Part shown: one piece after another, positions 1 to 64,000 of the stretch | Numbering within the stretch: the stretch's first letter is position 1 | Layout: each line of letters begins with the position of its first letter | IMG/VR virus record: IMGVR_UViG_3300043777_000056 | Location: 1 to 64,000 of that record | Direction: 5' to 3' (one strand) | Origin: a virus | Length of the DNA stretch: 64,000 bases | Translations under genes and position numbers: made by a program | Notes under the pieces: model-generated | What the model was told of the DNA's origin: nothing | Databases searched by the model: none | What the model saw: the letters and a program-made list of their open reading frames with translations, nothing else

Positions 1-1433
1 GTGGTGGCAACGTAACGCAGATTGTCCTCCTGCACTTTCTGCCAATCCATACGGGCCCACTTGATTGACTGCTCGCTGTCGAGCCAGAACACGCGGCGAG
101 ACTCCAGGCCTTTGGCCTTGTGGATCGTGCTCAGGACCACGGCATTCGCCTTGTCGCTGAACAGCTCATCGATGACGCGGTACAGCTCGTCTACCGTGCG
201 ATTGCTCTCAGGTAGACCAGAGATCAGGCACTTCAGTGAGCCTACCTTGTCCATGATGCGCTCCACCTTGGCTTCGTCCTTCTTCTCCATGGCCTTGGCT
301 ACTTCGCGGTCCTGGTACTCTTCCAGGCGAGTGACCAGCGCATCAATGCCTTGCGTGTCCATTTTCTTGATCAGGGCCTTGAGACCTTGGCCAATCTCTT
401 TACCCTTGACGTGAACCGGAATGCGCTCCTTCAGTAGACTGTATGCCAGCTGAAGGATCGGCGCCGACTTGCGGCACACCACGAGATCAGATGGTTTAAA
501 CACCTTGTTGTCCCAGCGTCTCAGGTGCTCGACTTTGCCGGCGGGAGCATTGGGGGCGGGCTCGATGTGCTTAACCCAATTGCGGGCATGTTCGATCACC
601 AGCAGCGGGCAGCGGTAGCTGACAGTCAGCGGTAAGCGAATGCAATTGAAGTCGCGCGTGATGTGGTTGAGCGAATCGCTGTCAGCTCCACGGAAGCCGA
701 AGATGGCCTGATGTGGATCGCCGACAGCAATCAGACGGCCACCCTTGCGCAGAAGCTTACGCAGGATAGAGCGCTGGATCATGTTGGTGTCCTGCGCCTC
801 GTCAACGAAGATGAAATCAAACTGCGGCAAGGCGATATCATCGCGGGCCGCGAAGTAGAGCAAGTCATCGAAGTCCACCATGTTCGACTGGTTGGACTCA
901 CGCAGGATCAGAGACGCCAGCTCGCAAAGCTTCTCGACTGTGGCGTCCTTGTGGTTAAGTTGCAGGTCGTGATGGTCAACGATGCCCATCCAGGTGGCCG
1001 GCGTGTCTGGCGTCAGGAACCCGACACCAGCTTGCTTACCGAGACCAACCAATCGAGCAGTAAGGGCGCCATACAGCTCCCATGTCTGCTGAGTGAAGTG
1101 CTCGTCAATCAGCTTATCGATTTTCTTGGGCTCGACAATCTTGACTTTGCGGGCCATCGTTACTGGCCGGAAGCACAGACCATGGAACGTCTTGGCGTAC
1201 ACGCCGCGCTTCTCTAGGTCCAGCTGGTTGGCCTTACCGAACGCCAGGAACACACTCGCGATTGAGCGAGGCAACAACGACATGGCGTGTACGATGGTGG
1301 TGGTCTTGCCTGATCCGGCAACGGCCTCGATCACTGCGTTGCCGTTGCCTTTGACAACGAAGTCGAACACCGCTTGCTGGTACTCGGACCAGACGCGAAC
1401 GTTCTGGGAAACCGCGTGCGCTACGCTTGACAT
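1..1433 (-). CDS. UvrD/Rep-like superfamily 1 DNA helicase, C-terminus cut by window edge
   Basis: Reverse-strand translation gives an open frame of 477 codons running off the left edge. Walker A AVAGSGKTTT lies at residues 37-46. Walker B FVDEAQDTN is near residue 210, followed by AVGDPHQAIFGFRGAD (motif III/IV). The late motif STIHKAKGLESRRVFWLD and the truncated final motif YVATT are near the edge. This order is that of SF1A helicases of the UvrD/Rep/PcrA type, which unwind DNA 3' to 5' using ATP. The ATG at 1431-1433 follows a good ribosome site (CGGAGATACAG). It is the last visible gene of the leftward group, but terminator-like hairpins precede it, so it may have its own promoter or be attenuated. 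A role in phage replication or recombination is inferred. Confidence 0.93.
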   Translation of the reverse strand, partial: MSSVAHAVSQNVRVWSEYQQAVFDFVVKGNGNAVIEAVAGSGKTTTIVHAMSLLPRSIASVFLAFGKANQLDLEKRGVYAKTFHGLCFRPVTMARKVKIVEPKKIDKLIDEHFTQQTWELYGALTARLVGLGKQAGVGFLTPDTPATWMGIVDHHDLQLNHKDATVEKLCELASLILRESNQSNMVDFDDLLYFAARDDIALPQFDFIFVDEAQDTNMIQRSILRKLLRKGGRLIAVGDPHQAIFGFRGADSDSLNHITRDFNCIRLPLTVSYRCPLLVIEHARNWVKHIEPAPNAPAGKVEHLRRWDNKVFKPSDLVVCRKSAPILQLAYSLLKERIPVHVKGKEIGQGLKALIKKMDTQGIDALVTRLEEYQDREVAKAMEKKDEAKVERIMDKVGSLKCLISGLPESNRTVDELYRVIDELFSDKANAVVLSTIHKAKGLESRRVFWLDSEQSIKWARMDWQKVQEDNLRYVAT

Positions 1434-1478
1434 CTGTATCTCCGTCGCTCTCGTTAAAACGCGAGCGCAGCGTACACG

Positions 1479-1504
1479 AAAAAAAGCCCCCAGTCAAGGG
1501 GGCT
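1479..1504 (-). terminator. Rho-independent terminator, leftward
   Basis: On the minus strand the stem AGCCCCC / GGGGGCT closes a 6-base loop and is followed directly by seven T. It ends the 1529-1918 gene and stands 46 bases before the helicase start, so it could also attenuate helicase expression. Confidence 0.85.
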
Positions 1505-1528
1505 GCGGTAGGGGCCGGGCCGATGAAT

Positions 1529-1918
1529 TCAGGCGTTGCGCTCGAACCAAGCGTAATGAACTTGACCAAGTGCCCAGTCCGAAGTGACATTATGCTCAGC
1601 TCCCGTTGAGACTCCAAGATCAAGTCTTGTGTCTGACAGGATGTACGGTAGGGTTCTCCATCGGCCTCTGGCGCTGCGATACTGCAGATCACTACTATAG
1701 CCTGATTTCGGTTTTACTCTCACGGTTAGGACGTTCTTGAGAGATCTGGGCGCCTTGTTCGTGACGACTACCGTCCATATGCCGTCATCCACGTCGAAAA
1801 AGTCTCGCGTGAGCCAAAGGCAGAACATGACGGCGCGCTTGCTGTGTGGTCCTCTTGGTCCTTGGTCTCCCAACCATGCAACGGGACGACGGATGGTTAC
1901 TTCTTTTGACTCTGACAT
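1529..1918 (-). CDS. Hypothetical protein, 129 aa
   Basis: I do not recognise this protein. The start at MSESKEVTIRR (1918) is chosen because GGAGATT lies just upstream; the frame is open further but without a ribosome site. The protein is soluble-looking and rich in aromatic residues and arginine (WTVVVTNKAPRS, RWRTLPYIL), with no signal peptide or membrane segment. It is flanked on both sides by leftward terminators (1479-1504 and 1969-1989), so it is probably a separate transcription unit. Its product could be an early phage accessory protein; this is inference from position only. Confidence 0.6.
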   Translation of the reverse strand: MSESKEVTIRRPVAWLGDQGPRGPHSKRAVMFCLWLTRDFFDVDDGIWTVVVTNKAPRSLKNVLTVRVKPKSGYSSDLQYRSARGRWRTLPYILSDTRLDLGVSTGAEHNVTSDWALGQVHYAWFERNA

Positions 1919-1968
1919 TTTAATCTCCAGTGTGTGATTACAAACTGGCGAAGCATGCCACAAAAAGA

Positions 1969-1989
1969 AAGGGCCCACAAGGGGCCCTT
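1969..1989 (-). terminator. Terminator-like hairpin, leftward
   Basis: AAGGGCCC and GGGCCCTT form an 8-bp stem around a 5-base loop. On the minus strand it is followed by TTCTTTTTG. It lies 23 bases after the stop of the 2013-2234 gene and would end the operon that starts near 4123. Confidence 0.7.
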
Positions 1990-2012
1990 AGTAACACGCA
2001 GATACTAAACTG

Positions 2013-2234
2013 TCAGCTGTAGATTTGATCGATGCTGTCGCGAGATATGCCGGCGTTGACCATGTAACGCTGCCAGAACAGATCGCGAGACCAGAACGCG
2101 GTGTGTTCGCTGACACCATAGGTCGCGGGATTGTGTGCCGGGTGCGGATTGATCACACTCTCGGGTTCGTCACGGGACTCAAGCTTGGCGTTGAGACGGC
2201 GGACGTTGAACAGGTTGATAGGTTCGCGGAGCAT
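2013..2234 (-). CDS. Hypothetical protein, 73 aa
   Basis: Unrecognised small protein beginning MLREPINLFNVRRLNA. A strong GGGGAGGG ribosome site lies inside the end of the upstream gene, which stops only 2 bases before this start, so the two are probably translationally coupled. It has no membrane segment or cysteine pair. Last gene of the leftward operon before the 1969-1989 terminator. Confidence 0.6.
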   Translation of the reverse strand: MLREPINLFNVRRLNAKLESRDEPESVINPHPAHNPATYGVSEHTAFWSRDLFWQRYMVNAGISRDSIDQIYS

Positions 2235-2236
2235 GG

Positions 2237-2428
2237 TTATCCCTCCCCTAGATAGCGCAGGATTTGAATTGCGTAATCCTGGGCGTTGTGCGCCTGACGT
2301 TCAAAGTGCGCGCGTATGCGATTGTGATTTGTAGTGGCATCAGTCGCGTATTGAACCGCCGCAGTTTGTAGCGCAAGAGCAATCTCACGCCACTGTGGTT
2401 CTGTGAATCGTGGTGTAGGTGCTTCCAT
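2237..2428 (-). CDS. Hypothetical protein, 63 aa
   Basis: Starts MEAPTPRFTEPQWREIA. This start (2428) is preferred to an earlier in-frame one because GAGGAGGG stands 7 bases upstream and the ATG follows the SprT-like stop almost directly. It is a helical, soluble small protein with no recognisable family. Confidence 0.6.
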   Translation of the reverse strand: MEAPTPRFTEPQWREIALALQTAAVQYATDATTNHNRIRAHFERQAHNAQDYAIQILRYLGEG

Positions 2429-2429
2429 A

Positions 2430-3017
2430 TTAACCCTCCTCGGGATTGACTTCTGAGACCATCTCGCCGCCACACGCGCACGTCGGCGTGCCAACAGCGA
2501 GCCATTTGAGTGTCGTACGGACTACATAGCCACACTCAGAGCACATGACCTTGATCAGCCGAGATCCAGGTTTCGGCTTGTCAGAGATCAGCGATAGCGG
2601 GCTATGCGGGTACGCCGGCATACCCTTGAGCCATTCACCGATACGACCAAGCAAGGACTCCCCTGCCAGGGTAGCGGTCATCTTGCCCTCCAGGCCGGCA
2701 GCCTTCGCGATACGCTTAAACTCTCCCTTGTGACCATGCTCATTGTTGAGAGCGGCATGGATCAGCTCATGTACCAGCGTAGCAACGGCACCCTGGGGCC
2801 CATCGGCATCCAGGATAGGCGATATGAATACCTCACGGTGCGCGTCGCCAGAAGCCTCCTGCTTCCAGCATTGGCCTATAGCATGCTTGCCGCCGCGTGA
2901 GCCCTTGGGGAACCCAAGTGACACGCGCCACTTGTCGGGTGTTTGCGCCCCGACGTTGTTTAGATGCGGCCACAAATTGCGGCGCGCAATCTCATTCAGC
3001 CACTCTTCCCTATTCAC
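2430..3017 (-). CDS. SprT-like zinc metallopeptidase
   Basis: The 195-residue protein carries HELIH at residues 83-87, the HExxH zinc-binding and catalytic motif, with further histidines in HGHKGEF near residues 94-96. A C-terminal zinc ribbon (CSEC near residue 160, CACG near 180) completes the SprT/SPRTN layout. SprT-family proteases cut proteins bound or crosslinked to DNA; the phage substrate is unknown. The start is a GTG at 3015-3017. Its Shine-Dalgarno sequence GAGGG is also the 3' strand of stem II of the hammerhead ribozyme at 3024-3075, so translation may depend on ribozyme folding or cleavage. Confidence 0.85.
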   Translation of the reverse strand: MNREEWLNEIARRNLWPHLNNVGAQTPDKWRVSLGFPKGSRGGKHAIGQCWKQEASGDAHREVFISPILDADGPQGAVATLVHELIHAALNNEHGHKGEFKRIAKAAGLEGKMTATLAGESLLGRIGEWLKGMPAYPHSPLSLISDKPKPGSRLIKVMCSECGYVVRTTLKWLAVGTPTCACGGEMVSEVNPEEG

Positions 3018-3023
3018 GTTTCG

Positions 3024-3075
3024 ACCCTCATCAGTACCGGCGATACCGGCAGACCGCCCGAAGGCGGTTTCGGGT
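3024..3075 (-). ncRNA. Type II hammerhead ribozyme, copy 1
   Basis: Read on the minus strand, 5' to 3': stem II strand ACCC; core GAAA; stem III CCGCC with a UUCG loop and GGCGG; cleavage triplet GUC; stem I UGCCGG, loop UAUCG, CCGGUA; core CUGAUGA; stem II strand GGGU. Every invariant core nucleotide of a hammerhead is present and all three stems pair (one G-U in stem I). Stem II is the open stem, hence type II. Predicted cleavage follows the C complementary to position 3052. The element starts on the last base of the upstream stop codon and its last stem holds the Shine-Dalgarno of the SprT-like gene. Confidence 0.93.
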
Positions 3076-3425
3076 TAATTGAATCGACCGCTCCAGGTGA
3101 TACCCGCGTAGGACTTTGGATCAAATACGTTGCCGCGTATGAAGTTGAAGGCCGGGGTTTTCCATTCAGCAGACTTCAGGATGTCGCCGCGCTTCCAGTC
3201 CTTGCCGCGCGCGCTGTAGTCGCGCAACACGACAAAGCTATGGCTAGAGCGTTGGCTTCCAAAGTAGTAGACTATGCGTACCACGTTCTTACCGGAGGCA
3301 TCCTGCATCCAGGCGTCGGCAGCAGTGGGCGCCGACTTGTAGCCACATTCGGCATGCCAAGCAACGTAGTTCGCGCGCAGATGCGCGCAATAGGCCGCAA
3401 TAGCGGCTAGCAAATCTTGTTCCAT
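3075..3425 (-). CDS. Hypothetical protein, 116 aa, gene bracketed by two hammerhead ribozymes
   Basis: Begins MEQDLLAAIAAYCAHL and ends TWSGRFN. I do not recognise the family. The protein has a helical N-terminus and a basic, aromatic C-terminal half (VVLRDYSARGKDWKRGDILK, FNFIRG), with no membrane segment. It is the only gene lying between the ribozymes at 3434-3486 and 3024-3075. Self-cleavage at both would release it on an RNA of about 411 nucleotides. Its Shine-Dalgarno GAGG overlaps the last stem of the upstream ribozyme, 10 bases before the ATG at 3423-3425. Confidence 0.7.
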   Translation of the reverse strand: MEQDLLAAIAAYCAHLRANYVAWHAECGYKSAPTAADAWMQDASGKNVVRIVYYFGSQRSSHSFVVLRDYSARGKDWKRGDILKSAEWKTPAFNFIRGNVFDPKSYAGITWSGRFN

Positions 3426-3433
3426 GGTAATCT

Positions 3434-3486
3434 GGCCTCGTCAGTGCTGGCACATACCAGCAGACGCCCCGAAGGGCGTTTCGGCC
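3434..3486 (-). ncRNA. Type II hammerhead ribozyme, copy 2
   Basis: Minus strand, 5' to 3': stem II GGCC; core GAAA; stem III CGCCC, loop UUCG, GGGCG; triplet GUC; stem I UGCUGG, loop UAUGUG, CCAGCA; core CUGACGA; stem II GGCC. All core positions match and all stems are fully paired. Compared with copy 1, stems I, II and III differ by paired (compensatory) changes while the core is constant, which is strong evidence for selection on structure. Predicted cleavage follows the C complementary to 3463. It begins directly after the TGA of the 3487-3897 gene and ends 9 bases before the next ATG. Confidence 0.94.
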
Positions 3487-3897
3487 TCAGCTAAGGTCGG
3501 CTTTGATGCGCTCCAGGTCGGCAAGGCCTAACAGGACGCGGGCGGACGGCGAATCCTCGGCGTAGCGATTGCGCCGAAGCTCAGTCTGAAGCTCCAGGTG
3601 CCGTATCGCGAGAGCAACGGAGACCCCGTACTCAACTTCGTCGGCCAGATCAACCGAGACCGCCGGCACAAACCCTTCACGGGTATGGACCTTGACAGCT
3701 GCCGCAGTCTCAAGCTCGACCGCATGTAGCTTCAGGTTCAAGTGCGATAGCAGGTAAGCCCGTACTGGCAATCCTGTGTGGACCTTACCCCGCTCATTGA
3801 ACGCAGCGGCCTTGATTTGCTCTGCAGTCTGTCCCAATGGCGCAGCTGACGCTGCATCGTGTGACAAAGGGCGTACATCATCGACGTAATTAGACAT
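3487..3897 (-). CDS. Hypothetical protein, 136 aa
   Basis: Begins MSNYVDDVRPLSHDA. This start is chosen because GGAGAGAG precedes it and it overlaps the upstream stop by a few bases; the frame extends 14 codons further upstream without a ribosome site. The sequence is soluble and helical (KLHAVELETAAAVKVH, LADEVEYGVSVALAIRHLEL) with no known motif. Its stop codon abuts ribozyme copy 2, so its mRNA would end in the UUCG-capped stem III after cleavage. Confidence 0.65.
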   Translation of the reverse strand: MSNYVDDVRPLSHDAASAAPLGQTAEQIKAAAFNERGKVHTGLPVRAYLLSHLNLKLHAVELETAAAVKVHTREGFVPAVSVDLADEVEYGVSVALAIRHLELQTELRRNRYAEDSPSARVLLGLADLERIKADLS

Positions 3898-4090
3898 GTG
3901 CTCTCTCCAGTTGTGCATAGACCAGTGGTGCAATCTCATGGATCTGCACAGTTACCGCCTCAGCGCGCAGACTGTACAGGTCATGGCTGTGACGACGTGA
4001 GGCGATCCTCATCGCGTCGTATTGGTCGCCAGCGTACAGCAGAATGCTGTGCCTGCTGCCGTCCAGGAACTCCATGAAAACCTTAAACAT
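3890..4090 (-). CDS. Hypothetical protein, 66 aa, first gene of the leftward operon
   Basis: Starts MFKVFMEFLDGSRHS after a GGAGAT ribosome site and ends 8 bases inside the next gene, suggesting coupled translation. No family is recognised. It is the promoter-proximal gene, 33 bases downstream of the TATAGT box at 4123-4128. Confidence 0.6.
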   Translation of the reverse strand: MFKVFMEFLDGSRHSILLYAGDQYDAMRIASRRHSHDLYSLRAEAVTVQIHEIAPLVYAQLERAHV

Positions 4091-4122
4091 TGTGCTATCT
4101 CCATAGCCTTAAGCCTAGTGTC

Positions 4123-4150
4123 ACTATACACGAATGGTGTTTAAACGCAA
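4123..4150 (-). promoter_or_regulatory. Candidate sigma70-type promoter for the leftward operon
   Basis: On the minus strand TTGCGT is followed after 16 bases by TATAGT, close to TTGACA and TATAAT. One of the eleven GTTTAAAC palindromes (4139-4146) lies inside this promoter, between and partly overlapping the -35 box. Confidence 0.55.
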
Positions 4151-4187
4151 TACCTAAGTGCAAAAGGACCGATGGTCCTGAGCGTTG

Positions 4188-4209
4188 ATTGTTTCAATAG
4201 TGAAACAAT
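4188..4209. promoter_or_regulatory. Inverted-repeat operator candidate with a nearby half-site
   Basis: ATTGTTTCA and TGAAACAAT are perfect 9-base arms around ATAG. A third copy of the half-site TGAAACAAT lies at 4253-4261. A TATAAA box stands at 4216-4221. The arrangement looks like binding sites for a dimeric repressor in a divergent control region. No repressor gene is identified nearby. Confidence 0.6.
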
Positions 4210-4349
4210 AGTCGATATAAAGCCGGGGTTTTGTCTCAGTATGTATCACCAGTGAAACAATCAAATCTGTGACGCAGTTCCGATCCTAATTCGGTCTCTT
4301 ATGGCCATAACCACTCACAACAGCCCGAATTGAGTAGCTATACCCATGT

Positions 4350-4377
4350 TTCTTCTGGGTATATATACCCAGAAGAA
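4350..4377. promoter_or_regulatory. Perfect 28-bp palindrome
   Basis: TTCTTCTGGGTATA is followed directly by its exact reverse complement. There is no loop, so a cruciform or a protein-binding site is likelier than an RNA hairpin. A related half (TATACCCA) lies just to the left at 4340-4347. Confidence 0.65.
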
Positions 4378-4624
4378 TGACGTCTAGCTGTTATATGTCA
4401 GAAGCGCGGGCTCGTTTCTGACAGGAATGCGCTAAACTATTGAAAGCTCAAGGCGCAAATACAAATGGCCTCGCGTCTAAGCTGTCGGGGCACGAAAGGA
4501 CAGCTGGGCTCGATCTAAAGCACATTGCGGCCCTTAATGCGCCATAGAAAGCGCGTCGCCGGCACAATGCGGGCATAAGGGGTAGCCAATTGTGGTCCCC
4601 TTCAATAATTCAGGCACTTAGCGC

Positions 4625-5368
4625 ATGGCCAACACGTTTTCAGGCACATACACGCAGCTGGCTAATGACGACTACCTAGCGGAAGCGTTCGAGCGTATCC
4701 AGATACGTGGCGACCAGATCAACCCCGACCATATCCAGGCGGCGCAGCGCAGCGCTAACCTGATGCTGGCCTACTGGGCCGCTGACGGGTTTAAACAGTA
4801 CGACATGCAGCTGGCCACGATCACGTTCAATCCGGGCGTGAGTCAGTATGCGCAGACGCTGTTCCCGGCCGGCACTCTGCAGATCTTCTCCAGCGTGATC
4901 CGGACCAATAACGCATTCGACGTGCCGATGGTCCGCATCAGTCGCTACGACTACGAGCAGATCCCATTCAAGGCTGACGTCGGCCGGCCTGACCGCTTCT
5001 TCTGGGATGGTCTCGGGAACACGCTAGGTCAGCGCCACATGCAGCTATGGCCGGTACCCAACCTGACGTACACCGCACGCGTGTGGTGCATCTGTCGCTC
5101 GCAGGACATCGGTACGCTCACCAATAGCCCCGACATCGGCTTTGAGTGGGTAGAGGCATTCACGGCCGGGCTGGCTGCCAGGATGGCGCAGAAGTTCCGT
5201 CCTGACCTATACACGGGTCTGAAGCAGGAAGCCGGCGGACCAGACATGCCGCCAAACGCACAGACGGGATACGCAGGCGGCGCGTACGTGATCGCAAAGC
5301 GTGGAGAGCGGGAGCGTGGACCATTGCGTCTGCGCGTTGACTGGCGCACCAAGGAGTCACCACGATAA
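4625..5368 (+). CDS. Probable head-to-tail adaptor / DNA-stabilisation protein
   Basis: 247 residues beginning MANTFSGTYTQLAND. The N-terminal half has the helical pattern of P22 gp4-like adaptors, with an early helix LAEAFERIQIRGDQI and a hydrophobic AANLMLAYWAADG-type helix near residue 50, followed by beta-rich sequence. In podoviruses such proteins close the portal after DNA packaging. It opens the rightward structural block and its stop overlaps the next start (TAATG). The ribosome site is weak. The family assignment rests on pattern and position, not on a diagnostic motif. Confidence 0.6.
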   Translation: MANTFSGTYTQLANDDYLAEAFERIQIRGDQINPDHIQAAQRSANLMLAYWAADGFKQYDMQLATITFNPGVSQYAQTLFPAGTLQIFSSVIRTNNAFDVPMVRISRYDYEQIPFKADVGRPDRFFWDGLGNTLGQRHMQLWPVPNLTYTARVWCICRSQDIGTLTNSPDIGFEWVEAFTAGLAARMAQKFRPDLYTGLKQEAGGPDMPPNAQTGYAGGAYVIAKRGERERGPLRLRVDWRTKESPR

Positions 5369-5577
5369 TGGACGACCTAGCGAAACACTTCTGTGAGGCA
5401 CTGGCTCGCGACATCATGTCCCGTCAGTACACCGGACAACTCACTGCGCGGCGCATCGATGGCGAGTATCACGAGCGCATGGCGCTGGGCCGCAGACGGT
5501 TGACGCGCGGTGTACGCAGTCAGCTTGAGCAGCGGCCAAGCAAGCTTGAGCGCGTCATAGCCTCGGTGCGGCCATGA
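5368..5577 (+). CDS. Hypothetical basic protein, 69 aa
   Basis: Begins MDDLAKHFCEALARDI and becomes strongly basic (RRIDGEYHERMALGRRRL). The start overlaps the preceding stop (TAATG). No family is recognised. The arginine-rich C-terminus could bind nucleic acid, which is speculation. Confidence 0.55.
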   Translation: MDDLAKHFCEALARDIMSRQYTGQLTARRIDGEYHERMALGRRRLTRGVRSQLEQRPSKLERVIASVRP

Positions 5578-5750
5578 ACACTCGCTGGTTCTACCTCGAC
5601 GGCTTTGAAGCACACGAATTCACGCCGCTGCGCACGCCCATATTCATCACACCTGATCACTGGTGTGAGGCGAGGCCTCATCCTGATTTCGAGTACACCA
5701 TCGATGGGAATGGGCAGAATTTGTTTGGTCGTGCTTCTTCTCACTCGTGA
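5574..5750 (+). CDS. Hypothetical protein, 58 aa
   Basis: Begins MNTRWFYLDGFEAHEF and ends GRASSHS. The ATG overlaps the previous stop (CCATGA), the coupling seen throughout this block. It is aromatic-rich and acidic, with no motif recognised. Confidence 0.5.
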   Translation: MNTRWFYLDGFEAHEFTPLRTPIFITPDHWCEARPHPDFEYTIDGNGQNLFGRASSHS

Positions 5751-5812
5751 TGATGACTATCACTGTGCTCATGACCATAGACCTTATCCACAGCTACAAG
5801 GAACGCAAATGA
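5750..5812 (+). CDS. Very small ORF, 20 codons
   Basis: Translates to MMTITVLMTIDLIHSYKERK. Its ATG overlaps the stop before it (TGATG) and its stop overlaps the next ATG (ATGA), so it fits the coupled chain exactly. It may be a real micro-gene or only a coupling spacer. Confidence 0.3.
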   Translation: MMTITVLMTIDLIHSYKERK

Positions 5813-6153
5813 CACTCGATGAGCAGATAGCAGTGATTGAAGCGGACTTGCGCGCCAAGCTCTACCGGCGTGACTGGCATGGCGTCATGGACTGCGCGGC
5901 CGACATTCGCGAGCTTGAGGCACAGAAGCGTGTCTTGGCAACCTTGCCAACAGTGCCAAGCGTGCCAAAGGAAGCCGGGCAGAAGTGGTCATTCGGCTCG
6001 CCGCTGAACTCGCTGCTGTATCAGCAGCTGTTCTGTAAGCAGCATCATGGCGTCATAGTCAAGGACGATGGCAGTCGCTGGTATTGTTCACGCGAGACTG
6101 GTCACGAAGGACCATGTGCAGCATGGCAGATATCGCACGAGGCTAACATATGA
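5809..6153 (+). CDS. Hypothetical protein, 114 aa
   Basis: Begins MTLDEQIAVIEADLRAK after AAGGAA. The N-terminal half is a helical, coiled-coil-like segment. The C-terminal half has Cys/His spacing CKQHHGVIV then CSRETGHEGPCAAW, which could hold a metal. The function is unknown. It lies among small structural-region genes. Confidence 0.55.
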   Translation: MTLDEQIAVIEADLRAKLYRRDWHGVMDCAADIRELEAQKRVLATLPTVPSVPKEAGQKWSFGSPLNSLLYQQLFCKQHHGVIVKDDGSRWYCSRETGHEGPCAAWQISHEANI

Positions 6154-6431
6154 GCGCAGGCAACTACAGCAAAGCCTATTTCCTTGTCCTGTTGCGCAGT
6201 GTGGATATTCTCGCCGCGACGTGGATATGGCGCGACTACGACATCACGATCAGCTCCATGTGTGGGCTCGAACTGCGCAAGCGTTCGCTAGGTGAGCCGG
6301 CGAAGGCATGGATGTGCTTCTTGGGAGAGTGTTTAAACAAACTTCAGGCCAATCACTGCTATCTAGCGATTGCAGCTGACTACGCTCGTACGTCCCAGGC
6401 TCAAGCAATACTCACGGTCACAGCAAAATGA
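6150..6431 (+). CDS. Hypothetical protein, 93 aa
   Basis: Begins MSAGNYSKAYFLVLLRS with an ATGA overlap. A moderately hydrophobic N-terminal stretch (AYFLVLLRSVDILAATWIW) might be membrane-associated. It contains one GTTTAAAC site (6331-6338), read as Cys-Leu(TTA)-Asn. No family is recognised. Confidence 0.45.
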   Translation: MSAGNYSKAYFLVLLRSVDILAATWIWRDYDITISSMCGLELRKRSLGEPAKAWMCFLGECLNKLQANHCYLAIAADYARTSQAQAILTVTAK

Positions 6432-6625
6432 TGCCTCGGTGGACGATGATGGTTAACTTGGAAACGCTATCGCCTCAAGTCCTTGGACTGACGGAGGCGT
6501 CGCGACCGTCAACGCTGCGCACTGTGTCGCCTAAGTCAGCGATGTACAAGCGTATGAAATGGATGCAGCAGTTGGCGAGCGGCATGGATGACGGCAGCGG
6601 AGACGAGGACGACAGCGATGCCTAA
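6428..6625 (+). CDS. Hypothetical protein, 65 aa, acidic tail
   Basis: Begins MMPRWTMMVNLETL at an ATGATG that overlaps the previous stop, and ends in GDEDDSDA. The middle is basic and methionine-rich (MYKRMKWMQQLASGM). Resembles small virion or assembly proteins only in being charged; no family recognised. Confidence 0.45.
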   Translation: MMPRWTMMVNLETLSPQVLGLTEASRPSTLRTVSPKSAMYKRMKWMQQLASGMDDGSGDEDDSDA

Positions 6626-6833
6626 GAATATTGCCGCCTTCACGGCTGTCACGTACCCATATCAGCCATACCTCAGCATAAATCGCGAGGACGACGGCAG
6701 CGTGTCAATCCATGTGCGCGGCGAGCCCGATGCCAGCGGCAAGTGCGACGATGGCAAGACAGTAAAACTGTCGGCCGAACAATGGAGCGCCGTGGCGATG
6801 GACATCATCACGGAGTATTTGAATCATGCCTAA
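6618..6833 (+). CDS. Hypothetical protein, 71 aa
   Basis: Begins MPKNIAAFTAVTYPYQPY; a GAGG lies upstream inside the previous gene. It is a compact beta-rich sequence (YLSINREDDGSVSIHVRG) ending in a helix (EQWSAVAMDIITEYLNHA). The start of the next gene overlaps its end by 8 bases. Confidence 0.55.
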   Translation: MPKNIAAFTAVTYPYQPYLSINREDDGSVSIHVRGEPDASGKCDDGKTVKLSAEQWSAVAMDIITEYLNHA

Positions 6834-7737
6834 GTATCTCCGCCCCCGACGTCCTGACAGTCAGATCGGCATCTGCCAGCGCAGCGGCCAGAAGATGTAC
6901 CGCAGTGACATGGTAGAGGACGGCATGGTCAAGGGATTGCTGGTGCATCCCGACTGGTGGGAGGAATACCATCCGCAGCTTTTGCCGCCTCCGATGCGCC
7001 CTGACGGCTTACCGAAGCGCAGGCCCGCGCCTGATGACACGTTCCCAATGCAGCCCGGTGTGCTCACTGGTACAGCCGGCGATGGCGGTATAGAGCTGAC
7101 GTGGACGCCATTCGGATTGGCTGGATCGGGCTCGCAGATTGAAGCCTACAACGTTTGGCGTTCGACCAATAGCGGCGAGTCGTTCTCGCTGCTAGCGACT
7201 CTTCCGGTAACTCCAACGGTGATCATCACGACACCGCAGGCAGAATTCAAAGAACCGTTTGAGTACGAGCAACCGTTCGTAGATGCGACCGCACAAAATG
7301 GCTATCAGTACTACGTCCAGGGCGTGCAGATACATGGACAGAGCACCGTCAGTAACACCGTCACGGCATCGCTGGTAGCCACGACGTTCGACATCATCAT
7401 AGGCGGTAACCTTGGCGAATTCTTTGGCTATGACAACACCAACCTTGGACCATTCGGCAGTATCACGACAGGCGGACTATCGCCTTATGGGACGATTGTC
7501 CAGGTGGTTGCGCAGGAAGGTGAAGACCTAGCTCCGCGCCTAATCATCAACAACACTGTGGCACCACCACAGAACGCCTTTACTACGTTTACGCTGATCG
7601 ATACGAATGGCAGCCATATCGTAAGGTTATCGTCCTCGGCGCAGTACAGTGCGAATGGCGGGCAGGCTTCGTGGACTTGGTTTGGCGGATTGCCTGCCGG
7701 GACAATTGGCGGCACTTGGGTAATCAGCTTCGCATAG
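6826..7737 (+). CDS. Virion structural protein with FN3-like domain
   Basis: 303 residues. The N-terminal 70 residues (ICQRSGQKMYRSDMVEDG, then LVHPDWWEEYHPQ) are proline- and tryptophan-rich. Residues about 75-185 look like a fibronectin type III or immunoglobulin-like fold (GGIELTWTPF, YNVWRSTNSG, YQYYVQG). The rest is beta-rich and ends in WVISFA. Such proteins decorate tails or baseplates and may touch the cell surface. The ATG overlaps the preceding stop, keeping the translational chain. Confidence 0.6.
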   Translation: MPKYLRPRRPDSQIGICQRSGQKMYRSDMVEDGMVKGLLVHPDWWEEYHPQLLPPPMRPDGLPKRRPAPDDTFPMQPGVLTGTAGDGGIELTWTPFGLAGSGSQIEAYNVWRSTNSGESFSLLATLPVTPTVIITTPQAEFKEPFEYEQPFVDATAQNGYQYYVQGVQIHGQSTVSNTVTASLVATTFDIIIGGNLGEFFGYDNTNLGPFGSITTGGLSPYGTIVQVVAQEGEDLAPRLIINNTVAPPQNAFTTFTLIDTNGSHIVRLSSSAQYSANGGQASWTWFGGLPAGTIGGTWVISFA

Positions 7738-7746
7738 GAACGGGAC

Positions 7747-8796
7747 ATGTCAGAGATATACACATTCGGCTCACTCGCAGTAGCGCTGCAAGTATGGAGC
7801 GAAGACTTCTCGACTGACTTCGTCAACAACCTTGACGACATCATCCAGAAGGGCGAACAGCGTTGCCTGCGCGATCTAGATCTAGACAACCTTGACTTCC
7901 AGTCAACGACAACGGCCATCAGCCAGAGCACCGGGCTGGTAGCGAAGCCCGGTAACCTGATCCGCGAGCGCGACGTGGTCGTGCAAAATGCCACGCCGGC
8001 AGTGATAGCGATCCTGCGCAAGCGGTCATGGGGCTTCATCCAAGAGTACGGGCTGGGAGCGCCCGTGGCTGGTGTTCCGTTGTACTACGGCGAGAACGAT
8101 CCGCTTAACTGGCTGGTTACACCGCTGCCTAGCGCTGCGTATACGCTCCTGGTGCGTGGCATCTATACCCCGCCGCTACTGGGCGACAACGATCAGACGA
8201 ACTCTCCTGCGGCAACTGCGGCCTCACAGCACTGTACCGCGAACACTGCTCTAACTCTCACCGCATCGCCATACATACCGCCGGCCAACGCTGACGCAAG
8301 TCCAGGCGCAATCCAGGTGGCACTGACCAGTACTGGCAACATGTCGGCAAACACGTTCACGATTGTGGGTCTAGATACAGACGGTAACTCACTGACTGTC
8401 GCCATTGCCGGGCCCAATGCCGGCTTCGTGCAGACGACTGACTTCTTCTCACAGGTGAATAGCATCACGCCTAGCGTGACTGACGGCGTCAATCTAGTAA
8501 CGGCTGGATACTACAGCCAGAACACCACATGGATGAGCACCCGCTATCCCGATCTACTGTTCGAGTCATGCCAGATAGACGCCTGCGAGTTTCTGAAGCG
8601 ATTCTCGGCCCGAGCGGTCGCTCAAAACGAGTACAACGCTAAACTGGCCGACGTACAGACCCAAGTCCGCCTGCTCAAGCGCAGCGACTTGGATGACTTG
8701 TTCATACAGCGTCAGCTGGCGAATGGTCCGGGTAGCAATGCACCGTTGCCGCCGGCAGCGCCAGGGGCGCAGGCACCAGTACCGGGAGCGCAGTAA
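7747..8796 (+). CDS. Tail adaptor-like protein with inserted Ig-like domain
   Basis: 349 residues. The N-terminal helix-rich part (MSEIYTFGSLAVALQVWS, DDIIQKGEQRCLRDLDLD) and C-terminal part (FESCQIDACEFLKRFSAR) resemble podovirus adaptor or connector proteins. Residues about 165-260 form a separate beta-rich unit (NTFTIVGLDTDGNSLTVA IAGPN) that closely matches a segment of the 10684-12906 protein. The C-terminus is a flexible Pro/Ala tail. The ribosome site is GGAACGGGAC. The function is inferred from position and pattern. Confidence 0.6.
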   Translation: MSEIYTFGSLAVALQVWSEDFSTDFVNNLDDIIQKGEQRCLRDLDLDNLDFQSTTTAISQSTGLVAKPGNLIRERDVVVQNATPAVIAILRKRSWGFIQEYGLGAPVAGVPLYYGENDPLNWLVTPLPSAAYTLLVRGIYTPPLLGDNDQTNSPAATAASQHCTANTALTLTASPYIPPANADASPGAIQVALTSTGNMSANTFTIVGLDTDGNSLTVAIAGPNAGFVQTTDFFSQVNSITPSVTDGVNLVTAGYYSQNTTWMSTRYPDLLFESCQIDACEFLKRFSARAVAQNEYNAKLADVQTQVRLLKRSDLDDLFIQRQLANGPGSNAPLPPAAPGAQAPVPGAQ

Positions 8797-8993
8797 TGGC
8801 GACAGTAGACGAGATCAAAACACTTGCCGCGAGTGAAGCGGCATCATCGGCTGTGATACTTGGCGGTCTTACCGCAGTTGTGTCAAAGCTACCTGTAGAG
8901 CTGAATAGCGAGCAACGCCGATTGATCCGCGCCGCGCGAGAGTCATACGCCGCGTACCACGATCAGATCAGTGAGCTTGTCACGAGGTTCTAA
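8796..8993 (+). CDS. Hypothetical protein, 65 aa
   Basis: Begins MATVDEIKTLAASEAA and is almost wholly helical, with a hydrophobic stretch AVILGGLTAVVSKLPV. It is coupled to its neighbours by stop/start overlaps on both sides. It could be a small assembly factor; no family recognised. Confidence 0.5.
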   Translation: MATVDEIKTLAASEAASSAVILGGLTAVVSKLPVELNSEQRRLIRAARESYAAYHDQISELVTRF

Positions 8994-10678
8994 TGCCGTC
9001 TGATCAATTCAGTACGCTGCTCCGCATCCTTGAGATGGCGGATGGCAACGATGACAATACATGGGGCGACAATACCAACACGAACCTGAATCTGTTGGAG
9101 CAGGCGATTGCCAAGCAGACCCAGCTGACTCTGTCCCAGTTCACCGGCAACCAGTACACGCTGACGACTCTAGATGGACAGGCGGACGACTCGCGTGCCA
9201 TAGGCATTACACTGACGGGCGCACTTACAGCAAACGTTGAAATCATCTTCCCGAACATTGCGCGGCTGATGGTGTTCAACAACCAATGCACCAACAACCT
9301 TTCGGCCAGTAACCCCAACGGCTTTACCGTCACGCTGCAGACATCCAGCCCGAGCGCCACTGCCATAGTGACTGCCGGCGTACAGACAATCTTCTGCGAT
9401 GCCGCTGAGAACATCTACCAAATTGATCCGCCTGCCGCGCGTCTCGCGGTACTGGATGAGTACGAGCAGTTCCAAGTCAACACGGCATGGAAGCCATTCG
9501 CTCTTACCTTCGGCAACACTATCAACATCGATCCGTCAGTAGCGCGCAAGTTCAGTCTGATCCTAACCGGCACGCCTACCAATCCGCTGACGTTCACTGC
9601 GGGTAACTCAACATCGCTACCAAATGGTCAGGCTGGACTGTTGGACGGCACTGAGTTTGACTTGCTTCTGGTTCAGGACGCTACCGGGTCGCGCACAGTG
9701 CAGTGGCCGACAAACGTGAAGTGGCCGAACGACGTCACGCCAACATTGACCGCTGTAGGCAATGGCGCAGATCTGATCACGATGAAGTGGTTCGCCGGCA
9801 GCGCCACATGGTTCGGTTCGATACAGCAGGGATACAACCCGAGCGGAACGGCCGGAACTCAGCACACGATCAACATCATCTACAATCAGGTGGATTGGCA
9901 GTTGGCTGGCCAGATTCCGGGCCTAACCGGCACACCTACCGTCAATATCAATGTCCTTCAGGGCATCATCGTTGAAGGATCAAGCATCAACCTGTCATCT
10001 CTCAATCTAGCGAATAGCGGGCTTCCTTCTGGCTCGATCATCAACCTATTCGTCAGCGGTAGCGTGGTCGGCAAAGGTGGAGACGGGGGAGACGGTGGTT
10101 ACTTCATTGGCGATACCAATTTCGGTATAGGACTTGCTCCGCGTCCTGGTCAACATGGCGGCACTGCTATCATAGGTCCAGGCGCTGGGTACACGTTCAA
10201 CCTGACGGTTCAGACCACGGGTAAAGTGCTTCCAGGCGGCGGTGGTGGTGGTGGCGGCGGCTGGACAGCTGCGGCTCCAGCTGCGGTCAATGCGGCCAGT
10301 GGTGGTGGCGGCGCGGGCGCTGGTGGCTTTGGAGGCAAGGGTGGAAAAGGCTATACGATTGGGCAATCTACGTTCGTTAGCTCCACGGACGGAGGCGACA
10401 GTGCTCCGGGACCAAATTCGACGCCAGGGTCAGGAGGCAATGGTGCGCAAAGCGGTACGGCGAGCGCTGGCTCAGGCGGCGCGGGCGGCGCGTTCGGCGC
10501 AGCAGGAACAGTCGGCACAAGTCCAACAGGCGACACCGTAACTCAGGCTGGCGCTACATTTGGCGCTGGCGGATGGTCAGTCAACAACAACAACGTCTCG
10601 TACACTCAAAACATACTGGGCGTCAAAGACGGTTCGGACTACGCTGGTAGCGGGACGCAAAACTATCCGTTCTGGTAA
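8993..10678 (+). CDS. Glycine-rich tail fibre / adhesin
   Basis: 561 residues. The N-terminal third is beta-rich with a phage-fibre look (DDNTWGDNTNTNLNLLEQAI). From about residue 355 there are long glycine-rich runs (GGDGGDGGYFIG, a nine-glycine run near residue 415, GGGGAGAGGFGGKGGKG). Glycine-rich receptor-binding domains with polyglycine II packing are known in phage adhesins (for example the S16-type gp38). The C-terminus ends GSDYAGSGTQNYPFW. It probably contributes to host recognition. Start overlaps the previous stop (TAATG). Confidence 0.75.
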   Translation: MPSDQFSTLLRILEMADGNDDNTWGDNTNTNLNLLEQAIAKQTQLTLSQFTGNQYTLTTLDGQADDSRAIGITLTGALTANVEIIFPNIARLMVFNNQCTNNLSASNPNGFTVTLQTSSPSATAIVTAGVQTIFCDAAENIYQIDPPAARLAVLDEYEQFQVNTAWKPFALTFGNTINIDPSVARKFSLILTGTPTNPLTFTAGNSTSLPNGQAGLLDGTEFDLLLVQDATGSRTVQWPTNVKWPNDVTPTLTAVGNGADLITMKWFAGSATWFGSIQQGYNPSGTAGTQHTINIIYNQVDWQLAGQIPGLTGTPTVNINVLQGIIVEGSSINLSSLNLANSGLPSGSIINLFVSGSVVGKGGDGGDGGYFIGDTNFGIGLAPRPGQHGGTAIIGPGAGYTFNLTVQTTGKVLPGGGGGGGGGWTAAAPAAVNAASGGGGAGAGGFGGKGGKGYTIGQSTFVSSTDGGDSAPGPNSTPGSGGNGAQSGTASAGSGGAGGAFGAAGTVGTSPTGDTVTQAGATFGAGGWSVNNNNVSYTQNILGVKDGSDYAGSGTQNYPFW

Positions 10679-10683
10679 GCGCT

Positions 10684-12906
10684 ATGCAGAACCAGCCGGA
10701 AGTCAGCCACGTCACAATCAAACCAGTTCCGGGAATGTTCACGGAACTCACAGCGCGCGGATCACTAGATCGGTGGGTATCTGGTCAGCTAGTTCGCTTC
10801 CATGACGGCCAGCCCCAGAAGATTGGCGGGTGGCAGAACACGCTGTTCACTGGCGGCCCGGTAATCGGCATCCCGCGCTCATCCCATATTTGGAACGACC
10901 TTAACGGCCAGGAATGGATCGCATTCGGCACTGGCGCAAAGCTATACCTGATAAGCCTGAATGTCCTCTATGACATCACACCACTACGCAGGCAAGTAGG
11001 GCTAGCAGGACCATTCGCTGCCAACGGTACGAATCTGTTGACAGTCACTGATCCATCACATGGCGCTCAGAACGGCGACTGGGTGCGGTTCACTACCACG
11101 GGCGTTGACAGTAATCCGATTCTTGGTCTGGTGTATTCGGCCAACAACAGTGTAGTCGCCAACACGCCGCTAACGTTGCGCGCTTCGCCGACAGTGTTCA
11201 GCAACACCATTGCCAGTGACTTCACGCTTGTATCGACCAGCAATCTGAGTGGTGTCAACTTCACCATCGTTGGCACTGATTGGCGCGGCAATCCTCAGGC
11301 TGTGACTATCGCAGGCCCCAACAACGGTTCTGTAATCACCAACAGCGAATGGGGCAGCATCATCAGCATTACGCCGAATGCTAGCAACTCTGGACAGGTG
11401 TCTGTAGGCGCTACGACGAATGGCCAGTTCATGGTGCAGAACTCGAATGCCCAGACGTATCAGATTGAGCTTCCTACTGGAGTAGCTGAGGGCACTGCCA
11501 ATCTAGGCGGTACTGCGACAGCTCAGTACGACATCACCGCAGGACTTGACAACCAAGGTTTCTATTTCGGATGGGGAGCAGGCACATGGGGACTGGGAAC
11601 ATGGGGAACAGCCCGTACAGCGGCCAACGGATCTTTTTCGGATATGGTTCAGCCATTGCGGCTGTGGTCCTTAGACAACTGGGGGCAGGGATTGATAGCT
11701 GGAATCCGCAACGGCTCGACGTACTATTGGGATCGAAACACCGGCCCGAACGCGCGAGCGGTAGATATTTCGGTCAACCCTGAATTCCCGAACAATCCAG
11801 GGGCACCAGTGAACAGTCTATGGACGCTGGTGAGCAACACCAACCAGCAGCTGGTCACACTTGGAAGCTCTCATGACGGCATCAACGATGCGCTGTACAT
11901 CGCGATCAGCGATATCGATGACTTTACCGACTTCACTCCGAGCGACACCAATAGCGCCTACACAGGACGCTTGAGCGCTGGATCCAAGATCGTCTCCGCA
12001 GTCAAGACTCGCACCGGCATCCTCGTTGAGACTGATACCGCTGCATTCCTACTGCAGCCTAATGCGTCAACTGTATTCGCCAGCCAGCAAATCGCAGATG
12101 AGACGACAATCTTGTCTCCGAATGCAGCGATAGACGTCAACGGCACTTGCTACATCATGGGACTTCGCAAGTGGTACGAGTATGACGGCGTGTACCGCGA
12201 GCTTCCTTCCGATGTCTGGTCACAGGTGTGGGGCAAGACGCCTGCCTATCCAGGCATCAACACTGCGATGTTCGACAAAGTATGGACGTGGCACAACGAC
12301 CAGTGGCCTGAAGTATGGTGGTTCTACGTGTCTGCCGGCGGCACCGAGATAGACAGCTACGTCATCCTGAACTACAAGGACAAACACTGGAGCTTCGGCC
12401 AGCTAAGCCGTACCGGCGGCACCAAGAGCAGCACCTTTACTGGATTCCCGATGGCATTCGACACCACGGGCAACATGTACTCACACGAGAATGGCGTAGA
12501 TGGACAGACATTCCAGGGCTCGACCATTCCGATTACGAGCTTCGTCACCAGCTACGATATCCAGACCGTGCAGCGCTCCCCGTATGGCGCAGTGACGCCG
12601 GGTCGCGGTCTTGCGTACAACGAAGGTGCCGAGCAGATCCACATCAGCGCGGTCATTCCAGACATCATCTATCAGACCGGGCAGATGACACTGACCATCA
12701 AGACTAAGCGCTATCCGCAAGGCGCATACGTCATCAAGGGTCCATACTCGATCAATCCAGCCCCGCAGGCGAGCGATCAGAATCAGTTCCTTAGCGTCCG
12801 CGCGCGCGGCAAGCTCGCAAACTTCACCTTTGGCAGCAGTGCGCTTGGCGCTGACTGGCGCATCGGCAACTTCACTTTTCTGACTCAGGACGACGGCGAG
12901 CGATAG
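10684..12906 (+). CDS. Large tail protein, nozzle / gp10-like candidate
   Basis: 740 residues, beginning MQNQPEVSHVTIKPVPGMF. The early part (SLDRWVSGQLVRFHDGQPQK IGGWQN) and repeated W-rich beta segments suggest a tail-nozzle or P22 gp10-type hub protein. Residues about 150-260 contain a copy of the Ig-like unit also found in the 7747-8796 protein. No enzymatic motif is seen. It lies between two fibre genes. Moderately sure of a structural role, less of the exact one. Confidence 0.65.
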   Translation: MQNQPEVSHVTIKPVPGMFTELTARGSLDRWVSGQLVRFHDGQPQKIGGWQNTLFTGGPVIGIPRSSHIWNDLNGQEWIAFGTGAKLYLISLNVLYDITPLRRQVGLAGPFAANGTNLLTVTDPSHGAQNGDWVRFTTTGVDSNPILGLVYSANNSVVANTPLTLRASPTVFSNTIASDFTLVSTSNLSGVNFTIVGTDWRGNPQAVTIAGPNNGSVITNSEWGSIISITPNASNSGQVSVGATTNGQFMVQNSNAQTYQIELPTGVAEGTANLGGTATAQYDITAGLDNQGFYFGWGAGTWGLGTWGTARTAANGSFSDMVQPLRLWSLDNWGQGLIAGIRNGSTYYWDRNTGPNARAVDISVNPEFPNNPGAPVNSLWTLVSNTNQQLVTLGSSHDGINDALYIAISDIDDFTDFTPSDTNSAYTGRLSAGSKIVSAVKTRTGILVETDTAAFLLQPNASTVFASQQIADETTILSPNAAIDVNGTCYIMGLRKWYEYDGVYRELPSDVWSQVWGKTPAYPGINTAMFDKVWTWHNDQWPEVWWFYVSAGGTEIDSYVILNYKDKHWSFGQLSRTGGTKSSTFTGFPMAFDTTGNMYSHENGVDGQTFQGSTIPITSFVTSYDIQTVQRSPYGAVTPGRGLAYNEGAEQIHISAVIPDIIYQTGQMTLTIKTKRYPQGAYVIKGPYSINPAPQASDQNQFLSVRARGKLANFTFGSSALGADWRIGNFTFLTQDDGER

Positions 12907-12927
12907 CCGGCGGGGGATACTTCCGCC

Positions 12928-14412
12928 ATGGGCGCTACGCAATCACTCAATCTGCTGTCGATACAGTTCCAGGCAACGGACATGGCCAACAATGGCCTAG
13001 GTCTGATAGCCAAGCTCAACCGTATCAATCAGGACATAGACCAGATAGCCGCTGCCGTAAATGCCAACGCAGCGGTAGCCGCAGAGGCGGCCGATAACGC
13101 GATTGACTTTGCGGACCCAACTGGCCTAGTTGGCATCGAGGCTGTTGACGGAACTGCTACGACTGCCATGCGTAGCGATGCGGCGCCACGCATCGATCAG
13201 AACATGCAGCCCAACTGGACTAACACGCATCTGTGGACGCAGGGCTCGCTAGGCACCAATCTACTCAACATAGTCACGTACCAAAACACCACGCTGGCAA
13301 CCTCGACCACTCAGCAGTTCTCGCCGCGCATAGCTTTCATGGGACAGGGATGGACTGGCGCCGCGAGTCAGCAGCGCGGATTCTCTATGGGCGCGCGCCC
13401 CGTAGGTACTAATGATGTCCTGTGGGTGATCAGCGTGCAGGTTGGGGTGGGCCTGTTTCAGGACGTGTTCGCCATCAATTCGCAAGGCTTTATTACGCTC
13501 TCGACATGGCAGGGCAACACGATTGCTGCTCAGTATGGCGGTACTGGCAACAATGCATATGTGATCGGCGACCTTCTGTACGCAAGCGCAACTGCGGCAC
13601 TGACCAGACTCGCGGCCCCAACTGATAATCAGCAGCGCGTCCTGACGTCACAAAGTGTCGGCGGACAGCCGCAACCGCCGGCATGGACTCCAACCAACTC
13701 GCTATTGATACCGGGCGCAAACATTGTGGGTCCGCCACCTACCCCGTTCTGGGTGGATGACGTCGAGGAGCCGATAGTAATTCCAGGGCCGCCGGGGCCA
13801 TCTGGAGCGCAGGGCGCTCAGGGCCCTCCAGGACCGGCTGGCGAGGACGGAGCGGACGGCGATCCAGGGCCCCCAGGGGCAGCAGGCCCTGCCGGCGCGA
13901 ACGGCGCCACGGGCCCCCAAGGGCCTCCTGGACAGCAGGGCGTCCAGGGTGAAGATGGTGATGAGGGTCCGCACGGCCCTCCAGGCGCAATAGGGCCTCA
14001 AGGTCCGCAGGGCATTCAGGGCGTCTCGGGGCCGGCGGGACCGGCTGGCGAGGATGGTACCGATGGCGACCAGGGCCCTCCAGGGTTACCCGGATCCACT
14101 GGCGCGACAGGGGCCACTGGTGCCGCAGGACCACAAGGCCCTCCAGGGCCGGCGGGTGAGGATGGGGCAGACGGTGAGCCGGGCCCGCCGGGATCCAATG
14201 GTGCTACTGGAGCGGCTGGAGTACCGGGAGCTGCAGGGCCTCCGGGAATACAAGGCGAGGACGGCGAGGATACGACAAGTGCATACCCTCCAGGACTGAC
14301 CTATGGAGCGGGGCCGCCGCAGTTCGTACTGACATCTTCCGGTCCAGGAAGCACCCCGACATGGCAGTTCAGGCAGGATAGCTTTTTCACGGGTTATGGC
14401 GGTGGAGCATAA
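12928..14412 (+). CDS. Collagen-like tail fibre
   Basis: 494 residues. The N-terminal 280 residues are fibre-like ([20 protein letters not shown] near the start, then beta-rich). From about residue 286 to 446 the sequence is an interrupted Gly-X-Y repeat rich in GPP and GPA triplets, with the module GPAGEDGxDGxPGPPG recurring. Such segments form a collagen triple helix, so the fibre is probably a trimer. A short C-terminal domain follows. The first ATG (12928) is preceded by a GGCGG / CCGCC hairpin containing GGGGGA; a second ATG at 12979 is an alternative. A 2OG-oxygenase gene lies 4 kb downstream. Confidence 0.85.
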
Positions 14413-14835
14413 ATGGCTAACGCAAATGCACCGATGTTCATTCAAGTCATCCAGACATGGGCATTTCAGCTTGTCAATGGCACGGGCACCACAATCACAA
14501 CTGTGGCTACCGCCGGCAATCAAGGCTCAAAGGTCGAAGACATCAACATCAGCAATAACGACAGTACCACTGCCTACACGCTTTCCATATGGATCAATGA
14601 CGGTACCACCAGTCATCTGTGGACCACTCTGACCATTCCTATCAGCGCTGGCGCGGCAGTGGGAACTCCCCCGGTGTCAGTGTTCAAGAGCACACAATGT
14701 CCAGGTATACCGCTCGACTCGAACGGTAATCCGTACATCTACTTGAAGGCAGGATACAAGTTGCAGGTATCTGTGAGCGTGGCCGTGACATCCGGCAAAG
14801 CCGTGGACGTGGTTGCGACTGGCGGCGACTTCTAA
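14413..14835 (+). CDS. Tail-associated structural protein, 140 aa
   Basis: Begins MANANAPMFIQVIQTWAF immediately after the collagen-like gene. A beta-rich sequence (TITTVATAGNQGSKVEDINI, YTLSIWINDG) suggests a small beta-sandwich, perhaps a fibre tip or chaperone. Its stop overlaps the next start. No family recognised. Confidence 0.55.
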   Translation: MANANAPMFIQVIQTWAFQLVNGTGTTITTVATAGNQGSKVEDINISNNDSTTAYTLSIWINDGTTSHLWTTLTIPISAGAAVGTPPVSVFKSTQCPGIPLDSNGNPYIYLKAGYKLQVSVSVAVTSGKAVDVVATGGDF

Positions 14836-16445
14836 TGAGCGATGTAGGTGCTAACCCAAAACCTGCTGGCGTGGCAAGCATTGGGTACAAGCTTGGTGCC
14901 AGCCCTGTCAACAATGTTGAGCTGGTATCAAGTCCAGGAGTGGCAACCACATTCTTGCGTAGCGATGTCACGCTTGCACTAGACCAGAGTATCAGCCCGA
15001 CGATGACTGGCAACTGGACGTTTACGCCCGGTAGCGGCGTAGCAATAGTTGTTAACGAGGTAGTAGGTTCGGACGGCGTACAAATATTTGCAGGCAGCGG
15101 TAGCGCGACAGATAGATCGCTAAACGTCGTCTTTAGCGGACACTACAATCTATTGAACGTTTTTAACGACGGCCACGGCCTACTAGGCTTCAATGGCAGT
15201 GCCAACACTATAACTTGGGCAGCTACCGGAGCTGTCGCAATCGCATCACCACCTACAGCTGTTACCGCGCTTACGATCAATGGCGCTTCTAGCGCTACCA
15301 TAGCGTTACTGAACGGCGCTAATGCTGCTGGCGGGATAGTGACCTTCCAGACTGCTGGGGTCTCATACGCCGATATAGGTACGGGAGTAGCGATTGCTGC
15401 TGGCGCTCCCGCATCAGTCTTTGCGATTTCTGCGCGTGCTGGCAACACCCTGTACCTTTGCGTAGACGGTGGTAATCCAGCGATTCAAATCGCACAGGCT
15501 GGAAACATAACGGTAGTAGCGCCTAGTAGCGGCACGGCAGTTGCTATCAGCGCCAACGATAATACTTCGGCGATGCTCTTTAACGAAGCGTCAGCTACAG
15601 ATGGATACTACATAGGCTTTGAGCAGGTAGGTTCACTTAAAGGCTTGATAGGCGTTGGTCCTATATGCATCACAGGTGCTACTGTAGCATCAACTAATTT
15701 AGTAGCCGGTATAGCTTCAGCGTCAGATTTCCTTAACTTCAGCGCCAACGGCGGCAGTAGCATACAGATGCAGCTTGCTCCTGCTGGCCTTACTATCAAT
15801 ACCACCGCCAGCAATAACCAAGGTTTAAGTATCTTGGGTAATTTTGCTTCAGCTCCTGTGGGGTTTAAAGTTGTAAACTCGGCTACCGGCGCAAGTACAG
15901 CTGCAACAGGCGTCTTCGACATGGGTGACGGGATAAACTTCCTGACCCTGCAATTCCAGAACGCCGGCAACACCGCTAACCCGGAGACAGGTGGCCCAAC
16001 CGGGCTTTCGGGGTTGATAGGTACGAACTTCAACGGCCCGCTAAGCCTATTCACGAACGGCGTTGAGCAGATGAGAATTCTTGGGGGTGGTGGCGTTGTT
16101 CACAACTCCATAAGTGGTGTCACTAGTCTTCAGGTTAATGGAGGCCTAGCGCGTCCCGTGACTGCTACGAAAACAGCAAACTATACGATGCTGGTTTCTG
16201 ATACATATCTGATCTTCAACGGCTCTGCTTCGATCACGTTGACACTACTATCTGCTTCTAGTTTTCCAGGTCGAGAAGTTCTTGTAAAAACCATAGCAGC
16301 AGAAACAGTTGTTAGCGCCTCATCGAATGTTCGTCCTATCAGTTCTGCAACAGCTGGAACTGCCATTCTTGCGGCAACGGCCGGCGCGTGGGCGCTGCTG
16401 GTCTCGGATGGAACTGATTGGGTTATAATGGCCAATGGAACCTAA
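14835..16445 (+). CDS. Tail fibre-like protein, 536 aa
   Basis: Begins MSDVGANPKPAGVASIGYKL. It is low-charge, alanine/glycine/serine-rich with repeated beta-strand signatures (ALTINGASSATIALLNGANA, AGNITVVAPSSGTAVAI), typical of phage fibre shafts. The segment TFLRSDVTLALDQSISPTMT NW resembles a linker common in tail fibres. It has no chaperone or peptidase domain at the C-terminus. Confidence 0.65.
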   Translation: MSDVGANPKPAGVASIGYKLGASPVNNVELVSSPGVATTFLRSDVTLALDQSISPTMTGNWTFTPGSGVAIVVNEVVGSDGVQIFAGSGSATDRSLNVVFSGHYNLLNVFNDGHGLLGFNGSANTITWAATGAVAIASPPTAVTALTINGASSATIALLNGANAAGGIVTFQTAGVSYADIGTGVAIAAGAPASVFAISARAGNTLYLCVDGGNPAIQIAQAGNITVVAPSSGTAVAISANDNTSAMLFNEASATDGYYIGFEQVGSLKGLIGVGPICITGATVASTNLVAGIASASDFLNFSANGGSSIQMQLAPAGLTINTTASNNQGLSILGNFASAPVGFKVVNSATGASTAATGVFDMGDGINFLTLQFQNAGNTANPETGGPTGLSGLIGTNFNGPLSLFTNGVEQMRILGGGGVVHNSISGVTSLQVNGGLARPVTATKTANYTMLVSDTYLIFNGSASITLTLLSASSFPGREVLVKTIAAETVVSASSNVRPISSATAGTAILAATAGAWALLVSDGTDWVIMANGT

Positions 16446-16457
16446 CAGGAAGCGAAC

Positions 16458-16781
16458 ATGAAATACGACTTCAACGTCACACTCAAGAATCTTTCCGGCA
16501 AGTACATAACCCAGCAGCAGGATGGATCTGTGCTTACCGCCTGGGACGCAATCGTTCAAGCTCTCAGCGTTGCTGAGCAGGGCGCGTCGGTTGACAAGAA
16601 GTTCAAATCATATCGCATAGCACTCAAGGTGTACGAGGCCAGCGAGAAGAATGAGCTTGTCGAGCTGACCATCGAAGAAACGAAGCAGATCAAGGATGCT
16701 GTCGCCGCAGGCTGGCCGCCCGTAGTCATGGGCCGGATCTTTGATCTAATCGAAAATACCGCCCCCGAATCGAAGTCGTAA
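16458..16781 (+). CDS. Hypothetical protein, 107 aa, small fibre-region protein
   Basis: Begins MKYDFNVTLKNLSGKYI after CAGGAAG. It has a beta-hairpin-like start, then helices (ELVELTIEETKQIKDAVAAG). The pattern of a short beta region followed by a helix with an IEE-type acidic patch occurs in small proteins next to phage tail genes. Function unknown. Confidence 0.6.
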   Translation: MKYDFNVTLKNLSGKYITQQQDGSVLTAWDAIVQALSVAEQGASVDKKFKSYRIALKVYEASEKNELVELTIEETKQIKDAVAAGWPPVVMGRIFDLIENTAPESKS

Positions 16782-16788
16782 CACCCTG

Positions 16789-16824
16789 TGCTTGTAGTAT
16801 CCCGGTTACTAGCCGGGGTACTAC
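16789..16824 (+). promoter_or_regulatory. Hairpin abutting the start of the 16825 gene
   Basis: GTAGTAtCCCGG pairs with CCGGGgTACTAC across a 7-base loop and ends at the ATG. The only plausible ribosome site (GGGG) is inside the stem, so it may limit translation of the next gene. Confidence 0.5.
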
Positions 16825-17199
16825 ATGGCCGCGAACAAACGTCTTAACATTGAACCAGTTGCGCTGACCACGTCAGCAGCCAACCTCCTGAACACAGCGA
16901 TCACTTCGCTTTCTGGTCCGATTGGGTATACCCAGACCCAGCCGTACCTTCTAGTACGGCACATTCGCGCGGTCAACAAGTCGGGCTCAGCCGCGACCGT
17001 GAGCACTTACAAGGGTGCCACAGGCGGTAGCGCAGCCGGTACCGAGTATGCCTTCAACGCGGTTTCCGTGCCGGCGAACAGCTATGTGGACTGGTACGGT
17101 GAAATGCGACTCGACTCTGGTGACTTCTTCACCGGACTGGCGAGCGCCAATACCGCGATCACGCTCAATTTCGACAACGCCGAGATCGGCATCGCGTAG
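16825..17199 (+). CDS. Small virion or decoration-like protein, 124 aa
   Basis: Begins MAANKRLNIEPVALTTSAAN. The rest is a likely beta-sandwich (YLLVRHIRAVNKSGSAATVS, NSYVDWYGEMRLDSGD). Proteins of this size and look are common among head- or tail-decorating proteins. The start sits directly after the hairpin at 16789-16824, which hides its ribosome site. Confidence 0.55.
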   Translation: MAANKRLNIEPVALTTSAANLLNTAITSLSGPIGYTQTQPYLLVRHIRAVNKSGSAATVSTYKGATGGSAAGTEYAFNAVSVPANSYVDWYGEMRLDSGDFFTGLASANTAITLNFDNAEIGIA

Positions 17200-17287
17200 T
17201 TTGAAATTTGCGCCCTCGTCGTAGCCAGACTACGATTACAATCACATAATCAAACATTCCCGCGCCCGTTAGGGTCAGGAGCTGGTT

Positions 17288-17917
17288 ATGCCAAAGATCG
17301 TCATCCGTCAAGCCAATGTACTTGACTACGTCAAGATACTACGACTGATCGTAGAAGCCAAAGACCCGCCGGGCATCCGCGCGGGCGCGCTTGACCCGAC
17401 CAAGCTTCAGCAATTCCTGCTTACCATCACACAGCCTACCGCCAACTATGGCTACACAGCCGTAGCAGATCTGGGCGGCAACATCGTAGGTGTAATGGGA
17501 TGCTCAGCATGGCTACCGCCATGGTCGCGGGCCCAGGTTCTCAATCTGGAGTTTTTCTACGTGCAACCGATGCACCGCAAGGGTGGTGTACCGCGAGCAC
17601 TACTGGTCAACGTACAACGAGAAGCCCGCCGGGCCGGGGTCGAGCTGCGACTACAATTAAGCGCGCGCGACGTCGAGTCTATAGGCGAGCCCACACTGAA
17701 GACATCAGGATTTAGAGACGCAGGCCGCGTGTTCCTGATGGGAGGCAAAGATGCTGGACTTCCTGATACTGGCAGCACCCCGAAGCGGGACAACGTGGAT
17801 GTCGAACTTTCTGACGACGAACCAGAGTTTTTGCCTCCACGACCCGACAGAGACGATGTCCCCGAAGGAGATGGACCTCCTGAAGTCGTGCCACCAGAAG
17901 AGGCTACTCGGGATTAG
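17288..17917 (+). CDS. GNAT-like acetyltransferase with acidic C-terminal tail
   Basis: 209 residues. Residues 1-155 have GNAT order: an N-terminal IRQANVLDYVKILRLIVEA helix, central strand VVG-type (GGNIVGVMGC), the strand LNLEFFYVQP and the acetyl-CoA loop region MHRKGGVPRALL. GNAT enzymes move an acetyl group to an amine. The last 55 residues are Asp/Glu/Pro-rich and are encoded in the stretch that also encodes the N-terminus of the sulfotransferase-like gene, in another frame. The ribosome site is GGTCAGGAGC. The substrate is unknown; a virion protein is possible. Confidence 0.7.
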   Translation: MPKIVIRQANVLDYVKILRLIVEAKDPPGIRAGALDPTKLQQFLLTITQPTANYGYTAVADLGGNIVGVMGCSAWLPPWSRAQVLNLEFFYVQPMHRKGGVPRALLVNVQREARRAGVELRLQLSARDVESIGEPTLKTSGFRDAGRVFLMGGKDAGLPDTGSTPKRDNVDVELSDDEPEFLPPRPDRDDVPEGDGPPEVVPPEEATRD

Positions 17918-18296
17918 CGATACCGCTGCGGCGTATTCGTTCCCAGACTGGGCGCGCGAGCATCCTGGGCGAAAGGTAGTCATCCACCGCAGCTTCCGTC
18001 ATATAAACGAATCTCTGGCGGCGATTGGATTCGAGCCTATAAATAAGGGGTTATGGGATGAGTCATTGTGGGCCATTAGAGGCGACAACGTCATTCACGT
18101 CAGCTATCACGACATCTTCCTTCCCGGTCGCAAAACTGTATGCCAGATATGGGAACATATATTTGGATGTTTAAACGACTTTGATCGCGACCGCTTTGAC
18201 CTTCTACGAAAGATGCACATTCAACCTGAATTCTCACTGGTACAGTGGTCTCCAGAGGTTGGCCGACGTCTCACGAAACAGGTGCGCGGCGAATGA
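17751..18296 (+). CDS. Sulfotransferase-like P-loop protein
   Basis: 181 residues beginning MLDFLILAAPRSGTTWMSNF. The P-R-S-G-T-T-W signature at residues 10-16 is the 5'-phosphosulfate-binding loop of PAPS-dependent sulfotransferases. A later VVIHRSFRHINESLAAIGF resembles the 3'-phosphate-binding region (R...S). The protein is short for the family (usually 250 or more). A strong GGGAGG lies 5 bases before the ATG. The first 167 bases overlap the acetyltransferase frame. It would sulfate a protein or sugar; the target is not shown by the sequence. Confidence 0.75.
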   Translation: MLDFLILAAPRSGTTWMSNFLTTNQSFCLHDPTETMSPKEMDLLKSCHQKRLLGISDTAAAYSFPDWAREHPGRKVVIHRSFRHINESLAAIGFEPINKGLWDESLWAIRGDNVIHVSYHDIFLPGRKTVCQIWEHIFGCLNDFDRDRFDLLRKMHIQPEFSLVQWSPEVGRRLTKQVRGE

Positions 18297-18916
18297 TTCA
18301 CATCTACCGTCCGGGAAAGCCGCAACGAATGAAGCCTCTTGTAAGCGGGTTGGATGTTTTCTCTGTGACCGAGCAGATAGACTCATGCGAAGACTTATGG
18401 AATGAGATCGGTTTCCGTAACCTAATGCCCGGTAGTCCGCACCGCGATGCCGATGATATCTGGTTCCGCGCCCGACATATTGAGGACTTCAACCCGGATG
18501 CTCCGCTTACAGAATTCCTTAGTGAGCATGTTCCGGTTTGGTATCCATCAGTGAAACGTTGTCCTGACGTGATCGCGTGGGCTAACTTCTTTCGTCATGA
18601 GTATTTCAACGGTGGTGAAGTAGGAACGGTCCTGGCTACTCGCATACCCGCCGGCAAAGAAGTGTTCTGGCATATCGATGGTGGCTGGAACCAGAAGTAC
18701 TACGATACCAAAGTGGCACTTATGCTGAAAAGCAATAAGGATCAAGCGTATATGTTCGAGAGGGAGGCCATGGTTGCCGAACCCGGCGAAGCCTTCTGCT
18801 TCTGGAACGAATACCCGCATCGCGTCGTGAACGCGAGCGACGATGATAGACTCAGCCTGATTTTCTCAATAAGAACAAGAGCAGAACAATGCCGGTCGGA
18901 GTTGCGGGTGGATTAG
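18293..18916 (+). CDS. 2-oxoglutarate/Fe(II)-type oxygenase (aspartyl/asparaginyl hydroxylase-like)
   Basis: 207 residues beginning MIHIYRPGKPQRMKPL; the ATG overlaps the preceding TGA. The metal triad H-x-D...H is visible: HIDGGW (His127, Asp129) and EYPHRVVNAS (His176), followed by RLSLIFSIR, whose basic residue would bind 2-oxoglutarate. This is the layout of aspartyl/asparaginyl beta-hydroxylases and prolyl-hydroxylase relatives. It directly follows the sulfotransferase-like gene, and the trio sits 3 kb after a collagen-like fibre gene. Hydroxylation of that fibre is a hypothesis. Confidence 0.8.
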   Translation: MIHIYRPGKPQRMKPLVSGLDVFSVTEQIDSCEDLWNEIGFRNLMPGSPHRDADDIWFRARHIEDFNPDAPLTEFLSEHVPVWYPSVKRCPDVIAWANFFRHEYFNGGEVGTVLATRIPAGKEVFWHIDGGWNQKYYDTKVALMLKSNKDQAYMFEREAMVAEPGEAFCFWNEYPHRVVNASDDDRLSLIFSIRTRAEQCRSELRVD

Positions 18917-19881
18917 CGATTGCTGGGGCTGCTGCTGGCGCCTACGGTTCATACGCTTCTAACAAAGCCAATAAGGCGGCTGCAGCCGCCAACAACCTGC
19001 CATACCAGGAACTCATAGGGCAGGCGCAGGGAGTTGCTGAACAGCCCTTCCAGGCTTACAACGGCCCTCTTACTTCAGGCCCTACGGCCAACGAGAACAA
19101 CGCTGCAAGTCTCGCTGGCGTTCGCGCATCCCAGGCTACGCAAGCATTCAATCAGGCCGCAACACCATTCAACGAGGGCGCGCTCGACCAGTACGAAAGT
19201 CCGTTCACGAACGAAGTCGTCAATCAGGGATTGAAGGATCTCAACGAGAACTTTAACACCCAGAACGAAGCCGCGATCCGCAAGCAGAACATGACCGATG
19301 CTTTCGGGTATGGACGAACCGCTGCCAACCTGCAGCCGGCGTTCAATGCGTATCAGCGCGAGGCTGGGGACTTCATAGCCAATCAGCGCGACGCGGCGTA
19401 CAAGTCCGCCCTAAGTGAATTCAATCAGCAAGGGGCCTTCCAGAAGGGTCTCGGTGAGGCCGAGGGTAACGCTGCAGACAATGGCGTAGGTGCTCTCGAA
19501 AGCACCGGCAAAGACATTCGAGAGGCCAACACCGCTCAGGATCAGGCTCAGTATGGTGAATTCCTGCGTGGTCAGAACTGGTCTAGACAGCAGATTCAGC
19601 CATACATTCAAGCTGTTACAGGCGCAGCGCCGCACATACAGCAGCCCACACAGAGCAACGTTCTAACATCTGCCATCGGCGGTGCATTAGCCGGATATGG
19701 TTTAGGAAGCGGCTTTAGTGGGGGTAACAATATTGGATCCGAGGCCAGCGCGCTCACCAACAATGTGACAGATCCGGCGCTTGAGAATTACACAACCGGC
19801 GCTCTCTCCGGTGCCGAAAAAAACCTCGAAGACGCAGGCGCTGGAGCACTTCAGGACGTCGCAGGAACAGGACCACAATAA
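18889..19881 (+). CDS. Internal virion / DNA-ejection protein, 330 aa
   Basis: Begins MPVGVAGGLAIAGAAAGAYG, a hydrophobic glycine-alanine segment, followed by a long Ala/Gln/Asn-rich helical body (NKANKAAAAANNLPYQELIG, QNEAAIRKQNMTDAFGYGRT) and a second hydrophobic segment near residue 265 (SAIGGALAGYGLGSGF). This composition is typical of P22 gp7-like ejection proteins that form the trans-envelope channel. It precedes two more proteins of the same class. Confidence 0.7.
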   Translation: MPVGVAGGLAIAGAAAGAYGSYASNKANKAAAAANNLPYQELIGQAQGVAEQPFQAYNGPLTSGPTANENNAASLAGVRASQATQAFNQAATPFNEGALDQYESPFTNEVVNQGLKDLNENFNTQNEAAIRKQNMTDAFGYGRTAANLQPAFNAYQREAGDFIANQRDAAYKSALSEFNQQGAFQKGLGEAEGNAADNGVGALESTGKDIREANTAQDQAQYGEFLRGQNWSRQQIQPYIQAVTGAAPHIQQPTQSNVLTSAIGGALAGYGLGSGFSGGNNIGSEASALTNNVTDPALENYTTGALSGAEKNLEDAGAGALQDVAGTGPQ

Positions 19882-21143
19882 TGGCTGGCATGACAGACAG
19901 TATGCAAGCTGATGACGCCTTATCCGGCGACCTAATGCAGCAGCCATCATTCGCCGCTAAGGGGGCGTTTGGAGGTAGCCTGATTGCTCCTCAGCATCCG
20001 GGAGCAGACGATAGCTCTTACTCAGGTCAATATGGGTCTCTGCTTCGGGCGTATGACCAGAAACTTGCCAGCGAAAAAGACGCGGCACTGGCCGCTGATC
20101 AAGCAGCTCAGCAAAAGCAGCAAGCTGCCCAAACTGCCGCACAAAGACACTCGTTGGTGATGACCGAACAACAGCGAAGAATTCAGTCCGCCAATGCGGC
20201 AGGCCAAGGAGCATTGTCGTCATCTGATACCTCGCGCCCACAAGGGGCATTACCCGGCAATCAACCGCCGATGTCATTGCAGCAGTACCTGGATAGTCAC
20301 GATGACGACACCTTCAATCAAGCGATGAAGGAAGTCGAGTCGCGCCATGGCCAGCATCCGGCAGACATCTACGACAAGATGATAGCAGACAAATTCATCT
20401 CGCCGGCAGACAAAGAATTGACGTCGCGGCAAAAGGCCGAGGCATTCACGCACATTGGCCTAGAGCTGCTGAAGCACTCTACTCACAAGGCTGGGCAGGA
20501 AGACTTGCCCGGCGCATTTGGCGCTGCCGCCGAAGCCGGCGAGCAGTCTATTGAGAAGTCCCGCCAGCAGGTCGCGGAACAAGCTCATCAAGAATACCTG
20601 CGAGAACAGGGCCTGACTCTGGACAAGGCCAAGGATGCAGCTGCCAACGAGAAGGATGAGCGCTCAGAGATTCGCCAGCAGGCGAATGATCGCTCGCGCA
20701 ATGCCGAAGACTGGCGCAAGATCCAGTTCCAGCAAGGTCAAGAGAACGCGCGCGAACAGCAGCGCATAGCGGCCGAAGATCGCAAGACCAAGTCCGAGAA
20801 AGAGGGCAAGGCCGGCGAGAAAAATGCCCAGACTATGATCGATTCCAATGGTTACCAGCTTGAACGCGATGCAAAGACGAACCGTTGGAAACCATCCCTC
20901 GATGCCGATGGCAACAAGATCAAGCCGGAGAAAGCTCAGGAATTCGACACGAAGCAGTCAGATCAATGGCAAAAGGCTCGCACGAGCTATATTGAGAACG
21001 CCAAGAAGGACTACACAAAGTGGCATGATCCAAAGACCGGTGCCGCTCTGAGCGACGACGATATAGGCGCCCAGTGGGAGAAGGACAACCCGAAACCGGG
21101 GCAGCGCGGCGGCAAGACGGTAGACTTCTCAACCTGGAAGTAG
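19881..21143 (+). CDS. Internal virion / ejection protein, 420 aa, coiled coil
   Basis: Begins MAGMTDSMQADDALSGDLMQ; the start overlaps the previous stop (TAATG). Residues 60-110 and 200-310 are Gln/Ala/Glu-rich coiled coil (AAQQKQQAAQTAAQRHSLVM, RSEIRQQANDRSRNAEDWRK). No catalytic motif is seen. By place and composition it resembles podovirus gp14/gp16-class ejection proteins. Confidence 0.65.
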   Translation: MAGMTDSMQADDALSGDLMQQPSFAAKGAFGGSLIAPQHPGADDSSYSGQYGSLLRAYDQKLASEKDAALAADQAAQQKQQAAQTAAQRHSLVMTEQQRRIQSANAAGQGALSSSDTSRPQGALPGNQPPMSLQQYLDSHDDDTFNQAMKEVESRHGQHPADIYDKMIADKFISPADKELTSRQKAEAFTHIGLELLKHSTHKAGQEDLPGAFGAAAEAGEQSIEKSRQQVAEQAHQEYLREQGLTLDKAKDAAANEKDERSEIRQQANDRSRNAEDWRKIQFQQGQENAREQQRIAAEDRKTKSEKEGKAGEKNAQTMIDSNGYQLERDAKTNRWKPSLDADGNKIKPEKAQEFDTKQSDQWQKARTSYIENAKKDYTKWHDPKTGAALSDDDIGAQWEKDNPKPGQRGGKTVDFSTWK

Positions 21144-21158
21144 TTTGGAAGTGGTCTG

Positions 21159-24100
21159 ATGGACGTCAACCTGCCTGACGGCACCACCGTTAAGGGTGTG
21201 CCTGATGACATGACTCGGGATCAGTTTGTGCAGAAGGCGAAAGCTAATGGCATGAACATCCCTGATGAATGGCTTGGCGCTTCACAGGTACACGCTCAAC
21301 CCACGCAATCTCCGGCCGCTCCTCCGGCCCAAACGTCCAATGAACCAAGCATGGACGAAATCAACCGCCGACACCTTACCAGACAGGGCGATCAGTGGAT
21401 AGATCCGACCGCGCCGCGCGATAGAACCAAGGATCCTAACAGCGAATTTGAGAACGTCGTAACCCGCGCCGGTAGCACTCTAGTTGGCATGGCGAAGGAT
21501 CTGCCAAACGCTGCTGCCGCGTTGACCGATCCTGAGGCTTTGCTTCGCGGGTCCAATAAGCTCGCCGGCATAATGGGTATGGGAACAGATCCGTTTGGCG
21601 CAACTGCCCGCGCCATGAAGGCCAAGGGTATCGACTATGACCCGGTTCCGGAATGGGCCAAGCATGGCAAGGGTCTCAGCAATGCGATCATGAACAGCTC
21701 CCATGCCTATCAGGATTTCATGGGTGGAGTACAGGACAGGGTAGAGTCGGCGCTTACCCCTTCATTTCGCGATGCTGCCAATAAGCCAATGATGGAGGGC
21801 CTGAGAGACCCTGAATGGTATCTGAATGGTCTCGGAACGGCTGCAGCCTATGCGCTCCCGAGTATAGGTCCAATAGCAACGGCATCCAGACTTGGATATG
21901 CCACTCGCATGGCATCGCTCGCCGGGCGTACAGACATGGAGATGGCACAAAAGGTTGCCTCATCCATTGCCGCCGGCCAGAAAGCCGGGGCGGCTGTTGG
22001 TGGTGTGACCAATGCCGCAATCATGGGTGGTCAGACTGGGCAAGAAGTCCGTGACGCGCTGGGCAAGCTAGACGAAGCTACCCTGATGAACTACCCCGAG
22101 TACCGCAAGGCCCGCGAGCAAGGCAAAAGCGATGTCGAGGCTCGCCAGGAATTCATCTCCAATCGCGCTAATGAGGCCACCCTGCTGTCCGGACTCGCTG
22201 CCGAGCTTCCCACCCAGGCTCTAAACAAGTTCATCGCTCATGCCGCCGTAGGCCATGCCATAGCGCGTACGACTGCCGGCGCGGCCCTCAAGGGAACCAT
22301 CGAGGGCGGGGTAGCTGGTGCCCTGGGGATGACCGGAATGGGCACCGTGGAGCGCGCCGAAGAGGACAAGAACAAGGACTTCTATGGTGCGCTGAAGCAA
22401 GCGACCAAGGACGATTCCCTATCCGGAGCCCTATTCGGGGCTGTGATAGGTGGTGGTTTGGCCGGCGGAGCGCATGGTCGCATACCGACCACGCAGGCAG
22501 AAGATCTAGCCAGGGGGGCTGAAAAGGCCAAAACCGCATCCGATGTCCAGAAGGCAATGCAGTCTAAAGCCGACGCAGAGGCCGCTGAAGCGGCCGAGAA
22601 GCGCCAGAAGGCTGGGACAGCGTCTGACCAGGACAGCGGCGCAGCGGGCCGCGCAGAGGCCAAGGCAGAGCGTATAAGCGCCGAGCAGGCACAGGAGAAC
22701 CACGAGACGCTAGTCCGTGCTCAGCAAGACTTCATAGCGGCCCATGAGCGAGTGAAAGCAATTGAGGCCCATGTTGCCGATCCTTCGGTGCCGGTCAACT
22801 ACAATGAGCTTGAACGTGCCCGTAACGAGCGGGCAAAGGCGTATGACGATTTCGCTGAGGCTGCCGATTCCGCTGGCATCCTGACAGCAAGGAAACAAAG
22901 CGGGCAGGTACAGAACAATGTCGGGCAAGCAAGCGAAAGATCTAACGAAGGAACCGTTCGACGGGCCGATCAGCGCGGAGACGGGAGCGGACGTGAGCGG
23001 AGTGTCGAACTCGAAGGGCCCAAGCTCGATGGGTCGAGCGCAGACGCGGCGTCATCCGGGAATGAGCGGGTCGGGCGGGAAGTCGAACCGCTGGCAGGGT
23101 CAGGTCGGGGCGCGACCGGAGTCGAACCCGGAGACGGACGGATATCTGGACGTCGGAATCAAGGATCGGAACATCCGCAGCCGCTAGAAGAGGTAGGCCC
23201 TCTTCCAGGCACTGAGGAACAGAAGCGCGGGCGCGTCCTCGACAATGTCGAGGAAACGAAGCTTGGCGGCCCCATGCCGCCACTTGAAGAAACCAAAAAG
23301 GCTCAAGAGACGCATGCCGGCGAGGCAAATGAGCCATCCGCCGCTTCTGAGCGTGACAAGGTCCAGAAGGCACTAGCCGAGCGTCAAGTCTCGAACAAGC
23401 AGTACGCCTCCAACTACGCCGATATCCCTGAAAGCAACCGGGCGCTAACCCCTGATCAGAAGCGGGTCGAAGACCGCATGAAGGCCATAGTGGCTGACGT
23501 GCCGGCAGCGGAGCAGGCATACTCACAGGTCGCCGGCACCGAGGGCGGCCGGATCATCAATACCGATCTAGCGCGCAAACTCAGCCCTGATTACGACAAG
23601 GACAATCAGTCTCGCGCGCTGCACTCAAATAGCGTTCAGGAACCATCTTCGTGGCTTGCTGACAAGCTGTATTTCCGTCGCCTAGCTGAACCACCCGGCG
23701 AGTCAAAGACGGTCCTAGCCACTGCTGGCGGTTCTGATTCGGGAAAGTCAATTTCACTGTCCAGTAAAGATGCCAAAAAGGCAGATATCGTTTACGACGG
23801 TAACATGAACAATCTACCGAAGACCCGGCGCCGCATAAAGGCGGCCCTGGATAGCGGTCGAGATTTTCATATCCAATTCACCTTCCGCGATCCTATCGCG
23901 GCCTGGAAAGAAGGTGTGTTGCCGCGTGCAATGAAATTTGGGCGTACAGTGCCGGCGGAAGCGCATGCTGACACGCATAATGGCAGCTTCAAGACTGTGA
24001 TGGCGCTTGCCAAGCAGTACGCAAATGATCCTCGCGTCAAGATCAGTGTAGTGGACGTTGACGACGCCAGCGTGAAGACGCTGCAGGATGTGGCCAAGAA

Positions 24101-27100
24101 ACGGTACCACATAACACCGGATGAACTCCGAAAGATAGCGATTGAGGAATACAAGAATGGGCGAATCACAGATACGGTCCTCAGAGGGGTCGCCGGCCCA
24201 GGTGCTGAAAGACTGGCTCGTAGCGGAAAAGATAATGGACGAGTATCCGGAAAGCCAGTGGGAGAAGCAGGTAAAAGAGCAGGTTCCGCTGGCGAAGCAG
24301 GAAAGGGCAATGGAAGAGATTCGTCAGGAGAAGGCGGAGATCGAGCAAAGTCACAAGAAGAAGCTCGACTGGGAGAAGGTGTACCCGGACAGGTACAAGT
24401 AGAACCACTCAAGGGGATGCCGACATCAGTCGATGTCCCCGGCAAAGGCAAGATAGCCTTTGGACCAGAGACACGCGCACAGGCTGCTGCAGCTGACTAT
24501 GCTAAGCGCGCCGGCATCAAGTACGACCCTCCGCGCGACTACAAGAAAGTCAACGTCGATACCGCCAAGCAGATCGCTAAAGCATACGACGAGATGAAGA
24601 ATGATCCGACTGATCCAAAGGTCAAGGCATCATACGATGCCCTTATCAAGGAGACACTGGATCAGTTCCAGTCAATCAAGGCCACCGGTCTCAAGATTGA
24701 ATTCATCGAACCTGGGCAGAAGGATCCATACGCTGCGAGCCCGCGTCTTGCGATTATGGATGCCCGCGATAACAATCATCTATGGGTGTATCCGACAGAG
24801 TCAGGCTTTGGCGGAAACGTAGTCAACATAGGTCTTAAAGTCGGAGAAAACGACAAAATCACTCGTGGCGAGGCTGAGGCTGCACTTCGTGCAAAAGGGG
24901 TGGACATAGTCTCCTCTAACGTTCACGAGTCTAACACTGAACCTACGCTGGTTGCGCGTCTCTCGCGACCACTCACTACCAGCGAGGCTCATGATGTCAG
25001 TACCAAGCTTAAACAGGAAAGTATCGCTCAACTTGTAGGCCAAAAGGGCGAGTTGCATGGCCCTAATGCCGAGCAATGGAGGCCATTCAATCCTGACTAC
25101 TTCCTGACCGAGAGCGGAGATGTGCTGTCCAAGGTTCAGCAGAATCCGATGCTTCGCGAGACGGATGAACTGATCGGGGGGCGCCGGCTGCTCGCAAATG
25201 ACGTTTTCCGGATCGTGCATGATTACTTCGGCCACATCAAGGAAGGAATTGGGTTCCGAGCCGATGGCGAAGAGAATGCGTGGCGACAACATGCTGCTAT
25301 GTACTCCGATCTAGCGCGCGGCGCGATGACCACTGAAACGCGCGGACAGAACTCTTGGTTGAACTATGGTCCTCACGGCGAAAATAATCGCACCGCGAAG
25401 GCATCAGAGACCATCTATGCCGAACAGAAAGCCGGCCTCCTCCCTGACAGATTCACTGTAGATAGCCCAGAGCCTATCAAGACTGGGGAGAGCGTCGCTG
25501 AGGTATTGCCAGTGTTTCGCGTGGGGTCTGAAGGGACCGAGCGTGAACGCCAGCTCATCTGGGGTGGCAATCCAAAAGATATCCCCTACGCGAATGAAAA
25601 AGACCGTTCTGTCATTGCCGGTGGCGGTATCGATGCCAAAACCAGCGAGGCCATCAAGAGTCACATTCGACAAGAATTTGGGTTTGATGTCCAGATCGTT
25701 AACCATCCTGAAGATGTCCCTTACATTGATCGTTGGGCCGCAGAGAATCTACCAATATCTGCAGTATTCACCGACAACGTAGACGGTGGAACCGTCCACT
25801 TAATCGCCGGCAACCTGGGCAGCTTCGAGCACGGAGTTACCGCAGCTACCCATGAACTAGTTGGTCACTACGGTACCCGCGCCGTTCTTGGCGGCCGAGG
25901 CAGTGACAACTATAACATCATGATGGATGCCATCACAAGGGCATTCCCTGGTCGCGTTCGCGAGATGGCCATCAAGAACGGCATCAGCATGTCTCACCCT
26001 GACAAGTCTATACGAGAGATGCGCCGCCGAAGCGCCGCCGAAGAACTGGTTGCATACGCTGCCGAGAAGTCAATCGATGGCAAGCGCTTGCGTCCCGGCA
26101 TGTTCCAGCAGATCGTCGATATGTTCCGGAGCTTTCTGCGCAACATCGGCGTTCTGAAGACCGCCAACGAATCAGATATCGCGAGTTTGATTGATCGCAG
26201 TGCCGATTACGTACGCCGGGGCGGTGCGGAAAGAATGCGGACCCGCGACCAGATCTCTCTTGATATAAGCGGCCAGCCGCGCGAATACGCCTTCCAGACG
26301 AACGACAAGACCAGTTACCGCGTCAACCTTCCATCTGTAGAGCACTCATTCGATGAGACCGGGGAACACCGGCTATCGACTTCTGCCGGCGAGATGCTGG
26401 CGCAGGAGAGCGGGAAATACCTGAATGTGAAGCGCTCAGATGTCGAGAGCGCGGCACGCGGGCAAGGCCACGGCGTGGCGATGCTTGAGAAAGCGGCTAG
26501 CGTTGCCTTTGAGCGCGGACTTAAGCTTGGATCGGACATAAGCGTATCACCGTCTGCGGCTCGCCTTTACGATGCTCTTGAGAGACGTGGCTACGAGGTT
26601 ACCCGCAATCCCGCAGACATCAGCGAGACTACCGGAAACTACGTGAGCCGCGATCATCGTGTACCGGTGTTCGAGGTAGCGCCACAGCAGAGCTACAAGG
26701 TAGGCAGGGAGAAGACGGCGCGCGATATCCTGGGCGAGGTAGCAAGTCATCTTACCAAGGAAGAAAAGGCCAAGCTCACGCGAGTATCGGCTGAAAAGGT
26801 ACTTGATGTATTCAAAAACCTGCCAGATGCCAAGGAGTTTGCTTCCGCTGCGCTTGCTGGCAAAGCTAAGCGCGGCTGGTATCGAGAGAGCGCCAAAGCC
26901 ATAGCCAACGTATTCGGTCCAGATGGACCGCGCTTTACCGCCTTACTATCAGCCATGAGTCCGCGGGTTAGCGTCGAGATGAACCTGCACAATGCCTTGC
27001 ATACCTTCATCAACTGGGACAAGGCCGGACGTCCTCAGAAGCGCGGCGAGATCGTCAAGATAATGGGCGACTCAGTGTTGGGTGACCAGGGGAAGAACAG

Positions 27101-30100
27101 CGTTCTAGGCGCTTGGATACCAAACGCAGTTCGCGCACTTACTCACGCCGAGCCAGAGAACCTTAACCTTAGCGGGCCAAAGGTCAATTCCTTCATGCGT
27201 AACCTACAGGGACACGTTCACGAAGTGACTCTGGATGCCTGGATGGCAAACTTCGCCAAGATAGATCAACGACTATTCGCCGGTAGTTTGAAAGCTAACG
27301 GCGTGGATCCTGGCAAGCGCCCAGGGTACCTTGGTTACTCCGCCCGCGTGCGCGAAGCCGCCAAGATGGTATCCAGGATAACTGGTGAGAAGTGGACGCC
27401 GGCCGAGATCCAGGAGACAATATGGTCATGGGCCAAGACAGCATACGAAACTGCAGACTCATACGGCGGCTTAGGAAGCGTGCCGGAGCTTGTGCGCAAC
27501 AAGGAAATTACCGATGAACTCATCCGAAGCACTCCAGACTTTAAGACCCTCTTCCACTCCGAAGCCTACGAGCCAGTCCTCCGTGGGGCGGGATACGGTG
27601 ACCGCCTTGACGAACTACGCGCAGCGAACGAAGCAGACGAGCAACGAGCTGCAAGCAAAGCGGAGCCGCCTGTTAGCCGCGCTCTCCAAAAGCACCTTGA
27701 AGCAGCCGCAGAGCGGCTAGAGTCTCTTCGTCAGGAAGTCAACGAGTCGCGCATCTCGACTCGACGCGCGCGCCAAACAGAGCGCCGACGCAATCCAAAT
27801 CAGCAGCAAATGTTCAGCGTGTCAAAACCTGACTCGCCGGAACAGGCCGCGTTTCTTGCAAAGATCAATCCCGAGTCTCACGACACTAGACCACTAAAGG
27901 AAAAGATCGGAGAATTCCTCCATGGCGTCCAGCAAGGGGTATTCAACGAGTTTCATGGCATAGAAAGTTCGTTTAAACAATACGGCGGTGAAGGCCCCAA
28001 CCTAGGATTCATGAAGGCCGAGCTGACCCGTAACGCCGGTCAACTACTGTCATCCGCCATCAAAGATGGTGTCCCTATTTGGCGCCAGGGTGAGGTTGGT
28101 CTAGATACCTCTGCCGGGGGCTACCAGGATATTCTAGCGCCACTTGGCAGTAAGGTCGAGGACTGGTACAACGCTCGCGTTGCGCGACGTGCCGCACGTC
28201 TATACGAAGAAGGTCGAGAGCACAACTTCACTCCCGAAGAGATTGCGGCCGGCAATCGTTTGTGGGATCAGCATCCTGAGTTTGAAAAGGCCTTCCAGAA
28301 GCGCGCTGAATTCTCGCGTCGCATACTAGACTTCGCGGAGCAGGCCGGCATTATCGATGGCGAGGGTAGAAAAACCTGGGAGAACGCCGACCACGTTCCA
28401 TTCTATCGATTGATGGGGGATACGGGAGACATCACTGGCGCGACCGCAGGCCGCAGTATAGGTCGCCAGAAAGAACAGATCAAGCGCCTCAAGGGCGGTG
28501 CCGCGCCAATTGCCGATCCTATGACCAGCGAACTCCAGAACTGGGGCTCGCTCATGAAAGCGTCATTGCACAACATGGCTGTGACCCGCGTTATAGATGA
28601 TATGCGGCATCTACAGATGGAAGATGGGCGCCCAGTGATAGAGGCTGGCCGTGCCTCTACCGACATCAAGATCTCGAAAGAAGAATACAAGCAGCGCCTA
28701 CTTGATACCGGCGTTGATCCAAAGAGCCTGGACCACAATACTTTCGAGCATCTATACAGCCTGCAGCACGGACAACCCGAAGAACCTAACACCATATGGC
28801 AGATGGTGAACGGAAAGAAGGTCTACTGGAAAGTGAATGACGAGATGCTTTTCCAGTCTCTGGCGAATCTGAACAATGGCGGCCAGTCTGAATTCATGAA
28901 GTTCTGGTCCAAGTGGGTAGGCGCTCCCGCGCGCCTACTGCGCAAGACCATTGTCAACACTCCGGTATTCGCGGCCAAGATTGCAGTGCGCCATACCCAA
29001 TACCTATGGGTAACCGGCCGGTATGGCTCGAAGTCTATCTCGCCTGAATTCGTGCCTCTACTGAATTCTGTTCAGGGCTTCTGGTCAATCATGCGCAATA
29101 GCGAGGAAGCCAAACAGTGGAAGGCTGCTGGAGGCCTCTTCAGTGACGCTATGAGCTACGGAGAGCCGGTCAACGCGGCGCGTAGGCTCAAGATGCGTCT
29201 AGCCGCCAAGAGCGTCCCTGGGACCGTCCTAAGCAGCCTGACAGCGGTTGCTGACTTCTACCATCGCTTTCTGAACGCCGCTGAGGGCATGAACCGTATC
29301 GCGATTGCCAACTCCTCGCTTAAAGCCGGAGCATCCAGAACGCAGGCGGCCCACGCGGCACGCAAGGTTCTGGACTACACCCAGAAGGGAAACCACTGGG
29401 CAATCAAGATGGCGATCACTTCCATTCCATTCACAACTGGACACTTAGCCGGTCTCGACGCCCTCAAGAAGTCCATGATGACGAATCCAACCGGGTTCCT
29501 ATTCCGTGGCGGACTGCTCGCCGCTGGAGCCGTGGCTTACGCCGCGATGAACCAGAAGAACCCGGACTATTTAGCCCTGACTGATGACCAGAAGACGAAC
29601 TACTTCCACTTCTTCAATGTCTTCAAGCAGGGCGACCATTGGCAGATCCCGAAGTCCTTCGAGGACGGCGCGATCTTCGTGACCATCCCAGAGGCCATTA
29701 CCAACTACGCCCTGTCGAGCGATAATGACCGCCTGCGTCAGGCCGCAAATCTGGCTGGTCACTCTCTCAAACAAGCGTTCGAGTACGATTACATGCCGAC
29801 CGAGATCAGGCCGATCTACGATCTGGCAACCAACACCCAGCACTATAGCGGGGCGCCAGTACTGAGCCAACAGGATCTTGACGTGGCCCCTCAGCAGCAG
29901 GATGCGCCATACGTCAGTCCTACATTGCGCATGTTCGCGCAGAACATGCCTGATGCAGCTCCGGACTGGCTAAAGTCTCCCAAACAGGTTCAGTTTTTGG
30001 CGAGCAGTTATATCGGCACCATGGGTCAATACGTCACCGCTATAACAGATGCGATGATTCGTCAGGCCCAGGGTGTGACCGCGCCCGCGCGCCCGAACGC

Positions 30101-30581
30101 TGTCGCCGGCCTACCGTCTGTCAACCAGATCTACAAGGTTGGGCCGTCATTGCGCACCAAGTACACGGACAGCATGTACACGGTGGCCAAAAACATTGCA
30201 CAGATTTCCGCGACCGAGAAGAAGATGGAAGCCGGCGATGAGGGTAAGAAGGTCATGGACTACAATCGCGAACATGCGTTCGAGCTTGGCGTGAAGTCGA
30301 GCTATGACGCCGCTACCAAGCAAGTGGCCCAGATCCGTCACTACATCCTCCAGGTCCAGCAAGATAAGAACTTGAATCCACAGGATAAAGAGGATCGCAT
30401 CGAGAAGGCGCAAGAGTCGATTAACAAGATCGCTGAACAGCTCTACAAGCTACGCCCAGGCGGTCCCCTCGACAAGACATCTCACAAATTGATAGGCGCT
30501 ACCCTACCTCAGAAGGTAGGCGTGCTACAGTCTGCCGGACTCCCTGCGACGGCTTCTTTGATACGAGACATGGCGGCATAG
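21159..30581 (+). CDS. Giant polyvalent ejected protein, 3140 aa
   Basis: One uninterrupted frame. Visible parts in order: short N-terminal module (MDVNLPDGTTVKGVPDD); hydrophobic segments near residues 225-300 and 430; low-complexity linker about 450-750; zeta-toxin-like P-loop kinase unit with GGSDSGKS near 855-865; linker 1010-1090; conserved unit with NNHLWVYPTESGFGG near 1200; unit with HDYFGHIKEGIGFR near 1350 and GQNSWLNYGPHGENN near 1410; metalloprotease-like HELVGH at 1565-1570 (HExxxH); GNAT-like RGQGHGVAMLEKA near 1766; further conserved unit about 1850-2130; long helical C-terminus with VFAAKIAVRHTQYLW near 2600, like domains of large polyvalent proteins. Such proteins are packaged in virions and injected with DNA to disarm host defences. 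Functions of single units are inferred. Confidence 0.85.
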   Translation: MDVNLPDGTTVKGVPDDMTRDQFVQKAKANGMNIPDEWLGASQVHAQPTQSPAAPPAQTSNEPSMDEINRRHLTRQGDQWIDPTAPRDRTKDPNSEFENVVTRAGSTLVGMAKDLPNAAAALTDPEALLRGSNKLAGIMGMGTDPFGATARAMKAKGIDYDPVPEWAKHGKGLSNAIMNSSHAYQDFMGGVQDRVESALTPSFRDAANKPMMEGLRDPEWYLNGLGTAAAYALPSIGPIATASRLGYATRMASLAGRTDMEMAQKVASSIAAGQKAGAAVGGVTNAAIMGGQTGQEVRDALGKLDEATLMNYPEYRKAREQGKSDVEARQEFISNRANEATLLSGLAAELPTQALNKFIAHAAVGHAIARTTAGAALKGTIEGGVAGALGMTGMGTVERAEEDKNKDFYGALKQATKDDSLSGALFGAVIGGGLAGGAHGRIPTTQAEDLARGAEKAKTASDVQKAMQSKADAEAAEAAEKRQKAGTASDQDSGAAGRAEAKAERISAEQAQENHETLVRAQQDFIAAHERVKAIEAHVADPSVPVNYNELERARNERAKAYDDFAEAADSAGILTARKQSGQVQNNVGQASERSNEGTVRRADQRGDGSGRERSVELEGPKLDGSSADAASSGNERVGREVEPLAGSGRGATGVEPGDGRISGRRNQGSEHPQPLEEVGPLPGTEEQKRGRVLDNVEETKLGGPMPPLEETKKAQETHAGEANEPSAASERDKVQKALAERQVSNKQYASNYADIPESNRALTPDQKRVEDRMKAIVADVPAAEQAYSQVAGTEGGRIINTDLARKLSPDYDKDNQSRALHSNSVQEPSSWLADKLYFRRLAEPPGESKTVLATAGGSDSGKSISLSSKDAKKADIVYDGNMNNLPKTRRRIKAALDSGRDFHIQFTFRDPIAAWKEGVLPRAMKFGRTVPAEAHADTHNGSFKTVMALAKQYANDPRVKISVVDVDDASVKTLQDVAKKRYHITPDELRKIAIEEYKNGRITDTVLRGVAGPGAERLARSGKDNGRVSGKPVGEAGKRAGSAGEAGKGNGRDSSGEGGDRAKSQEEARLGEGVPGQVQVEPLKGMPTSVDVPGKGKIAFGPETRAQAAAADYAKRAGIKYDPPRDYKKVNVDTAKQIAKAYDEMKNDPTDPKVKASYDALIKETLDQFQSIKATGLKIEFIEPGQKDPYAASPRLAIMDARDNNHLWVYPTESGFGGNVVNIGLKVGENDKITRGEAEAALRAKGVDIVSSNVHESNTEPTLVARLSRPLTTSEAHDVSTKLKQESIAQLVGQKGELHGPNAEQWRPFNPDYFLTESGDVLSKVQQNPMLRETDELIGGRRLLANDVFRIVHDYFGHIKEGIGFRADGEENAWRQHAAMYSDLARGAMTTETRGQNSWLNYGPHGENNRTAKASETIYAEQKAGLLPDRFTVDSPEPIKTGESVAEVLPVFRVGSEGTERERQLIWGGNPKDIPYANEKDRSVIAGGGIDAKTSEAIKSHIRQEFGFDVQIVNHPEDVPYIDRWAAENLPISAVFTDNVDGGTVHLIAGNLGSFEHGVTAATHELVGHYGTRAVLGGRGSDNYNIMMDAITRAFPGRVREMAIKNGISMSHPDKSIREMRRRSAAEELVAYAAEKSIDGKRLRPGMFQQIVDMFRSFLRNIGVLKTANESDIASLIDRSADYVRRGGAERMRTRDQISLDISGQPREYAFQTNDKTSYRVNLPSVEHSFDETGEHRLSTSAGEMLAQESGKYLNVKRSDVESAARGQGHGVAMLEKAASVAFERGLKLGSDISVSPSAARLYDALERRGYEVTRNPADISETTGNYVSRDHRVPVFEVAPQQSYKVGREKTARDILGEVASHLTKEEKAKLTRVSAEKVLDVFKNLPDAKEFASAALAGKAKRGWYRESAKAIANVFGPDGPRFTALLSAMSPRVSVEMNLHNALHTFINWDKAGRPQKRGEIVKIMGDSVLGDQGKNSVLGAWIPNAVRALTHAEPENLNLSGPKVNSFMRNLQGHVHEVTLDAWMANFAKIDQRLFAGSLKANGVDPGKRPGYLGYSARVREAAKMVSRITGEKWTPAEIQETIWSWAKTAYETADSYGGLGSVPELVRNKEITDELIRSTPDFKTLFHSEAYEPVLRGAGYGDRLDELRAANEADEQRAASKAEPPVSRALQKHLEAAAERLESLRQEVNESRISTRRARQTERRRNPNQQQMFSVSKPDSPEQAAFLAKINPESHDTRPLKEKIGEFLHGVQQGVFNEFHGIESSFKQYGGEGPNLGFMKAELTRNAGQLLSSAIKDGVPIWRQGEVGLDTSAGGYQDILAPLGSKVEDWYNARVARRAARLYEEGREHNFTPEEIAAGNRLWDQHPEFEKAFQKRAEFSRRILDFAEQAGIIDGEGRKTWENADHVPFYRLMGDTGDITGATAGRSIGRQKEQIKRLKGGAAPIADPMTSELQNWGSLMKASLHNMAVTRVIDDMRHLQMEDGRPVIEAGRASTDIKISKEEYKQRLLDTGVDPKSLDHNTFEHLYSLQHGQPEEPNTIWQMVNGKKVYWKVNDEMLFQSLANLNNGGQSEFMKFWSKWVGAPARLLRKTIVNTPVFAAKIAVRHTQYLWVTGRYGSKSISPEFVPLLNSVQGFWSIMRNSEEAKQWKAAGGLFSDAMSYGEPVNAARRLKMRLAAKSVPGTVLSSLTAVADFYHRFLNAAEGMNRIAIANSSLKAGASRTQAAHAARKVLDYTQKGNHWAIKMAITSIPFTTGHLAGLDALKKSMMTNPTGFLFRGGLLAAGAVAYAAMNQKNPDYLALTDDQKTNYFHFFNVFKQGDHWQIPKSFEDGAIFVTIPEAITNYALSSDNDRLRQAANLAGHSLKQAFEYDYMPTEIRPIYDLATNTQHYSGAPVLSQQDLDVAPQQQDAPYVSPTLRMFAQNMPDAAPDWLKSPKQVQFLASSYIGTMGQYVTAITDAMIRQAQGVTAPARPNAVAGLPSVNQIYKVGPSLRTKYTDSMYTVAKNIAQISATEKKMEAGDEGKKVMDYNREHAFELGVKSSYDAATKQVAQIRHYILQVQQDKNLNPQDKEDRIEKAQESINKIAEQLYKLRPGGPLDKTSHKLIGATLPQKVGVLQSAGLPATASLIRDMAA
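24157..24402 (+). CDS. Possible overprinted gene inside the giant gene, 81 aa
   Basis: In the +1 frame relative to the host gene, ATG 24157 follows GAGGAA by seven bases. The product begins MGESQIRSSEGSPAQVL and then forms a charged helix rich in Glu, Lys and Gln (EKIMDEYPESQWEKQV, MEEIRQEKAEIEQSHKK), ending DWEKVYPDRYK. The main frame here is a Gly/Lys/Glu-rich linker that would tolerate overprinting. It lies just downstream of the zeta-toxin-like unit, so an antitoxin or regulator role is conceivable but unproven. Confidence 0.4.
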   Translation: MGESQIRSSEGSPAQVLKDWLVAEKIMDEYPESQWEKQVKEQVPLAKQERAMEEIRQEKAEIEQSHKKKLDWEKVYPDRYK

Positions 30582-30584
30582 ATC

Positions 30585-30851
30585 ATGAGTGACGAATCAC
30601 CACTTCTGCTCCAGACACTGCTTGAGATCAAGGGCGACATAGGCTCTCTCAAGTCTATGACTCAAACTACGCTCGAAACTTTGAGCAAGCACATCCTTGA
30701 GGACAAGGAAATTAAGCAAGACGTGGAAAAACTCAAGCTGGCCGCCGCGCAGAATACCGGAGCGCGCAAGGCGCTGAAGATCGCTGGCAACGTAGTGGGA
30801 ACAGTACTTGGAGTAGTTGGCGGCTATCTGGGCGCCAAGCACAACCTTTAG
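30585..30851 (+). CDS. Holin-like membrane protein, 88 aa
   Basis: Begins MSDESPLLLQTLLEIKGDIG. An N-terminal coiled coil (KSMTQTTLETLSKHI, KEIKQDVEKLKLAAA) precedes one C-terminal transmembrane segment (ALKIAGNVVGTVLGVVGGYL) and a short tail AKHNL. This layout is seen in small holin-like or haemolysin-XhlA-like proteins. It lies directly before the endolysin, which supports a lysis role. Confidence 0.7.
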   Translation: MSDESPLLLQTLLEIKGDIGSLKSMTQTTLETLSKHILEDKEIKQDVEKLKLAAAQNTGARKALKIAGNVVGTVLGVVGGYLGAKHNL

Positions 30852-30853
30852 CC

Positions 30854-31303
30854 ATGGAACTCGGTACCGCCGGCACAAAACTAATTCAGTCCTTCGAGCA
30901 GTGCAGACTGACTGCTTACCAGGATCAGCGCGGTATCTGGACCGTGGGCTGGGGGCACACTGGGCACGAGGTAGTGCCGGGTCTAGTATGGACCCAGGAA
31001 CAGGCTGACTCCACCTTCAAGCTGGACACCGTTATCGCAGTTGCCTGCGTGAATCATTCGGTAACCGCCCCGGTGAATCAAGCGGAATTCGACGCCATGG
31101 TATCTCTGTGTTTCAACATCGGCATCGGAAATTTTCATAACTCAAGCTTTGTCAAAGCCATGAACTCTGGCGCCGGGCCCCAGGCCGAGCACGATACCTT
31201 CGTGGAATGGGATCACACAAACTCACGAGTCAATCCAGGTCTTGACATGCGCCGGCAGCAGGAGTGGCGACTGTTCAGCACCGGAAAATCGGTGTTCGGA
31301 TGA
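30854..31303 (+). CDS. GH24 endolysin (T4-lysozyme-type muramidase)
   Basis: 149 residues. Residues 14-36 carry the family signature with catalytic Glu15 (SFEQCRL), Asp24 (YQDQRG) and Thr30 (WTVGWGHT). GH24 enzymes cleave the beta-1,4 bond between N-acetylmuramic acid and N-acetylglucosamine. There is no signal peptide or SAR segment, so release through a holin is expected. It is of normal family length and follows the holin-like gene by 2 bases. Confidence 0.93.
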   Translation: MELGTAGTKLIQSFEQCRLTAYQDQRGIWTVGWGHTGHEVVPGLVWTQEQADSTFKLDTVIAVACVNHSVTAPVNQAEFDAMVSLCFNIGIGNFHNSSFVKAMNSGAGPQAEHDTFVEWDHTNSRVNPGLDMRRQQEWRLFSTGKSVFG

Positions 31304-31539
31304 AGTTCGGTGACTACACAGAGACCCGCGCGGCGCTCGCCGTCACCGGACTAGCCATCATAACCACTCTCGTGGCCACACACCGCATCGGTGACGTGGT
31401 CTTCGGTTCCTGTTTCTGTGCTATATTGGCGATGTACACGGCCCATTGCATTATGGACGACAAGTGGCCAGACGCTCCTCTGAGAGAAGAAAAAAATATC
31501 AGCGAGAATATCGCAGAAGGGTCTACAAAGACCCAGTAA
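31300..31539 (+). CDS. Small membrane protein of the lysis cassette, 79 aa
   Basis: Begins MKFGDYTETRAALAVTG; the ATG overlaps the endolysin stop. Two hydrophobic stretches (AALAVTGLAIITTLVA and VVFGSCFCAILAMYTAHCI) suggest two transmembrane helices, as in holins or pinholins. The C-terminal end (EEKNISENIAEGSTKTQ) runs into the homing-endonuclease gene in another frame, so its natural end may have been altered by that insertion. Confidence 0.6.
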   Translation: MKFGDYTETRAALAVTGLAIITTLVATHRIGDVVFGSCFCAILAMYTAHCIMDDKWPDAPLREEKNISENIAEGSTKTQ

Positions 31540-31859
31540 AGAAGGCTGAGATAATTAAGCAGTCTATACAGTGGGTAAGGGATAACAAGGAAAGAAGACG
31601 CGCATACATGCGTCGATACAAAGGATTACCTGAACCTACGCGCCCCGAGCCTGATAATTGTGAATGTTGTGGGCAACCAGAGATAAGAAAAAGAGCACTA
31701 GCCCTAGATCATGATCACCGTACCGGAGCTTTTCGTGGATGGTTATGCACAAGATGTAACCATGCGCTTGGCAATCTCGGCGACGATATTCATGGTGTGT
31801 TAAGATTGCTATCGTACATGGAAAGATCCAGGAATCCACCAGATGAGTCTAGTAAGTGA
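31446..31859 (+). CDS. Endonuclease VII-type HNH homing endonuclease
   Basis: Frame opening with TTG at 31446; the true start may be further in (GTG 31464). A basic N-terminal helix rich in Arg/Lys (YQREYRRRVYKDPVKKAE, ERRRAYMRRYKGLPEP) is followed by CECCGQ, LDHDHRTGAFRGWLCTRCN. The D-H-D-H...G-F-R-G-W-L-C-x-x-C-N motif is that of the recombination endonuclease VII family, common in phage homing genes. It sits inside the lysis cassette, overlapping the genes on both sides, and is less GC-rich than they are, which fits an inserted mobile gene. Confidence 0.85.
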   Translation: MHYGRQVARRSSERRKKYQREYRRRVYKDPVKKAEIIKQSIQWVRDNKERRRAYMRRYKGLPEPTRPEPDNCECCGQPEIRKRALALDHDHRTGAFRGWLCTRCNHALGNLGDDIHGVLRLLSYMERSRNPPDESSK

Positions 31860-32298
31860 TGCAGTTTCTGCGGTAGCTACCCCGATCAAGCCATACCTGC
31901 TCGCGATCAAGATCGCGGCAATCGTCGGCGCGGTGTCCCTCATAGGATTCCTTAGCTGGCGCGTCCATGTGGACGGACAGCAGATCGGGGCTCTGAAAGT
32001 CACAGTGGCACAGGCCCAGGCCGATAACAAGGCCGACATGAACACCATCAACCAGCTGCGAGACGCGAACGCCGAATGGGTCGCGCAGGATGCAGCCAAC
32101 AAGGCGAAGATCGATGAACTCACCACGGCACTATCTGACCAGCAACACAGCCTGGATGCTTCCAGACTATCCGTACAAAATGCACAGAGCGCCGAGACGG
32201 CTCCGTCTCAGGTTAGCCTGCGTAGCACTCGGATTGATGGGGCTGACGATCAGCTCGCTCAGCGGTTGCGCAACGAGTCCGCCGCTAACTCGCACTGA
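31843..32298 (+). CDS. Rz-like inner-membrane spanin
   Basis: 151 residues. One N-terminal transmembrane helix (LLAIKIAAIVGAVSLIGFLS) is followed by a periplasmic coiled coil (VTVAQAQADNKADMNTINQL, NKAKIDELTTALSDQQHSLD). This is the i-spanin layout. It overlaps the Rz1-like lipoprotein gene, which starts inside it in the +2 frame. Together they fuse inner and outer membranes in the last lysis step, which implies a Gram-negative host. Confidence 0.85.
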   Translation: MSLVSDAVSAVATPIKPYLLAIKIAAIVGAVSLIGFLSWRVHVDGQQIGALKVTVAQAQADNKADMNTINQLRDANAEWVAQDAANKAKIDELTTALSDQQHSLDASRLSVQNAQSAETAPSQVSLRSTRIDGADDQLAQRLRNESAANSH

Positions 32299-32518
32299 GA
32301 CCGTCACGGTCCAGGTGCCGGTAGCTATTCAGCTCCCCGCTGGCGCCCTCGATCACTGTACGACGAAGGTGCAGCTCCCACAATCAGGATCTCTGACAGT
32401 TGGGGATCTTGCGAATTGGGCTGAGGATCTTTCGCTGACTCTGACTGCGTGCAACCAGAAGATTGACTCGATTGCGGAGGCGCTGGCTCCGGATATGGCG
32501 TCTGTTTCAGCAAAATAG
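32180..32518 (+). CDS. Rz1-like outer-membrane lipoprotein spanin
   Basis: 112 residues starting inside the Rz gene. Basic N-region MHRAPRRLRLRLA, hydrophobic core and lipobox LSGC with Cys30 form a lipoprotein signal peptide. The mature part is Thr/Pro-rich at first (ATSPPLTRTETVTVQVPVAI) and longer than lambda Rz1, ending in a helical region. The embedded start is the classical Rz/Rz1 arrangement. Its distal half overlaps a minus-strand gene (32325-32609) tail to tail. Confidence 0.85.
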   Translation: MHRAPRRLRLRLACVALGLMGLTISSLSGCATSPPLTRTETVTVQVPVAIQLPAGALDHCTTKVQLPQSGSLTVGDLANWAEDLSLTLTACNQKIDSIAEALAPDMASVSAK

Positions 32519-32609
32519 TCAAGAAGAAGGCGAACATAACCGCAGATACGGCTACCAGTACTCTGATAGCCCATACCTCAAGAAGATCCTTCTCGTATTT
32601 CTTGTTCAC
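32325..32609 (-). CDS. Small membrane protein, 94 aa, antisense overlap with Rz1
   Basis: GTG start at 32607-32609 with GAGGAAG upstream. MNKKYEKDLLEVW is followed by one clear transmembrane helix (AIRVLVAVSAVMFAFFLTIL) and a proline/serine-rich tail. It is the last gene of the leftward recombination operon. About 194 bases overlap the Rz1-like gene on the other strand, so the tail sequence is constrained by, or an accident of, that gene. Confidence 0.55.
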   Translation of the reverse strand: MNKKYEKDLLEVWAIRVLVAVSAVMFAFFLTILLKQTPYPEPAPPQSSQSSGCTQSESAKDPQPNSQDPQLSEILIVGAAPSSYSDRGRQRGAE

Positions 32610-33141
32610 GTTTCTTCCTCGCCTGTTTGGCCCGGTAACGTTTGATAGCCGCCGGCAACGCTTCTAGCGGTACCAGCATCGAATTGAATATCTCCCACTC
32701 AGCTGGCGGCACTTCAGGCGCGTGCGACACACCAACCATCTCGCGCTCACCATTCCATACTCGGGACTCAAAGCGCACGTTTGAGAACTGACACTTGCCA
32801 GCAGCCAGCGCCTGGGCGCGGAACTCCGGCGTACAGTCGATACAGAAGTTGGCATCACCCGGCTGATCATTACGGTATGGGATGTCATCCGTATCGGCCG
32901 CCAGCGCGAGCCATGCGTGCCATTCCTTCAGCGCAATATCAAGATCGCCAAAGCGGAAAACAAAACAAGCTGGTGGCACATCCAGACTAGATTGCTTTGG
33001 AAGACGTTCCCAATTGACTCCATGTCTCTCAAGCTTCGCCCGTAGCGCGTCGAGAAATCCTGACGGTCCCTTAGATCCACGCGCCGGAACACGAGATGGT
33101 GATTCTGGAGCCTCGATTTCCCCGTCTTCATCCTCGATCAC
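32578..33141 (-). CDS. Hypothetical protein, 187 aa
   Basis: GTG start overlapping the previous stop (GTGA). An acidic N-terminus (MIEDEDGEIEAPESP) leads to a basic helix and a central FVFRFGDLDIALKEWHAWLA segment. A possible metal site CIDCTPEFRAQALAAGKC is near residue 115. The C-terminus is a charged helix (KRYRAKQARKKREQEIREG). No family recognised. Confidence 0.6.
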   Translation of the reverse strand: MIEDEDGEIEAPESPSRVPARGSKGPSGFLDALRAKLERHGVNWERLPKQSSLDVPPACFVFRFGDLDIALKEWHAWLALAADTDDIPYRNDQPGDANFCIDCTPEFRAQALAAGKCQFSNVRFESRVWNGEREMVGVSHAPEVPPAEWEIFNSMLVPLEALPAAIKRYRAKQARKKREQEIREGSS

Positions 33142-33551
33142 TTCAAGGATTCATTCGTGAAAAGCGGTCCCAGGGGCACGTATACGCCCGCTGGGCCGAC
33201 GTACGGCATCCAGGTACTCATGGCCTCAACCAGATCGTTTCGGTCCACAGTGGCCTTCCTGTTGCCTATAATGATGACCAGATTGGTACCACACCGCAAT
33301 GCCCACTCGGCCGCGTGATACAGCTTTGTGGCCTTGACCGATGGCCCATTGTCCTTTGAGGCCACCAGGACACCCACTACCTTGATCTTGCCGTCATCGG
33401 TGTAGAACGCCCAGGTCGAGCCCTCTACGAGCTGCGCCTTGACCTTCCACTTCTTTGCCCAGGTTTCGGCAAGCTCAGTGGTCTCCTGGAAGTCTTTTAG
33501 GACAGCCAAGAGACCACTTTCGACTTCGGCAGGGCTTCGGTTATTGGTCAC
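33138..33551 (-). CDS. Hypothetical protein, 137 aa
   Basis: The GTG at 33549-33551 (MTNNRSPAEVESGLLAV) is chosen because AGGAG precedes it by six bases and it overlaps the HNH stop as GTGA. It has an alpha/beta look: WAFYTDDGKIKVVGVLVASK, TNLVIIIGNRKATVD. No catalytic motif is recognised. It is in the recombination operon downstream of SSB and the HNH gene. Confidence 0.6.
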   Translation of the reverse strand: MTNNRSPAEVESGLLAVLKDFQETTELAETWAKKWKVKAQLVEGSTWAFYTDDGKIKVVGVLVASKDNGPSVKATKLYHAAEWALRCGTNLVIIIGNRKATVDRNDLVEAMSTWMPYVGPAGVYVPLGPLFTNESLK

Positions 33552-33895
33552 GCTGGACTCCTTTTCCACTCTTGACGGTCGTATGTGCGGCGTTTATGGC
33601 ATATGGCACAAACTACATCGCACTTGATCAACTCCGCCATGAGACGTACGAGGCTGGTGCCTTTGGTGATCAAATCAGAGATGCGTACTTGCGCCTTTGC
33701 GCCAACGTTTTCTCGATGATCGAATTCATGGGGCGTATCGTCATCCGGCGGCGCCCAGCAGTCAACACATGGACGAGAAGACAGGTACAGTCGGCGGAAT
33801 CTTATATTTAGAGACCTATACCTACCAGAGCGAACGCGGGCCTTTTCGCGCTGCTCAACTTGATTTTTCTCGTACCATTCACTCGAATAGGCCAC
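33548..33895 (-). CDS. HNH-type endonuclease, 115 aa
   Basis: GTG start after AAGGA. A basic N-terminal helix (NQVEQREKARVRSGRYRSL) precedes CVDCWAPPDD, HEFDHRENVGAK and CDVVCAICHKRRTYDR. The two CxxC/CxxCH knuckles around an F-D-H-R centre are the zinc-finger HNH pattern of phage endonucleases. It lies between SSB and an unknown gene; it may be a homing gene or a recombination accessory. Confidence 0.8.
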   Translation of the reverse strand: MAYSSEWYEKNQVEQREKARVRSGRYRSLNIRFRRLYLSSRPCVDCWAPPDDDTPHEFDHRENVGAKAQVRISDLITKGTSLVRLMAELIKCDVVCAICHKRRTYDRQEWKRSPA

Positions 33896-33909
33896 AATAA
33901 GTCCTTATT

Positions 33910-34413
33910 TCAGAAAGGAACATCGTCGTCGAACTCTTCCGACGAGTCATCCTGCTCCTCGGCTGGCGGCGCCGGTCGTCGCTGCTGCGGCTTTGTAGCC
34001 TGCTTGGGGGCAGGCTTGGCAGGGCGGCGCGGTGGTGGCGTAGGAGCCTCTTCCTCTTCTTCCTCGGCAGCTTCCTGACGGTCGCTGACCTTACTGGGCG
34101 GGAAGTCGATGGCATCGACAATAGCAACGGTCTTGTACTTTTTCTCGCCGGTTTCTTTGTCGTTCCACTTCTCCGTCTGGATGCGGCCCTGTACGAAAAT
34201 GCCGTCACCCTTCTTGAAGTACTGATCGATCACTTCCGCGCGGGCACCGAAGGCCTTGCACGAGAAGAACTCCACCGGGCGCTCATCGCTATCCTTCGGC
34301 TTGTAGCCATCGACAGCGACCGTGAACGAAGCAATGGTGGTGCCACCGCCGGTCGTTCGCAGCTCCGGATCTTTGGTCAATCGACCTTGAATAACCAATA
34401 ACTGATATGACAT
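33910..34413 (-). CDS. ssb: Single-stranded DNA-binding protein
   Basis: 167 residues. The start MSYQLLVIQGRLTKDPELR at 34413 follows GGAGTGAAC. The OB-fold signature (GRLTKDPELR, TTIASFTVAVDGYK, VEFFSCKAFGARAEVIDQYF KKGDGIFVQGR) occupies residues 1-105. A Pro/Lys/Gln linker then leads to the acidic tip DDDVPF, a near copy of the bacterial SSB tail that recruits partner proteins. It should protect single strands during replication and ERF/YqaJ recombination encoded in the same operon. Confidence 0.95.
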   Translation of the reverse strand: MSYQLLVIQGRLTKDPELRTTGGGTTIASFTVAVDGYKPKDSDERPVEFFSCKAFGARAEVIDQYFKKGDGIFVQGRIQTEKWNDKETGEKKYKTVAIVDAIDFPPSKVSDRQEAAEEEEEEAPTPPPRRPAKPAPKQATKPQQRRPAPPAEEQDDSSEEFDDDVPF

Positions 34414-34415
34414 GT

Positions 34416-34694
34416 TCACTCCAAAGTTGCTTGCCAGACACCACGCCCGTAGACGTGCTTGTACCTTCCAATCATCACATACGACCCAGGAGATGTCAAC
34501 TGTTTCCACAGCGACGCAAGCGCTTCATCCAGCGTTGCACCCGAAGCCCGTATTTCCTTGTGATCAGAATCCTTGCCGCCCTTGATCCAAACAATGATCT
34601 GCGGCCCATCGCCCTCGTTTATGATCTGCGAATAGATCTGTCCCAGTGGTCGCAAATCCCAAGCTATTTTTTCCTTCTGGTTTAAGCGCGGCAT
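34416..34694 (-). CDS. Hypothetical protein, 92 aa
   Basis: Begins MPRLNQKEKIAWDLRPL; the ATG overlaps the stop of the upstream gene (TAATG). Alternating strand and helix (PQIIVWIKGGKDSDHKEI, GATLDEALASLWKQL). It lies between a coiled-coil protein and SSB, so a recombination accessory role is likely by context only. Confidence 0.6.
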   Translation of the reverse strand: MPRLNQKEKIAWDLRPLGQIYSQIINEGDGPQIIVWIKGGKDSDHKEIRASGATLDEALASLWKQLTSPGSYVMIGRYKHVYGRGVWQATLE

Positions 34695-35464
34695 TAAGCA
34701 ACACGAGCTTGCTCGCCCTTGACTACTTCAAGGCCGGGAATTTTTCCGGCGTGCGGGCCCTTGGCAAGACGGTTCAAGAGTCTCTGGCCTATCTTGATCT
34801 CGGCCAAATCTTCTGGCGGAAGAGTAACCGCAGCCCATTTCAGGAATTCGCGCTTCGTATCCCCATCATCAACCTTTCCAGTAACCTTGGTTACTAGGCC
34901 GGCGCCTCCGTCGATGGTACCGAGTACGCGAGTCTTGGTGGGGCCCTCGGACACAATCATATCGGTCATGCGCTCCAGTTCTTCCGCATCAGCCTCTTCG
35001 CCGGCCGCGCGCAGTGCGTTGGCTAGCTTCTCTGACTGTTCTTTCTGAGCTGCAACCTCGGCGGCCTTTTCCTTCGCAACACGGGCCTCTTCTGCCTTTA
35101 GCCAAGCGGTGAGTCGTGGCTCGACCACGGCCTTGACGGCCTCAAGCCTTTCTATCTCTGTGTCGAACTTCCCCTTGATCAGACCCTTCATCTCATCCAA
35201 TGGACGAGTAAAGGTCAGCCGTACTTCATCCGCTTCGGCAATTTGAGTAACGAGTGCCTTGATGAAGGTGGTAGCGTCCTCGGCATTCTTCCGAGAAGCC
35301 AAAATCTCTGGGACGCGCTCAAGGACGTCCTCAGCCTTGTTAGCATGGATACGAAAGCGCTCGACTTGCCCTCGTATGTTTCCTGCGGTGTTGACGAGAC
35401 TTTGGCATTTGCTGACGATTGCATTCAGTGATTCCGTGTCTATATTGATCAGATCCTTGGCCAT
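34694..35464 (-). CDS. Coiled-coil protein of the recombination operon, 256 aa
   Basis: Begins MAKDLINIDTESLNAIV after GGAGACGTT. Residues 1-160 are a long charged coiled coil (EARVAKEKAAEVAAQKEQSE); the C-terminal 90 residues are a compact alpha/beta unit (GDTKREFLKWAAVTLPPEDL). Similar coiled-coil proteins stand next to lambda-type recombination genes in many phages and may modulate host nucleases or load annealing protein. The family is not identified with confidence. Confidence 0.6.
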   Translation of the reverse strand: MAKDLINIDTESLNAIVSKCQSLVNTAGNIRGQVERFRIHANKAEDVLERVPEILASRKNAEDATTFIKALVTQIAEADEVRLTFTRPLDEMKGLIKGKFDTEIERLEAVKAVVEPRLTAWLKAEEARVAKEKAAEVAAQKEQSEKLANALRAAGEEADAEELERMTDMIVSEGPTKTRVLGTIDGGAGLVTKVTGKVDDGDTKREFLKWAAVTLPPEDLAEIKIGQRLLNRLAKGPHAGKIPGLEVVKGEQARVA

Positions 35465-35472
35465 AACGTCTC

Positions 35473-36165
35473 CTAATGGAACACATCCGGGATACCGGAA
35501 TGGACGACCAGCTTACCCGGTGTTGAGAACTTCTGCAACTCAAACATCGTCTTGAAGCGCGCCAGATTGATCTCGAAGGTCTTGTGCATATCTTCGTCCA
35601 GGGGGACATCTATCATACACAGCCGCATATCCGCCGGAACGCGCGGATCATAGCTGGCATAGATGATCTTCTTCTTCCCCGAGATCCAGGCTTCCCATTG
35701 AACCTGCGCATAGTAGGTAGCAGACATCTGGCTATCCAGAATTGTCTTCATGTGATTCTTGCTGAGGAATGGACACTTCACTTGGATGGTGACGTCATCC
35801 ACTATATAGCCATCTGGGGTGGCGCCGGCATAGTCGTATTCTGGATGAAGGACCAGCCCAGGCTCTATTAGGCGGCAGCCGAATGTACGGCTGATCGCAT
35901 CAAGTGCTTCAGCTTCGTGATCATTCCCCCATTGCATCGCCATGTTCTTGAATGGCTTATGTTGCCACTCAGGACTGATCTCGTAACGCAACTCATCGTT
36001 CAAAGAGAGCCACGCCCTGGGACTGGCTTCCTCGATAATCTGCGCGCGCGTGCTTGCGGTGATGCGCCCGCGCCGGGCCTTAAACCATTCCGGCGTTAGT
36101 GCTTTTGGCGGAGACTTACGCACTACAATGCCGGGTACCGGGAGAGATGATACCCAATCAATCAT
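35473..36165 (-). CDS. YqaJ-family recombination exonuclease (lambda Exo-like)
   Basis: 230 residues from MIDWVSSLPVPGIVVRK (ATG 36163-36165, GGAGG upstream, ATGA overlap). Motifs of the PD-(D/E)xK exonuclease fold are in order: ARRGRITAST, MQWGNDHEAEALDAI, the acid GATPDGYIV and the catalytic IQVKCPF. These enzymes chew 5' ends at double-strand breaks to load an annealing protein, here ERF (36876-37646). Normal length for the family. Confidence 0.9.
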   Translation of the reverse strand: MIDWVSSLPVPGIVVRKSPPKALTPEWFKARRGRITASTRAQIIEEASPRAWLSLNDELRYEISPEWQHKPFKNMAMQWGNDHEAEALDAISRTFGCRLIEPGLVLHPEYDYAGATPDGYIVDDVTIQVKCPFLSKNHMKTILDSQMSATYYAQVQWEAWISGKKKIIYASYDPRVPADMRLCMIDVPLDEDMHKTFEINLARFKTMFELQKFSTPGKLVVHSGIPDVFH

Positions 36166-36365
36166 GGATATATGCCTCCCCAAATGGAGGGAGCGTGCGG
36201 ATCTGGCCTCTCTTCCGTCAGCTTGTCCAGGAGACAATGGACATGGAAAACCTCTGATCTGTATTCAACCAAACCAGCGCCGCTATCGGTTCGCAGACGA
36301 TTCAAGCACTGTGGGCACTGGGTAGCTTTAGTGTCATGCAGGGTTACCCACTTCCACTTGCTCAC
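36162..36365 (-). CDS. Zinc-finger-like small protein, 67 aa
   Basis: The GTG at 36363-36365 (MSKWKWVTLHDTKATQ) overlaps the previous stop as GTGA and has GATGGGG upstream; an earlier TTG start lacks a ribosome site. CPQC near residue 17 and HVHC near 41 could bind zinc. Function unknown. The stop overlaps the YqaJ start. Confidence 0.55.
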   Translation of the reverse strand: MSKWKWVTLHDTKATQCPQCLNRLRTDSGAGLVEYRSEVFHVHCLLDKLTEERPDPHAPSIWGGIYP

Positions 36366-36601
36366 TTGTACCCCATCTTTTCGAGCCCGAGCTTCAGAAG
36401 CTCGAATACCGGGCGTGAGTTTCGTGGCCAATTCTCTATCAAGGCTTCCCTTATAGGTTTGCCGTCGCGACCGAACGCGCGCACGATGTAGTCTCCGCGA
36501 GATTTACTACCGCGCCCGTTATTAGTGATGGTCACTCGACCCAGGTTATACGTTTCCATGTGGTCCCCATGAACCCACATGTCAATGCTTACGTTTATCA
36601 C
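36362..36601 (-). CDS. Hypothetical protein, 79 aa
   Basis: GTG start overlapping the upstream stop (GTGA). MINVSIDMWVHGDHME leads to a beta-rich sequence with a basic loop (NNGRGSKSRGDYIVRAFGRD) and a C-terminal helix. No family recognised. Confidence 0.55.
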   Translation of the reverse strand: MINVSIDMWVHGDHMETYNLGRVTITNNGRGSKSRGDYIVRAFGRDGKPIREALIENWPRNSRPVFELLKLGLEKMGYK

Positions 36602-36879
36602 GCCCCATGATCCTCTGGTCTATTTTGCTTGAAGCGCAGAACCCAATATATCCAGGTAGCGTTCGCAACGGTTATAAACAGGCCTCCAGAGAAGGATAGC
36701 CACTGCTGTAGATGTGGGTACCAAATACAGTTCCATCCGCCCCACGCCGTGAAGACAGCGGTGGCTGGCCAATACACACCGCGCACAACCTTGTGCTTCA
36801 AAAGGATCTTCACATTCATCCAGGTGAGGATACCTGCCGATACCTCAAACCCGGCGCTTACTGCATCGAACCAGTTCAC
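36598..36879 (-). CDS. Integral membrane protein, 93 aa
   Basis: GTG start overlapping the ERF stop (GTGA). Three hydrophobic segments are visible (FDAVSAGFEVSAGILTWM, YWPATAVFTAWGGWNCIWY, LSFSGGLFITVANATWIYWV). The WNCIWYPHLQQWLSFSGG stretch resembles a small membrane protein family often seen in phage early regions. Function unknown. Confidence 0.65.
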   Translation of the reverse strand: MNWFDAVSAGFEVSAGILTWMNVKILLKHKVVRGVYWPATAVFTAWGGWNCIWYPHLQQWLSFSGGLFITVANATWIYWVLRFKQNRPEDHGA

Positions 36880-37646
36880 TTACGAACGCCCTTAAACCCC
36901 TTTACCTTCTCGTTTGCCTGTGTCAGCTTGATGACTTTCTTGGTCAATGCGGACGTTATCGCCTCAAAGTCTGATACCTTGAGATCTGCAACGCTCGTCG
37001 CCTCGTAGTACTTTAGGAAGGCATCGGTGTCGGCCTTCGAGCGCTCAAGTAACAGCGTGACTTCAGACTGCTGAACTGCGTTTAAACGCTCCGATTTGAC
37101 CGCTTCTTTTACCGGTTCTGATTCCGGACTTTCCTGTTGCTGATCAACATCTTCAGAACGCTCGCGGCGATTTCGTGCCGGTCTTGGTGCCGGTTCTGCG
37201 ACCGTATCCTCCGGTGAGTCTGCGTCGGCATCTGGTACGCCCTTGACGGGGATACAGAACGCCTGGATAACGGCGTACTTGTACGCGGCGGAGCTTGCCT
37301 TATTGGTGGCTTTGTCCGCGCTGTCTTGCGCTTCACCGAATGCTCGCACGAGATGATGGGAGCCGTCTTCCGTGCTGACGATATCGAACTCGACTTCAAG
37401 AACGACGTTGAACATCAACGTCCCACTCTTGGTGGGTCGGCTGGTCTCGACACGCCCCACAGCTCGTGGCAATATCAATAGGTTGTGATCCACGAGCGCT
37501 GAACAGAGCGCTTCATACACCTGATCGATGCCACGGAAATTGTAGCCTTGCTGCTGATTGCGGCCGGACTTTCCGATTCCCTCTTGTTTGAGGGCACGCA
37601 TCACATTGAGAATGGCCGGATAAACTTTAGGTGCGGTATCTGACAT
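36876..37646 (-). CDS. ERF-family single-strand annealing recombinase
   Basis: 256 residues; the start MSDTAPKVYPAILNVMR (37646) follows AGGAGTAATC. The ERF core occupies residues 1-145: GYNFRGIDQVYEALCSALVD is the hallmark, followed by beta strands and KATNKASSAAYKYAVIQAFC. A charged linker and a C-terminal helix follow. ERF proteins anneal complementary single strands exposed by the YqaJ nuclease. First gene of the leftward operon. One GTTTAAAC site (37080-37087) lies in the linker. Confidence 0.92.
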   Translation of the reverse strand: MSDTAPKVYPAILNVMRALKQEGIGKSGRNQQQGYNFRGIDQVYEALCSALVDHNLLILPRAVGRVETSRPTKSGTLMFNVVLEVEFDIVSTEDGSHHLVRAFGEAQDSADKATNKASSAAYKYAVIQAFCIPVKGVPDADADSPEDTVAEPAPRPARNRRERSEDVDQQQESPESEPVKEAVKSERLNAVQQSEVTLLLERSKADTDAFLKYYEATSVADLKVSDFEAITSALTKKVIKLTQANEKVKGFKGVRK

Positions 37647-37732
37647 GATTACTCCTATTGAAGTTTGGAGCCTATCACTGTTGCTCGAAGTTCGCAACTA
37701 GTGTACAGTCCGCGCCTTCATTCGGAGTGTGC
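37647..37732. promoter_or_regulatory. Short divergent spacer
   Basis: 86 bases separate the ERF start (minus) from the primase-helicase start (plus), so promoters for both operons should lie here. I see no clear consensus -35/-10 pair on either strand. Confidence 0.4.
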
Positions 37733-39592
37733 ATGTCACAACTGAAAGCGTCGGAGATAGCAGATCGGTTAGCGGCTCAAGCTGAGAGCGTGGTCCGAGA
37801 ACTGCTCCCCGGCGGCAAGGTCCATGGTCACGAATGGTGCGTCGGCTCAATCAACGGTGAGGCCGGCGAATCACTGAAAGTGCAGCTCCAGGGAGACCGC
37901 GTTGGCAAGTGGAAAGACTTCGCCAGCAGCGAGAAGGGCGGGGATCTATTAGACCTTTGGGCCGCATCTCGCGGCTGCGACATTGGTACAGCCATCCGCC
38001 AAGCCAAGGACTTTCTCGGGATCCGAGATCCTGTTGTCGAAGAAGCTGGTATACGCAAGAGCTACAAGAAGGTCGAGCGCGACAAGAGTATTCGCAGCGT
38101 CTCCAAACATCCGGTTGTGTTGACGTGGCTAACAAAACACCGGCTCACTGACAAGTCCATCAAGGCATACAAGATAGCGGCCAAGGATTCGGACACGCTG
38201 GCCTTCCCCTTCATGCGCTGTGGCGACGATACAGAAGTCGTCCATATGCAGTACAGAACCCTTAAAAAGAAGGGGTTTTGGGCATCAGAAGGGACTGAGA
38301 TGATTCTATTCGGATGGCAGGCAATGCCGCCCATGGCGCGCGAAGTGATCATATGCGAGGGAATGAAAGATGCAATGTCGTGGTACGAATACGGCTACAA
38401 TGCCCTATCTGTTCCAGCTGGCGGTGGCGGTAACGGAAAACAGAATGGATGGCTGGCGAGCGAGTACGATAACCTTGCTCGCTTCGACAAAATCTATCTG
38501 TCTATGGATGCCGACAAGGCTGGGCAAGAAGCGCTTGCAACCATTGTTGAGCGACTTGGACGCCATCGCTGCTTCATTATCAGACTGCCGGAAGGCAAGA
38601 ACGACATCAACGACTGCCTGAAGGATCAGGTAGCGCCAGAGATCATCCATATGCGCGTAAAGAACGCGCGCACCCTGGACCCATCCAGTCTGGTCAACAT
38701 CGGTGACTTCACCAAGGAAATCATTGAACAGTTCCATCCGCCGGGCGGAAAGACGCAGGGCATCCTCAGTCCATTCGAGGATCACGTAGGGTGCTTCGAG
38801 TTTCCGCTTGGCGCCACGACCATACTGGTCGGACGCAACGGCGGGGGCAAGTCAACACTCGCCGGCCAGATCATTCTGGATGCCTGCAACCAGAACTTCA
38901 ACTGCTGCGTAGCCAGTCTCGAATTTCGTGTTGCCAAGTACGCTAGCTGGATCATCCGCCAAGGTACGTGTGCCAACACACCAAGCCCGAGCCGTATTCA
39001 GCAGGCCAACGAGAAACTGGCTGAGCATCTATGGGCGTTCAGTCCGGATAGTAAGTCCGGTCACGGCTCCGCTAAGGTGGAGAAGATCATTGAGACCTTC
39101 GAGTACGCTGCTGCGCGCTATGGCTGCAAGCTATTCGTGTTGGACAACTTCTCCAAGCTAGTGTTCAGCGGCAAGGACGAACTAAAGGATCAAAAGGATG
39201 CGATCACTCTGATCACAGAGTTTGCCGTCCAGTCCAATGTACATGTTCTTGTCGTGGCTCACCCTCGCAAGTCGTCCAGTAGCGACTCAGGAGATGTCAG
39301 CTCCATGGATGTACGCGGGCACGGCGCACTTACAGATCTCCCGGACAGTGTACTGATCCATACGCGCAACAAGCGCAAGGAACTGATGTTCAAGGATCGC
39401 GCTACATGGAATGAGTTGCCGGCGGATGAGCAGCAGCGTATAAGGAATCAACCGGATGCGTGGCTCAAGTGTGAGAAACAGCGGCACTACAACGGCACCG
39501 GGGACGGTGAGCCGTTGATACAGCTATACTTTGATCACGAGTCGCGTCAATTCACCAAGCTGATGAACGGAATGCCGAAGGAATACTTGTAA
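37733..39592 (+). CDS. Primase-helicase (TOPRIM plus DnaB/T7 gp4-like RecA fold)
   Basis: 619 residues from MSQLKASEIADRLAAQ (GGAG upstream). The N-terminus has the KWKDFASSEKGGDLLDLW segment of bifunctional primases, lacking an obvious four-cysteine zinc finger. The TOPRIM part has ICEGMKDAM near residue 206 and LSMDADKAG near 258. The helicase has Walker A VGRNGGGKST near 365, FVLDNFSKL (Walker B) and later VVAHPRKS. Primase makes RNA primers; the hexameric helicase unwinds DNA 5' to 3'. No DNA polymerase is seen in the window. Confidence 0.92.
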   Translation: MSQLKASEIADRLAAQAESVVRELLPGGKVHGHEWCVGSINGEAGESLKVQLQGDRVGKWKDFASSEKGGDLLDLWAASRGCDIGTAIRQAKDFLGIRDPVVEEAGIRKSYKKVERDKSIRSVSKHPVVLTWLTKHRLTDKSIKAYKIAAKDSDTLAFPFMRCGDDTEVVHMQYRTLKKKGFWASEGTEMILFGWQAMPPMAREVIICEGMKDAMSWYEYGYNALSVPAGGGGNGKQNGWLASEYDNLARFDKIYLSMDADKAGQEALATIVERLGRHRCFIIRLPEGKNDINDCLKDQVAPEIIHMRVKNARTLDPSSLVNIGDFTKEIIEQFHPPGGKTQGILSPFEDHVGCFEFPLGATTILVGRNGGGKSTLAGQIILDACNQNFNCCVASLEFRVAKYASWIIRQGTCANTPSPSRIQQANEKLAEHLWAFSPDSKSGHGSAKVEKIIETFEYAAARYGCKLFVLDNFSKLVFSGKDELKDQKDAITLITEFAVQSNVHVLVVAHPRKSSSSDSGDVSSMDVRGHGALTDLPDSVLIHTRNKRKELMFKDRATWNELPADEQQRIRNQPDAWLKCEKQRHYNGTGDGEPLIQLYFDHESRQFTKLMNGMPKEYL

Positions 39593-40299
39593 TGCCTAAC
39601 TGGATTGATGAAGTCGTCAACGAAGACAGCCGCGTGTTCCACGCTGGCGAGCTGGAATTCAGTAGCGCGCGGGAGACCGATAGCGGCGGGCGCACTGTGG
39701 TGTTCAATCTAATTCTGACATCGGCGCAGCAGCGTATGGCAAATCCTTTCAGTGTAGCCACCCGGCGGCGAGCCAAGAAAGCCGGTACAAGATTTCGTCT
39801 TTCATTAGTAGCCTCAAATGGTCCATTCAAACAGGGGGAGCAAGACTGGATGGATGAGGTAATGCTATTAGCCTGGGCTGACAGCCCCACCAGAAGCACG
39901 GTGACGTTCCTGCTTCCTGATGATACCTCTTTGCCACATCCATTCATGCATTGCTCGAAGACGGATCGCTGGATGGCAATCTTCGTAGAGTTGGCAGACG
40001 ACGATACGGTAGTGGATCAGAAGGCCGTCGCTGCGGCAGAGAGCCGCAAGGGAAAGCAAAGCCTGTCCCAGGCTGCCCATGTGCTTCTTGGCAACAAAGA
40101 ATTCCAAAACTGGCTGATCGAGCATTATGGCGATCTACCCGATGCCGCTGAGCAGAAGATGGGCACCATCACACCTGAGAAAGTACTGAAGTACCGCTGC
40201 GGAATCGAGTCGAAGTCAGAGCTGGATACCAGTGAGACGGCTGCATACACCTTCCGAAACATACGGGCCAAGTTTAACGAAAGAAACAAGGCCAGATAA
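39592..40299 (+). CDS. Hypothetical replication-region protein, 235 aa
   Basis: Begins MPNWIDEVVNEDSRVFH, overlapping the primase-helicase stop (TAATG). The N-terminal half is beta-rich (RTVVFNLILTSAQQR, FRLSLVASNGPFKQGEQDWM). The C-terminal half is helical with NKEFQNWLIEHYG and CGIESKSELDTSETAAYTF. Its coupling suggests a job with the primase-helicase. No family recognised with confidence. Confidence 0.65.
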   Translation: MPNWIDEVVNEDSRVFHAGELEFSSARETDSGGRTVVFNLILTSAQQRMANPFSVATRRRAKKAGTRFRLSLVASNGPFKQGEQDWMDEVMLLAWADSPTRSTVTFLLPDDTSLPHPFMHCSKTDRWMAIFVELADDDTVVDQKAVAAAESRKGKQSLSQAAHVLLGNKEFQNWLIEHYGDLPDAAEQKMGTITPEKVLKYRCGIESKSELDTSETAAYTFRNIRAKFNERNKAR

Positions 40300-40578
40300 T
40301 TTTTGAATTCGCGGCGGATCGGTCATGTGTACAGTGGCGCCGCGTCTTAGTTGAAAGTCCGCAACCACGGGGTTGTCAGTATGGCGGACACCGGCGTATA
40401 GCCCAGCAGGGAACTGACCGGATAGTAACCACGGTTACTACCGTTAAGGAGTGGGCACCAGAGCAGGCTCCATCAGCTTGTAATGGGGGCGAACATCCGG
40501 ATTGAGTTCCGGGGTTCCCTCCGTCCAGAGACTCACCATCGCTTGTAATTAATCTAGAGTATGTTCTATAGATACTAT

Positions 40579-40608
40579 TTGACATCTATGCCATTGAGAG
40601 CATATTGT
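40579..40608 (+). promoter_or_regulatory. Candidate sigma70-type promoter
   Basis: A perfect TTGACA at 40579-40584 is followed after 18 bases by TATTGT. Transcription would start near 40615 and drive 40685 onwards. Confidence 0.5.
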
Positions 40609-40658
40609 CCTAGCCGGGTGTAACCCGGCGATCATCGTCAGTTAGTTTGAAGTTCAAA

Positions 40659-40673
40659 GGCACCAGGGGTGCC
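40659..40673 (+). promoter_or_regulatory. Leader hairpin directly before the ribosome site
   Basis: GGCACC-AGG-GGTGCC is followed at once by GGAG (40674-40677) and ATG 40685. It may stabilise the mRNA 5' region or tune initiation. Confidence 0.45.
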
Positions 40674-40684
40674 GGAGTCATACG

Positions 40685-41608
40685 ATGGATGAAGATGAAC
40701 AGTATGAGCTGGATTCCGCCTGGGGTCATCAGCAGGAGCTTGAATGCATGTCTCTAGAGACGTGCGAAGGTTGTGGCTGCGAGATAGATCCAAACTTCTG
40801 TCATTGCGGCGAAGCTATCCAGTCGCACAACGCTTACTGGTCTGGTCATAGCCCGGTACCTGCGGGTTGCCAGTGTGGAAGGGAACCTGTAGACTCGCCG
40901 GATGAATCACAGGAGACATCCATGACCTTTCACGATGACATCGACAATATGATTCATGCGCCGGGCATCAAACCGGAAGAATATGCTGCAGCAGCATACC
41001 GTCAAGCATTCGACGATCCTCAAGAGTTCGATGAGTTCGATGAAGAAATAGAATCTGATAAGCAGCGCGCTGCCGCATCTTTCCGCGCCAGCGAGGATGC
41101 CAAGATCACGGCTGTTCTGACGCATCCGGATGACGTCGTGTTGCTAGACTGGGTCTCCATGGGTGTACCAGTGATCCTCAAGCTACCGAAGGATCATTGG
41201 TTGGCCGAAGGGGTTGACCCCAGTCCTCTGGCGCCATATAGCCTATACGATGACAACGCCGGCCTCGAATGCATTTATTGCGGCGAGCTTGGGTGTAAGC
41301 GCGTAGACCTACATGGTCCAGAGTACGATGCACAACAGGAAGTCGAAGAGTATGAGGAAGCCGCACGAAAAGTGCGATGGCAAACAGGCCGTTTAAACGC
41401 TGATGAGCGTAATAGCGAGATCACAAGGATAATGCAGTACTACATCGAGGAGGAGCAACGTGTGGTAGCGGCAGATTTCGAGGCTACTAGGGATATCATG
41501 CAAGATCTGGCAGAGCATCAGGTGAATCAAGGTATCCTGTCGGCAGTGACATTTATCTTCTCACTGGTTGCTACAGTATTCGCAGTCATATCTTGGTGGC
41601 ACCGATGA
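40685..41608 (+). CDS. Zinc-ribbon membrane-anchored protein, 307 aa
   Basis: Begins MDEDEQYELDSAWGHQQ. CEGCGCEIDPNFCHCG near residue 27 and CQCG near 60 look like a zinc ribbon; CIYCGELGC near 197 is a second metal site. The middle is acidic (FDEFDEEIESDKQRAA). The C-terminus is one transmembrane helix (VTFIFSLVATVFAVISWWHR), so it may be tail-anchored. A GTTTAAAC lies at 41391-41398. Function unknown. Confidence 0.6.
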   Translation: MDEDEQYELDSAWGHQQELECMSLETCEGCGCEIDPNFCHCGEAIQSHNAYWSGHSPVPAGCQCGREPVDSPDESQETSMTFHDDIDNMIHAPGIKPEEYAAAAYRQAFDDPQEFDEFDEEIESDKQRAAASFRASEDAKITAVLTHPDDVVLLDWVSMGVPVILKLPKDHWLAEGVDPSPLAPYSLYDDNAGLECIYCGELGCKRVDLHGPEYDAQQEVEEYEEAARKVRWQTGRLNADERNSEITRIMQYYIEEEQRVVAADFEATRDIMQDLAEHQVNQGILSAVTFIFSLVATVFAVISWWHR

Positions 41609-42069
41609 GCGCTCTTCCAGCAAAGTCCTTCCTTGCGGTACTAGTTACCGGCGGACGTCACTACGATGACGGTACAGCACGCGCCGTCATCTTCCAGGCG
41701 CTGGATAAGATCCATAGCGTCAAACCTATCAACCTGATCATTCACGGGGCTTGCAAGGATCCAAAGACCGGCAAGCTATGCGGAGCCGATTCCATAGCCC
41801 AAGACTGGGCTCTGGCAAACGAGGTTGACTACCAAGGGTGGCCCGCCAAATGGACCCGCTTCGGCAATTCAGCCGGCCCGCGTCGCAATGCTGTGATGGC
41901 CGTAGCGCTGGCGAGCACGCCGGGCGCCAAGGTGTGCATTGCCTTTCCAGGTAATCGTGGCACTGAAGACATGGTTGACCGCGCTATGAATCTGGAGGCA
42001 CGAGGCATCGCGGTGGAGATCTTGCGTATCGAGCCGGATGGTACCGGCAAGGAAGAGGTATCGCTATGA
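41605..42069 (+). CDS. SLOG-domain protein (DUF2493-like)
   Basis: 154 residues from MSALPAKSFLAVLVTGGRHY; the ATG overlaps the preceding stop. VTGGRHYDD, LIIHGACKD, GADSIAQDWA and GNSAGPRRNAVM match the Rossmann-like SLOG/DUF2493 pattern. SLOG proteins bind nucleotides or nucleotide derivatives and are linked to stress signalling. The ligand here is unknown. Confidence 0.8.
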   Translation: MSALPAKSFLAVLVTGGRHYDDGTARAVIFQALDKIHSVKPINLIIHGACKDPKTGKLCGADSIAQDWALANEVDYQGWPAKWTRFGNSAGPRRNAVMAVALASTPGAKVCIAFPGNRGTEDMVDRAMNLEARGIAVEILRIEPDGTGKEEVSL

Positions 42070-42482
42070 GCTTCGAGATAATCAAGGCGAAAGAGGGTTT
42101 CATTCAGCGCTGGATTCCAATAGAGCATGCTGCTGATGATCCAGAGTGGTCGCCTCGCGTTGTCGATGGTGTTGAGCACGCCATGGATAATGGCTATCCG
42201 GTAACATTCCAGGGTATGGTCCTATGTGAGAAACGTCAGGTAGAATCAGACGTTGATTCCTACTACAAGCAAGCATTCGAGCGTATCGAGGAGCGTAAGG
42301 AAAATAGGATCATAAACTGGATGAGATATGTGGATAAAGAGCTGGATCTAATCAGCAAATCCATTCGAGTAGAAGTGGTAGAGGGTGTAAAAATTATCAC
42401 GAATGGTCTGTGGGCCATTGGCTTCCTGATAGTTGCCGTCACCGGCTGGTTGACCGCGCTTCTGTATCACATGTCTAAATGA
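42066..42482 (+). CDS. Hypothetical protein with C-terminal membrane helix, 138 aa
   Basis: Begins MSFEIIKAKEGFIQRWI, ATGA overlap. A helical middle (KQAFERIEERKENRIINWMR) leads to a C-terminal hydrophobic segment (GLWAIGFLIVAVTGWLTALL) and YHMSK. This is the second tail-anchored-looking protein in this operon (compare 40685-41608). Confidence 0.55.
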   Translation: MSFEIIKAKEGFIQRWIPIEHAADDPEWSPRVVDGVEHAMDNGYPVTFQGMVLCEKRQVESDVDSYYKQAFERIEERKENRIINWMRYVDKELDLISKSIRVEVVEGVKIITNGLWAIGFLIVAVTGWLTALLYHMSK

Positions 42483-42754
42483 AGCTACGTGAATACGCTC
42501 GCGGACAGGACTGCCAAATTCGTCTTCCGGGAATATGCAACGGCAATCCCGAGACCACCGTCCTGGCCCACTTTCGCATGGCTGGTATTTCTGGCATGGG
42601 TATCAAATCCCCTGACGTTCTGGGCGCGCATGCGTGCAGCGATTGCCACGGATACGTTGATACGCACCACGATATCGAGACGCGCCTCAGCTTCCTTGAG
42701 GGAGTCATACGAACGATCAGTCTGCTCATCAGTCGGAGAATACTGAAATGGTGA
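42479..42754 (+). CDS. YbcO-like nuclease domain protein (DUF1364)
   Basis: 91 residues beginning MKLREYARGQDCQIRLPGIC. CNGNPETTVLAHF, SGMGIKSPDVLGAHACSDCH and DTHHDIE form the DUF1364/YbcO pattern, a small HNH-related nuclease fold seen in lambdoid nin regions. The C-terminus differs from the family's usual end. It overlaps the following VRR-NUC gene. Confidence 0.82.
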   Translation: MKLREYARGQDCQIRLPGICNGNPETTVLAHFRMAGISGMGIKSPDVLGAHACSDCHGYVDTHHDIETRLSFLEGVIRTISLLISRRILKW

Positions 42755-43200
42755 CCCGAGTGCTATCTCCTGGAGCGCTACGCAAGCCGCTTGAGTCCAA
42801 GATACAGGAGCAAGTTTTCGAGTGGTCAAACTATTACTACGTGGCCGGCGTGGAAGGCAAGTTGCGAGACTACATGTTTGCCAACATGAATGGTACGCAG
42901 GTAGCTGGCAATTCAGCTCAACGCGCTCGATACATCAACGCCCTCAAGAAGCGAGGGCTCACGCCGGGTGTCTCTGATATCACGGTGGCATTGCCTCGCG
43001 GCAAGTATCACGGAATGTACCTGGAATTGAAGCGCGACAATAGCTGTGACACTACTGAGGATCAGGATGATTTTCTTGCTCGTATGCGCAAAGTAGGTTA
43101 CTATGCCGAAGTTGCGCACAGCTTCAATCAAGCGATTGAAATGATCGCTGGCTATATCTCACTCGGGGAGTTCTATGCGAAAGCTTGTAACCGTCCGTGA
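42748..43200 (+). CDS. VRR-NUC nuclease
   Basis: 150 residues. GVSDITVALPRG (G-V-S-D), the strand MYLELKRD (E-x-K) and TEDQDDFLARMRKVGYYAEV form the catalytic core of the VRR-NUC PD-(D/E)xK family, which cuts branched DNA such as junctions. It follows the YbcO-like nuclease and overlaps the RNA ligase start, so these are probably co-expressed DNA/RNA repair or junction-processing proteins. Confidence 0.88.
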   Translation: MVTRVLSPGALRKPLESKIQEQVFEWSNYYYVAGVEGKLRDYMFANMNGTQVAGNSAQRARYINALKKRGLTPGVSDITVALPRGKYHGMYLELKRDNSCDTTEDQDDFLARMRKVGYYAEVAHSFNQAIEMIAGYISLGEFYAKACNRP

Positions 43201-44248
43201 AGTCAACGAGGTTCTGCCGATTGAAGGCAAAGACCGTATCGAGCTGGTGAAAGTAGATGGCTGGCAGGCCATCACTCAGAAAGGCCAGTTCACTCCCGGC
43301 CAGCATGCGGTATACATCGAGATCGACGCGCTGCTTCCGCTGGAAAATCCAGCGTTCTCTTTCCTGCGCAAGAAGCCAGATCAGACGCATCACCGACTGA
43401 AGACCATGAAGATGGGCGGGGTGCTCAGTCAGGGTCTCCTGGTGCGTCTGGATGCGTCGGGCATGGAGCGTGTGTACGAAGAGGTAATGCTTGGTACTAC
43501 CGAGACATTCGATCTGGATACCTTACTAGGTATCAACAAGTACGAACCGCCTGAGACTCCAGAGGAGCGGCGCGGCCTGGGTCGGGTGATCACCTTCCCG
43601 TCGTTCATTCCGCGCTCAGATCAGGAGCGCTGCCAGAACCTTCGCTGCGAGATCATGAAGGCCATCGAGGAGCAGGATGTCTTCGAGGTAACCGAGAAAC
43701 TCGACGGCAAGAGAATCACGGTCTACACATTCCCCACGGACGTGAAGTTTGAGCAGATCAAGATCGGTGTGTGTAGTCGCAACCAGGAGATTGACTACAA
43801 TGCCGAATCGCCGGGAGAGTACTGGAAGACAGCTCTCGATGCCAAGCTGGATGAGGTTGCGGTCTATCTGACGCACATCATCGGTGGCCCCGTGGCCTTA
43901 CAGGGTGAACTGGTCGGTCCTGGAATACAGAGCAACCGTCAAAAGTTCAACGAGAAGAAGGTCTTCGTGTACGACATCTATTCGGTGCCGCACGCGCGCT
44001 TCCTGAAGCCGCACGAGCGCCATATGCTGTTCGCGCTGGTGAGGTTCAAGCTTGGCCTGGAAGTGCCGGTGGTGCCGGTCATTGTGCTACAGTCATTCCT
44101 GAAGCCGGTAGAGGAATTGCTGGCCGACGTGGAGACCATTGGGCGGCAGGTAGACCATCCTTTTGAGGGTGTTGTCTTCAAGTCGCAGCACACGGATCTG
44201 TGCTTCAAGGTCATCAACAATTCGTACCTACTTGAACACGGCGAATGA
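43175..44248 (+). CDS. RNA ligase, Rnl family with N-terminal OB-like domain
   Basis: 357 residues; ATG after GGGGAGTTCT, overlapping the previous gene by 26 bases. Residues 1-150 form an OB-like domain seen in DraRnl/Rnl5-type ligases. Motif I is EKLDGKRI near 174-181 with the lysine that takes AMP. Downstream come ALQGELVGPGIQ (motif IIIa/III region), EGVVFKS near 331 (motif IV) and CFKVINNSY near 343 (motif V). It would seal RNA ends with 3'-OH and 5'-phosphate. Whether it acts on tRNA or on ribozyme products is unknown. Confidence 0.88.
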   Translation: MRKLVTVREVNEVLPIEGKDRIELVKVDGWQAITQKGQFTPGQHAVYIEIDALLPLENPAFSFLRKKPDQTHHRLKTMKMGGVLSQGLLVRLDASGMERVYEEVMLGTTETFDLDTLLGINKYEPPETPEERRGLGRVITFPSFIPRSDQERCQNLRCEIMKAIEEQDVFEVTEKLDGKRITVYTFPTDVKFEQIKIGVCSRNQEIDYNAESPGEYWKTALDAKLDEVAVYLTHIIGGPVALQGELVGPGIQSNRQKFNEKKVFVYDIYSVPHARFLKPHERHMLFALVRFKLGLEVPVVPVIVLQSFLKPVEELLADVETIGRQVDHPFEGVVFKSQHTDLCFKVINNSYLLEHGE

Positions 44249-44910
44249 CGACTGATTTGTCGAGAACACCGTCCTTAGACGCCCTGACGTCGAGGGAGAG
44301 GGCCTTCGTCACGAACCCTAATGTTCTGGCGGATCCAGTGTTGGCTGCCATACAGAGCGGCTTTACGCCGACGTACGCGAAGCGCCGGGCCAACGCCCTC
44401 AGAAGGGAGCTGCATTACTACATCATTGCCGGCGAGCTAGCGCAGACGGCGCGTCGGGACATAGACGCCAAGACCGTGCTTGCTGAGTTGAGCAATCTAG
44501 CCTTCAGCGATGTCTTGGACTTCTTTGAGGCCGTGGATGATATCGACGAGGCAACCGGACTCTCCAACGGGACCATCATGGTTCCTAAGCAAAATCTCAA
44601 GGCCCTGCCGGCGCATCTACGCAGGCTGATTAAGCGCATCAAGTTCGACCGAATAGTCCTTGGTGACGGCAAGAGAGAGATGTTCTACGTCTCAGATATC
44701 GAGCTGCACGGAAAGGACTGGGCGCTCAAGGACATGATCGAGATCATGCGTCTCAAGCAATCCGGTGCTCCCAAGGATGAAACATCCCAGCTTCTTGAAA
44801 AGATGTCCGCCAACGAACTTGAAGAGATCGAACAGGTATTCTCCAAGGCCCGCGCGCGCCTGCGCCGAACCATTGACAAGAAAAGGGACGATGATGCCAT
44901 TGACGTCTAA
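44245..44910 (+). CDS. Terminase small subunit
   Basis: 221 residues, ATGA overlap with the RNA ligase. The N-terminal helix-turn-helix region (RERAFVTNP, AAIQSGFTPTYAKRRANAL) is typical of small terminases, which bind packaging sites. The next part (LSNLAFSDVLDFFEAVDD) and a coiled-coil C-terminus (LLEKMSANELEEIEQVFSKA) fit the oligomerising region. The large subunit lies 4.3 kb downstream, an unusual gap. Confidence 0.8.
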   Translation: MTTDLSRTPSLDALTSRERAFVTNPNVLADPVLAAIQSGFTPTYAKRRANALRRELHYYIIAGELAQTARRDIDAKTVLAELSNLAFSDVLDFFEAVDDIDEATGLSNGTIMVPKQNLKALPAHLRRLIKRIKFDRIVLGDGKREMFYVSDIELHGKDWALKDMIEIMRLKQSGAPKDETSQLLEKMSANELEEIEQVFSKARARLRRTIDKKRDDDAIDV

Positions 44911-46447
44911 ACCAGAAGAGTGTCCTAAATGTCGTTCTGATAAGTTGGTCTCGGCTGGCAAGTCAGGATCAAAACAGCAGCGGTGGCTGTGTAAGTCATG
45001 TAAGTGGCATGGCACTGGTCGTGCTAACGGCAATCGCGGTCACGTCGAGTTCGAGATCCTGAAGGGGATCAATGCTGATCTACCTAAGTCCAATGTCTAT
45101 CTGATCACCTATGCTCAGAATGACACTGGGGTACACAAGGGGTTCCTTGAGAACCTGGAGGCATATGCGAAATTCCGCCGGGCAAGTATTGTTGTCATAC
45201 CAGGATTGTATCGAAATCCTAGCCTTCCAATCCCTCCTCGATACGAACCAAGCTGGGATGCGAGCGTGCGCAAGTACCTCTTCGCAGGAAGATCAGATCT
45301 CGGACCAGTTGCGGTCTTGGGAGACCTACGAATCCAACCTACTGCGGTTACACCGCTTGTCGGGCATGAGAGCATCAGCGGCCATCGCTCCGCGATTATC
45401 GCGCACCCAAAACTGGCGCTCAAGACAATTGCCGAGCCGCAGAGCCGGCTACCAAAGATCCTCACCACAACTGGGGCCGTCACGAAGCAGAACTATTCCC
45501 ACACGCGGGCCGGGAAGATTGGTGAGTTCCACCACACTATCGGGGCGTGCCTCCTGGAAGTGGAAGGTGATGAGTACCACATACGGCAGATCAATGCGAT
45601 TCGTGATGGTTCCTTCATCGACCTTGAATGGCAGGTTTCACAGGGAGAGATTAAGGCAGCGCCGCCGGCTGAACTACTGCATCTAGGTGATGTGCATGCT
45701 TGGTTCGTGGACCAAGCGGTGAAGCAGGCAACATTCGGCAAGCGCGGCATTGTTGAGACGCTGGCGCCGAAGCGCATTGTGTTTAACGACACTTTCGATG
45801 CCTTCAGTATCAGTCACCATCACCGCAAGGATCCGTTCTTGCGCGCACTGAAGTCGGACACCGGGCTCAATCTGGTAGCGCGAGAGATGAAGGACACGAT
45901 TGACTTCGTGTTCGAGGTTACCCCGCCGGGCGTTGAAGCCGTGATCGTGCCCAGCAATCACGACGAACATCTGATGCGCTGGCTCAAGGAAAATGACTGG
46001 CGCGAGGATCCGGATAACTCCGAGTTCTACTTGGAGACTGCGCTGTACGTTCGCCGGAATGTCAAGATGGTGGGCGGGGTACCGGAGTTGCCGGATCCTT
46101 TCCAGTACTGGTTCCGAAAAGATCCACGTTGCCGAAAGAACTTCGTCCTGCTCAATCGTGGCGAGGAATACACGGTCAAGAACGTGGACGTGTCCAATCA
46201 TGGCGACCTGGGGGCGAACGGCTCCAGGGGCTCCATACGTCAGTACGCACGCATGGGATCTAAGACCATCAGCGGGCATACCCATACCTTCGGGATCGAT
46301 GAGGGCGCCTACTCTTCCGGCACCAGCTCGAACCGCAAGCGCGGCTTCAATCAGGGCTTGTCAACCTGGATGAACGGGCATACAATCCTCTACGCAAATG
46401 GTAAGCGTTCCTTGCTGATCATCATCAACGGGAAGTACAGACTATGA
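44891..46447 (+). CDS. Calcineurin-like metallophosphoesterase with N-terminal zinc ribbon
   Basis: 518 residues; start at ATGATG 44891, overlapping the small-terminase gene. Residues 7-40 form a zinc ribbon (CPKCRSDK...CKSCKWHG) like those of transposases. The phosphoesterase metal motifs follow: LLHLGDVHAW near 260, VPSNHDEHLMRW near 358, NHGDLGANGSRGS near 440 and SGHTHTFG near 460. These coordinate two metals to cut phosphoester bonds. The ribbon suggests a nucleic-acid substrate. The frame is open upstream, so the start is chosen by overlap and ribosome site. Confidence 0.82.
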   Translation: MMPLTSKPEECPKCRSDKLVSAGKSGSKQQRWLCKSCKWHGTGRANGNRGHVEFEILKGINADLPKSNVYLITYAQNDTGVHKGFLENLEAYAKFRRASIVVIPGLYRNPSLPIPPRYEPSWDASVRKYLFAGRSDLGPVAVLGDLRIQPTAVTPLVGHESISGHRSAIIAHPKLALKTIAEPQSRLPKILTTTGAVTKQNYSHTRAGKIGEFHHTIGACLLEVEGDEYHIRQINAIRDGSFIDLEWQVSQGEIKAAPPAELLHLGDVHAWFVDQAVKQATFGKRGIVETLAPKRIVFNDTFDAFSISHHHRKDPFLRALKSDTGLNLVAREMKDTIDFVFEVTPPGVEAVIVPSNHDEHLMRWLKENDWREDPDNSEFYLETALYVRRNVKMVGGVPELPDPFQYWFRKDPRCRKNFVLLNRGEEYTVKNVDVSNHGDLGANGSRGSIRQYARMGSKTISGHTHTFGIDEGAYSSGTSSNRKRGFNQGLSTWMNGHTILYANGKRSLLIIINGKYRL

Positions 46448-47046
46448 ATTTGACGTTGCCGGTGGACTCTCAGGTGCGCAAAGACATTCCTATCTACAGC
46501 GGTTTTCTGAAGTACTTCCCGGCAGCCATTGCTGGCGCGGCACGTCACTCGAAGCGCGGTAACGATAAGCACAATCCAGGACAGGAGCTGCATCACGCGC
46601 GCGGCAAGTCCATGGATCATGCTGATTGTATACAGCGTCATCTGGTGGATATGGCCGATCTAGAAGCCATCATAGAGCGTGGTGGTTTTGATGATAAGCG
46701 AGATCAGGAAGTAGTCATGGTGCTTCTTGAAGAAGCCGATGCTCTTGTGTGGCGCTCTGCGGCTCTTTCACAGAAACTGTACGAGACGTATGCGGGGAAG
46801 CCTTTGGCGCCCGCCGCTCGCGAGCCCAAGTCTGATGCTAGGATCAGTAAGCTTCAAAATGGTGACCGGGTAAAAGTAATAGCTGGTGGTTCATACATTG
46901 GCCGACGTGGAAAGATCATAGGTTTGCAGCCATCCAGCAGTCAGGGTGTTCCGATATTTGTTGTCGAGTTCGATGCCGATTTTGAGCATAGTCGCGGGAT
47001 CTTGGCCGCGCCATTCTATGCAAGTGAGTTGATCATATGCGAGTAG
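46444..47046 (+). CDS. dATP/dGTP diphosphohydrolase-like protein (DUF5664) with KOW-like tail
   Basis: 200 residues, ATGA overlap. The N-terminal half has YSGFLKYFPAAIAGAARHSK and NPGQELHHARGKSMDHADCI, the all-alpha MazG-like pattern of dATP/dGTP diphosphohydrolase domain proteins. Such enzymes trim dNTP pools; related ones serve phages that replace adenine by diaminopurine. The last 65 residues form an SH3/KOW-like unit (NGDRVKVIAGGSYIGRRGKI), an uncommon fusion. No PurZ-like gene is in the window. Confidence 0.75.
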   Translation: MNLTLPVDSQVRKDIPIYSGFLKYFPAAIAGAARHSKRGNDKHNPGQELHHARGKSMDHADCIQRHLVDMADLEAIIERGGFDDKRDQEVVMVLLEEADALVWRSAALSQKLYETYAGKPLAPAAREPKSDARISKLQNGDRVKVIAGGSYIGRRGKIIGLQPSSSQGVPIFVVEFDADFEHSRGILAAPFYASELIICE

Positions 47047-47462
47047 CAGCGAATGATGTCGAGCGTGTTCTTCAACAGGCCGAGGCCGAAGAGAAGCATG
47101 CGCGGGCTGATGTCGGTGTCAAGCGTTCATCCGATTTCGACAACCTTGTGGCCGCATTCAATCGGGCCCGAGAGCTGAGGGACAAGCCATTCCGCACCAC
47201 TATCCTGCGCGGGCGAAAGAGTCGCCAGCCACAGGATGTGATCGTTACCAACGAGGAGCGCAGTGAAGCTGGCTTTCTCTATGTTCTGTGTCTGGTACCG
47301 TATACCAAGCAGCAGCTCGATGCCGCCGGCACATACAAGTACGTCACTGACGTAGTGTCGCCTGAAGGAAAGGTTATCAAGCAGTTGTGGCATGATAGCG
47401 GTCTGACACCTTCATATCACCAGCAATGGATTCGAGCTGATCGACTACGCGAAGCCGCGTAA
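47037..47462 (+). CDS. Hypothetical protein, 141 aa
   Basis: Begins MRVAANDVERVLQQAEA, overlapping the preceding gene by 10 bases. A helical N-terminal half (FDNLVAAFNRARELRD) and a mixed C-terminal half (FLYVLCLVPYTKQQLDAAGT). No motif recognised; it is co-transcribed with two putative nucleotide hydrolases. Confidence 0.6.
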   Translation: MRVAANDVERVLQQAEAEEKHARADVGVKRSSDFDNLVAAFNRARELRDKPFRTTILRGRKSRQPQDVIVTNEERSEAGFLYVLCLVPYTKQQLDAAGTYKYVTDVVSPEGKVIKQLWHDSGLTPSYHQQWIRADRLREAA

Positions 47463-47471
47463 GAAGGGAGT

Positions 47472-48125
47472 ATGAGTCAAGAGATAATGACGACCGGGTT
47501 TGGTCTTCCGCCAACTAAGGCGGAGCTTGTTATTCCTCCTGAGATGCACTACAAGGCCAAGGACGAAAAGGCCACTCGCGGATCTATCCGCTGTTACCCA
47601 AGCCTGCATCTGATGAACCCCTTTGACGCGAAGCCGGAGGACATTCACATCGAGGATATTGCGCATCACCTTTCTATCATGAATAGGTACGCTGGCGCAT
47701 CTCCTGAGCCGTTGAGCGTAGCCGAGCATAGTGTGCGCGTGTGTCGCCGGGTGAGTTTGTCTGGCATAGCAATACACCCCAACCATGTTGGTGTTTGTGC
47801 TGATATCAAGCTCGCAGCACTCCTGCATGATTCTGAGGAGGCCTATTTGCTGGATATGCCTTCGCCTATCAAGCGCAATCCTCACATGCATGAGTACAAG
47901 GTGGCCGCCAGCGCTCTGCGCGTTGTGATATTCAAGCGCTTCGACTTGGATCCAGGCCTAGTGGAAGTCATCAAGTGGGCCGACGAGGAAGAGTACTACC
48001 GCGAGCGCCGGGAGATGTGGCCTGTAAAGTCGATAGACTACGTGGCTCCATGGGGCTGGCGCGAAGCCGAGAGAAAGTTCCTTGCTCTGTTCGAGATCAT
48101 TCAGGACCAAAGGGGAAAGCTGTGA
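47472..48125 (+). CDS. HD-domain phosphohydrolase (YfbR/DatZ-like)
   Basis: 217 residues after AAGAAGGGAG. MNPFDAKPEDIHIEDIAHHL, then VAEHSVRV, the HD pair LLHDSEEAYLLDMPSPIK and a final acid in VIKWADEEEYY give the four metal ligands (H...HD...D). Members dephosphorylate deoxynucleotides; DatZ relatives remove dATP. It lies in the same operon as the MazG-like 46444-47046 protein, suggesting control of dNTP pools. The exact substrate cannot be read from sequence. Confidence 0.82.
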   Translation: MSQEIMTTGFGLPPTKAELVIPPEMHYKAKDEKATRGSIRCYPSLHLMNPFDAKPEDIHIEDIAHHLSIMNRYAGASPEPLSVAEHSVRVCRRVSLSGIAIHPNHVGVCADIKLAALLHDSEEAYLLDMPSPIKRNPHMHEYKVAASALRVVIFKRFDLDPGLVEVIKWADEEEYYRERREMWPVKSIDYVAPWGWREAERKFLALFEIIQDQRGKL

Positions 48126-48712
48126 CAACTATTGCATTCCGCGACAACATTCTGGCGGCCGACCAGTGTCATACCGTCATGGAAAACGGAGAGGATCCGT
48201 CGTCGCGGTGCTATGCCAACAAGATTCGTCTTGTGAGCATCGGCGCGTATCACAGATTTGCAATTGCCACGAAGGGCGATTCCATTGATGGGGTTCTGGT
48301 TGAACGGGCGGTAAAATCTCACATTGAGAAAGCCTTGGAGGCCGGCATCGAGCCGCACCTAGATGAGTCATTCGATGACTGGGGCGTGGACATGACCAAG
48401 ACAAAATGGAACGATCCGGATGCCGGTACTGATGGCATCATACTGTATAGAGATCTACGCCACGAAAGGACCATTACCGCTTGGCTTATAGATGCCGATC
48501 CGCGAGTCATACGTCGAATCAAGAAGGGTGACTTCGTCTCTGTCGGTTGCGATTCCCCGCTTGCATTGGCCGCTATGGAGGCCAAGGCCGGCGCCGCGTT
48601 CGCGGTGTGGGTTGCTGCCAAATATGGCGTTGCAACTGCGGGCCCCGTGAACACCGTTAACGCTGCTACAATGGTGCTGAGTACTTCAAAGGTCAGCCCA
48701 TTGGATCAGTAA
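48122..48712 (+). CDS. Proteasome/HslV-like Ntn-hydrolase
   Basis: 196 residues; GTG start overlapping the HD stop (GTGA), AAAGGGG upstream. MTTIAFRDNILAADQC would expose Thr2 as N-terminal nucleophile after loss of Met. The repeated strand pattern (NKIRLVSIGAYHRFAIATKG, FVSVGCDSPLALAAMEAKAG) matches phage proteins of the HslV/proteasome-beta fold. They are thought to be peptidases, but targets are not established. A chaperone ATPase partner is not visible. Confidence 0.72.
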   Translation: MTTIAFRDNILAADQCHTVMENGEDPSSRCYANKIRLVSIGAYHRFAIATKGDSIDGVLVERAVKSHIEKALEAGIEPHLDESFDDWGVDMTKTKWNDPDAGTDGIILYRDLRHERTITAWLIDADPRVIRRIKKGDFVSVGCDSPLALAAMEAKAGAAFAVWVAAKYGVATAGPVNTVNAATMVLSTSKVSPLDQ

Positions 48713-49218
48713 TGCACATAGCCGTAAGCCATAACTCAACAGCAAAAACAATCGGCGCCATAGCTTTCGACTTCGAGAGCGTACTTGAGCCACATGAACA
48801 TCTGCAGCGCAGCATGCTGGTATTCGCCGGCTGGTACAAGGATGCTCCGCTATTCGCGGACTGGGCTGGCCGCAACATAGGCAAGCGTCACTACGTTTGG
48901 ACTCGCGAGCCGTTCGATGACATGAAGAAGATCAACAACGTCCTGGGCAACAATGGAGTGCTTGTTCAGAATTGGCCATGGAGAACCGGCGGTAGTCAGA
49001 CCGCATCGGTGCATACCCTAGTATGGGCCGCTAGTCACGTGCTTGGATCTGAGTTCCACGTTCCCAGTATCGCCACAGCCGGCCTGGAGGCCGCTGCGCC
49101 GCTGCATGACGCAGCCCTTATGGCGACCATGACTCAGGCCGCCCTGCGCGCCCTGGTGCTCCACGAGCGGCGCTATGGCAAGGGAAAGATGACCTACCCC
49201 AAAGACGGGGTAAAGTAA
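48712..49218 (+). CDS. Hypothetical protein, 168 aa
   Basis: Begins MHIAVSHNSTAKTIGAIA. An alpha/beta look with HYVWTREPFDDMKKINNVLG and a helical C-terminus rich in Ala (HDAALMATMTQAALRALVL). No family recognised. Precedes the large terminase. Confidence 0.55.
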   Translation: MHIAVSHNSTAKTIGAIAFDFESVLEPHEHLQRSMLVFAGWYKDAPLFADWAGRNIGKRHYVWTREPFDDMKKINNVLGNNGVLVQNWPWRTGGSQTASVHTLVWAASHVLGSEFHVPSIATAGLEAAAPLHDAALMATMTQAALRALVLHERRYGKGKMTYPKDGVK

Positions 49219-49262
49219 GCCATTGATATAAGCTGGTCCTTACACACGTAGGGAGTCCAGCG

Positions 49263-50876
49263 ATGCCCGTTATCGGGTCACTACCAAGAGACGTTAGTCT
49301 CACTGAAATTCAAGCCGCGCGCATGAGGCTTGATTTACGCGCCTTCGCCAAGGAAGCGTGGTCGCTGGTAGATCCGACTCCGCTGGTCTGGGGGTGGCAC
49401 CTGGATGCCATATGCGACCATCTTACCTATATTTCGCTTGGTGATATAAGATTCTTTCTTTGTAACCTACCTCCGCGCTCATCAAAATCTCTTATAAGCG
49501 CTGTAATTTGGCCTGTTTTTGACTGGATCATGACGCCCACGCGCGCATGGCTGACGGCCAGTTACTCGCTACAGCTGTCAAAGCGAGACTGCCTTAAGTC
49601 CCGCCGACTACTTGAGTCCCGCTGGTTTCAGGAACGCTGGCCCATACCATTCACCTTCGACGAGAAGTTGAAGCAGCAGTACTCGAATGTGTACGGCGGC
49701 CGGCGCGTATCCATCTCTACCGAATCGACCGCAACCGGAGAAGGCGGCAACATCATCCTGCTGGATGACCCGCACAATGCCCAGGAGGCTGAATCTCCAG
49801 TGGTGCGCGAGCGCACTTGTAAGTGGTGGGACGCAACACTGGCATCACGTTTAAACAACCAGAATATAGACCGCTGGGCGGTGATGGGGCAGCTTACCAA
49901 TCCCGAGGATCTTTTTCACCACATTCGCAATACCTTCGACATGTCAGATGTGGTGCAGCTCATATTGCCGAATGAGTTCGACCGCAAGCGTCGCTGCGTG
50001 ACCCGCATACCTGCTAGTCGCGTAAAGATCTTCCGTGATCCGCGCACTAAGCAGGGTGAGCTGCTGATGCCCCAGCGCCTCAACGAAGAAGCCTCGAAGC
50101 GCTTGAAGCGCTCGATGAAGACGAAGTACAACCTGCAGTATCAGCAGAGCACTGATGGCGGCGACGGCAACTTGATATCCAAGGATCACTGGATTCCATG
50201 GGAAGGTGACCCGCCAGAGGTTGACCACATCATTACGGCATGGGATACCGCGTACGGGCAGAAGCAGAAGAACGACTATAGTGCCCGAACCGATTGGGGG
50301 ATCTTCAAGCACTCCGCGATCAAGGAAGTTCCGGTCCTTGACCGAGAGGGCAATCAGCTGATGGACGATGAGGGCAATCCACGTACCCGCCGGCAGAAGA
50401 TGCCGGAGCGCTGGTGCGTCATACTGCTTGGTGGGTGGAAGGGGCGTCCTAAGCCGCATGAGTTGCGCCGTAAGGCCAAGGAGCATTACTTCCGGGTCAG
50501 ACCGGATTACACGTTGATCGAAAAGAAGGTCAGCGGTATAGACGTCATCAACAGCTTTAGGCTTCTCGGCATCCAGAGCGTTCGACCGATCAATATAGAT
50601 CACGGCGGCCGGGTTCAGATGGACATGACCCAGCGCATGAACATGATCTCGGAGATGTTCGAGGACGGCTGTGTCTACTACCTGCCCCGTATAAGCACTC
50701 AGGAGGTCATACAGGAGGTTTGCGCTTGGCCCGAGGTTGCGCACGATGACTACTGCTCGACCGTCTCCATGGCCCTGCAGTGGGCTCGTAGGCGTGGTGA
50801 GATGAAGCTATGGGAAGACGAGGAAGAGGACGGCACGGTTCGTTTGTTCAAACAAAGGAAGTCGATCTACGGGTGA
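49263..50876 (+). CDS. Terminase large subunit
   Basis: 537 residues after GGGAGTCCAGC. The ATPase has Walker A LPPRSSKSL near residue 69 (consensus PPRHGKS, so His-Gly replaced by Ser-Ser), Walker B NIILLDDPHN near 163-171 and coupling motif near 200. The RNase H-like nuclease has IITAWDTAYG near 325 and a late acidic HDDYCSTVSMALQW near 505. It pumps and cuts DNA during packaging. A GTTTAAAC lies at 49849-49856. Confidence 0.93.
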   Translation: MPVIGSLPRDVSLTEIQAARMRLDLRAFAKEAWSLVDPTPLVWGWHLDAICDHLTYISLGDIRFFLCNLPPRSSKSLISAVIWPVFDWIMTPTRAWLTASYSLQLSKRDCLKSRRLLESRWFQERWPIPFTFDEKLKQQYSNVYGGRRVSISTESTATGEGGNIILLDDPHNAQEAESPVVRERTCKWWDATLASRLNNQNIDRWAVMGQLTNPEDLFHHIRNTFDMSDVVQLILPNEFDRKRRCVTRIPASRVKIFRDPRTKQGELLMPQRLNEEASKRLKRSMKTKYNLQYQQSTDGGDGNLISKDHWIPWEGDPPEVDHIITAWDTAYGQKQKNDYSARTDWGIFKHSAIKEVPVLDREGNQLMDDEGNPRTRRQKMPERWCVILLGGWKGRPKPHELRRKAKEHYFRVRPDYTLIEKKVSGIDVINSFRLLGIQSVRPINIDHGGRVQMDMTQRMNMISEMFEDGCVYYLPRISTQEVIQEVCAWPEVAHDDYCSTVSMALQWARRRGEMKLWEDEEEDGTVRLFKQRKSIYG

Positions 50877-50943
50877 TGCGCGCCGCCGCTTATCGACATA
50901 ATGGTACGCTATCTGAGATCGCCAATAGAACAAGAGGTTGCAC

Positions 50944-51264
50944 ATGAAGACGTGGCATAAGGTAATACTGCACGACGGATTGGTGGCCGAGGTTGACGAC
51001 AAGACACTCAACGTAATCAATGCGTTGCGCGGACTTGAGCGTGAGTTGGCGATTGGCGTCATCGGTTCTGTGTACGCCGGCCGGGTGCTCAGCGCTGGGT
51101 CGGATGCCCCCGGTGACATTGCGTCGCTGCTGGCCGTGTTCGAGCCCGATGGATTGAACAATCTGGCAAGTGACATGTTCAAGGAACATAAGCGTTGCCA
51201 GGGTCTTGCGAGTCTTTGGCAGGGTAATGCCCCCGGCGTGAGTCGGAGTTTCAGGAACCAGTAA
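50944..51264 (+). CDS. Hypothetical protein, 106 aa
   Basis: Begins MKTWHKVILHDGLVAEV after AGAGG. A compact alpha/beta small protein between terminase and portal genes (ELAIGVIGSVYAGRVLSAG). Possibly a head-assembly accessory by position; no family recognised. Confidence 0.55.
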   Translation: MKTWHKVILHDGLVAEVDDKTLNVINALRGLERELAIGVIGSVYAGRVLSAGSDAPGDIASLLAVFEPDGLNNLASDMFKEHKRCQGLASLWQGNAPGVSRSFRNQ

Positions 51265-51265
51265 A

Positions 51266-53611
51266 ATGGCCATCAAAGGTCTGATGCAGAGCACGGTCGA
51301 AGAGATGCCGGATGACGACAGTCAGCTGTTGTCCAATGAAGGCTTCAGCATGTTCCGTGACGAGGGTGGCGTTGAGGTTCAGCTGGAAGACGGCGAGCAG
51401 CCCATTGATGAGCAGGAAGATGACCCCCAGTTCGACGAAGACTTGACCTACAACCTCAGCGACAGCGAGCGCGAGGGCCTGGGTTCATTCATGCGCGAGC
51501 TGGTAGAGATCGATTTGCAGTCTCGCGAGCAGTGGGAGCAGCGACTAATTGACGGCCTTGAGATCGTAGGTCTAAAGGACGTTCCAGAAGATCGCACTGC
51601 ATTCATGGGTGCTGCTCAGGTAACGCACCCGGCGGTGGCGGAAGCCATTGTGCAGTTTCAGGCCCGCGCCATGGAAGAACTTCTTCCTCCAGCCGGCCCG
51701 GTCAAGGTTGGCGTACTGGGAAGTAATGCCACCGACGAGGATGACAAGCGCGCGTCTCGTGTCGAAGACTACATGAACTATCAGTTGACCGACGAGGACG
51801 ACGAGTACTACTCGGACACCGACTCGATGCTGTTCTACCTGCCATACGCCGGTAGTGCTTTCAAGAAGGTGGCAATCGATCCGATCATCGGGCGTACCCG
51901 TAGCCGCTACATTACTGCCGACGATTTCATTGTTCCGTACTTCGCAAAGAGCCTGACCACCGCCCCGCGATATACGCATCGTTACACGATGCCGCTGAAC
52001 GCATTCAAGCGCGCCGTGGACAATGGCTGGTTCACTGACTACGAGTTCCAGCACACCAACGTGACCCAGATGTCCGGAGACCGCCGGCAGCTGCAGGATA
52101 CATCGGACTACCGTCAAGAGAGCTATCACCCTGACGACACGGTGCTGACTCTGTGCGAGACCCATATCGAGATGAACTTCGAGTGGGAGACCATCGGAAC
52201 CGACCGCAAGTTCAAGAAGCCATACGTCATCACCTGGGAGTGGGAGACTGGCGTGGTGGTCGGTATTCGTCGGCTGTGGGCCGAGGACGATGAGAAGTGC
52301 CGCAAGCAGGTTTGGTTCATTCACTACAAGTACTTGCCGGGCTTCGGGTTCTACGGGCTTGGTCTTTTGCATATGATTGGGGGCCTGGGTAAGGCCGCCA
52401 GCGGCGCCCTGCGCGCGGTGCTAGACGGATCCACGACCGCATCACTCCAGGGCGGCTTCAAATCCAAGGATGCCAAGATCGCGGGTGACATGGTGTTCTC
52501 GCCGGGCACATGGATAGACGTGGACATGACGGCGGAGGAGATGCAGAAGTCGTTTTACACCCCGCCATTCAAGGAACCGTCCGAGGCTCTGTTCAAGACT
52601 CTGGATCTGCTTATCAACGGTATCCAGCGGTTTGCCAGCACGACAGAGGCCATGGTAGGGGAAGCCTCCAATACCGGCCCTGTGGGCACTACAGTGGCTT
52701 TGATCGAACAGGGATCCAAGATCTTCAGCGGCATTCACAAGCGAATGCACAAGGCCGCGCGCACCGAGTTCAAGCTGATCGCCTACTGCAACTGGCGATA
52801 CATGCACGAAGAGGAGTATCCGTATGGAGTTGGTAAGGCCCAGCGATCTGTATTCAGAGCTGATTTTGCTCCAGACATCGATATCAACCCAGTAAGCGAT
52901 CCGAACATATATTCGAGCGTTCAGCGTATCGCATTGGCCCAGGCAGTCATGCAGGCCGTCAAAGACAACCCAAGTGACTTCCAGCCGGCGGCCCGCCGCA
53001 AGGCCCTACTGAACATGTTCAAAGCCATGAAGGTTCCGCAGGCCGAAGAGTACTTGCCGGATACCATGGATCAGCATCTGGATCCAGTGAGCGAGAATGA
53101 GATGATGTCCATCACCGGGCTCGCTAAGGCGTTCCCAGAGCAAGATCATCAGGCCCATATGGCGGTCCACTCCGCGTATATGCAGGAGATCATTGCGACC
53201 GGGGACCAAGAGACTATCCAGAAGATTGTCCCGATCCTCAAGGCGCATATCACGGCGCATTTCGCTCTCATGTATAGGCAGAGGGTGGAGCAGGAGTTGA
53301 TGGCTAAGGGTGGCATGCCCCTTCCGGCTTTTGATCCAAATAAACCAGAGGAAGCAGAGCAGCTTTCAATGGAGATTGAAAATATGGTTGCTCGCGCAGT
53401 AGCTGCCTCTATATCTCCTCCAGCTCAACCACAACCCCAGCAAGATCCTAAAGAAGCCCAAAAGCAGGCGGCCTTTCAAGCTGAGCAACAGAGAAAGCAG
53501 ATTGCCTTTCAGGCCGATCAACAAAGAAAGTCTCAAGCTCAGAAGTTAATGTTGCAGCGCAAGGGATTGATTCCATCTGAGCCTAAAGGTGCCTTCTCTC
53601 AAGCAGCATAA
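51266..53611 (+). CDS. Portal protein
   Basis: 781 residues, the size of P22-like portals. It follows the large terminase closely. The N-terminal FMGAAQVTHPAVAEAIVQFQ and middle segments FYGLGLLHMIGGLGKAASGA and GSTTASLQGGFKSKD are typical of podovirus portals. The C-terminal 100 residues are a Gln/Ala/Lys-rich helix (QEQ-type, AFQAEQQRKQIAFQADQQ RKSQ), like the barrel of P22 gp1. The portal forms a 12-mer ring for DNA entry and tail attachment. Confidence 0.9.
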   Translation: MAIKGLMQSTVEEMPDDDSQLLSNEGFSMFRDEGGVEVQLEDGEQPIDEQEDDPQFDEDLTYNLSDSEREGLGSFMRELVEIDLQSREQWEQRLIDGLEIVGLKDVPEDRTAFMGAAQVTHPAVAEAIVQFQARAMEELLPPAGPVKVGVLGSNATDEDDKRASRVEDYMNYQLTDEDDEYYSDTDSMLFYLPYAGSAFKKVAIDPIIGRTRSRYITADDFIVPYFAKSLTTAPRYTHRYTMPLNAFKRAVDNGWFTDYEFQHTNVTQMSGDRRQLQDTSDYRQESYHPDDTVLTLCETHIEMNFEWETIGTDRKFKKPYVITWEWETGVVVGIRRLWAEDDEKCRKQVWFIHYKYLPGFGFYGLGLLHMIGGLGKAASGALRAVLDGSTTASLQGGFKSKDAKIAGDMVFSPGTWIDVDMTAEEMQKSFYTPPFKEPSEALFKTLDLLINGIQRFASTTEAMVGEASNTGPVGTTVALIEQGSKIFSGIHKRMHKAARTEFKLIAYCNWRYMHEEEYPYGVGKAQRSVFRADFAPDIDINPVSDPNIYSSVQRIALAQAVMQAVKDNPSDFQPAARRKALLNMFKAMKVPQAEEYLPDTMDQHLDPVSENEMMSITGLAKAFPEQDHQAHMAVHSAYMQEIIATGDQETIQKIVPILKAHITAHFALMYRQRVEQELMAKGGMPLPAFDPNKPEEAEQLSMEIENMVARAVAASISPPAQPQPQQDPKEAQKQAAFQAEQQRKQIAFQADQQRKSQAQKLMLQRKGLIPSEPKGAFSQAA

Positions 53612-53628
53612 GATGTATACTATGATGT

Positions 53629-54033
53629 ATGAGGGTATGCAAAGAATCTGGATGTGGAAAAAAGCATTACGCCAGAGATCTCTGTCGCGATCACTACCAT
53701 AAACTTCCCGAGCATGTTGAGTATCGCAAGCGTTGGCGTAAATCTGAAGTAGGTAAAGCTTCTATGAGGGCGGCCGACCGGCGCGCCCGTGGCATTCCAG
53801 ATCCCACAAGACCATGTCCGGATAAGTGTGAAAATCAAGGTTGCGAGGTTAGCGCTAAGCTTGTTCCGGATCATAACCACGAAACCGGAAAATTTCGCGG
53901 ATGGATATGCGGATCCTGCAATAGAGCGGCAGGATTACTTAAGTCTGATGCAACATTGAAAGTTATGCGCGGTCTGTTGCTGTATCATCAAAAGAATGAT
54001 AGTGTTCACATACTAACGGTGAGCGAAGACTAG
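53629..54033 (+). CDS. Endonuclease VII-type HNH homing endonuclease
   Basis: 134 residues, start MRVCKESGCGKKHYARDL. A CxxxxC...C...H knuckle at residues 4-22, basic helix (YRKRWRKSEVGKASMRAADR), then CPDKCENQGCEV, VPDHNHETGKFRGWICGSCN. The D-H-N-H...G-F-R-G-W-x-C-x-x-C-N core is the endonuclease VII family motif, shared with 31446-31859. It is inserted between portal and exonuclease genes and is more AT-rich than they are. Confidence 0.85.
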   Translation: MRVCKESGCGKKHYARDLCRDHYHKLPEHVEYRKRWRKSEVGKASMRAADRRARGIPDPTRPCPDKCENQGCEVSAKLVPDHNHETGKFRGWICGSCNRAAGLLKSDATLKVMRGLLLYHQKNDSVHILTVSED

Positions 54034-54159
54034 CGGGGGCATGCCCCGCACCGTGAGAGTGGTCAGGTATACTGGCCTTAAGCAAGAACGGCACCAAGGG
54101 CCTAGTTAACCCTGGAAAGTGCTCCGGAAGGCGTAACCGGGATTTATTTAGGAGGCGCT
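54034..54159 (+). other. Structured spacer before 54160
   Basis: Stem GCGGGG-GCATG-CCCCGC (54033-54049) overlaps the homing gene's end; a second stem GGTCAG-GTATA-CTGGCC lies at about 54062-54078 and CCGG...CCGG near 54130-54150. There is no T run, so these are not obvious terminators. An AGGAGG ribosome site for 54160 follows. Confidence 0.4.
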
Positions 54160-54435
54160 GTGTTCATTCCCTACAATTCTCCGGCCGGCAACTACATGCT
54201 GAAACTGGTGGCTCGCTTTCCGGGAAAGCCCCCGCAGATCATGGCTCGTAGGTTCAGCAGTATGACTGAGCTGAAGACGTCTGTGAACAACATCATCGAC
54301 AAGGCGAGAAACGTCAAGGTCATAGATGCCGGCAGGATTACTGGGTACGAGGCCTGCGTTATCGATGCGCGAGAGCGGTTTAAACAGTGTGGTGAAATAT
54401 CCCTGTTCAGGCGTCTCACTAGCTGGAAGCCATGA
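54160..54435 (+). CDS. Hypothetical protein, 91 aa
   Basis: GTG start after a strong AGGAGG. Begins MFIPYNSPAGNYMLKLV; basic (ARFPGKPPQIMARRFSSM) with a helix SVNNIIDKARNVKVI. Contains a GTTTAAAC (54378-54385). Overlaps the exonuclease start by 4 bases. Unknown family. Confidence 0.6.
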   Translation: MFIPYNSPAGNYMLKLVARFPGKPPQIMARRFSSMTELKTSVNNIIDKARNVKVIDAGRITGYEACVIDARERFKQCGEISLFRRLTSWKP

Positions 54436-55103
54436 CACGCAGATGCGTCCTGGACACAGAGACAACCGGGCTGCATGTAGGTAAACCTGACAGACTTGTC
54501 GAGATCGCCGTAGTCGAGATGCGCGATACTCAGGTTACCGGCAATGAGTATCAGACGTACATCAACCCTCGCGTCCGCGTCAATCCTGACGCATACAAGA
54601 TCCATGGTTTGAGCGACGCCTTCCTATCGGATAAACCGGAGTTCGAGGACGTAGTGTCTGAGTTCCTGGACTTCATAGGTGAGGATGAGCTGATCATTCA
54701 CCATGAAGAATTCGATATGGGGTTCGTCAACTACGAGCTATCTCAGCTACAGATGGCCCCGCTCTCTAACAAGGTTTTCTGCACCCTGAAGTATGCCCGG
54801 CGTGTGCGCCCAGGGCGCCGCAACACTCTCGATGCCTTGGTGAGTGAGTACAAGATCAAGACGCATCGGGTGGATGGTATTCATGGGGCGCTGGCCGACT
54901 GTCGCGACCTGGGGCGCGTGTATGCGGCGATGATCCAGGCGCAGGGATCGCAGCCTTTGGATTTTGACGTTCACGACCTTAAGCAAGATATGCCACAATT
55001 GGCTCCAGGTGAATTGAAGATTGCATACGCATCGTCGGCAGAGATAGCCGCGCACGCGGCAATGTGCAAGTCACTTGGCATCAAGGTTTGGCAAGGAGTA
55101 TGA
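54432..55103 (+). CDS. DnaQ-like DEDDh 3'-5' exonuclease
   Basis: 223 residues. Exo I LDTETTGL (Asp8, Glu10), a conserved IHGLSDAFL, Exo II HHEEFDMGFVN near residue 92 and Exo III HGALADCRDLGRVY near 152 give the DEDDh set. Exo II differs from the usual HNAxFD. Such proteins proofread or degrade single strands, like the epsilon subunit or RNase T. No polymerase is adjacent. Confidence 0.9.
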   Translation: MTRRCVLDTETTGLHVGKPDRLVEIAVVEMRDTQVTGNEYQTYINPRVRVNPDAYKIHGLSDAFLSDKPEFEDVVSEFLDFIGEDELIIHHEEFDMGFVNYELSQLQMAPLSNKVFCTLKYARRVRPGRRNTLDALVSEYKIKTHRVDGIHGALADCRDLGRVYAAMIQAQGSQPLDFDVHDLKQDMPQLAPGELKIAYASSAEIAAHAAMCKSLGIKVWQGV

Positions 55104-55330
55104 GAATGGATGGCAAAGACATCTCGAACGAAATTTGGCGTGAGTACGACTATGTCGATCTGAATGATCGGCGCCACATCTACCGCATCACCGCGCCGGC
55201 CACTCTGTATCTGGGTACCACGACACATCGTGTTGTTGACCGCTCTGGTGTGGCGCATGTCGTGCCGGGCGTGGGCCAACTTGGATGCGTACTGCGCTTC
55301 CAGCAGTTCTATGGTGGCGTGAGCTTCTGA
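55100..55330 (+). CDS. Hypothetical protein, 76 aa
   Basis: Begins MRMDGKDISNEIWREYD after AAGGAGT; the ATG overlaps the exonuclease stop. Small beta-rich protein (HIYRITAPATLYLG, THRVVDRSGVAHVVPG). No family recognised. Confidence 0.6.
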   Translation: MRMDGKDISNEIWREYDYVDLNDRRHIYRITAPATLYLGTTTHRVVDRSGVAHVVPGVGQLGCVLRFQQFYGGVSF

Positions 55331-55548
55331 TGGCGGCCACTCCTGCCGAGGTAGAGGCGGCTCGTCAGTACCTAACCACGAATGGTCTGAAGCTGTCGCC
55401 GCACAAGTTCGCTAATAGCCATAAAGAGCTTGGCCACAAGAGTTTTGACGAGACGCTTGCTACCCTGCGCTCTCTGGCGCGCGGTGCCAGTGATCAGGAG
55501 CAGGAATTGAAAGAAAGAGTAGATCAAGCCGTAAGGACTGAGAAGTGA
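55330..55548 (+). CDS. Hypothetical protein, 72 aa
   Basis: Begins MAATPAEVEAARQYLTT; TGATG overlap with the preceding stop. Helical (SHKELGHKSFDETLATLRSL, EQELKERVDQAVRTEK). No family recognised. Confidence 0.55.
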   Translation: MAATPAEVEAARQYLTTNGLKLSPHKFANSHKELGHKSFDETLATLRSLARGASDQEQELKERVDQAVRTEK

Positions 55549-55850
55549 CACAGATTGAATGGCTTAGAAAACAGAAGAAGCGCATCGAGGAAGTAGCCGA
55601 TAAGCTCGCGCGTACAACCATGTCCTCAGCTCACTCACAGGAACAGTACCTTCAGAACGTCGGTGCCTATCGCGCGTACAAGATTCTCATACAGAATTTC
55701 CAGACCCTGATTGAGAAGACTCAGGGTGATCCAGGAGACTATGAACCGCTTGAGGTCTCCGACGAGGATGATGATTTCGAGCCGCCCGTACCACGCGGAA
55801 GGTCCGCGCCGGTATCGCGCCAGCGGCGACCGCGTGAATGGGGTGGATGA
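55545..55850 (+). CDS. Hypothetical coiled-coil protein, 101 aa
   Basis: GTG start overlapping the preceding stop. An N-terminal coiled coil (WLRKQKKRIEEVADKLAR, YRAYKILIQNFQTLIEK) is followed by an acidic patch SDEDDDFEPP and a basic tail. This layout is common in small capsid-assembly factors; the role is inferred from position. Confidence 0.55.
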   Translation: MTQIEWLRKQKKRIEEVADKLARTTMSSAHSQEQYLQNVGAYRAYKILIQNFQTLIEKTQGDPGDYEPLEVSDEDDDFEPPVPRGRSAPVSRQRRPREWGG

Positions 55851-56347
55851 TGCCTAACTATCCAGGTAGCAGTGAAGAATTTCTGAAGCGTAATGTCGGA
55901 CGTACTCCGTCAGGCCATGCAGCCTCGCGTGAACCCGCGCCCCGCGTGTTTCGCATGCCGAAGGGTAAGATTGCTCTCGATTCAATCATCGTGGTGCCAA
56001 AGATTCCCGCGCGCAAGTCGAAGGGTGGTATTGAGTACCCCGGACGATCTCGCGCGGCAGAGTTGGCCAACACCACTGTTGGTCAGGTGATTGACATCGG
56101 GCCGCTCGCGTATACCACCGTGACTCGCGATGGCCTCGACTTTACCAAGGCCGCCCGCGCCGCCGTAGGCGACTGGATCATATACACCCGCAACGCCGGT
56201 CAGACCACCCTATTGCGAGAAGAGGGCGTGGAATTCAATAAGGACATGACGGACTGCCCGCGCTTTCTGATCCTGTCTGATGCCGATATCAAGTACATCT
56301 TCGAGTCCAAGGAAGAGGCTGATCTGGTGTGGAGCTGGGTAAGGTAA
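55847..56347 (+). CDS. GroES-like co-chaperonin candidate
   Basis: 166 residues starting MMPNYPGSSEEFLKRN (ATGA overlap). From residue 40 a GroES-like order can be followed: ALDSIIVVPKIPARKSKGGI (first strand and a mobile-loop-like stretch), GQVIDIGPLAYTT, AVGDWIIYTRNAGQTTLLRE and FLILSDADIKYIF. GroES caps the GroEL chamber; some phages encode variants for capsid folding. It stands upstream of scaffold and capsid genes. Similarity is moderate and by pattern only. Confidence 0.6.
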   Translation: MMPNYPGSSEEFLKRNVGRTPSGHAASREPAPRVFRMPKGKIALDSIIVVPKIPARKSKGGIEYPGRSRAAELANTTVGQVIDIGPLAYTTVTRDGLDFTKAARAAVGDWIIYTRNAGQTTLLREEGVEFNKDMTDCPRFLILSDADIKYIFESKEEADLVWSWVR

Positions 56348-56695
56348 ATGAGCAAACCAAAGAAGCTTGCACAGAGCATTATCGTTGATGGTACCAGCGT
56401 CAGCGCCGCGCTCGCAGAGATCGATCCAAAGGCCGGTCAGGCCAAGAAGGATGCTGAGGCTCTGTTGAACAATGGGGGCGCAACCGATCAGGCTGATCTT
56501 AAAATCCAGCTGGCCAAGAAGGCACTGGACGCGATCATGCAGGCCGGCAATGGACTGGTGGCTGCGGCGAACGATTGCGAGGCCAATACGCCCACACCAA
56601 AGACTCAGTACGTCCTGGTGATGGTCCAGGGATACATCAACGATGCGCTGGCCGCATTGATAGAGCGCGAGAATTCCGGCATACTTGGCCTATAA
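56348..56695 (+). CDS. Hypothetical protein, 115 aa
   Basis: Begins MSKPKKLAQSIIVDGTSV after GGTAAGGTAA. Mostly helical and alanine-rich (LKIQLAKKALDAIMQAGNGL, GYINDALAALIERENS). No family recognised; head-assembly region. Confidence 0.55.
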   Translation: MSKPKKLAQSIIVDGTSVSAALAEIDPKAGQAKKDAEALLNNGGATDQADLKIQLAKKALDAIMQAGNGLVAAANDCEANTPTPKTQYVLVMVQGYINDALAALIERENSGILGL

Positions 56696-56706
56696 AATTT
56701 TGAACC

Positions 56707-57141
56707 GTGCTGAGTGACTGCATATATCTCCCCTTGCCGATCCCTGTAAGGAAACCGTCACTAAGGGATCAATCTAAGGTATATAAGCATTCTGCATATA
56801 GAAAAAAGAATCTTGATAAGTGGCGCGCTTATGCTTCCAAATACAGGAAGAAGCATCCAGAGGCTAGAGCCGCTAGTCGTAGAAAGTGGAAACGTGCTAA
56901 TAAGGCAAGATGCAGAAAGCAAACCCCTCCATGGGCTGATCGCAAGGCTATATCTGAGTTGTATAGGATAAGAGCTATACTCGGTCCAGCGTGGAGCGTA
57001 GATCATGAGATACCGCTTCGCGGAAAAATGGTTAGTGGATTGCATGTTGAAACCAATCTTAGGATTATTAGACATGCTGAAAATCTAAGTAAATATAATT
57101 CTTACCCCCTATCTACCACTCCTAGTAACCAAAGTTGCTAG
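56707..57141 (+). CDS. HNH-like homing endonuclease candidate, 144 aa
   Basis: Basic N-terminal region (AYRKKNLDKWRAYASKYRKK, ARAASRRKWKRANKARCRK) followed by SVDHEIPLRGKMVSGLHVET NLRIIRHAENLSKYN. The D-H-E-I-P-L...V-x-G-L-H...N-L...E-N...K-x-N pattern recurs in phage HNH-type nucleases. It is markedly AT-richer than its neighbours and has no strong ribosome site, so it is probably a mobile insertion. The exact start is uncertain. Confidence 0.65.
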   Translation: MLSDCIYLPLPIPVRKPSLRDQSKVYKHSAYRKKNLDKWRAYASKYRKKHPEARAASRRKWKRANKARCRKQTPPWADRKAISELYRIRAILGPAWSVDHEIPLRGKMVSGLHVETNLRIIRHAENLSKYNSYPLSTTPSNQSC

Positions 57142-57200
57142 AGTGCGATCTTCACGGTCTGGTAGCCGCCAGATCGGGGTTCACGCTCTGGGAGCGGTGT

Positions 57201-58316
57201 ATGGCAAAGCGAAAACAAGAAGCGCAGTATGAAGTGGTCGATGACGATTCGGCCGATCTTGATAGCGACATGGAAGACGGGGACGGTCTCGAAGCAGACG
57301 TAGACCCGGAACGCGCACAAGCTCATTCGAGCAAAAAGTCGGACAAGGAACTGTTCGACGATCTCCCAAATGGAATCAAATTCAAAGATGAGCCAGCCGA
57401 CGAGTCCGATGATGAGGACGACGAGGATGAGGACGAAGACTTTGAGCGTGACGATGAGGATGAAGACGAGGACGAAGACGAGGAAGATGAGCCCGTCCAG
57501 CGTCGCGGCGAGTCCAAGGATAAGTTTCAGCGCCGCCTGATGCGCGAGCGCCGCCTGCGCAATGAGGCTGAAGAAGACGCCCGAGCCAGCAATGAGAACT
57601 ACCGCCGCCTCGAAGGCGAGCTGTCAGAGATCAAGTCCCTGCTGGTACAGAACAATACTTCAGCCGAGCTGCAGGTAAAGATCGATGGTCTGAAGCAGAA
57701 AGAGGCCCAGCTACGCAAGGAGCTGAAGGAAGCCATCGAGGCCGGCGAGACCGACAAGCAGTTCGATATCAACGAGAAGCTCTCGGATGTCAAGGCCGAT
57801 ATCCGTAACACTGAAGCTTCCAAGGAAGCTGCTCTCAAGAACACGGAAGCTCTACAGAAGGCCGAGAAGGCTAAGCGAGAGGCGTTACCAGAGAATCGAC
57901 ATCTGCAGCGCTGGATGCGTCAGCATGGCACGCTGTATCGAAAGGATCCTGTTTTCAAGGCAGCCGCAGAAGCCGCCGACAAGGAGCTTGCTCGCACTGG
58001 TTCCGTTCCAAACTCAGAGGAACATTTCGAGAAGCTGAACCGCATTCTTGCGCGGCGCTTCCCCGAGGAGTTTCCCAACGTCAAGATCAAGAAGAAAGAG
58101 CTGAATAGGCGCCGGCCGCCAGTGGGCGGTGGTGACGAGGATTCTGCGCCGACATCCAAGACGCGCCGGAAGTATACTGGTGACATCGAGGTCAAAGGAA
58201 AGACGGCTCGCTTGAGCGCGCGGCATCTGAAGATCATGAAGGATTTCGGGATGGACCCGGATGATCCGAAGGACGTGCAGAACTTCATTCGTGACAATCT
58301 GCCACGCAAGCGATAG
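57201..58316 (+). CDS. Scaffold-like head assembly protein, 371 aa
   Basis: Start MAKRKQEAQYEVVDDDS at 57201 after GGGAG. Residues 75-120 are an extreme acidic run of Asp and Glu. A long coiled coil follows (about 120-240: EDARASNENYRRLEGELSEI, QKEAQLRKELKEAIEAGETD). The basic C-terminus (KIKKKELNRRRPP) resembles the capsid-binding end of scaffolding proteins. It precedes capsid genes. Not identified by a family motif. Confidence 0.65.
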   Translation: MAKRKQEAQYEVVDDDSADLDSDMEDGDGLEADVDPERAQAHSSKKSDKELFDDLPNGIKFKDEPADESDDEDDEDEDEDFERDDEDEDEDEDEEDEPVQRRGESKDKFQRRLMRERRLRNEAEEDARASNENYRRLEGELSEIKSLLVQNNTSAELQVKIDGLKQKEAQLRKELKEAIEAGETDKQFDINEKLSDVKADIRNTEASKEAALKNTEALQKAEKAKREALPENRHLQRWMRQHGTLYRKDPVFKAAAEAADKELARTGSVPNSEEHFEKLNRILARRFPEEFPNVKIKKKELNRRRPPVGGGDEDSAPTSKTRRKYTGDIEVKGKTARLSARHLKIMKDFGMDPDDPKDVQNFIRDNLPRKR

Positions 58317-58326
58317 GACTTAGACC

Positions 58327-59043
58327 ATGTCAAGACGAAAAATCAACAACAAGCTGCTGCAGGCCGACGAGGTTCTGGATGAGGAGCCGCTGTTTGCCGA
58401 GCGCGAGTCCGAGAAGGAGCGCGTTGCGAATGAGGCGTTTGACGACAACGATGAGGAAGTCGAAGAGACCCTTATCGCTGGCGACGAAGACGAGATGTAC
58501 GAGTCCATCAAGCAGGAGCGTGATGAACGTTCCGCCGCCGAGCGCCGCCGCGTAGCCGCTGGAGAGAAATCCAGTAAGGGTAAGACCACCAAGGTCGCTG
58601 ACAAGGTCCACGACAAAGACGATGAGTGGCAACCTGCCAATACCCTGCAAGCTCCGCCGCGCCGTCAGGGCATGGTGCAGCGCTGGATCCGGTTCGCTCT
58701 GGGCAATGACAACGATCCACGCAACTGGACCCGCGCGATCCGCGAGGGCTGGAAGCCGCGTCCGGTGGAATCTGTTCCCGAGGGGTTCGATACCCCAACA
58801 ATCAAGCACGGCTCTACCGGCACAGTTATCGCCGTTGGCGATTTGATCTTGTGCGAGATGCCGGTCAACCGCTTCAAGTCTCGCCGGAAGTACTTCCGTG
58901 AGAAGCTGGCGCGTCAGCTACAGGCTATCGAGCGCAAGCCGCTCGCCGCAGCCGAGCGTATGGGCGGCCCAGGCATCAGGGTAACAAACAAGAAGACCTC
59001 GTCATATGGGCGTGGTCGGCGCAGTCAAGCGACTGAGGAGTAA
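58327..59043 (+). CDS. Head-region structural protein, 238 aa
   Basis: Begins MSRRKINNKLLQADEVL after AGGA. An acidic, helical N-terminal half (NDEEVEETLIAGDEDEMYES), then a compact unit from about 105 (MVQRWIRFALGNDNDPRNWT, GTVIAVGDLILCEMPVN) and a basic C-terminus. Seen between scaffold-like and capsid genes, so a head-assembly role is likely. Family not recognised. Confidence 0.6.
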   Translation: MSRRKINNKLLQADEVLDEEPLFAERESEKERVANEAFDDNDEEVEETLIAGDEDEMYESIKQERDERSAAERRRVAAGEKSSKGKTTKVADKVHDKDDEWQPANTLQAPPRRQGMVQRWIRFALGNDNDPRNWTRAIREGWKPRPVESVPEGFDTPTIKHGSTGTVIAVGDLILCEMPVNRFKSRRKYFREKLARQLQAIERKPLAAAERMGGPGIRVTNKKTSSYGRGRRSQATEE

Positions 59044-59046
59044 GGC

Positions 59047-59436
59047 ATGAGACGGATTACCGCAGCTTTCATTGGGGCCCTGCTGTTCGCGGCAGGCATT
59101 GTTTCTGTCTCGGTAGCAGAGGGATGGCACCGCGCGCATGTAACGGGCTATCTGTCTGAGGTTACCGTCTCCGATCCGGCCGGCAAGGTTCGTGTCGGTC
59201 ATACGATAGCGGTAGATCCTACTGTGGCTGAGTGCAAGCAGGCCATCGCTGAATTTATTACTGATCCAGAGCATATTGATGCTACAGAGAATTTTCTGGA
59301 GCGCGGCGGCACGATTCGCGGTTACTGCTTCCCGGTTGAGAATCCAGTCGTTACCCTGACTCCAGGCAGTCTGAAGCATGTCCCTGACCAGGATCCGCCG
59401 GCCGAAGAAAACGTCCCAGGCGAGCACCGCACCTAA
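59047..59436 (+). CDS. Exported protein, 129 aa
   Basis: Begins MRRITAAFIGALLFAAGIVS, a signal-peptide or anchor-like start (GAGGAGTAAGG upstream). The mature part is small and globular with two cysteines (EC near 59 and YC near 91) that could form a disulfide. A cell-envelope or superinfection role is possible but not shown. Confidence 0.6.
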   Translation: MRRITAAFIGALLFAAGIVSVSVAEGWHRAHVTGYLSEVTVSDPAGKVRVGHTIAVDPTVAECKQAIAEFITDPEHIDATENFLERGGTIRGYCFPVENPVVTLTPGSLKHVPDQDPPAEENVPGEHRT

Positions 59437-59477
59437 TCCGTAGCGCTATACTGTAGCCACCAATTGAGGATACAAAC

Positions 59478-59798
59478 ATGACCGATCCAGTAATCCAGAC
59501 CGCAGAGATCGCTGCCAGCTCCGCCGCGAGTGACGTTGTGACCGCAGTGAAGACCGAGGCCGAGAAGGTCGAGGCTCCCGTGGCCGCCGATGTCGCCAAG
59601 GTCGAGGCCGTGGCCGATACCGCCGCGACGGACGTTAAGGCCGCAGTGGCAGAGACCAAGTCGTTCGTCGAGAAGGCGAAAGAGGACTTGGAGAATGACG
59701 GGCACGTCGTGTCGCAGTTTATTCTGCATGTCGAGCAGCGTCTGAAAGCGCTCGAACAGGCCATCGAGAAGCGTCTCGGGATCAAGGCCAGTGCGTAA
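59478..59798 (+). CDS. Alanine-rich coiled-coil protein, 106 aa
   Basis: Begins MTDPVIQTAEIAASSAA after GAGGA. Ala/Val/Glu/Lys-rich heptad-like repeats (AVKTEAEKVEAPVAADVAKV, ATDVKAAVAETKSFVEKAKE) resembling phasin-like or late-embryogenesis-like amphipathic helices, then QRLKALEQAIEKRLG. A structural or assembly role is inferred. Confidence 0.6.
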   Translation: MTDPVIQTAEIAASSAASDVVTAVKTEAEKVEAPVAADVAKVEAVADTAATDVKAAVAETKSFVEKAKEDLENDGHVVSQFILHVEQRLKALEQAIEKRLGIKASA

Positions 59799-59865
59799 CG
59801 GCGGTTCCACTGGGTGGGGCCAAGAGTACGGCGAGAAGATCGCAGACGATTACGAGGGTCTGTAA
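59791..59865 (+). CDS. Very small ORF, 24 codons
   Basis: From GTG 59791 it reads MRNGGSTGWGQEYGEKIADDY and stops exactly before the next ATG (TAAATG). It starts inside the previous gene's end. It may be real because it fills the gap neatly. Confidence 0.3.
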   Translation: MRNGGSTGWGQEYGEKIADDYEGL

Positions 59866-60204
59866 ATGCCCAAACCACGTCAAGTAGGCCAGACAGGCCC
59901 CAAGCCGGAAGGCCCAAAGCAGAATCAGATGCCGATCAACCACGCGCGGAACCCAAAGGCTCCCGGCGTGCAGAATCGTGCCGGCGGGGCTCACCCCGCT
60001 GCCAGACGCGCCCTGGCGCCCAAGGCAAGCTCACACGCCCAACGCCGGGCCAGTGCCTCCAGCACGCCGGGCGCCGCTGTATCAGGCCCTGGAGCGGGCC
60101 CAGTGGGTGGTCTTAACCAAGACAGTCTACTGAATCAGTCGAACGCTATGGACCAGGATGCTGGTCCCGGACTGTCTTCCAACAGTGATTTCGGCGGGTA
60201 CTAA
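59866..60204 (+). CDS. Disordered proline/alanine-rich protein, 112 aa
   Basis: Begins MPKPRQVGQTGPKPEGP. Low-complexity, basic and proline-rich through most of its length (ARRALAPKASSHAQRRASAS, PGAAVSGPGAGPVGGLN). No fold is expected. Possibly a minor head protein, by position. Confidence 0.5.
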   Translation: MPKPRQVGQTGPKPEGPKQNQMPINHARNPKAPGVQNRAGGAHPAARRALAPKASSHAQRRASASSTPGAAVSGPGAGPVGGLNQDSLLNQSNAMDQDAGPGLSSNSDFGGY

Positions 60205-60205
60205 A

Positions 60206-60379
60206 TTGTTCCACTGGCGCGCCGAGTGCGAGAAAATACGTTTTGGCTTCAACTGGTATCACCCGAGTGATCCAGCGAGCTGGGGCTTTATCTTCAGTAT
60301 CTGGCTATGGAAGCTTAGGGTTCGCTACTCTCGTAGGATCAACCGCTGGTTCATCAGTCACGCTTTTCGGTGGGCCTGA
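60206..60379 (+). CDS. Hypothetical tryptophan-rich protein, 57 aa
   Basis: A TTG start just after the previous stop would give MFHWRAECEKIRFGFNWY and a tryptophan-rich hydrophobic middle (WGFIFSIWLWKLRVRY), ending HAFRWA. It may be a small membrane-active protein. The rare start codon and lack of a ribosome site make it uncertain. Confidence 0.4.
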   Translation: MFHWRAECEKIRFGFNWYHPSDPASWGFIFSIWLWKLRVRYSRRINRWFISHAFRWA

Positions 60380-60390
60380 GCTTAGCCAAT

Positions 60391-60663
60391 ATGACTTCAC
60401 TGACTGAGGCAGAGAGAAAGCTTGAGGACGCAGCCGTAGCGGTGATGCGGGCTACCGATCATCGTGGTTTGAGGGTTCGACTTGTAAACCCCCTTCATGT
60501 TGGGCAGGTTTTTGAGACTTTGTATCTGGTGTCTTGCCGCCTTGCGTTTGCGCCAATCGATGAGCAAAAGTCTCTTGCCACCAACGTGAAGTTGCTTGCC
60601 GAGCTTTTAATTGCTCATCTGGACTACGATCAAGTAGCGGATCATCAATCAGCAGCACTTTAA
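60391..60663 (+). CDS. Hypothetical protein, 90 aa
   Basis: ATG 60391 (MTSLTEAERKLEDAAVA); a GTG at 60370 is an alternative. Helical (GQVFETLYLVSCRLAF, ATNVKLLAELLIAHLDY). Ends convergently against the minus-strand gene at 60660 with a 4-base overlap. Confidence 0.5.
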   Translation: MTSLTEAERKLEDAAVAVMRATDHRGLRVRLVNPLHVGQVFETLYLVSCRLAFAPIDEQKSLATNVKLLAELLIAHLDYDQVADHQSAAL

Positions 60664-60947
60664 TACCTTATCGGGTTAGAGAAGTCCCAAGCGGCTCTTA
60701 GCTGGTGGCACGAAAACTGGTCTGTATCTGGCGAAGTAGCTTTCCAGATCGAGCCGTCTTCCCGCTTGTAGATCCGGCTGAGCCATTTACGCTCTCCGTC
60801 ATGCCTGAAGAATAGGCTGACAGCTCCCCCGAAAAGCGTAACGAAATTGGTCGCTATGTTCTCCATGAATTCGCTACCGAAATGCTCTGCGCGCTCCTGG
60901 ATGGTGTATCCATCCGTGCCTTCGCGTACCAGTTGATAGGTGCTCAT
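60660..60947 (-). CDS. Lone minus-strand protein, 95 aa
   Basis: Start MSTYQLVREGTDGYTIQ at 60945-60947 after GGGAGG. It has a helical segment (FGSEFMENIATNFVTLFGGA VSLFF) and a C-terminal beta-like part (WLSRIYKREDGSIWKATS). It is the only leftward gene within the head block, immediately upstream of the capsid genes, like a moron. Function unknown. Confidence 0.65.
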   Translation of the reverse strand: MSTYQLVREGTDGYTIQERAEHFGSEFMENIATNFVTLFGGAVSLFFRHDGERKWLSRIYKREDGSIWKATSPDTDQFSCHQLRAAWDFSNPIRY

Positions 60948-61087
60948 AAGTACCTCCCGGCCGAATATACCACGCCGGCATACGATTAACACCCCCCTCC
61001 CAGCCCGGTGCCGGCTGGTTCACATATCATTCGCTACATCGCTTCCTTTGGAAGCAAGAACAAGAACAGCTCACGGAGCACTCGCAC
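60948..61087. promoter_or_regulatory. Spacer between the lone minus gene and the capsid genes
   Basis: 140 bases should hold divergent promoters. Hairpin GCTTCC-TTT-GGAAGC lies at 61041-61055 in the leader of 61088. No clear -35/-10 pair was found. Confidence 0.4.
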
Positions 61088-61705
61088 ATGGCGAATCCAA
61101 ATGCACCTTTCGGTCTTCGAGCAGTCCGCCGATTCGATGGCGGGGTCGTGGGCCGCACCAACGGCAAGTACACCATTGCCAATGCCTATGCAAACGCCAT
61201 CGGTTATGGCGACATCGTCAAGACCGTTGACACGTACCAGTCGCTCCAGGCCAACGGCGGTTCTCAGCCGGTTGCTGGTCCGAACATCAACATCGCAACG
61301 ACCGGCGGGCATCCCATCGGTGTTTTCGAGGGCTGCAAGTACCAGGACACCCTGGGTAACTACATTTGGTCCAAGAACTGGGTAGCGTCCACCGCGACCC
61401 TGAACGGCGCTGGCGCCCAGGCCATCGTGTGCGATGACCCGAACACGGTTTTCCAGGTGCAGAGTGACGGTACTGTTGCCAACACCGACGTGGGCAAGTT
61501 CGCGACCTTCGTGAACAACGGCGTACCGAATGCGCTTGGTATCTCGACTCTTGCTCTGCATGAGGCGGGTGTCACCACGACCATCACCGATTTCAAGATC
61601 CTTGGCCTTGTCCAGCGTCCGGGTTACTCCGTCGCGGGCGCGTTCGGGATCGTCGAAGTGCTGCTGGCCCTGCATGAACTGGCAACCCCAGTGAGCAACG
61701 GCTAA
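61088..61705 (+). CDS. Capsid-associated / decoration-like protein, 205 aa
   Basis: Begins MANPNAPFGLRAVRRFDG after CGGAG. A beta-rich, glycine-rich small protein (VGRTNGKYTIANAYANAIGY, HPIGVFEGCKYQDTLGNYIW) directly before the major capsid gene. It resembles head-decoration or capsid-stabilising proteins found at this position. No catalytic motif. Confidence 0.65.
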   Translation: MANPNAPFGLRAVRRFDGGVVGRTNGKYTIANAYANAIGYGDIVKTVDTYQSLQANGGSQPVAGPNINIATTGGHPIGVFEGCKYQDTLGNYIWSKNWVASTATLNGAGAQAIVCDDPNTVFQVQSDGTVANTDVGKFATFVNNGVPNALGISTLALHEAGVTTTITDFKILGLVQRPGYSVAGAFGIVEVLLALHELATPVSNG

Positions 61706-61733
61706 TCGGCCCTGAACTAGAAGAGAGTCAAGT

Positions 61734-62645
61734 ATGGCTACCATGAATCGCAGTCTGTTCTACAAAGAGCTTCAGCTTGGTCTGAACGCCATCTTTGGCA
61801 AGAGCTATCGTCGACATCCCGAGCTGTGGCGCAAGTTCGTCCAGGTCGATACGTCGGTCAAGGCTTTTGAAGAGGAAGTGATGAGCGTCGGCTTCGGCTT
61901 GGCCCCGGTCAAGTACGAAGGCGAGGTTGTGTCCTACGACCAGGGCTCTGACACCTACATCGCGCGATACGAGAACCAGACCTACGCTCTGGCTTTCGCG
62001 ATCACCGAAGAGGCTGAGGAAGACGGTCTGTACGGCTCACTCGGCGCGCGCTACTCGCGCTCGCTGGCGACGGCCATGCAGGAAACGAAGGAAGTCAACG
62101 GCCACGCGCTGCTCAACAACGGCTTCAGCTCCGGTGTTCTGGGCGGTGACGGTGTGTCGCTGTTCAACACGGCGCATCCGCTGTTCTCCGGCGGCACCCT
62201 GAGCAACACGCTGGCAACGCCGGCCGACCTTGCTGAGGCCTCGCTGGAAGACGCACTGAACCAGATCGGTCTGTGGACCGACGACCGTGGTCTGTTCATC
62301 AACGTGGGCATCAAGAAGCTGGTAGTCCCGACCGCCCTGCGGTTCGTGGCGCACCGCCTGCTTGAGAGTCCGTACCGCCCAGGCACGACCGACAACGACG
62401 CCAACGCCATCAAGGACATGGACATGTTCCCAGAGGGCGTGGTGGTCACCCCGTATCTCACCGATACGGCGCAGTGGACCATCATCACGGACGTCGAAGA
62501 CGGCCTGAAGCACTTTGTCCGCGTGAAGATACAGCGCGGCATGGAAGGCGACTTTGAGACCGGGAACGTTCGGTACAAGGCTCGCGAGCGATACAGCTTC
62601 GGCTGGTCGGACTTCCGTGGTGCCTTCAGCTCGCCCGGCGGCTAA
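61734..62645 (+). CDS. Major capsid protein (HK97 fold, Mu gpT-like)
   Basis: 303 residues beginning MATMNRSLFYKELQLGLNAI. The MSVGFGLAPVKYEGEVVSYD region, YALAFAITEEAEEDGLYGSL helix, FNTAHPLFSGG loop and RPGTTDNDANAIKDMDMF match capsid proteins related to the Mu-like head subunit. It forms the icosahedral shell. Its gene is followed by a terminator (62667-62694), ending the structural transcript. Codon use is strongly GC-biased, fitting high expression. Confidence 0.9.
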   Translation: MATMNRSLFYKELQLGLNAIFGKSYRRHPELWRKFVQVDTSVKAFEEEVMSVGFGLAPVKYEGEVVSYDQGSDTYIARYENQTYALAFAITEEAEEDGLYGSLGARYSRSLATAMQETKEVNGHALLNNGFSSGVLGGDGVSLFNTAHPLFSGGTLSNTLATPADLAEASLEDALNQIGLWTDDRGLFINVGIKKLVVPTALRFVAHRLLESPYRPGTTDNDANAIKDMDMFPEGVVVTPYLTDTAQWTIITDVEDGLKHFVRVKIQRGMEGDFETGNVRYKARERYSFGWSDFRGAFSSPGG

Positions 62646-62666
62646 GGCCAATTGAAGCCAAGCAAG

Positions 62667-62694
62667 AGCCCGGCCTTGCGCCGGGCTTTTTGTT
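62667..62694 (+). terminator. Rho-independent terminator after the major capsid gene
   Basis: GCCCGGC-CTTGC-GCCGGGC followed by TTTTTGTT. Confidence 0.93.
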
Positions 62695-62700
62695 ATGGTA

Positions 62701-62838
62701 GGCTGGTTTTGACTCGAAAAGGACACTTAGCGGAACGCAAGTAGTCCCTGTTAGACCCCCGCAGCACTGCGCATAAGCCGGATCGCCGAAAGGCAGCGGG
62801 TCACCTAGAGTCTAGATTTCTTGACACAGGAGAATGTC
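62701..62838 (+). other. Structured leader-like spacer
   Basis: Stem GGAC-ACTT-a-GCG-GAA-CGC-AAGT-a-GTCC (62721-62747) and stem CCCGC/GCGGG (62758-62762 with 62796-62800), the latter enclosing a GCC-GAAA-GGC tetraloop stem. It lies between the capsid terminator and the exported-protein gene. A structured RNA or regulatory leader is likely; the class is unknown. Confidence 0.45.
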
Positions 62839-63093
62839 ATGCGGAGACCAGTTGGATTGCTGAGTGGATTTTCGGTCGTACTGGCCGCAGCGCTCGTAGC
62901 GCTGATCGGTACGCAGGCCACCGGAGCGGAGTTGGCGCCATACCAGGGTAAACTGGTGTCTGTGAACCCACTCCACGAGGAATGGTACCGTTGCACGTAC
63001 CAGATCTTCGATCCGGATACGCGCGAGTTGGTTGGGTTTCGCGAGAAGGCGGTACGCAAGGCGTGCCCGGCCACCGCGATATTCAATCGGTAG
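62839..63093 (+). CDS. Small exported protein, 84 aa
   Basis: Start ATG 62839 after CAGGAGAATGTC. MRRPVGLLSGFSVVLAAALVALIGTQATGA is a likely signal peptide, cut near residue 30. The mature 54 residues have two cysteines (RCTYQ and KACPA) that could pair outside the cytoplasm. No family recognised. It could act in the envelope. Confidence 0.6.
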   Translation: MRRPVGLLSGFSVVLAAALVALIGTQATGAELAPYQGKLVSVNPLHEEWYRCTYQIFDPDTRELVGFREKAVRKACPATAIFNR

Positions 63094-63280
63094 GATGTTG
63101 GACTGGCAGGTCTTTAAGAGGAAGGTGGGGTAGGACCGCGTGCCGTTTACCATGCGACCGAAGCCGGCGGGACGTACCGGTTCATCTGAACAGTGGGTGA
63201 TGGTAAGCGGCCCCGAATACTCAGCTTCCCTCAAGCGCAAGCAAGGGAGTGCAGGTTCGAGCCCTGTCACACGTTACCGA
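63094..63280 (+). other. Gene-free stretch with a 12-bp stem and a tRNA-like T arm
   Basis: GCCGTTTACCAT (63142-63153) pairs with ATGGTAAGCGGC (63200-63211) over 12 bp (one T-G). Inside is GTTC-ATCT-GAAC. Further right, GCAGGTTCGAGCCCTGT (63251-63267) is nearly identical to the T arm of the tRNA at 63281-63359, but a full cloverleaf cannot be built around it. It may be a decayed tRNA or an unrelated structured RNA. Confidence 0.45.
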
Positions 63281-63359
63281 CTGAGTAAGCGCCATGAGGC
63301 AGGCGACCCGGCCTGGAACCGGGAATATCGTGCAGGTTCGAACCCTGCTACTCAGACCA
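63281..63359 (+). tRNA. tRNA-Pro-like (anticodon TGG), CCA encoded
   Basis: Cloverleaf by eye: acceptor CTGAGTA/TACTCAG; D stem CGCC/GGCG with a GG in the loop; anticodon stem CCCGG/CCGGG with loop CCTGGAA; variable loop 8; T stem GCAGG/CCTGC with TTCGAAC; discriminator A and CCA. C1-G72 and A73 fit bacterial tRNA-Pro. Odd point: the base before the anticodon is C instead of the near-universal T33. Confidence 0.82.
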
Positions 63360-63500
63360 TTTGCCGCATGCGGCAAGCCGAAAGCGGCGTCTCGCCAAGC
63401 CCTGGGCGGGAGCCAAGCACCGTTAGGTGTGAAACGTCGCCGTAAACATAGCCGGCACCGGGGCCTTGATTCCACGCCGGCAATAGACTACGATGCGCGC

Positions 63501-63746
63501 ATGAAGCAGTGGATAGTCACCAAGCTTGATACCGACGAGCTTCCCAGCATCAGGAAATTCGCGCCCCCATCCAGGCGTATACTTTTTGGCCCATGCGGAC
63601 ATCCTGGTTGTGGTATTCCGCAACGTGTCAAGGGGTACTGTATGAAGCACTACCTGCGCATTAAAAGACATGGATCTGCCGATGTTATTTTGAAGTCTGG
63701 TCCGAAGCTTGGTAGTCATCACAAGAAGAGACGAGTTAACTCATAA
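63501..63746 (+). CDS. Small zinc-finger protein (HNH-like N-terminal domain), 81 aa
   Basis: Start chosen at MKQWIVTKLDTDELPS (63501). CGHPGCGIPQRVKGYCMKHY is a CxxxxC...C..H knuckle typical of the start of HNH homing endonucleases and small phage zinc proteins, followed by a basic tail (RIKRHGSADV, HHKKRRVNS). No nuclease core follows, so it may be a truncated homing gene or a DNA-binding protein. Its stop overlaps the next start (TAATG). Confidence 0.55.
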   Translation: MKQWIVTKLDTDELPSIRKFAPPSRRILFGPCGHPGCGIPQRVKGYCMKHYLRIKRHGSADVILKSGPKLGSHHKKRRVNS

Positions 63747-64000
63747 TGCGCCAGGATCCAAGGACAAATGTTGCTGCTCGCGTTGGCCAGTATGTACTTA
63801 CGAAGCAAGGTCATTGGGTAACGCGAAGTAAGCATGTGCGCGGTGGAAAGGATAAGGGTCGCGTGTCGGTCTGCATCGAGTGTCAGAAAGAGTACCCATA
63901 CGTTCGTGGCCGCAAGCTGTGCAGCTCAGAGTGCTACAGTGCATGGAGGAAGAAATATGTGTTTAAACGCAAGAATCTTCTTTTCAGCGGCAATGATCTG
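63746..64000 (+). CDS. Zinc-finger protein, cut by the right window edge
   Basis: ATG 63746 opens a frame running off the window: MRQDPRTNVAARVGQYVL, then CIECQKEYPYVRG and CSSECYSAW, a CxxC...CxxxC zinc knuckle, followed by a basic helix (RKKYVFKRKNLL). A GTTTAAAC lies at 63961-63968. The family is not recognised. Confidence 0.55.
   Translation, partial: MRQDPRTNVAARVGQYVLTKQGHWVTRSKHVRGGKDKGRVSVCIECQKEYPYVRGRKLCSSECYSAWRKKYVFKRKNLLFSGNDL

What the first reader, a model, noticed from the sequence alone, without database searches (positions are those of the whole stretch)
3024..3486. Two complete type II hammerhead ribozymes with compensatory base changes in a phage operon
Both minus-strand elements have all invariant core bases (GAAA, CUGANGA), a GUC cleavage triplet and three helices, with stem II open. 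Between copies the core is identical but stems vary in pairs: stem III CCGCC/GGCGG against CGCCC/GGGCG, stem I UGCCGG/CCGGUA against UGCUGG/CCAGCA, stem II ACCC/GGGU against GGCC/GGCC. Covariation within one genome strongly supports function. Hammerheads are known in phages, but a tandem pair punctuating one mRNA is unusual.
Basis: partly seen in the sequence, partly recalled or inferred. Interest (0 to 1): 0.95.

Follow-up and report, generated by a model that had tools for sequence, protein, structure and literature searches.

The report
Two self-cutting RNAs flanking phage gene
A bacterial virus carries two genuine copies of a known self-cutting RNA (type II hammerhead ribozyme), one on each side of a small gene, which should cut its multi-gene messenger into single-gene pieces; the kind of element is already known, but here the ribozyme-gene-ribozyme block also appears to have been swapped between viruses as one unit.

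Summary
In detail: two complete type II hammerhead ribozymes lie on the minus strand at 3486-3434 and 3075-3024, with cleavage sites after 3463 and 3052. Rfam RF02276 scores are 38.3 bits (copy B, above the 37-bit gathering score) and 35.0 (copy A, just below). All 16 pairs form in both copies and 5 change on both sides. A close relative keeps both ribozymes unchanged.

Cleavage between cistrons is the best explanation, but was not tested here. A tandem pair is not unusual: Perreault et al. 2011 described clustered hammerheads flanking prophage genes, and 137 of 476 clusters in my sample hold two or more, up to ten.

New here: (1) in the relative, ribozyme-gene-ribozyme is 99% identical with no synonymous difference, while its neighbours are 73-75% identical; the block ends at the outer ribozyme edges, and an HNH-type gene sits right after the second ribozyme. 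(2) Each core/stem II GAGG is also the best Shine-Dalgarno candidate for the next gene, in about 5% of cases surveyed. (3) Among 714 type II hammerheads, the upstream stop codon is usually flush with stem II. Verdict: new member of a known kind, with a testable cassette hypothesis.

The parts
3434..3486 (-). Hammerhead ribozyme copy A, type II (stem II 3486-3483 with 3437-3434; stem III 3478-3474 with 3469-3465 closed by UUCG; stem I 3462-3457 with 3450-3445; core CUGACGA 3444-3438); predicted cleavage between 3463 and 3462
   Evidence: RF02276 35.0 bits, E 2e-3, 6e-7 in own genome; cleavage coordinate; identical in relative L021
3024..3075 (-). Hammerhead ribozyme copy B, type II (stem II 3075-3072 with 3027-3024; core CUGAUGA 3034-3028); predicted cleavage between 3052 and 3051
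   Evidence: RF02276 38.3 bits, above gathering score; cleavage coordinate; identical in relative L021
3075..3425 (-). 116-aa gene (cas116) enclosed by the two ribozymes; unknown function (weak phrog_5014, DUF7717). Its stop codon TAA overlaps the first base of ribozyme B by one nucleotide. Predicted excised RNA is 3462-3052, 411 nt
   Evidence: 115 of 115 third codon positions identical to L021, 0 synonymous and 4 nonsynonymous differences
3487..3939 (-). Upstream gene, 150 aa, unknown; its TGA stop is flush with ribozyme A
   Evidence: 61% aa identity to L021 homologue
2430..3017 (-). Downstream gene, 195 aa, SprT-like metalloprotease family; GTG start 10 nt after the core of ribozyme B
   Evidence: phrog_6361 E 9e-41; SprT-like 24.2 bits, just under Pfam cut-off
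3436..3439 (-). GAGG in core/stem II of ribozyme A: candidate Shine-Dalgarno sequence for cas116 (start 3425)
   Evidence: read; offset; SD assignment is inference
3026..3029 (-). GAGG in core/stem II of ribozyme B: candidate Shine-Dalgarno sequence for the SprT-like gene (start 3017), and for the HNH-type gene in L021
   Evidence: inference
1969..1989 (-). Terminator-like hairpin with T-tract, possible end of the minus-strand operon (another at 1504-1485)
   Evidence: count not above shuffles; inference

Best explanation
The two elements are genuine type II hammerhead ribozymes acting as self-cutting punctuation in a minus-strand phage operon (ORF150 - A - cas116 - B - SprT-like). Each ribozyme fills nearly the whole gap between two genes. 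It folds after transcription, cuts after the GUC triplet (C3463, C3052) and splits the transcript into an upstream mRNA, a 411-nt single-gene cas116 mRNA and a downstream SprT-like mRNA. The upstream piece keeps its stop codon followed by a stable UUCG hairpin ending in a 2',3'-cyclic phosphate. The downstream piece starts with a 5'-OH and the stem I hairpin, followed by GAGG, its probable Shine-Dalgarno sequence. Both ends should resist the usual decay routes (a 3' hairpin; no 5' phosphate for RNase E), and opening of stem II after cutting frees the GAGG. So the genes are uncoupled in stability and translation. Shown: sequence, structure, covariation, conservation in a relative, position between genes. 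Inferred: cleavage, end stability, Shine-Dalgarno use.
For: RF02276 match for both copies; 16 of 16 pairs kept with 5 double changes; both ribozymes identical in relative L021 although flanking genes differ by about 26%. Across 714 distinct type II hammerheads, 654 of 665 usable ones have a co-oriented ORF ending or starting at the element and 526 have both; the upstream stop lies within -6..+2 of stem II in 458 of 618, against 40 of 482 for non-ribozyme CGAAAC sites. Predicted opening energy from GAGG through the start codon falls on cutting from 4.9 to 3.3 (A) and 5.9 to 3.2 kcal/mol (B). Perreault 2011: 14 of 18 consensus hammerheads tested were active in vitro, tandem arrays cut in vitro and one set in E. 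coli, and a halovirus hammerhead variant cleavage site coincides within 3 nt with a mapped mRNA 5' end.
Against: No cleavage assay or RNA-seq was available. Copy A is 2 bits below the Rfam gathering score. Potential loop I-tail pseudoknots are only 3 bp in both copies, whereas 51% of the sample have 4 or more (null 19%). With flanks, nearest-neighbour folding predicts stem II to be mostly unformed, but this holds for the whole sample (median 0.009) and says little. A ribosome-binding site inside the ribozyme is seen in only 26 of 562 cases, so release of the Shine-Dalgarno sequence cannot be the general role.
Confidence: 0.72

Rival explanations
1. Ribozyme-bounded gene cassette: beyond cutting RNA, the ribozymes are the ends of a portable unit (ribozyme + gene, with its own stop-flush 5' edge and translation signal) that is gained, lost and exchanged as one piece, perhaps by homologous recombination between the ~55-bp ribozyme repeats. 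The ribozyme is kept because it makes an inserted gene independent of the operon it lands in.
For: Block 3486-3024 is 99.1% identical to L021 (4 substitutions and a 6-nt indel, 0 synonymous), flanks are 73-75%, and edges fall at the outer ribozyme borders. Four clean gene-for-none differences elsewhere have ribozyme-gene-ribozyme against a single ribozyme: L103/L353, L177/L225, L401/L395, L152/L218. Homology breaks at ribozyme junctions more often than at neighbouring junctions, 0.55 against 0.39, n=68, Wilcoxon p=0.013.
Against: Gene-sized indels overall are not enriched at ribozyme junctions (28 of 125; about 19% expected from their 10% share of junctions). Loci were picked for holding hammerheads, gene calls are rough, and phage mosaics break at gene borders anyway. 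Alignments also run on through any two hammerheads because the core is conserved. The main case rests on one metagenome contig, so a mis-assembly is not excluded.
Confidence: 0.25
2. Circular or ligated RNA: the 411-nt RNA between the cuts carries a 5'-OH and a 2',3'-cyclic phosphate, the substrates of RtcB-type ligases, and could be closed into a circle.
For: End chemistry follows from the hammerhead reaction; retrozymes and viroid-like RNAs do this (PMC7761336).
Against: Perreault 2011 looked for spliced or circular products in similar bacterial arrays and found none. The A and B stem II strands are compatible over only 2 bp.
Confidence: 0.05
3. Slow or dead remnants, or plain hairpins that act as mRNA stabilisers or terminators without cutting.
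For: Copy A is slightly below the Rfam cut-off and the loop I-tail contact is weak in both.
Against: All core bases are intact, base pairs are compensated, both copies are identical in a relative, and there is no T-tract for termination: the scan found none there.
Confidence: 0.1

Closest known systems
Rfam RF02276 Hammerhead_II; type II hammerheads of Perreault et al. 2011 (PMC3088659)
   Same: Same permutation with open stem II, same core, GUC site, between phage genes, clustered copies flanking single genes
   Different: Shorter loop I and only 3 possible pseudoknot pairs; Shine-Dalgarno-like GAGG inside the ribozyme; whole block shared by two diverged phages
Clustered prophage hammerheads of Agrobacterium tumefaciens (ardA), Azorhizobium caulinodans and Clostridium scindens (Perreault 2011)
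   Same: Tandem ribozymes flanking one gene in a polycistronic RNA, proposed to make single-gene mRNAs
   Different: Different genes; those arrays were shown to cut, this pair has not been tested
Retrozymes and viroid-like RNAs with hammerheads (PMC7761336)
   Same: Two hammerheads cut out a unit-length RNA with 5'-OH and cyclic phosphate ends
   Different: Type III or I hammerheads in RNA replicons or retroelements; here a DNA phage operon with a protein-coding unit

Membership tests
Type II hammerhead ribozyme (RF02276) | Invariant core CUGANGA and GAAA with NUH cleavage triplet | tested here: met
Type II hammerhead ribozyme (RF02276) | Three helices, I and III closed by loops, II open | tested here: met
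   all 16 pairs in both copies
Type II hammerhead ribozyme (RF02276) | Covariance-model score at or above gathering (37 bits) | tested here: inconclusive
   B 38.3 passes, A 35.0 does not; A has E 6e-7 in this genome. Many array members in other phages also score 23-37
Type II hammerhead ribozyme (RF02276) | Pseudoknot between loop I and the tail 3' of stem II (majority of members) | tested here: inconclusive
   3 WC pairs possible in each copy, not above chance; 51% of the sample have 4 or more against 19% by shuffling
Type II hammerhead ribozyme (RF02276) | Self-cleavage with magnesium | not testable with these tools
   needs in vitro transcription
Clustered phage hammerheads (Perreault 2011) | Two or more co-oriented hammerheads flanking a gene in a phage operon | tested here: met
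   A and B either side of ORF 3425-3075; virus record of 71,797 bp
Clustered phage hammerheads (Perreault 2011) | Production of gene-length mRNAs in vivo | not testable with these tools
   no transcriptome for this phage

The most novel reading that the evidence does not exclude
Type II hammerheads in phages are the borders of portable gene cassettes: ribozyme plus gene is the unit that moves, stop codon flush at its 5' edge, translation signal in or just after the ribozyme, so that any gene placed in an operon becomes its own self-trimmed mRNA. This would answer why these ribozymes sit between unrelated phage genes.
Probability: 0.22. Interest if true: 0.75.

Novelty: new member of a known kind. 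Interest (0 to 1): 0.45.

Why it matters
What bacterial and phage hammerheads are for has been open since 2011; a 2023 paper from the field still calls the reason for their gene associations unknown (PMC10085705). This pair, and the survey it led to, give concrete and testable clues: upstream stop codons flush with stem II, arrays of up to ten ribozymes between successive genes, and a ribozyme-gene-ribozyme block shared almost unchanged by two otherwise diverged phages. If the cassette idea holds, self-cutting RNA would be a way for phages to add genes without disturbing an operon.

Tried and rejected
(1) A third hammerhead in the genome: none by RF02276; the RF00163 hit at 57391-57428(+) (16.9 bits) is a GAC/GAG repeat in a coding region, chance. 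(2) Hammerheads in distant SprT-bearing relatives L004-L020 and in phages NP1 and VPv62: none. (3) The 116-aa gene or DNA block in named phages: only weak protein matches under 60% identity and no DNA match of note. (4) Enrichment of particular gene families downstream of hammerheads: none striking in 140 genes, in keeping with Perreault's remark that gene identities vary. (5) Enrichment of gene-sized indels at ribozyme junctions: not found. (6) Stem II disruption in context as a sign of regulation: rejected, the energy model does this for most hammerheads. (7) Defence genes nearby: no PADLOC match. (8) Relatives of the 150-aa gene in IMG/VR by pattern search: none.

Full report
What is there. 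The minus strand of the window reads ...ACCTTAGC TGA GGCCGAAACGCCCUUCGGGGCGUC^UGCUGGUAUGUGCCAGCACUGACGAGGCC AGAUUACC AUG... and, 411 nt on...UUCAAUTA A CCCGAAACCGCCUUCGGGCGGUC^UGCCGGUAUCGCCGGUACUGAUGAGGGU CGAAAC GUG.... Both are complete type II hammerheads. Rfam RF02276 gives 38.3 bits for copy B, above the gathering score of 37, and 35.0 for copy A; these are the only two matches in the 71,797-bp virus record, with E-values of 8.6e-8 and 6.3e-7 for that genome, and 14 control genomes give none. Isolated folding gives exactly the hammerhead secondary structure for both. The two copies differ by five pairs changed on both sides and one changed on one side, with no broken pair; sliding the partners gives no double change, but 13 of 500 shuffles reach the same count, as expected for only two sequences.

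Surroundings. The operon reads, on the minus strand, ORF66 (4090-3890), ORF150 (3939-3487), ribozyme A, cas116 (3425-3075), ribozyme B, SprT-like (3017-2430), then short ORFs, with terminator-like hairpins at 1989-1969 and 1504-1485. SprT-like rests on phrog_6361 (9e-41) and a near-threshold Pfam SprT-like match. The phage is a tailed phage with terminase, portal and primase/helicase genes; its UvrD-like helicase at 1-896 is 65-67% identical at the DNA level to that of phages such as NP1 (Queuovirinae, Nipunavirus).

A close relative. IMG/VR contig 3300044908_000004 (L021) has the same gene order, with ORF66 51%, ORF150 61% and SprT 83% identical at the protein level. In contrast the block from the first base of ribozyme A to the last base of ribozyme B is 99.1% identical (4 substitutions, one 6-nt indel; both ribozymes unchanged), while the flanking genes are 73% and 75% identical in DNA. 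In cas116 all 115 aligned third codon positions agree, with 0 synonymous and 4 nonsynonymous differences; in the SprT gene only 92 of 196 third positions agree. Constraint on the protein cannot explain this; recent exchange of the block can, unless one contig is mis-assembled. Directly after ribozyme B, L021 carries an extra 108-aa gene related to HNH endonucleases (phrog_374, 3.8e-41), starting 7 nt after the core, so the same GAGGG can serve as Shine-Dalgarno sequence for two different genes.

A wider sample. Four degenerate patterns in IMG/VR and one in GTDB genomes brought about 500 loci. A strict descriptor, which finds nothing in shuffled DNA, gave 755 hits, 714 of them distinct. Of 665 away from contig ends, 618 have a co-oriented ORF stop nearby and 562 an ORF start within 50 nt downstream. 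The stop codon end lies at +1, 0, -1, -2 or -3 from the first base of stem II in 402 of 618, and within -6..+2 in 458; for CGAAAC sites not in hammerheads the latter figure is 40 of 482. Often the last base of UAG is the first base of stem II. The Shine-Dalgarno motif usually lies beyond stem II (385) and only in 26 of 562 within the core or stem II, as in both copies here. Same-strand clusters of two or more make up 137 of 476, of five or more 23, the largest ten; Rfam alone finds ten in the record of L035. So a pair is ordinary.

Do the ribozymes mark movable units? In favour: the block above; four comparisons where one genome has ribozyme-gene-ribozyme and the other a single ribozyme at that point; and a higher rate of broken homology at ribozyme junctions than at the neighbouring junctions of the same contigs (0.55 against 0.39, 68 junctions, p=0.013). 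Against: gene-sized indels as a whole are not enriched there (28 of 125, about 19% expected), the loci were chosen for having hammerheads, and my gene calls are rough. I treat this as a lead.

Mechanism. The best-supported reading is self-cutting punctuation: each ribozyme sits between a stop codon and the next start, and cutting yields mRNAs that end in a hairpin just after the stop and begin with 5'-OH and a hairpin. That the next gene's GAGG is partly held in stem II suggests that cutting also eases its translation; the computed change is modest (1.6 and 2.7 kcal/mol). Cleavage is inferred from family membership: 14 of 18 consensus hammerheads tested by Perreault et al. cut in vitro, and tandem prophage arrays cut in vitro and in E. 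coli.

Known or new. The class, the permutation, the phage setting and the tandem arrangement are all published (PMC3088659). Associations with Mu-like phage genes and with other ribozymes are also known, their reason is not (PMC10085705). I found no paper in the held library on the stop-codon register, the internal Shine-Dalgarno sequence or ribozyme-bounded exchange, but subscription journals are missing from it.

Noticed in passing
L021 6094-6420: A 108-aa HNH-endonuclease-related gene sits immediately after ribozyme B in the relative and is absent from the window.
   Followed up: yes
window 3425-3075 and L021 5695-6039: cas116 differs between the two phages by 4 nonsynonymous and 0 synonymous codons plus a 2-codon indel, odd for a recently shared gene.
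   Followed up: partly
L035, L060, L178, L256, L405, L044, L202: Arrays of 7 to 10 type II hammerheads between successive small genes of one phage operon.
   Followed up: partly
497 sampled loci: Upstream stop codon is flush with or overlaps by one base the 5' strand of stem II in most type II hammerheads.
   Followed up: partly
window 1504-1485 and 1989-1969, minus strand: Two terminator-like hairpins with T-tracts downstream of the ribozyme operon.
   Followed up: no
window 21159-30581, plus strand: A 3140-codon ORF matching several PHROG families of unknown function in separate stretches.
   Followed up: no
window 63192-63359, plus strand: Adjacent tRNA-Leu(CAA) and tRNA-Pro(UGG) genes.
   Followed up: no
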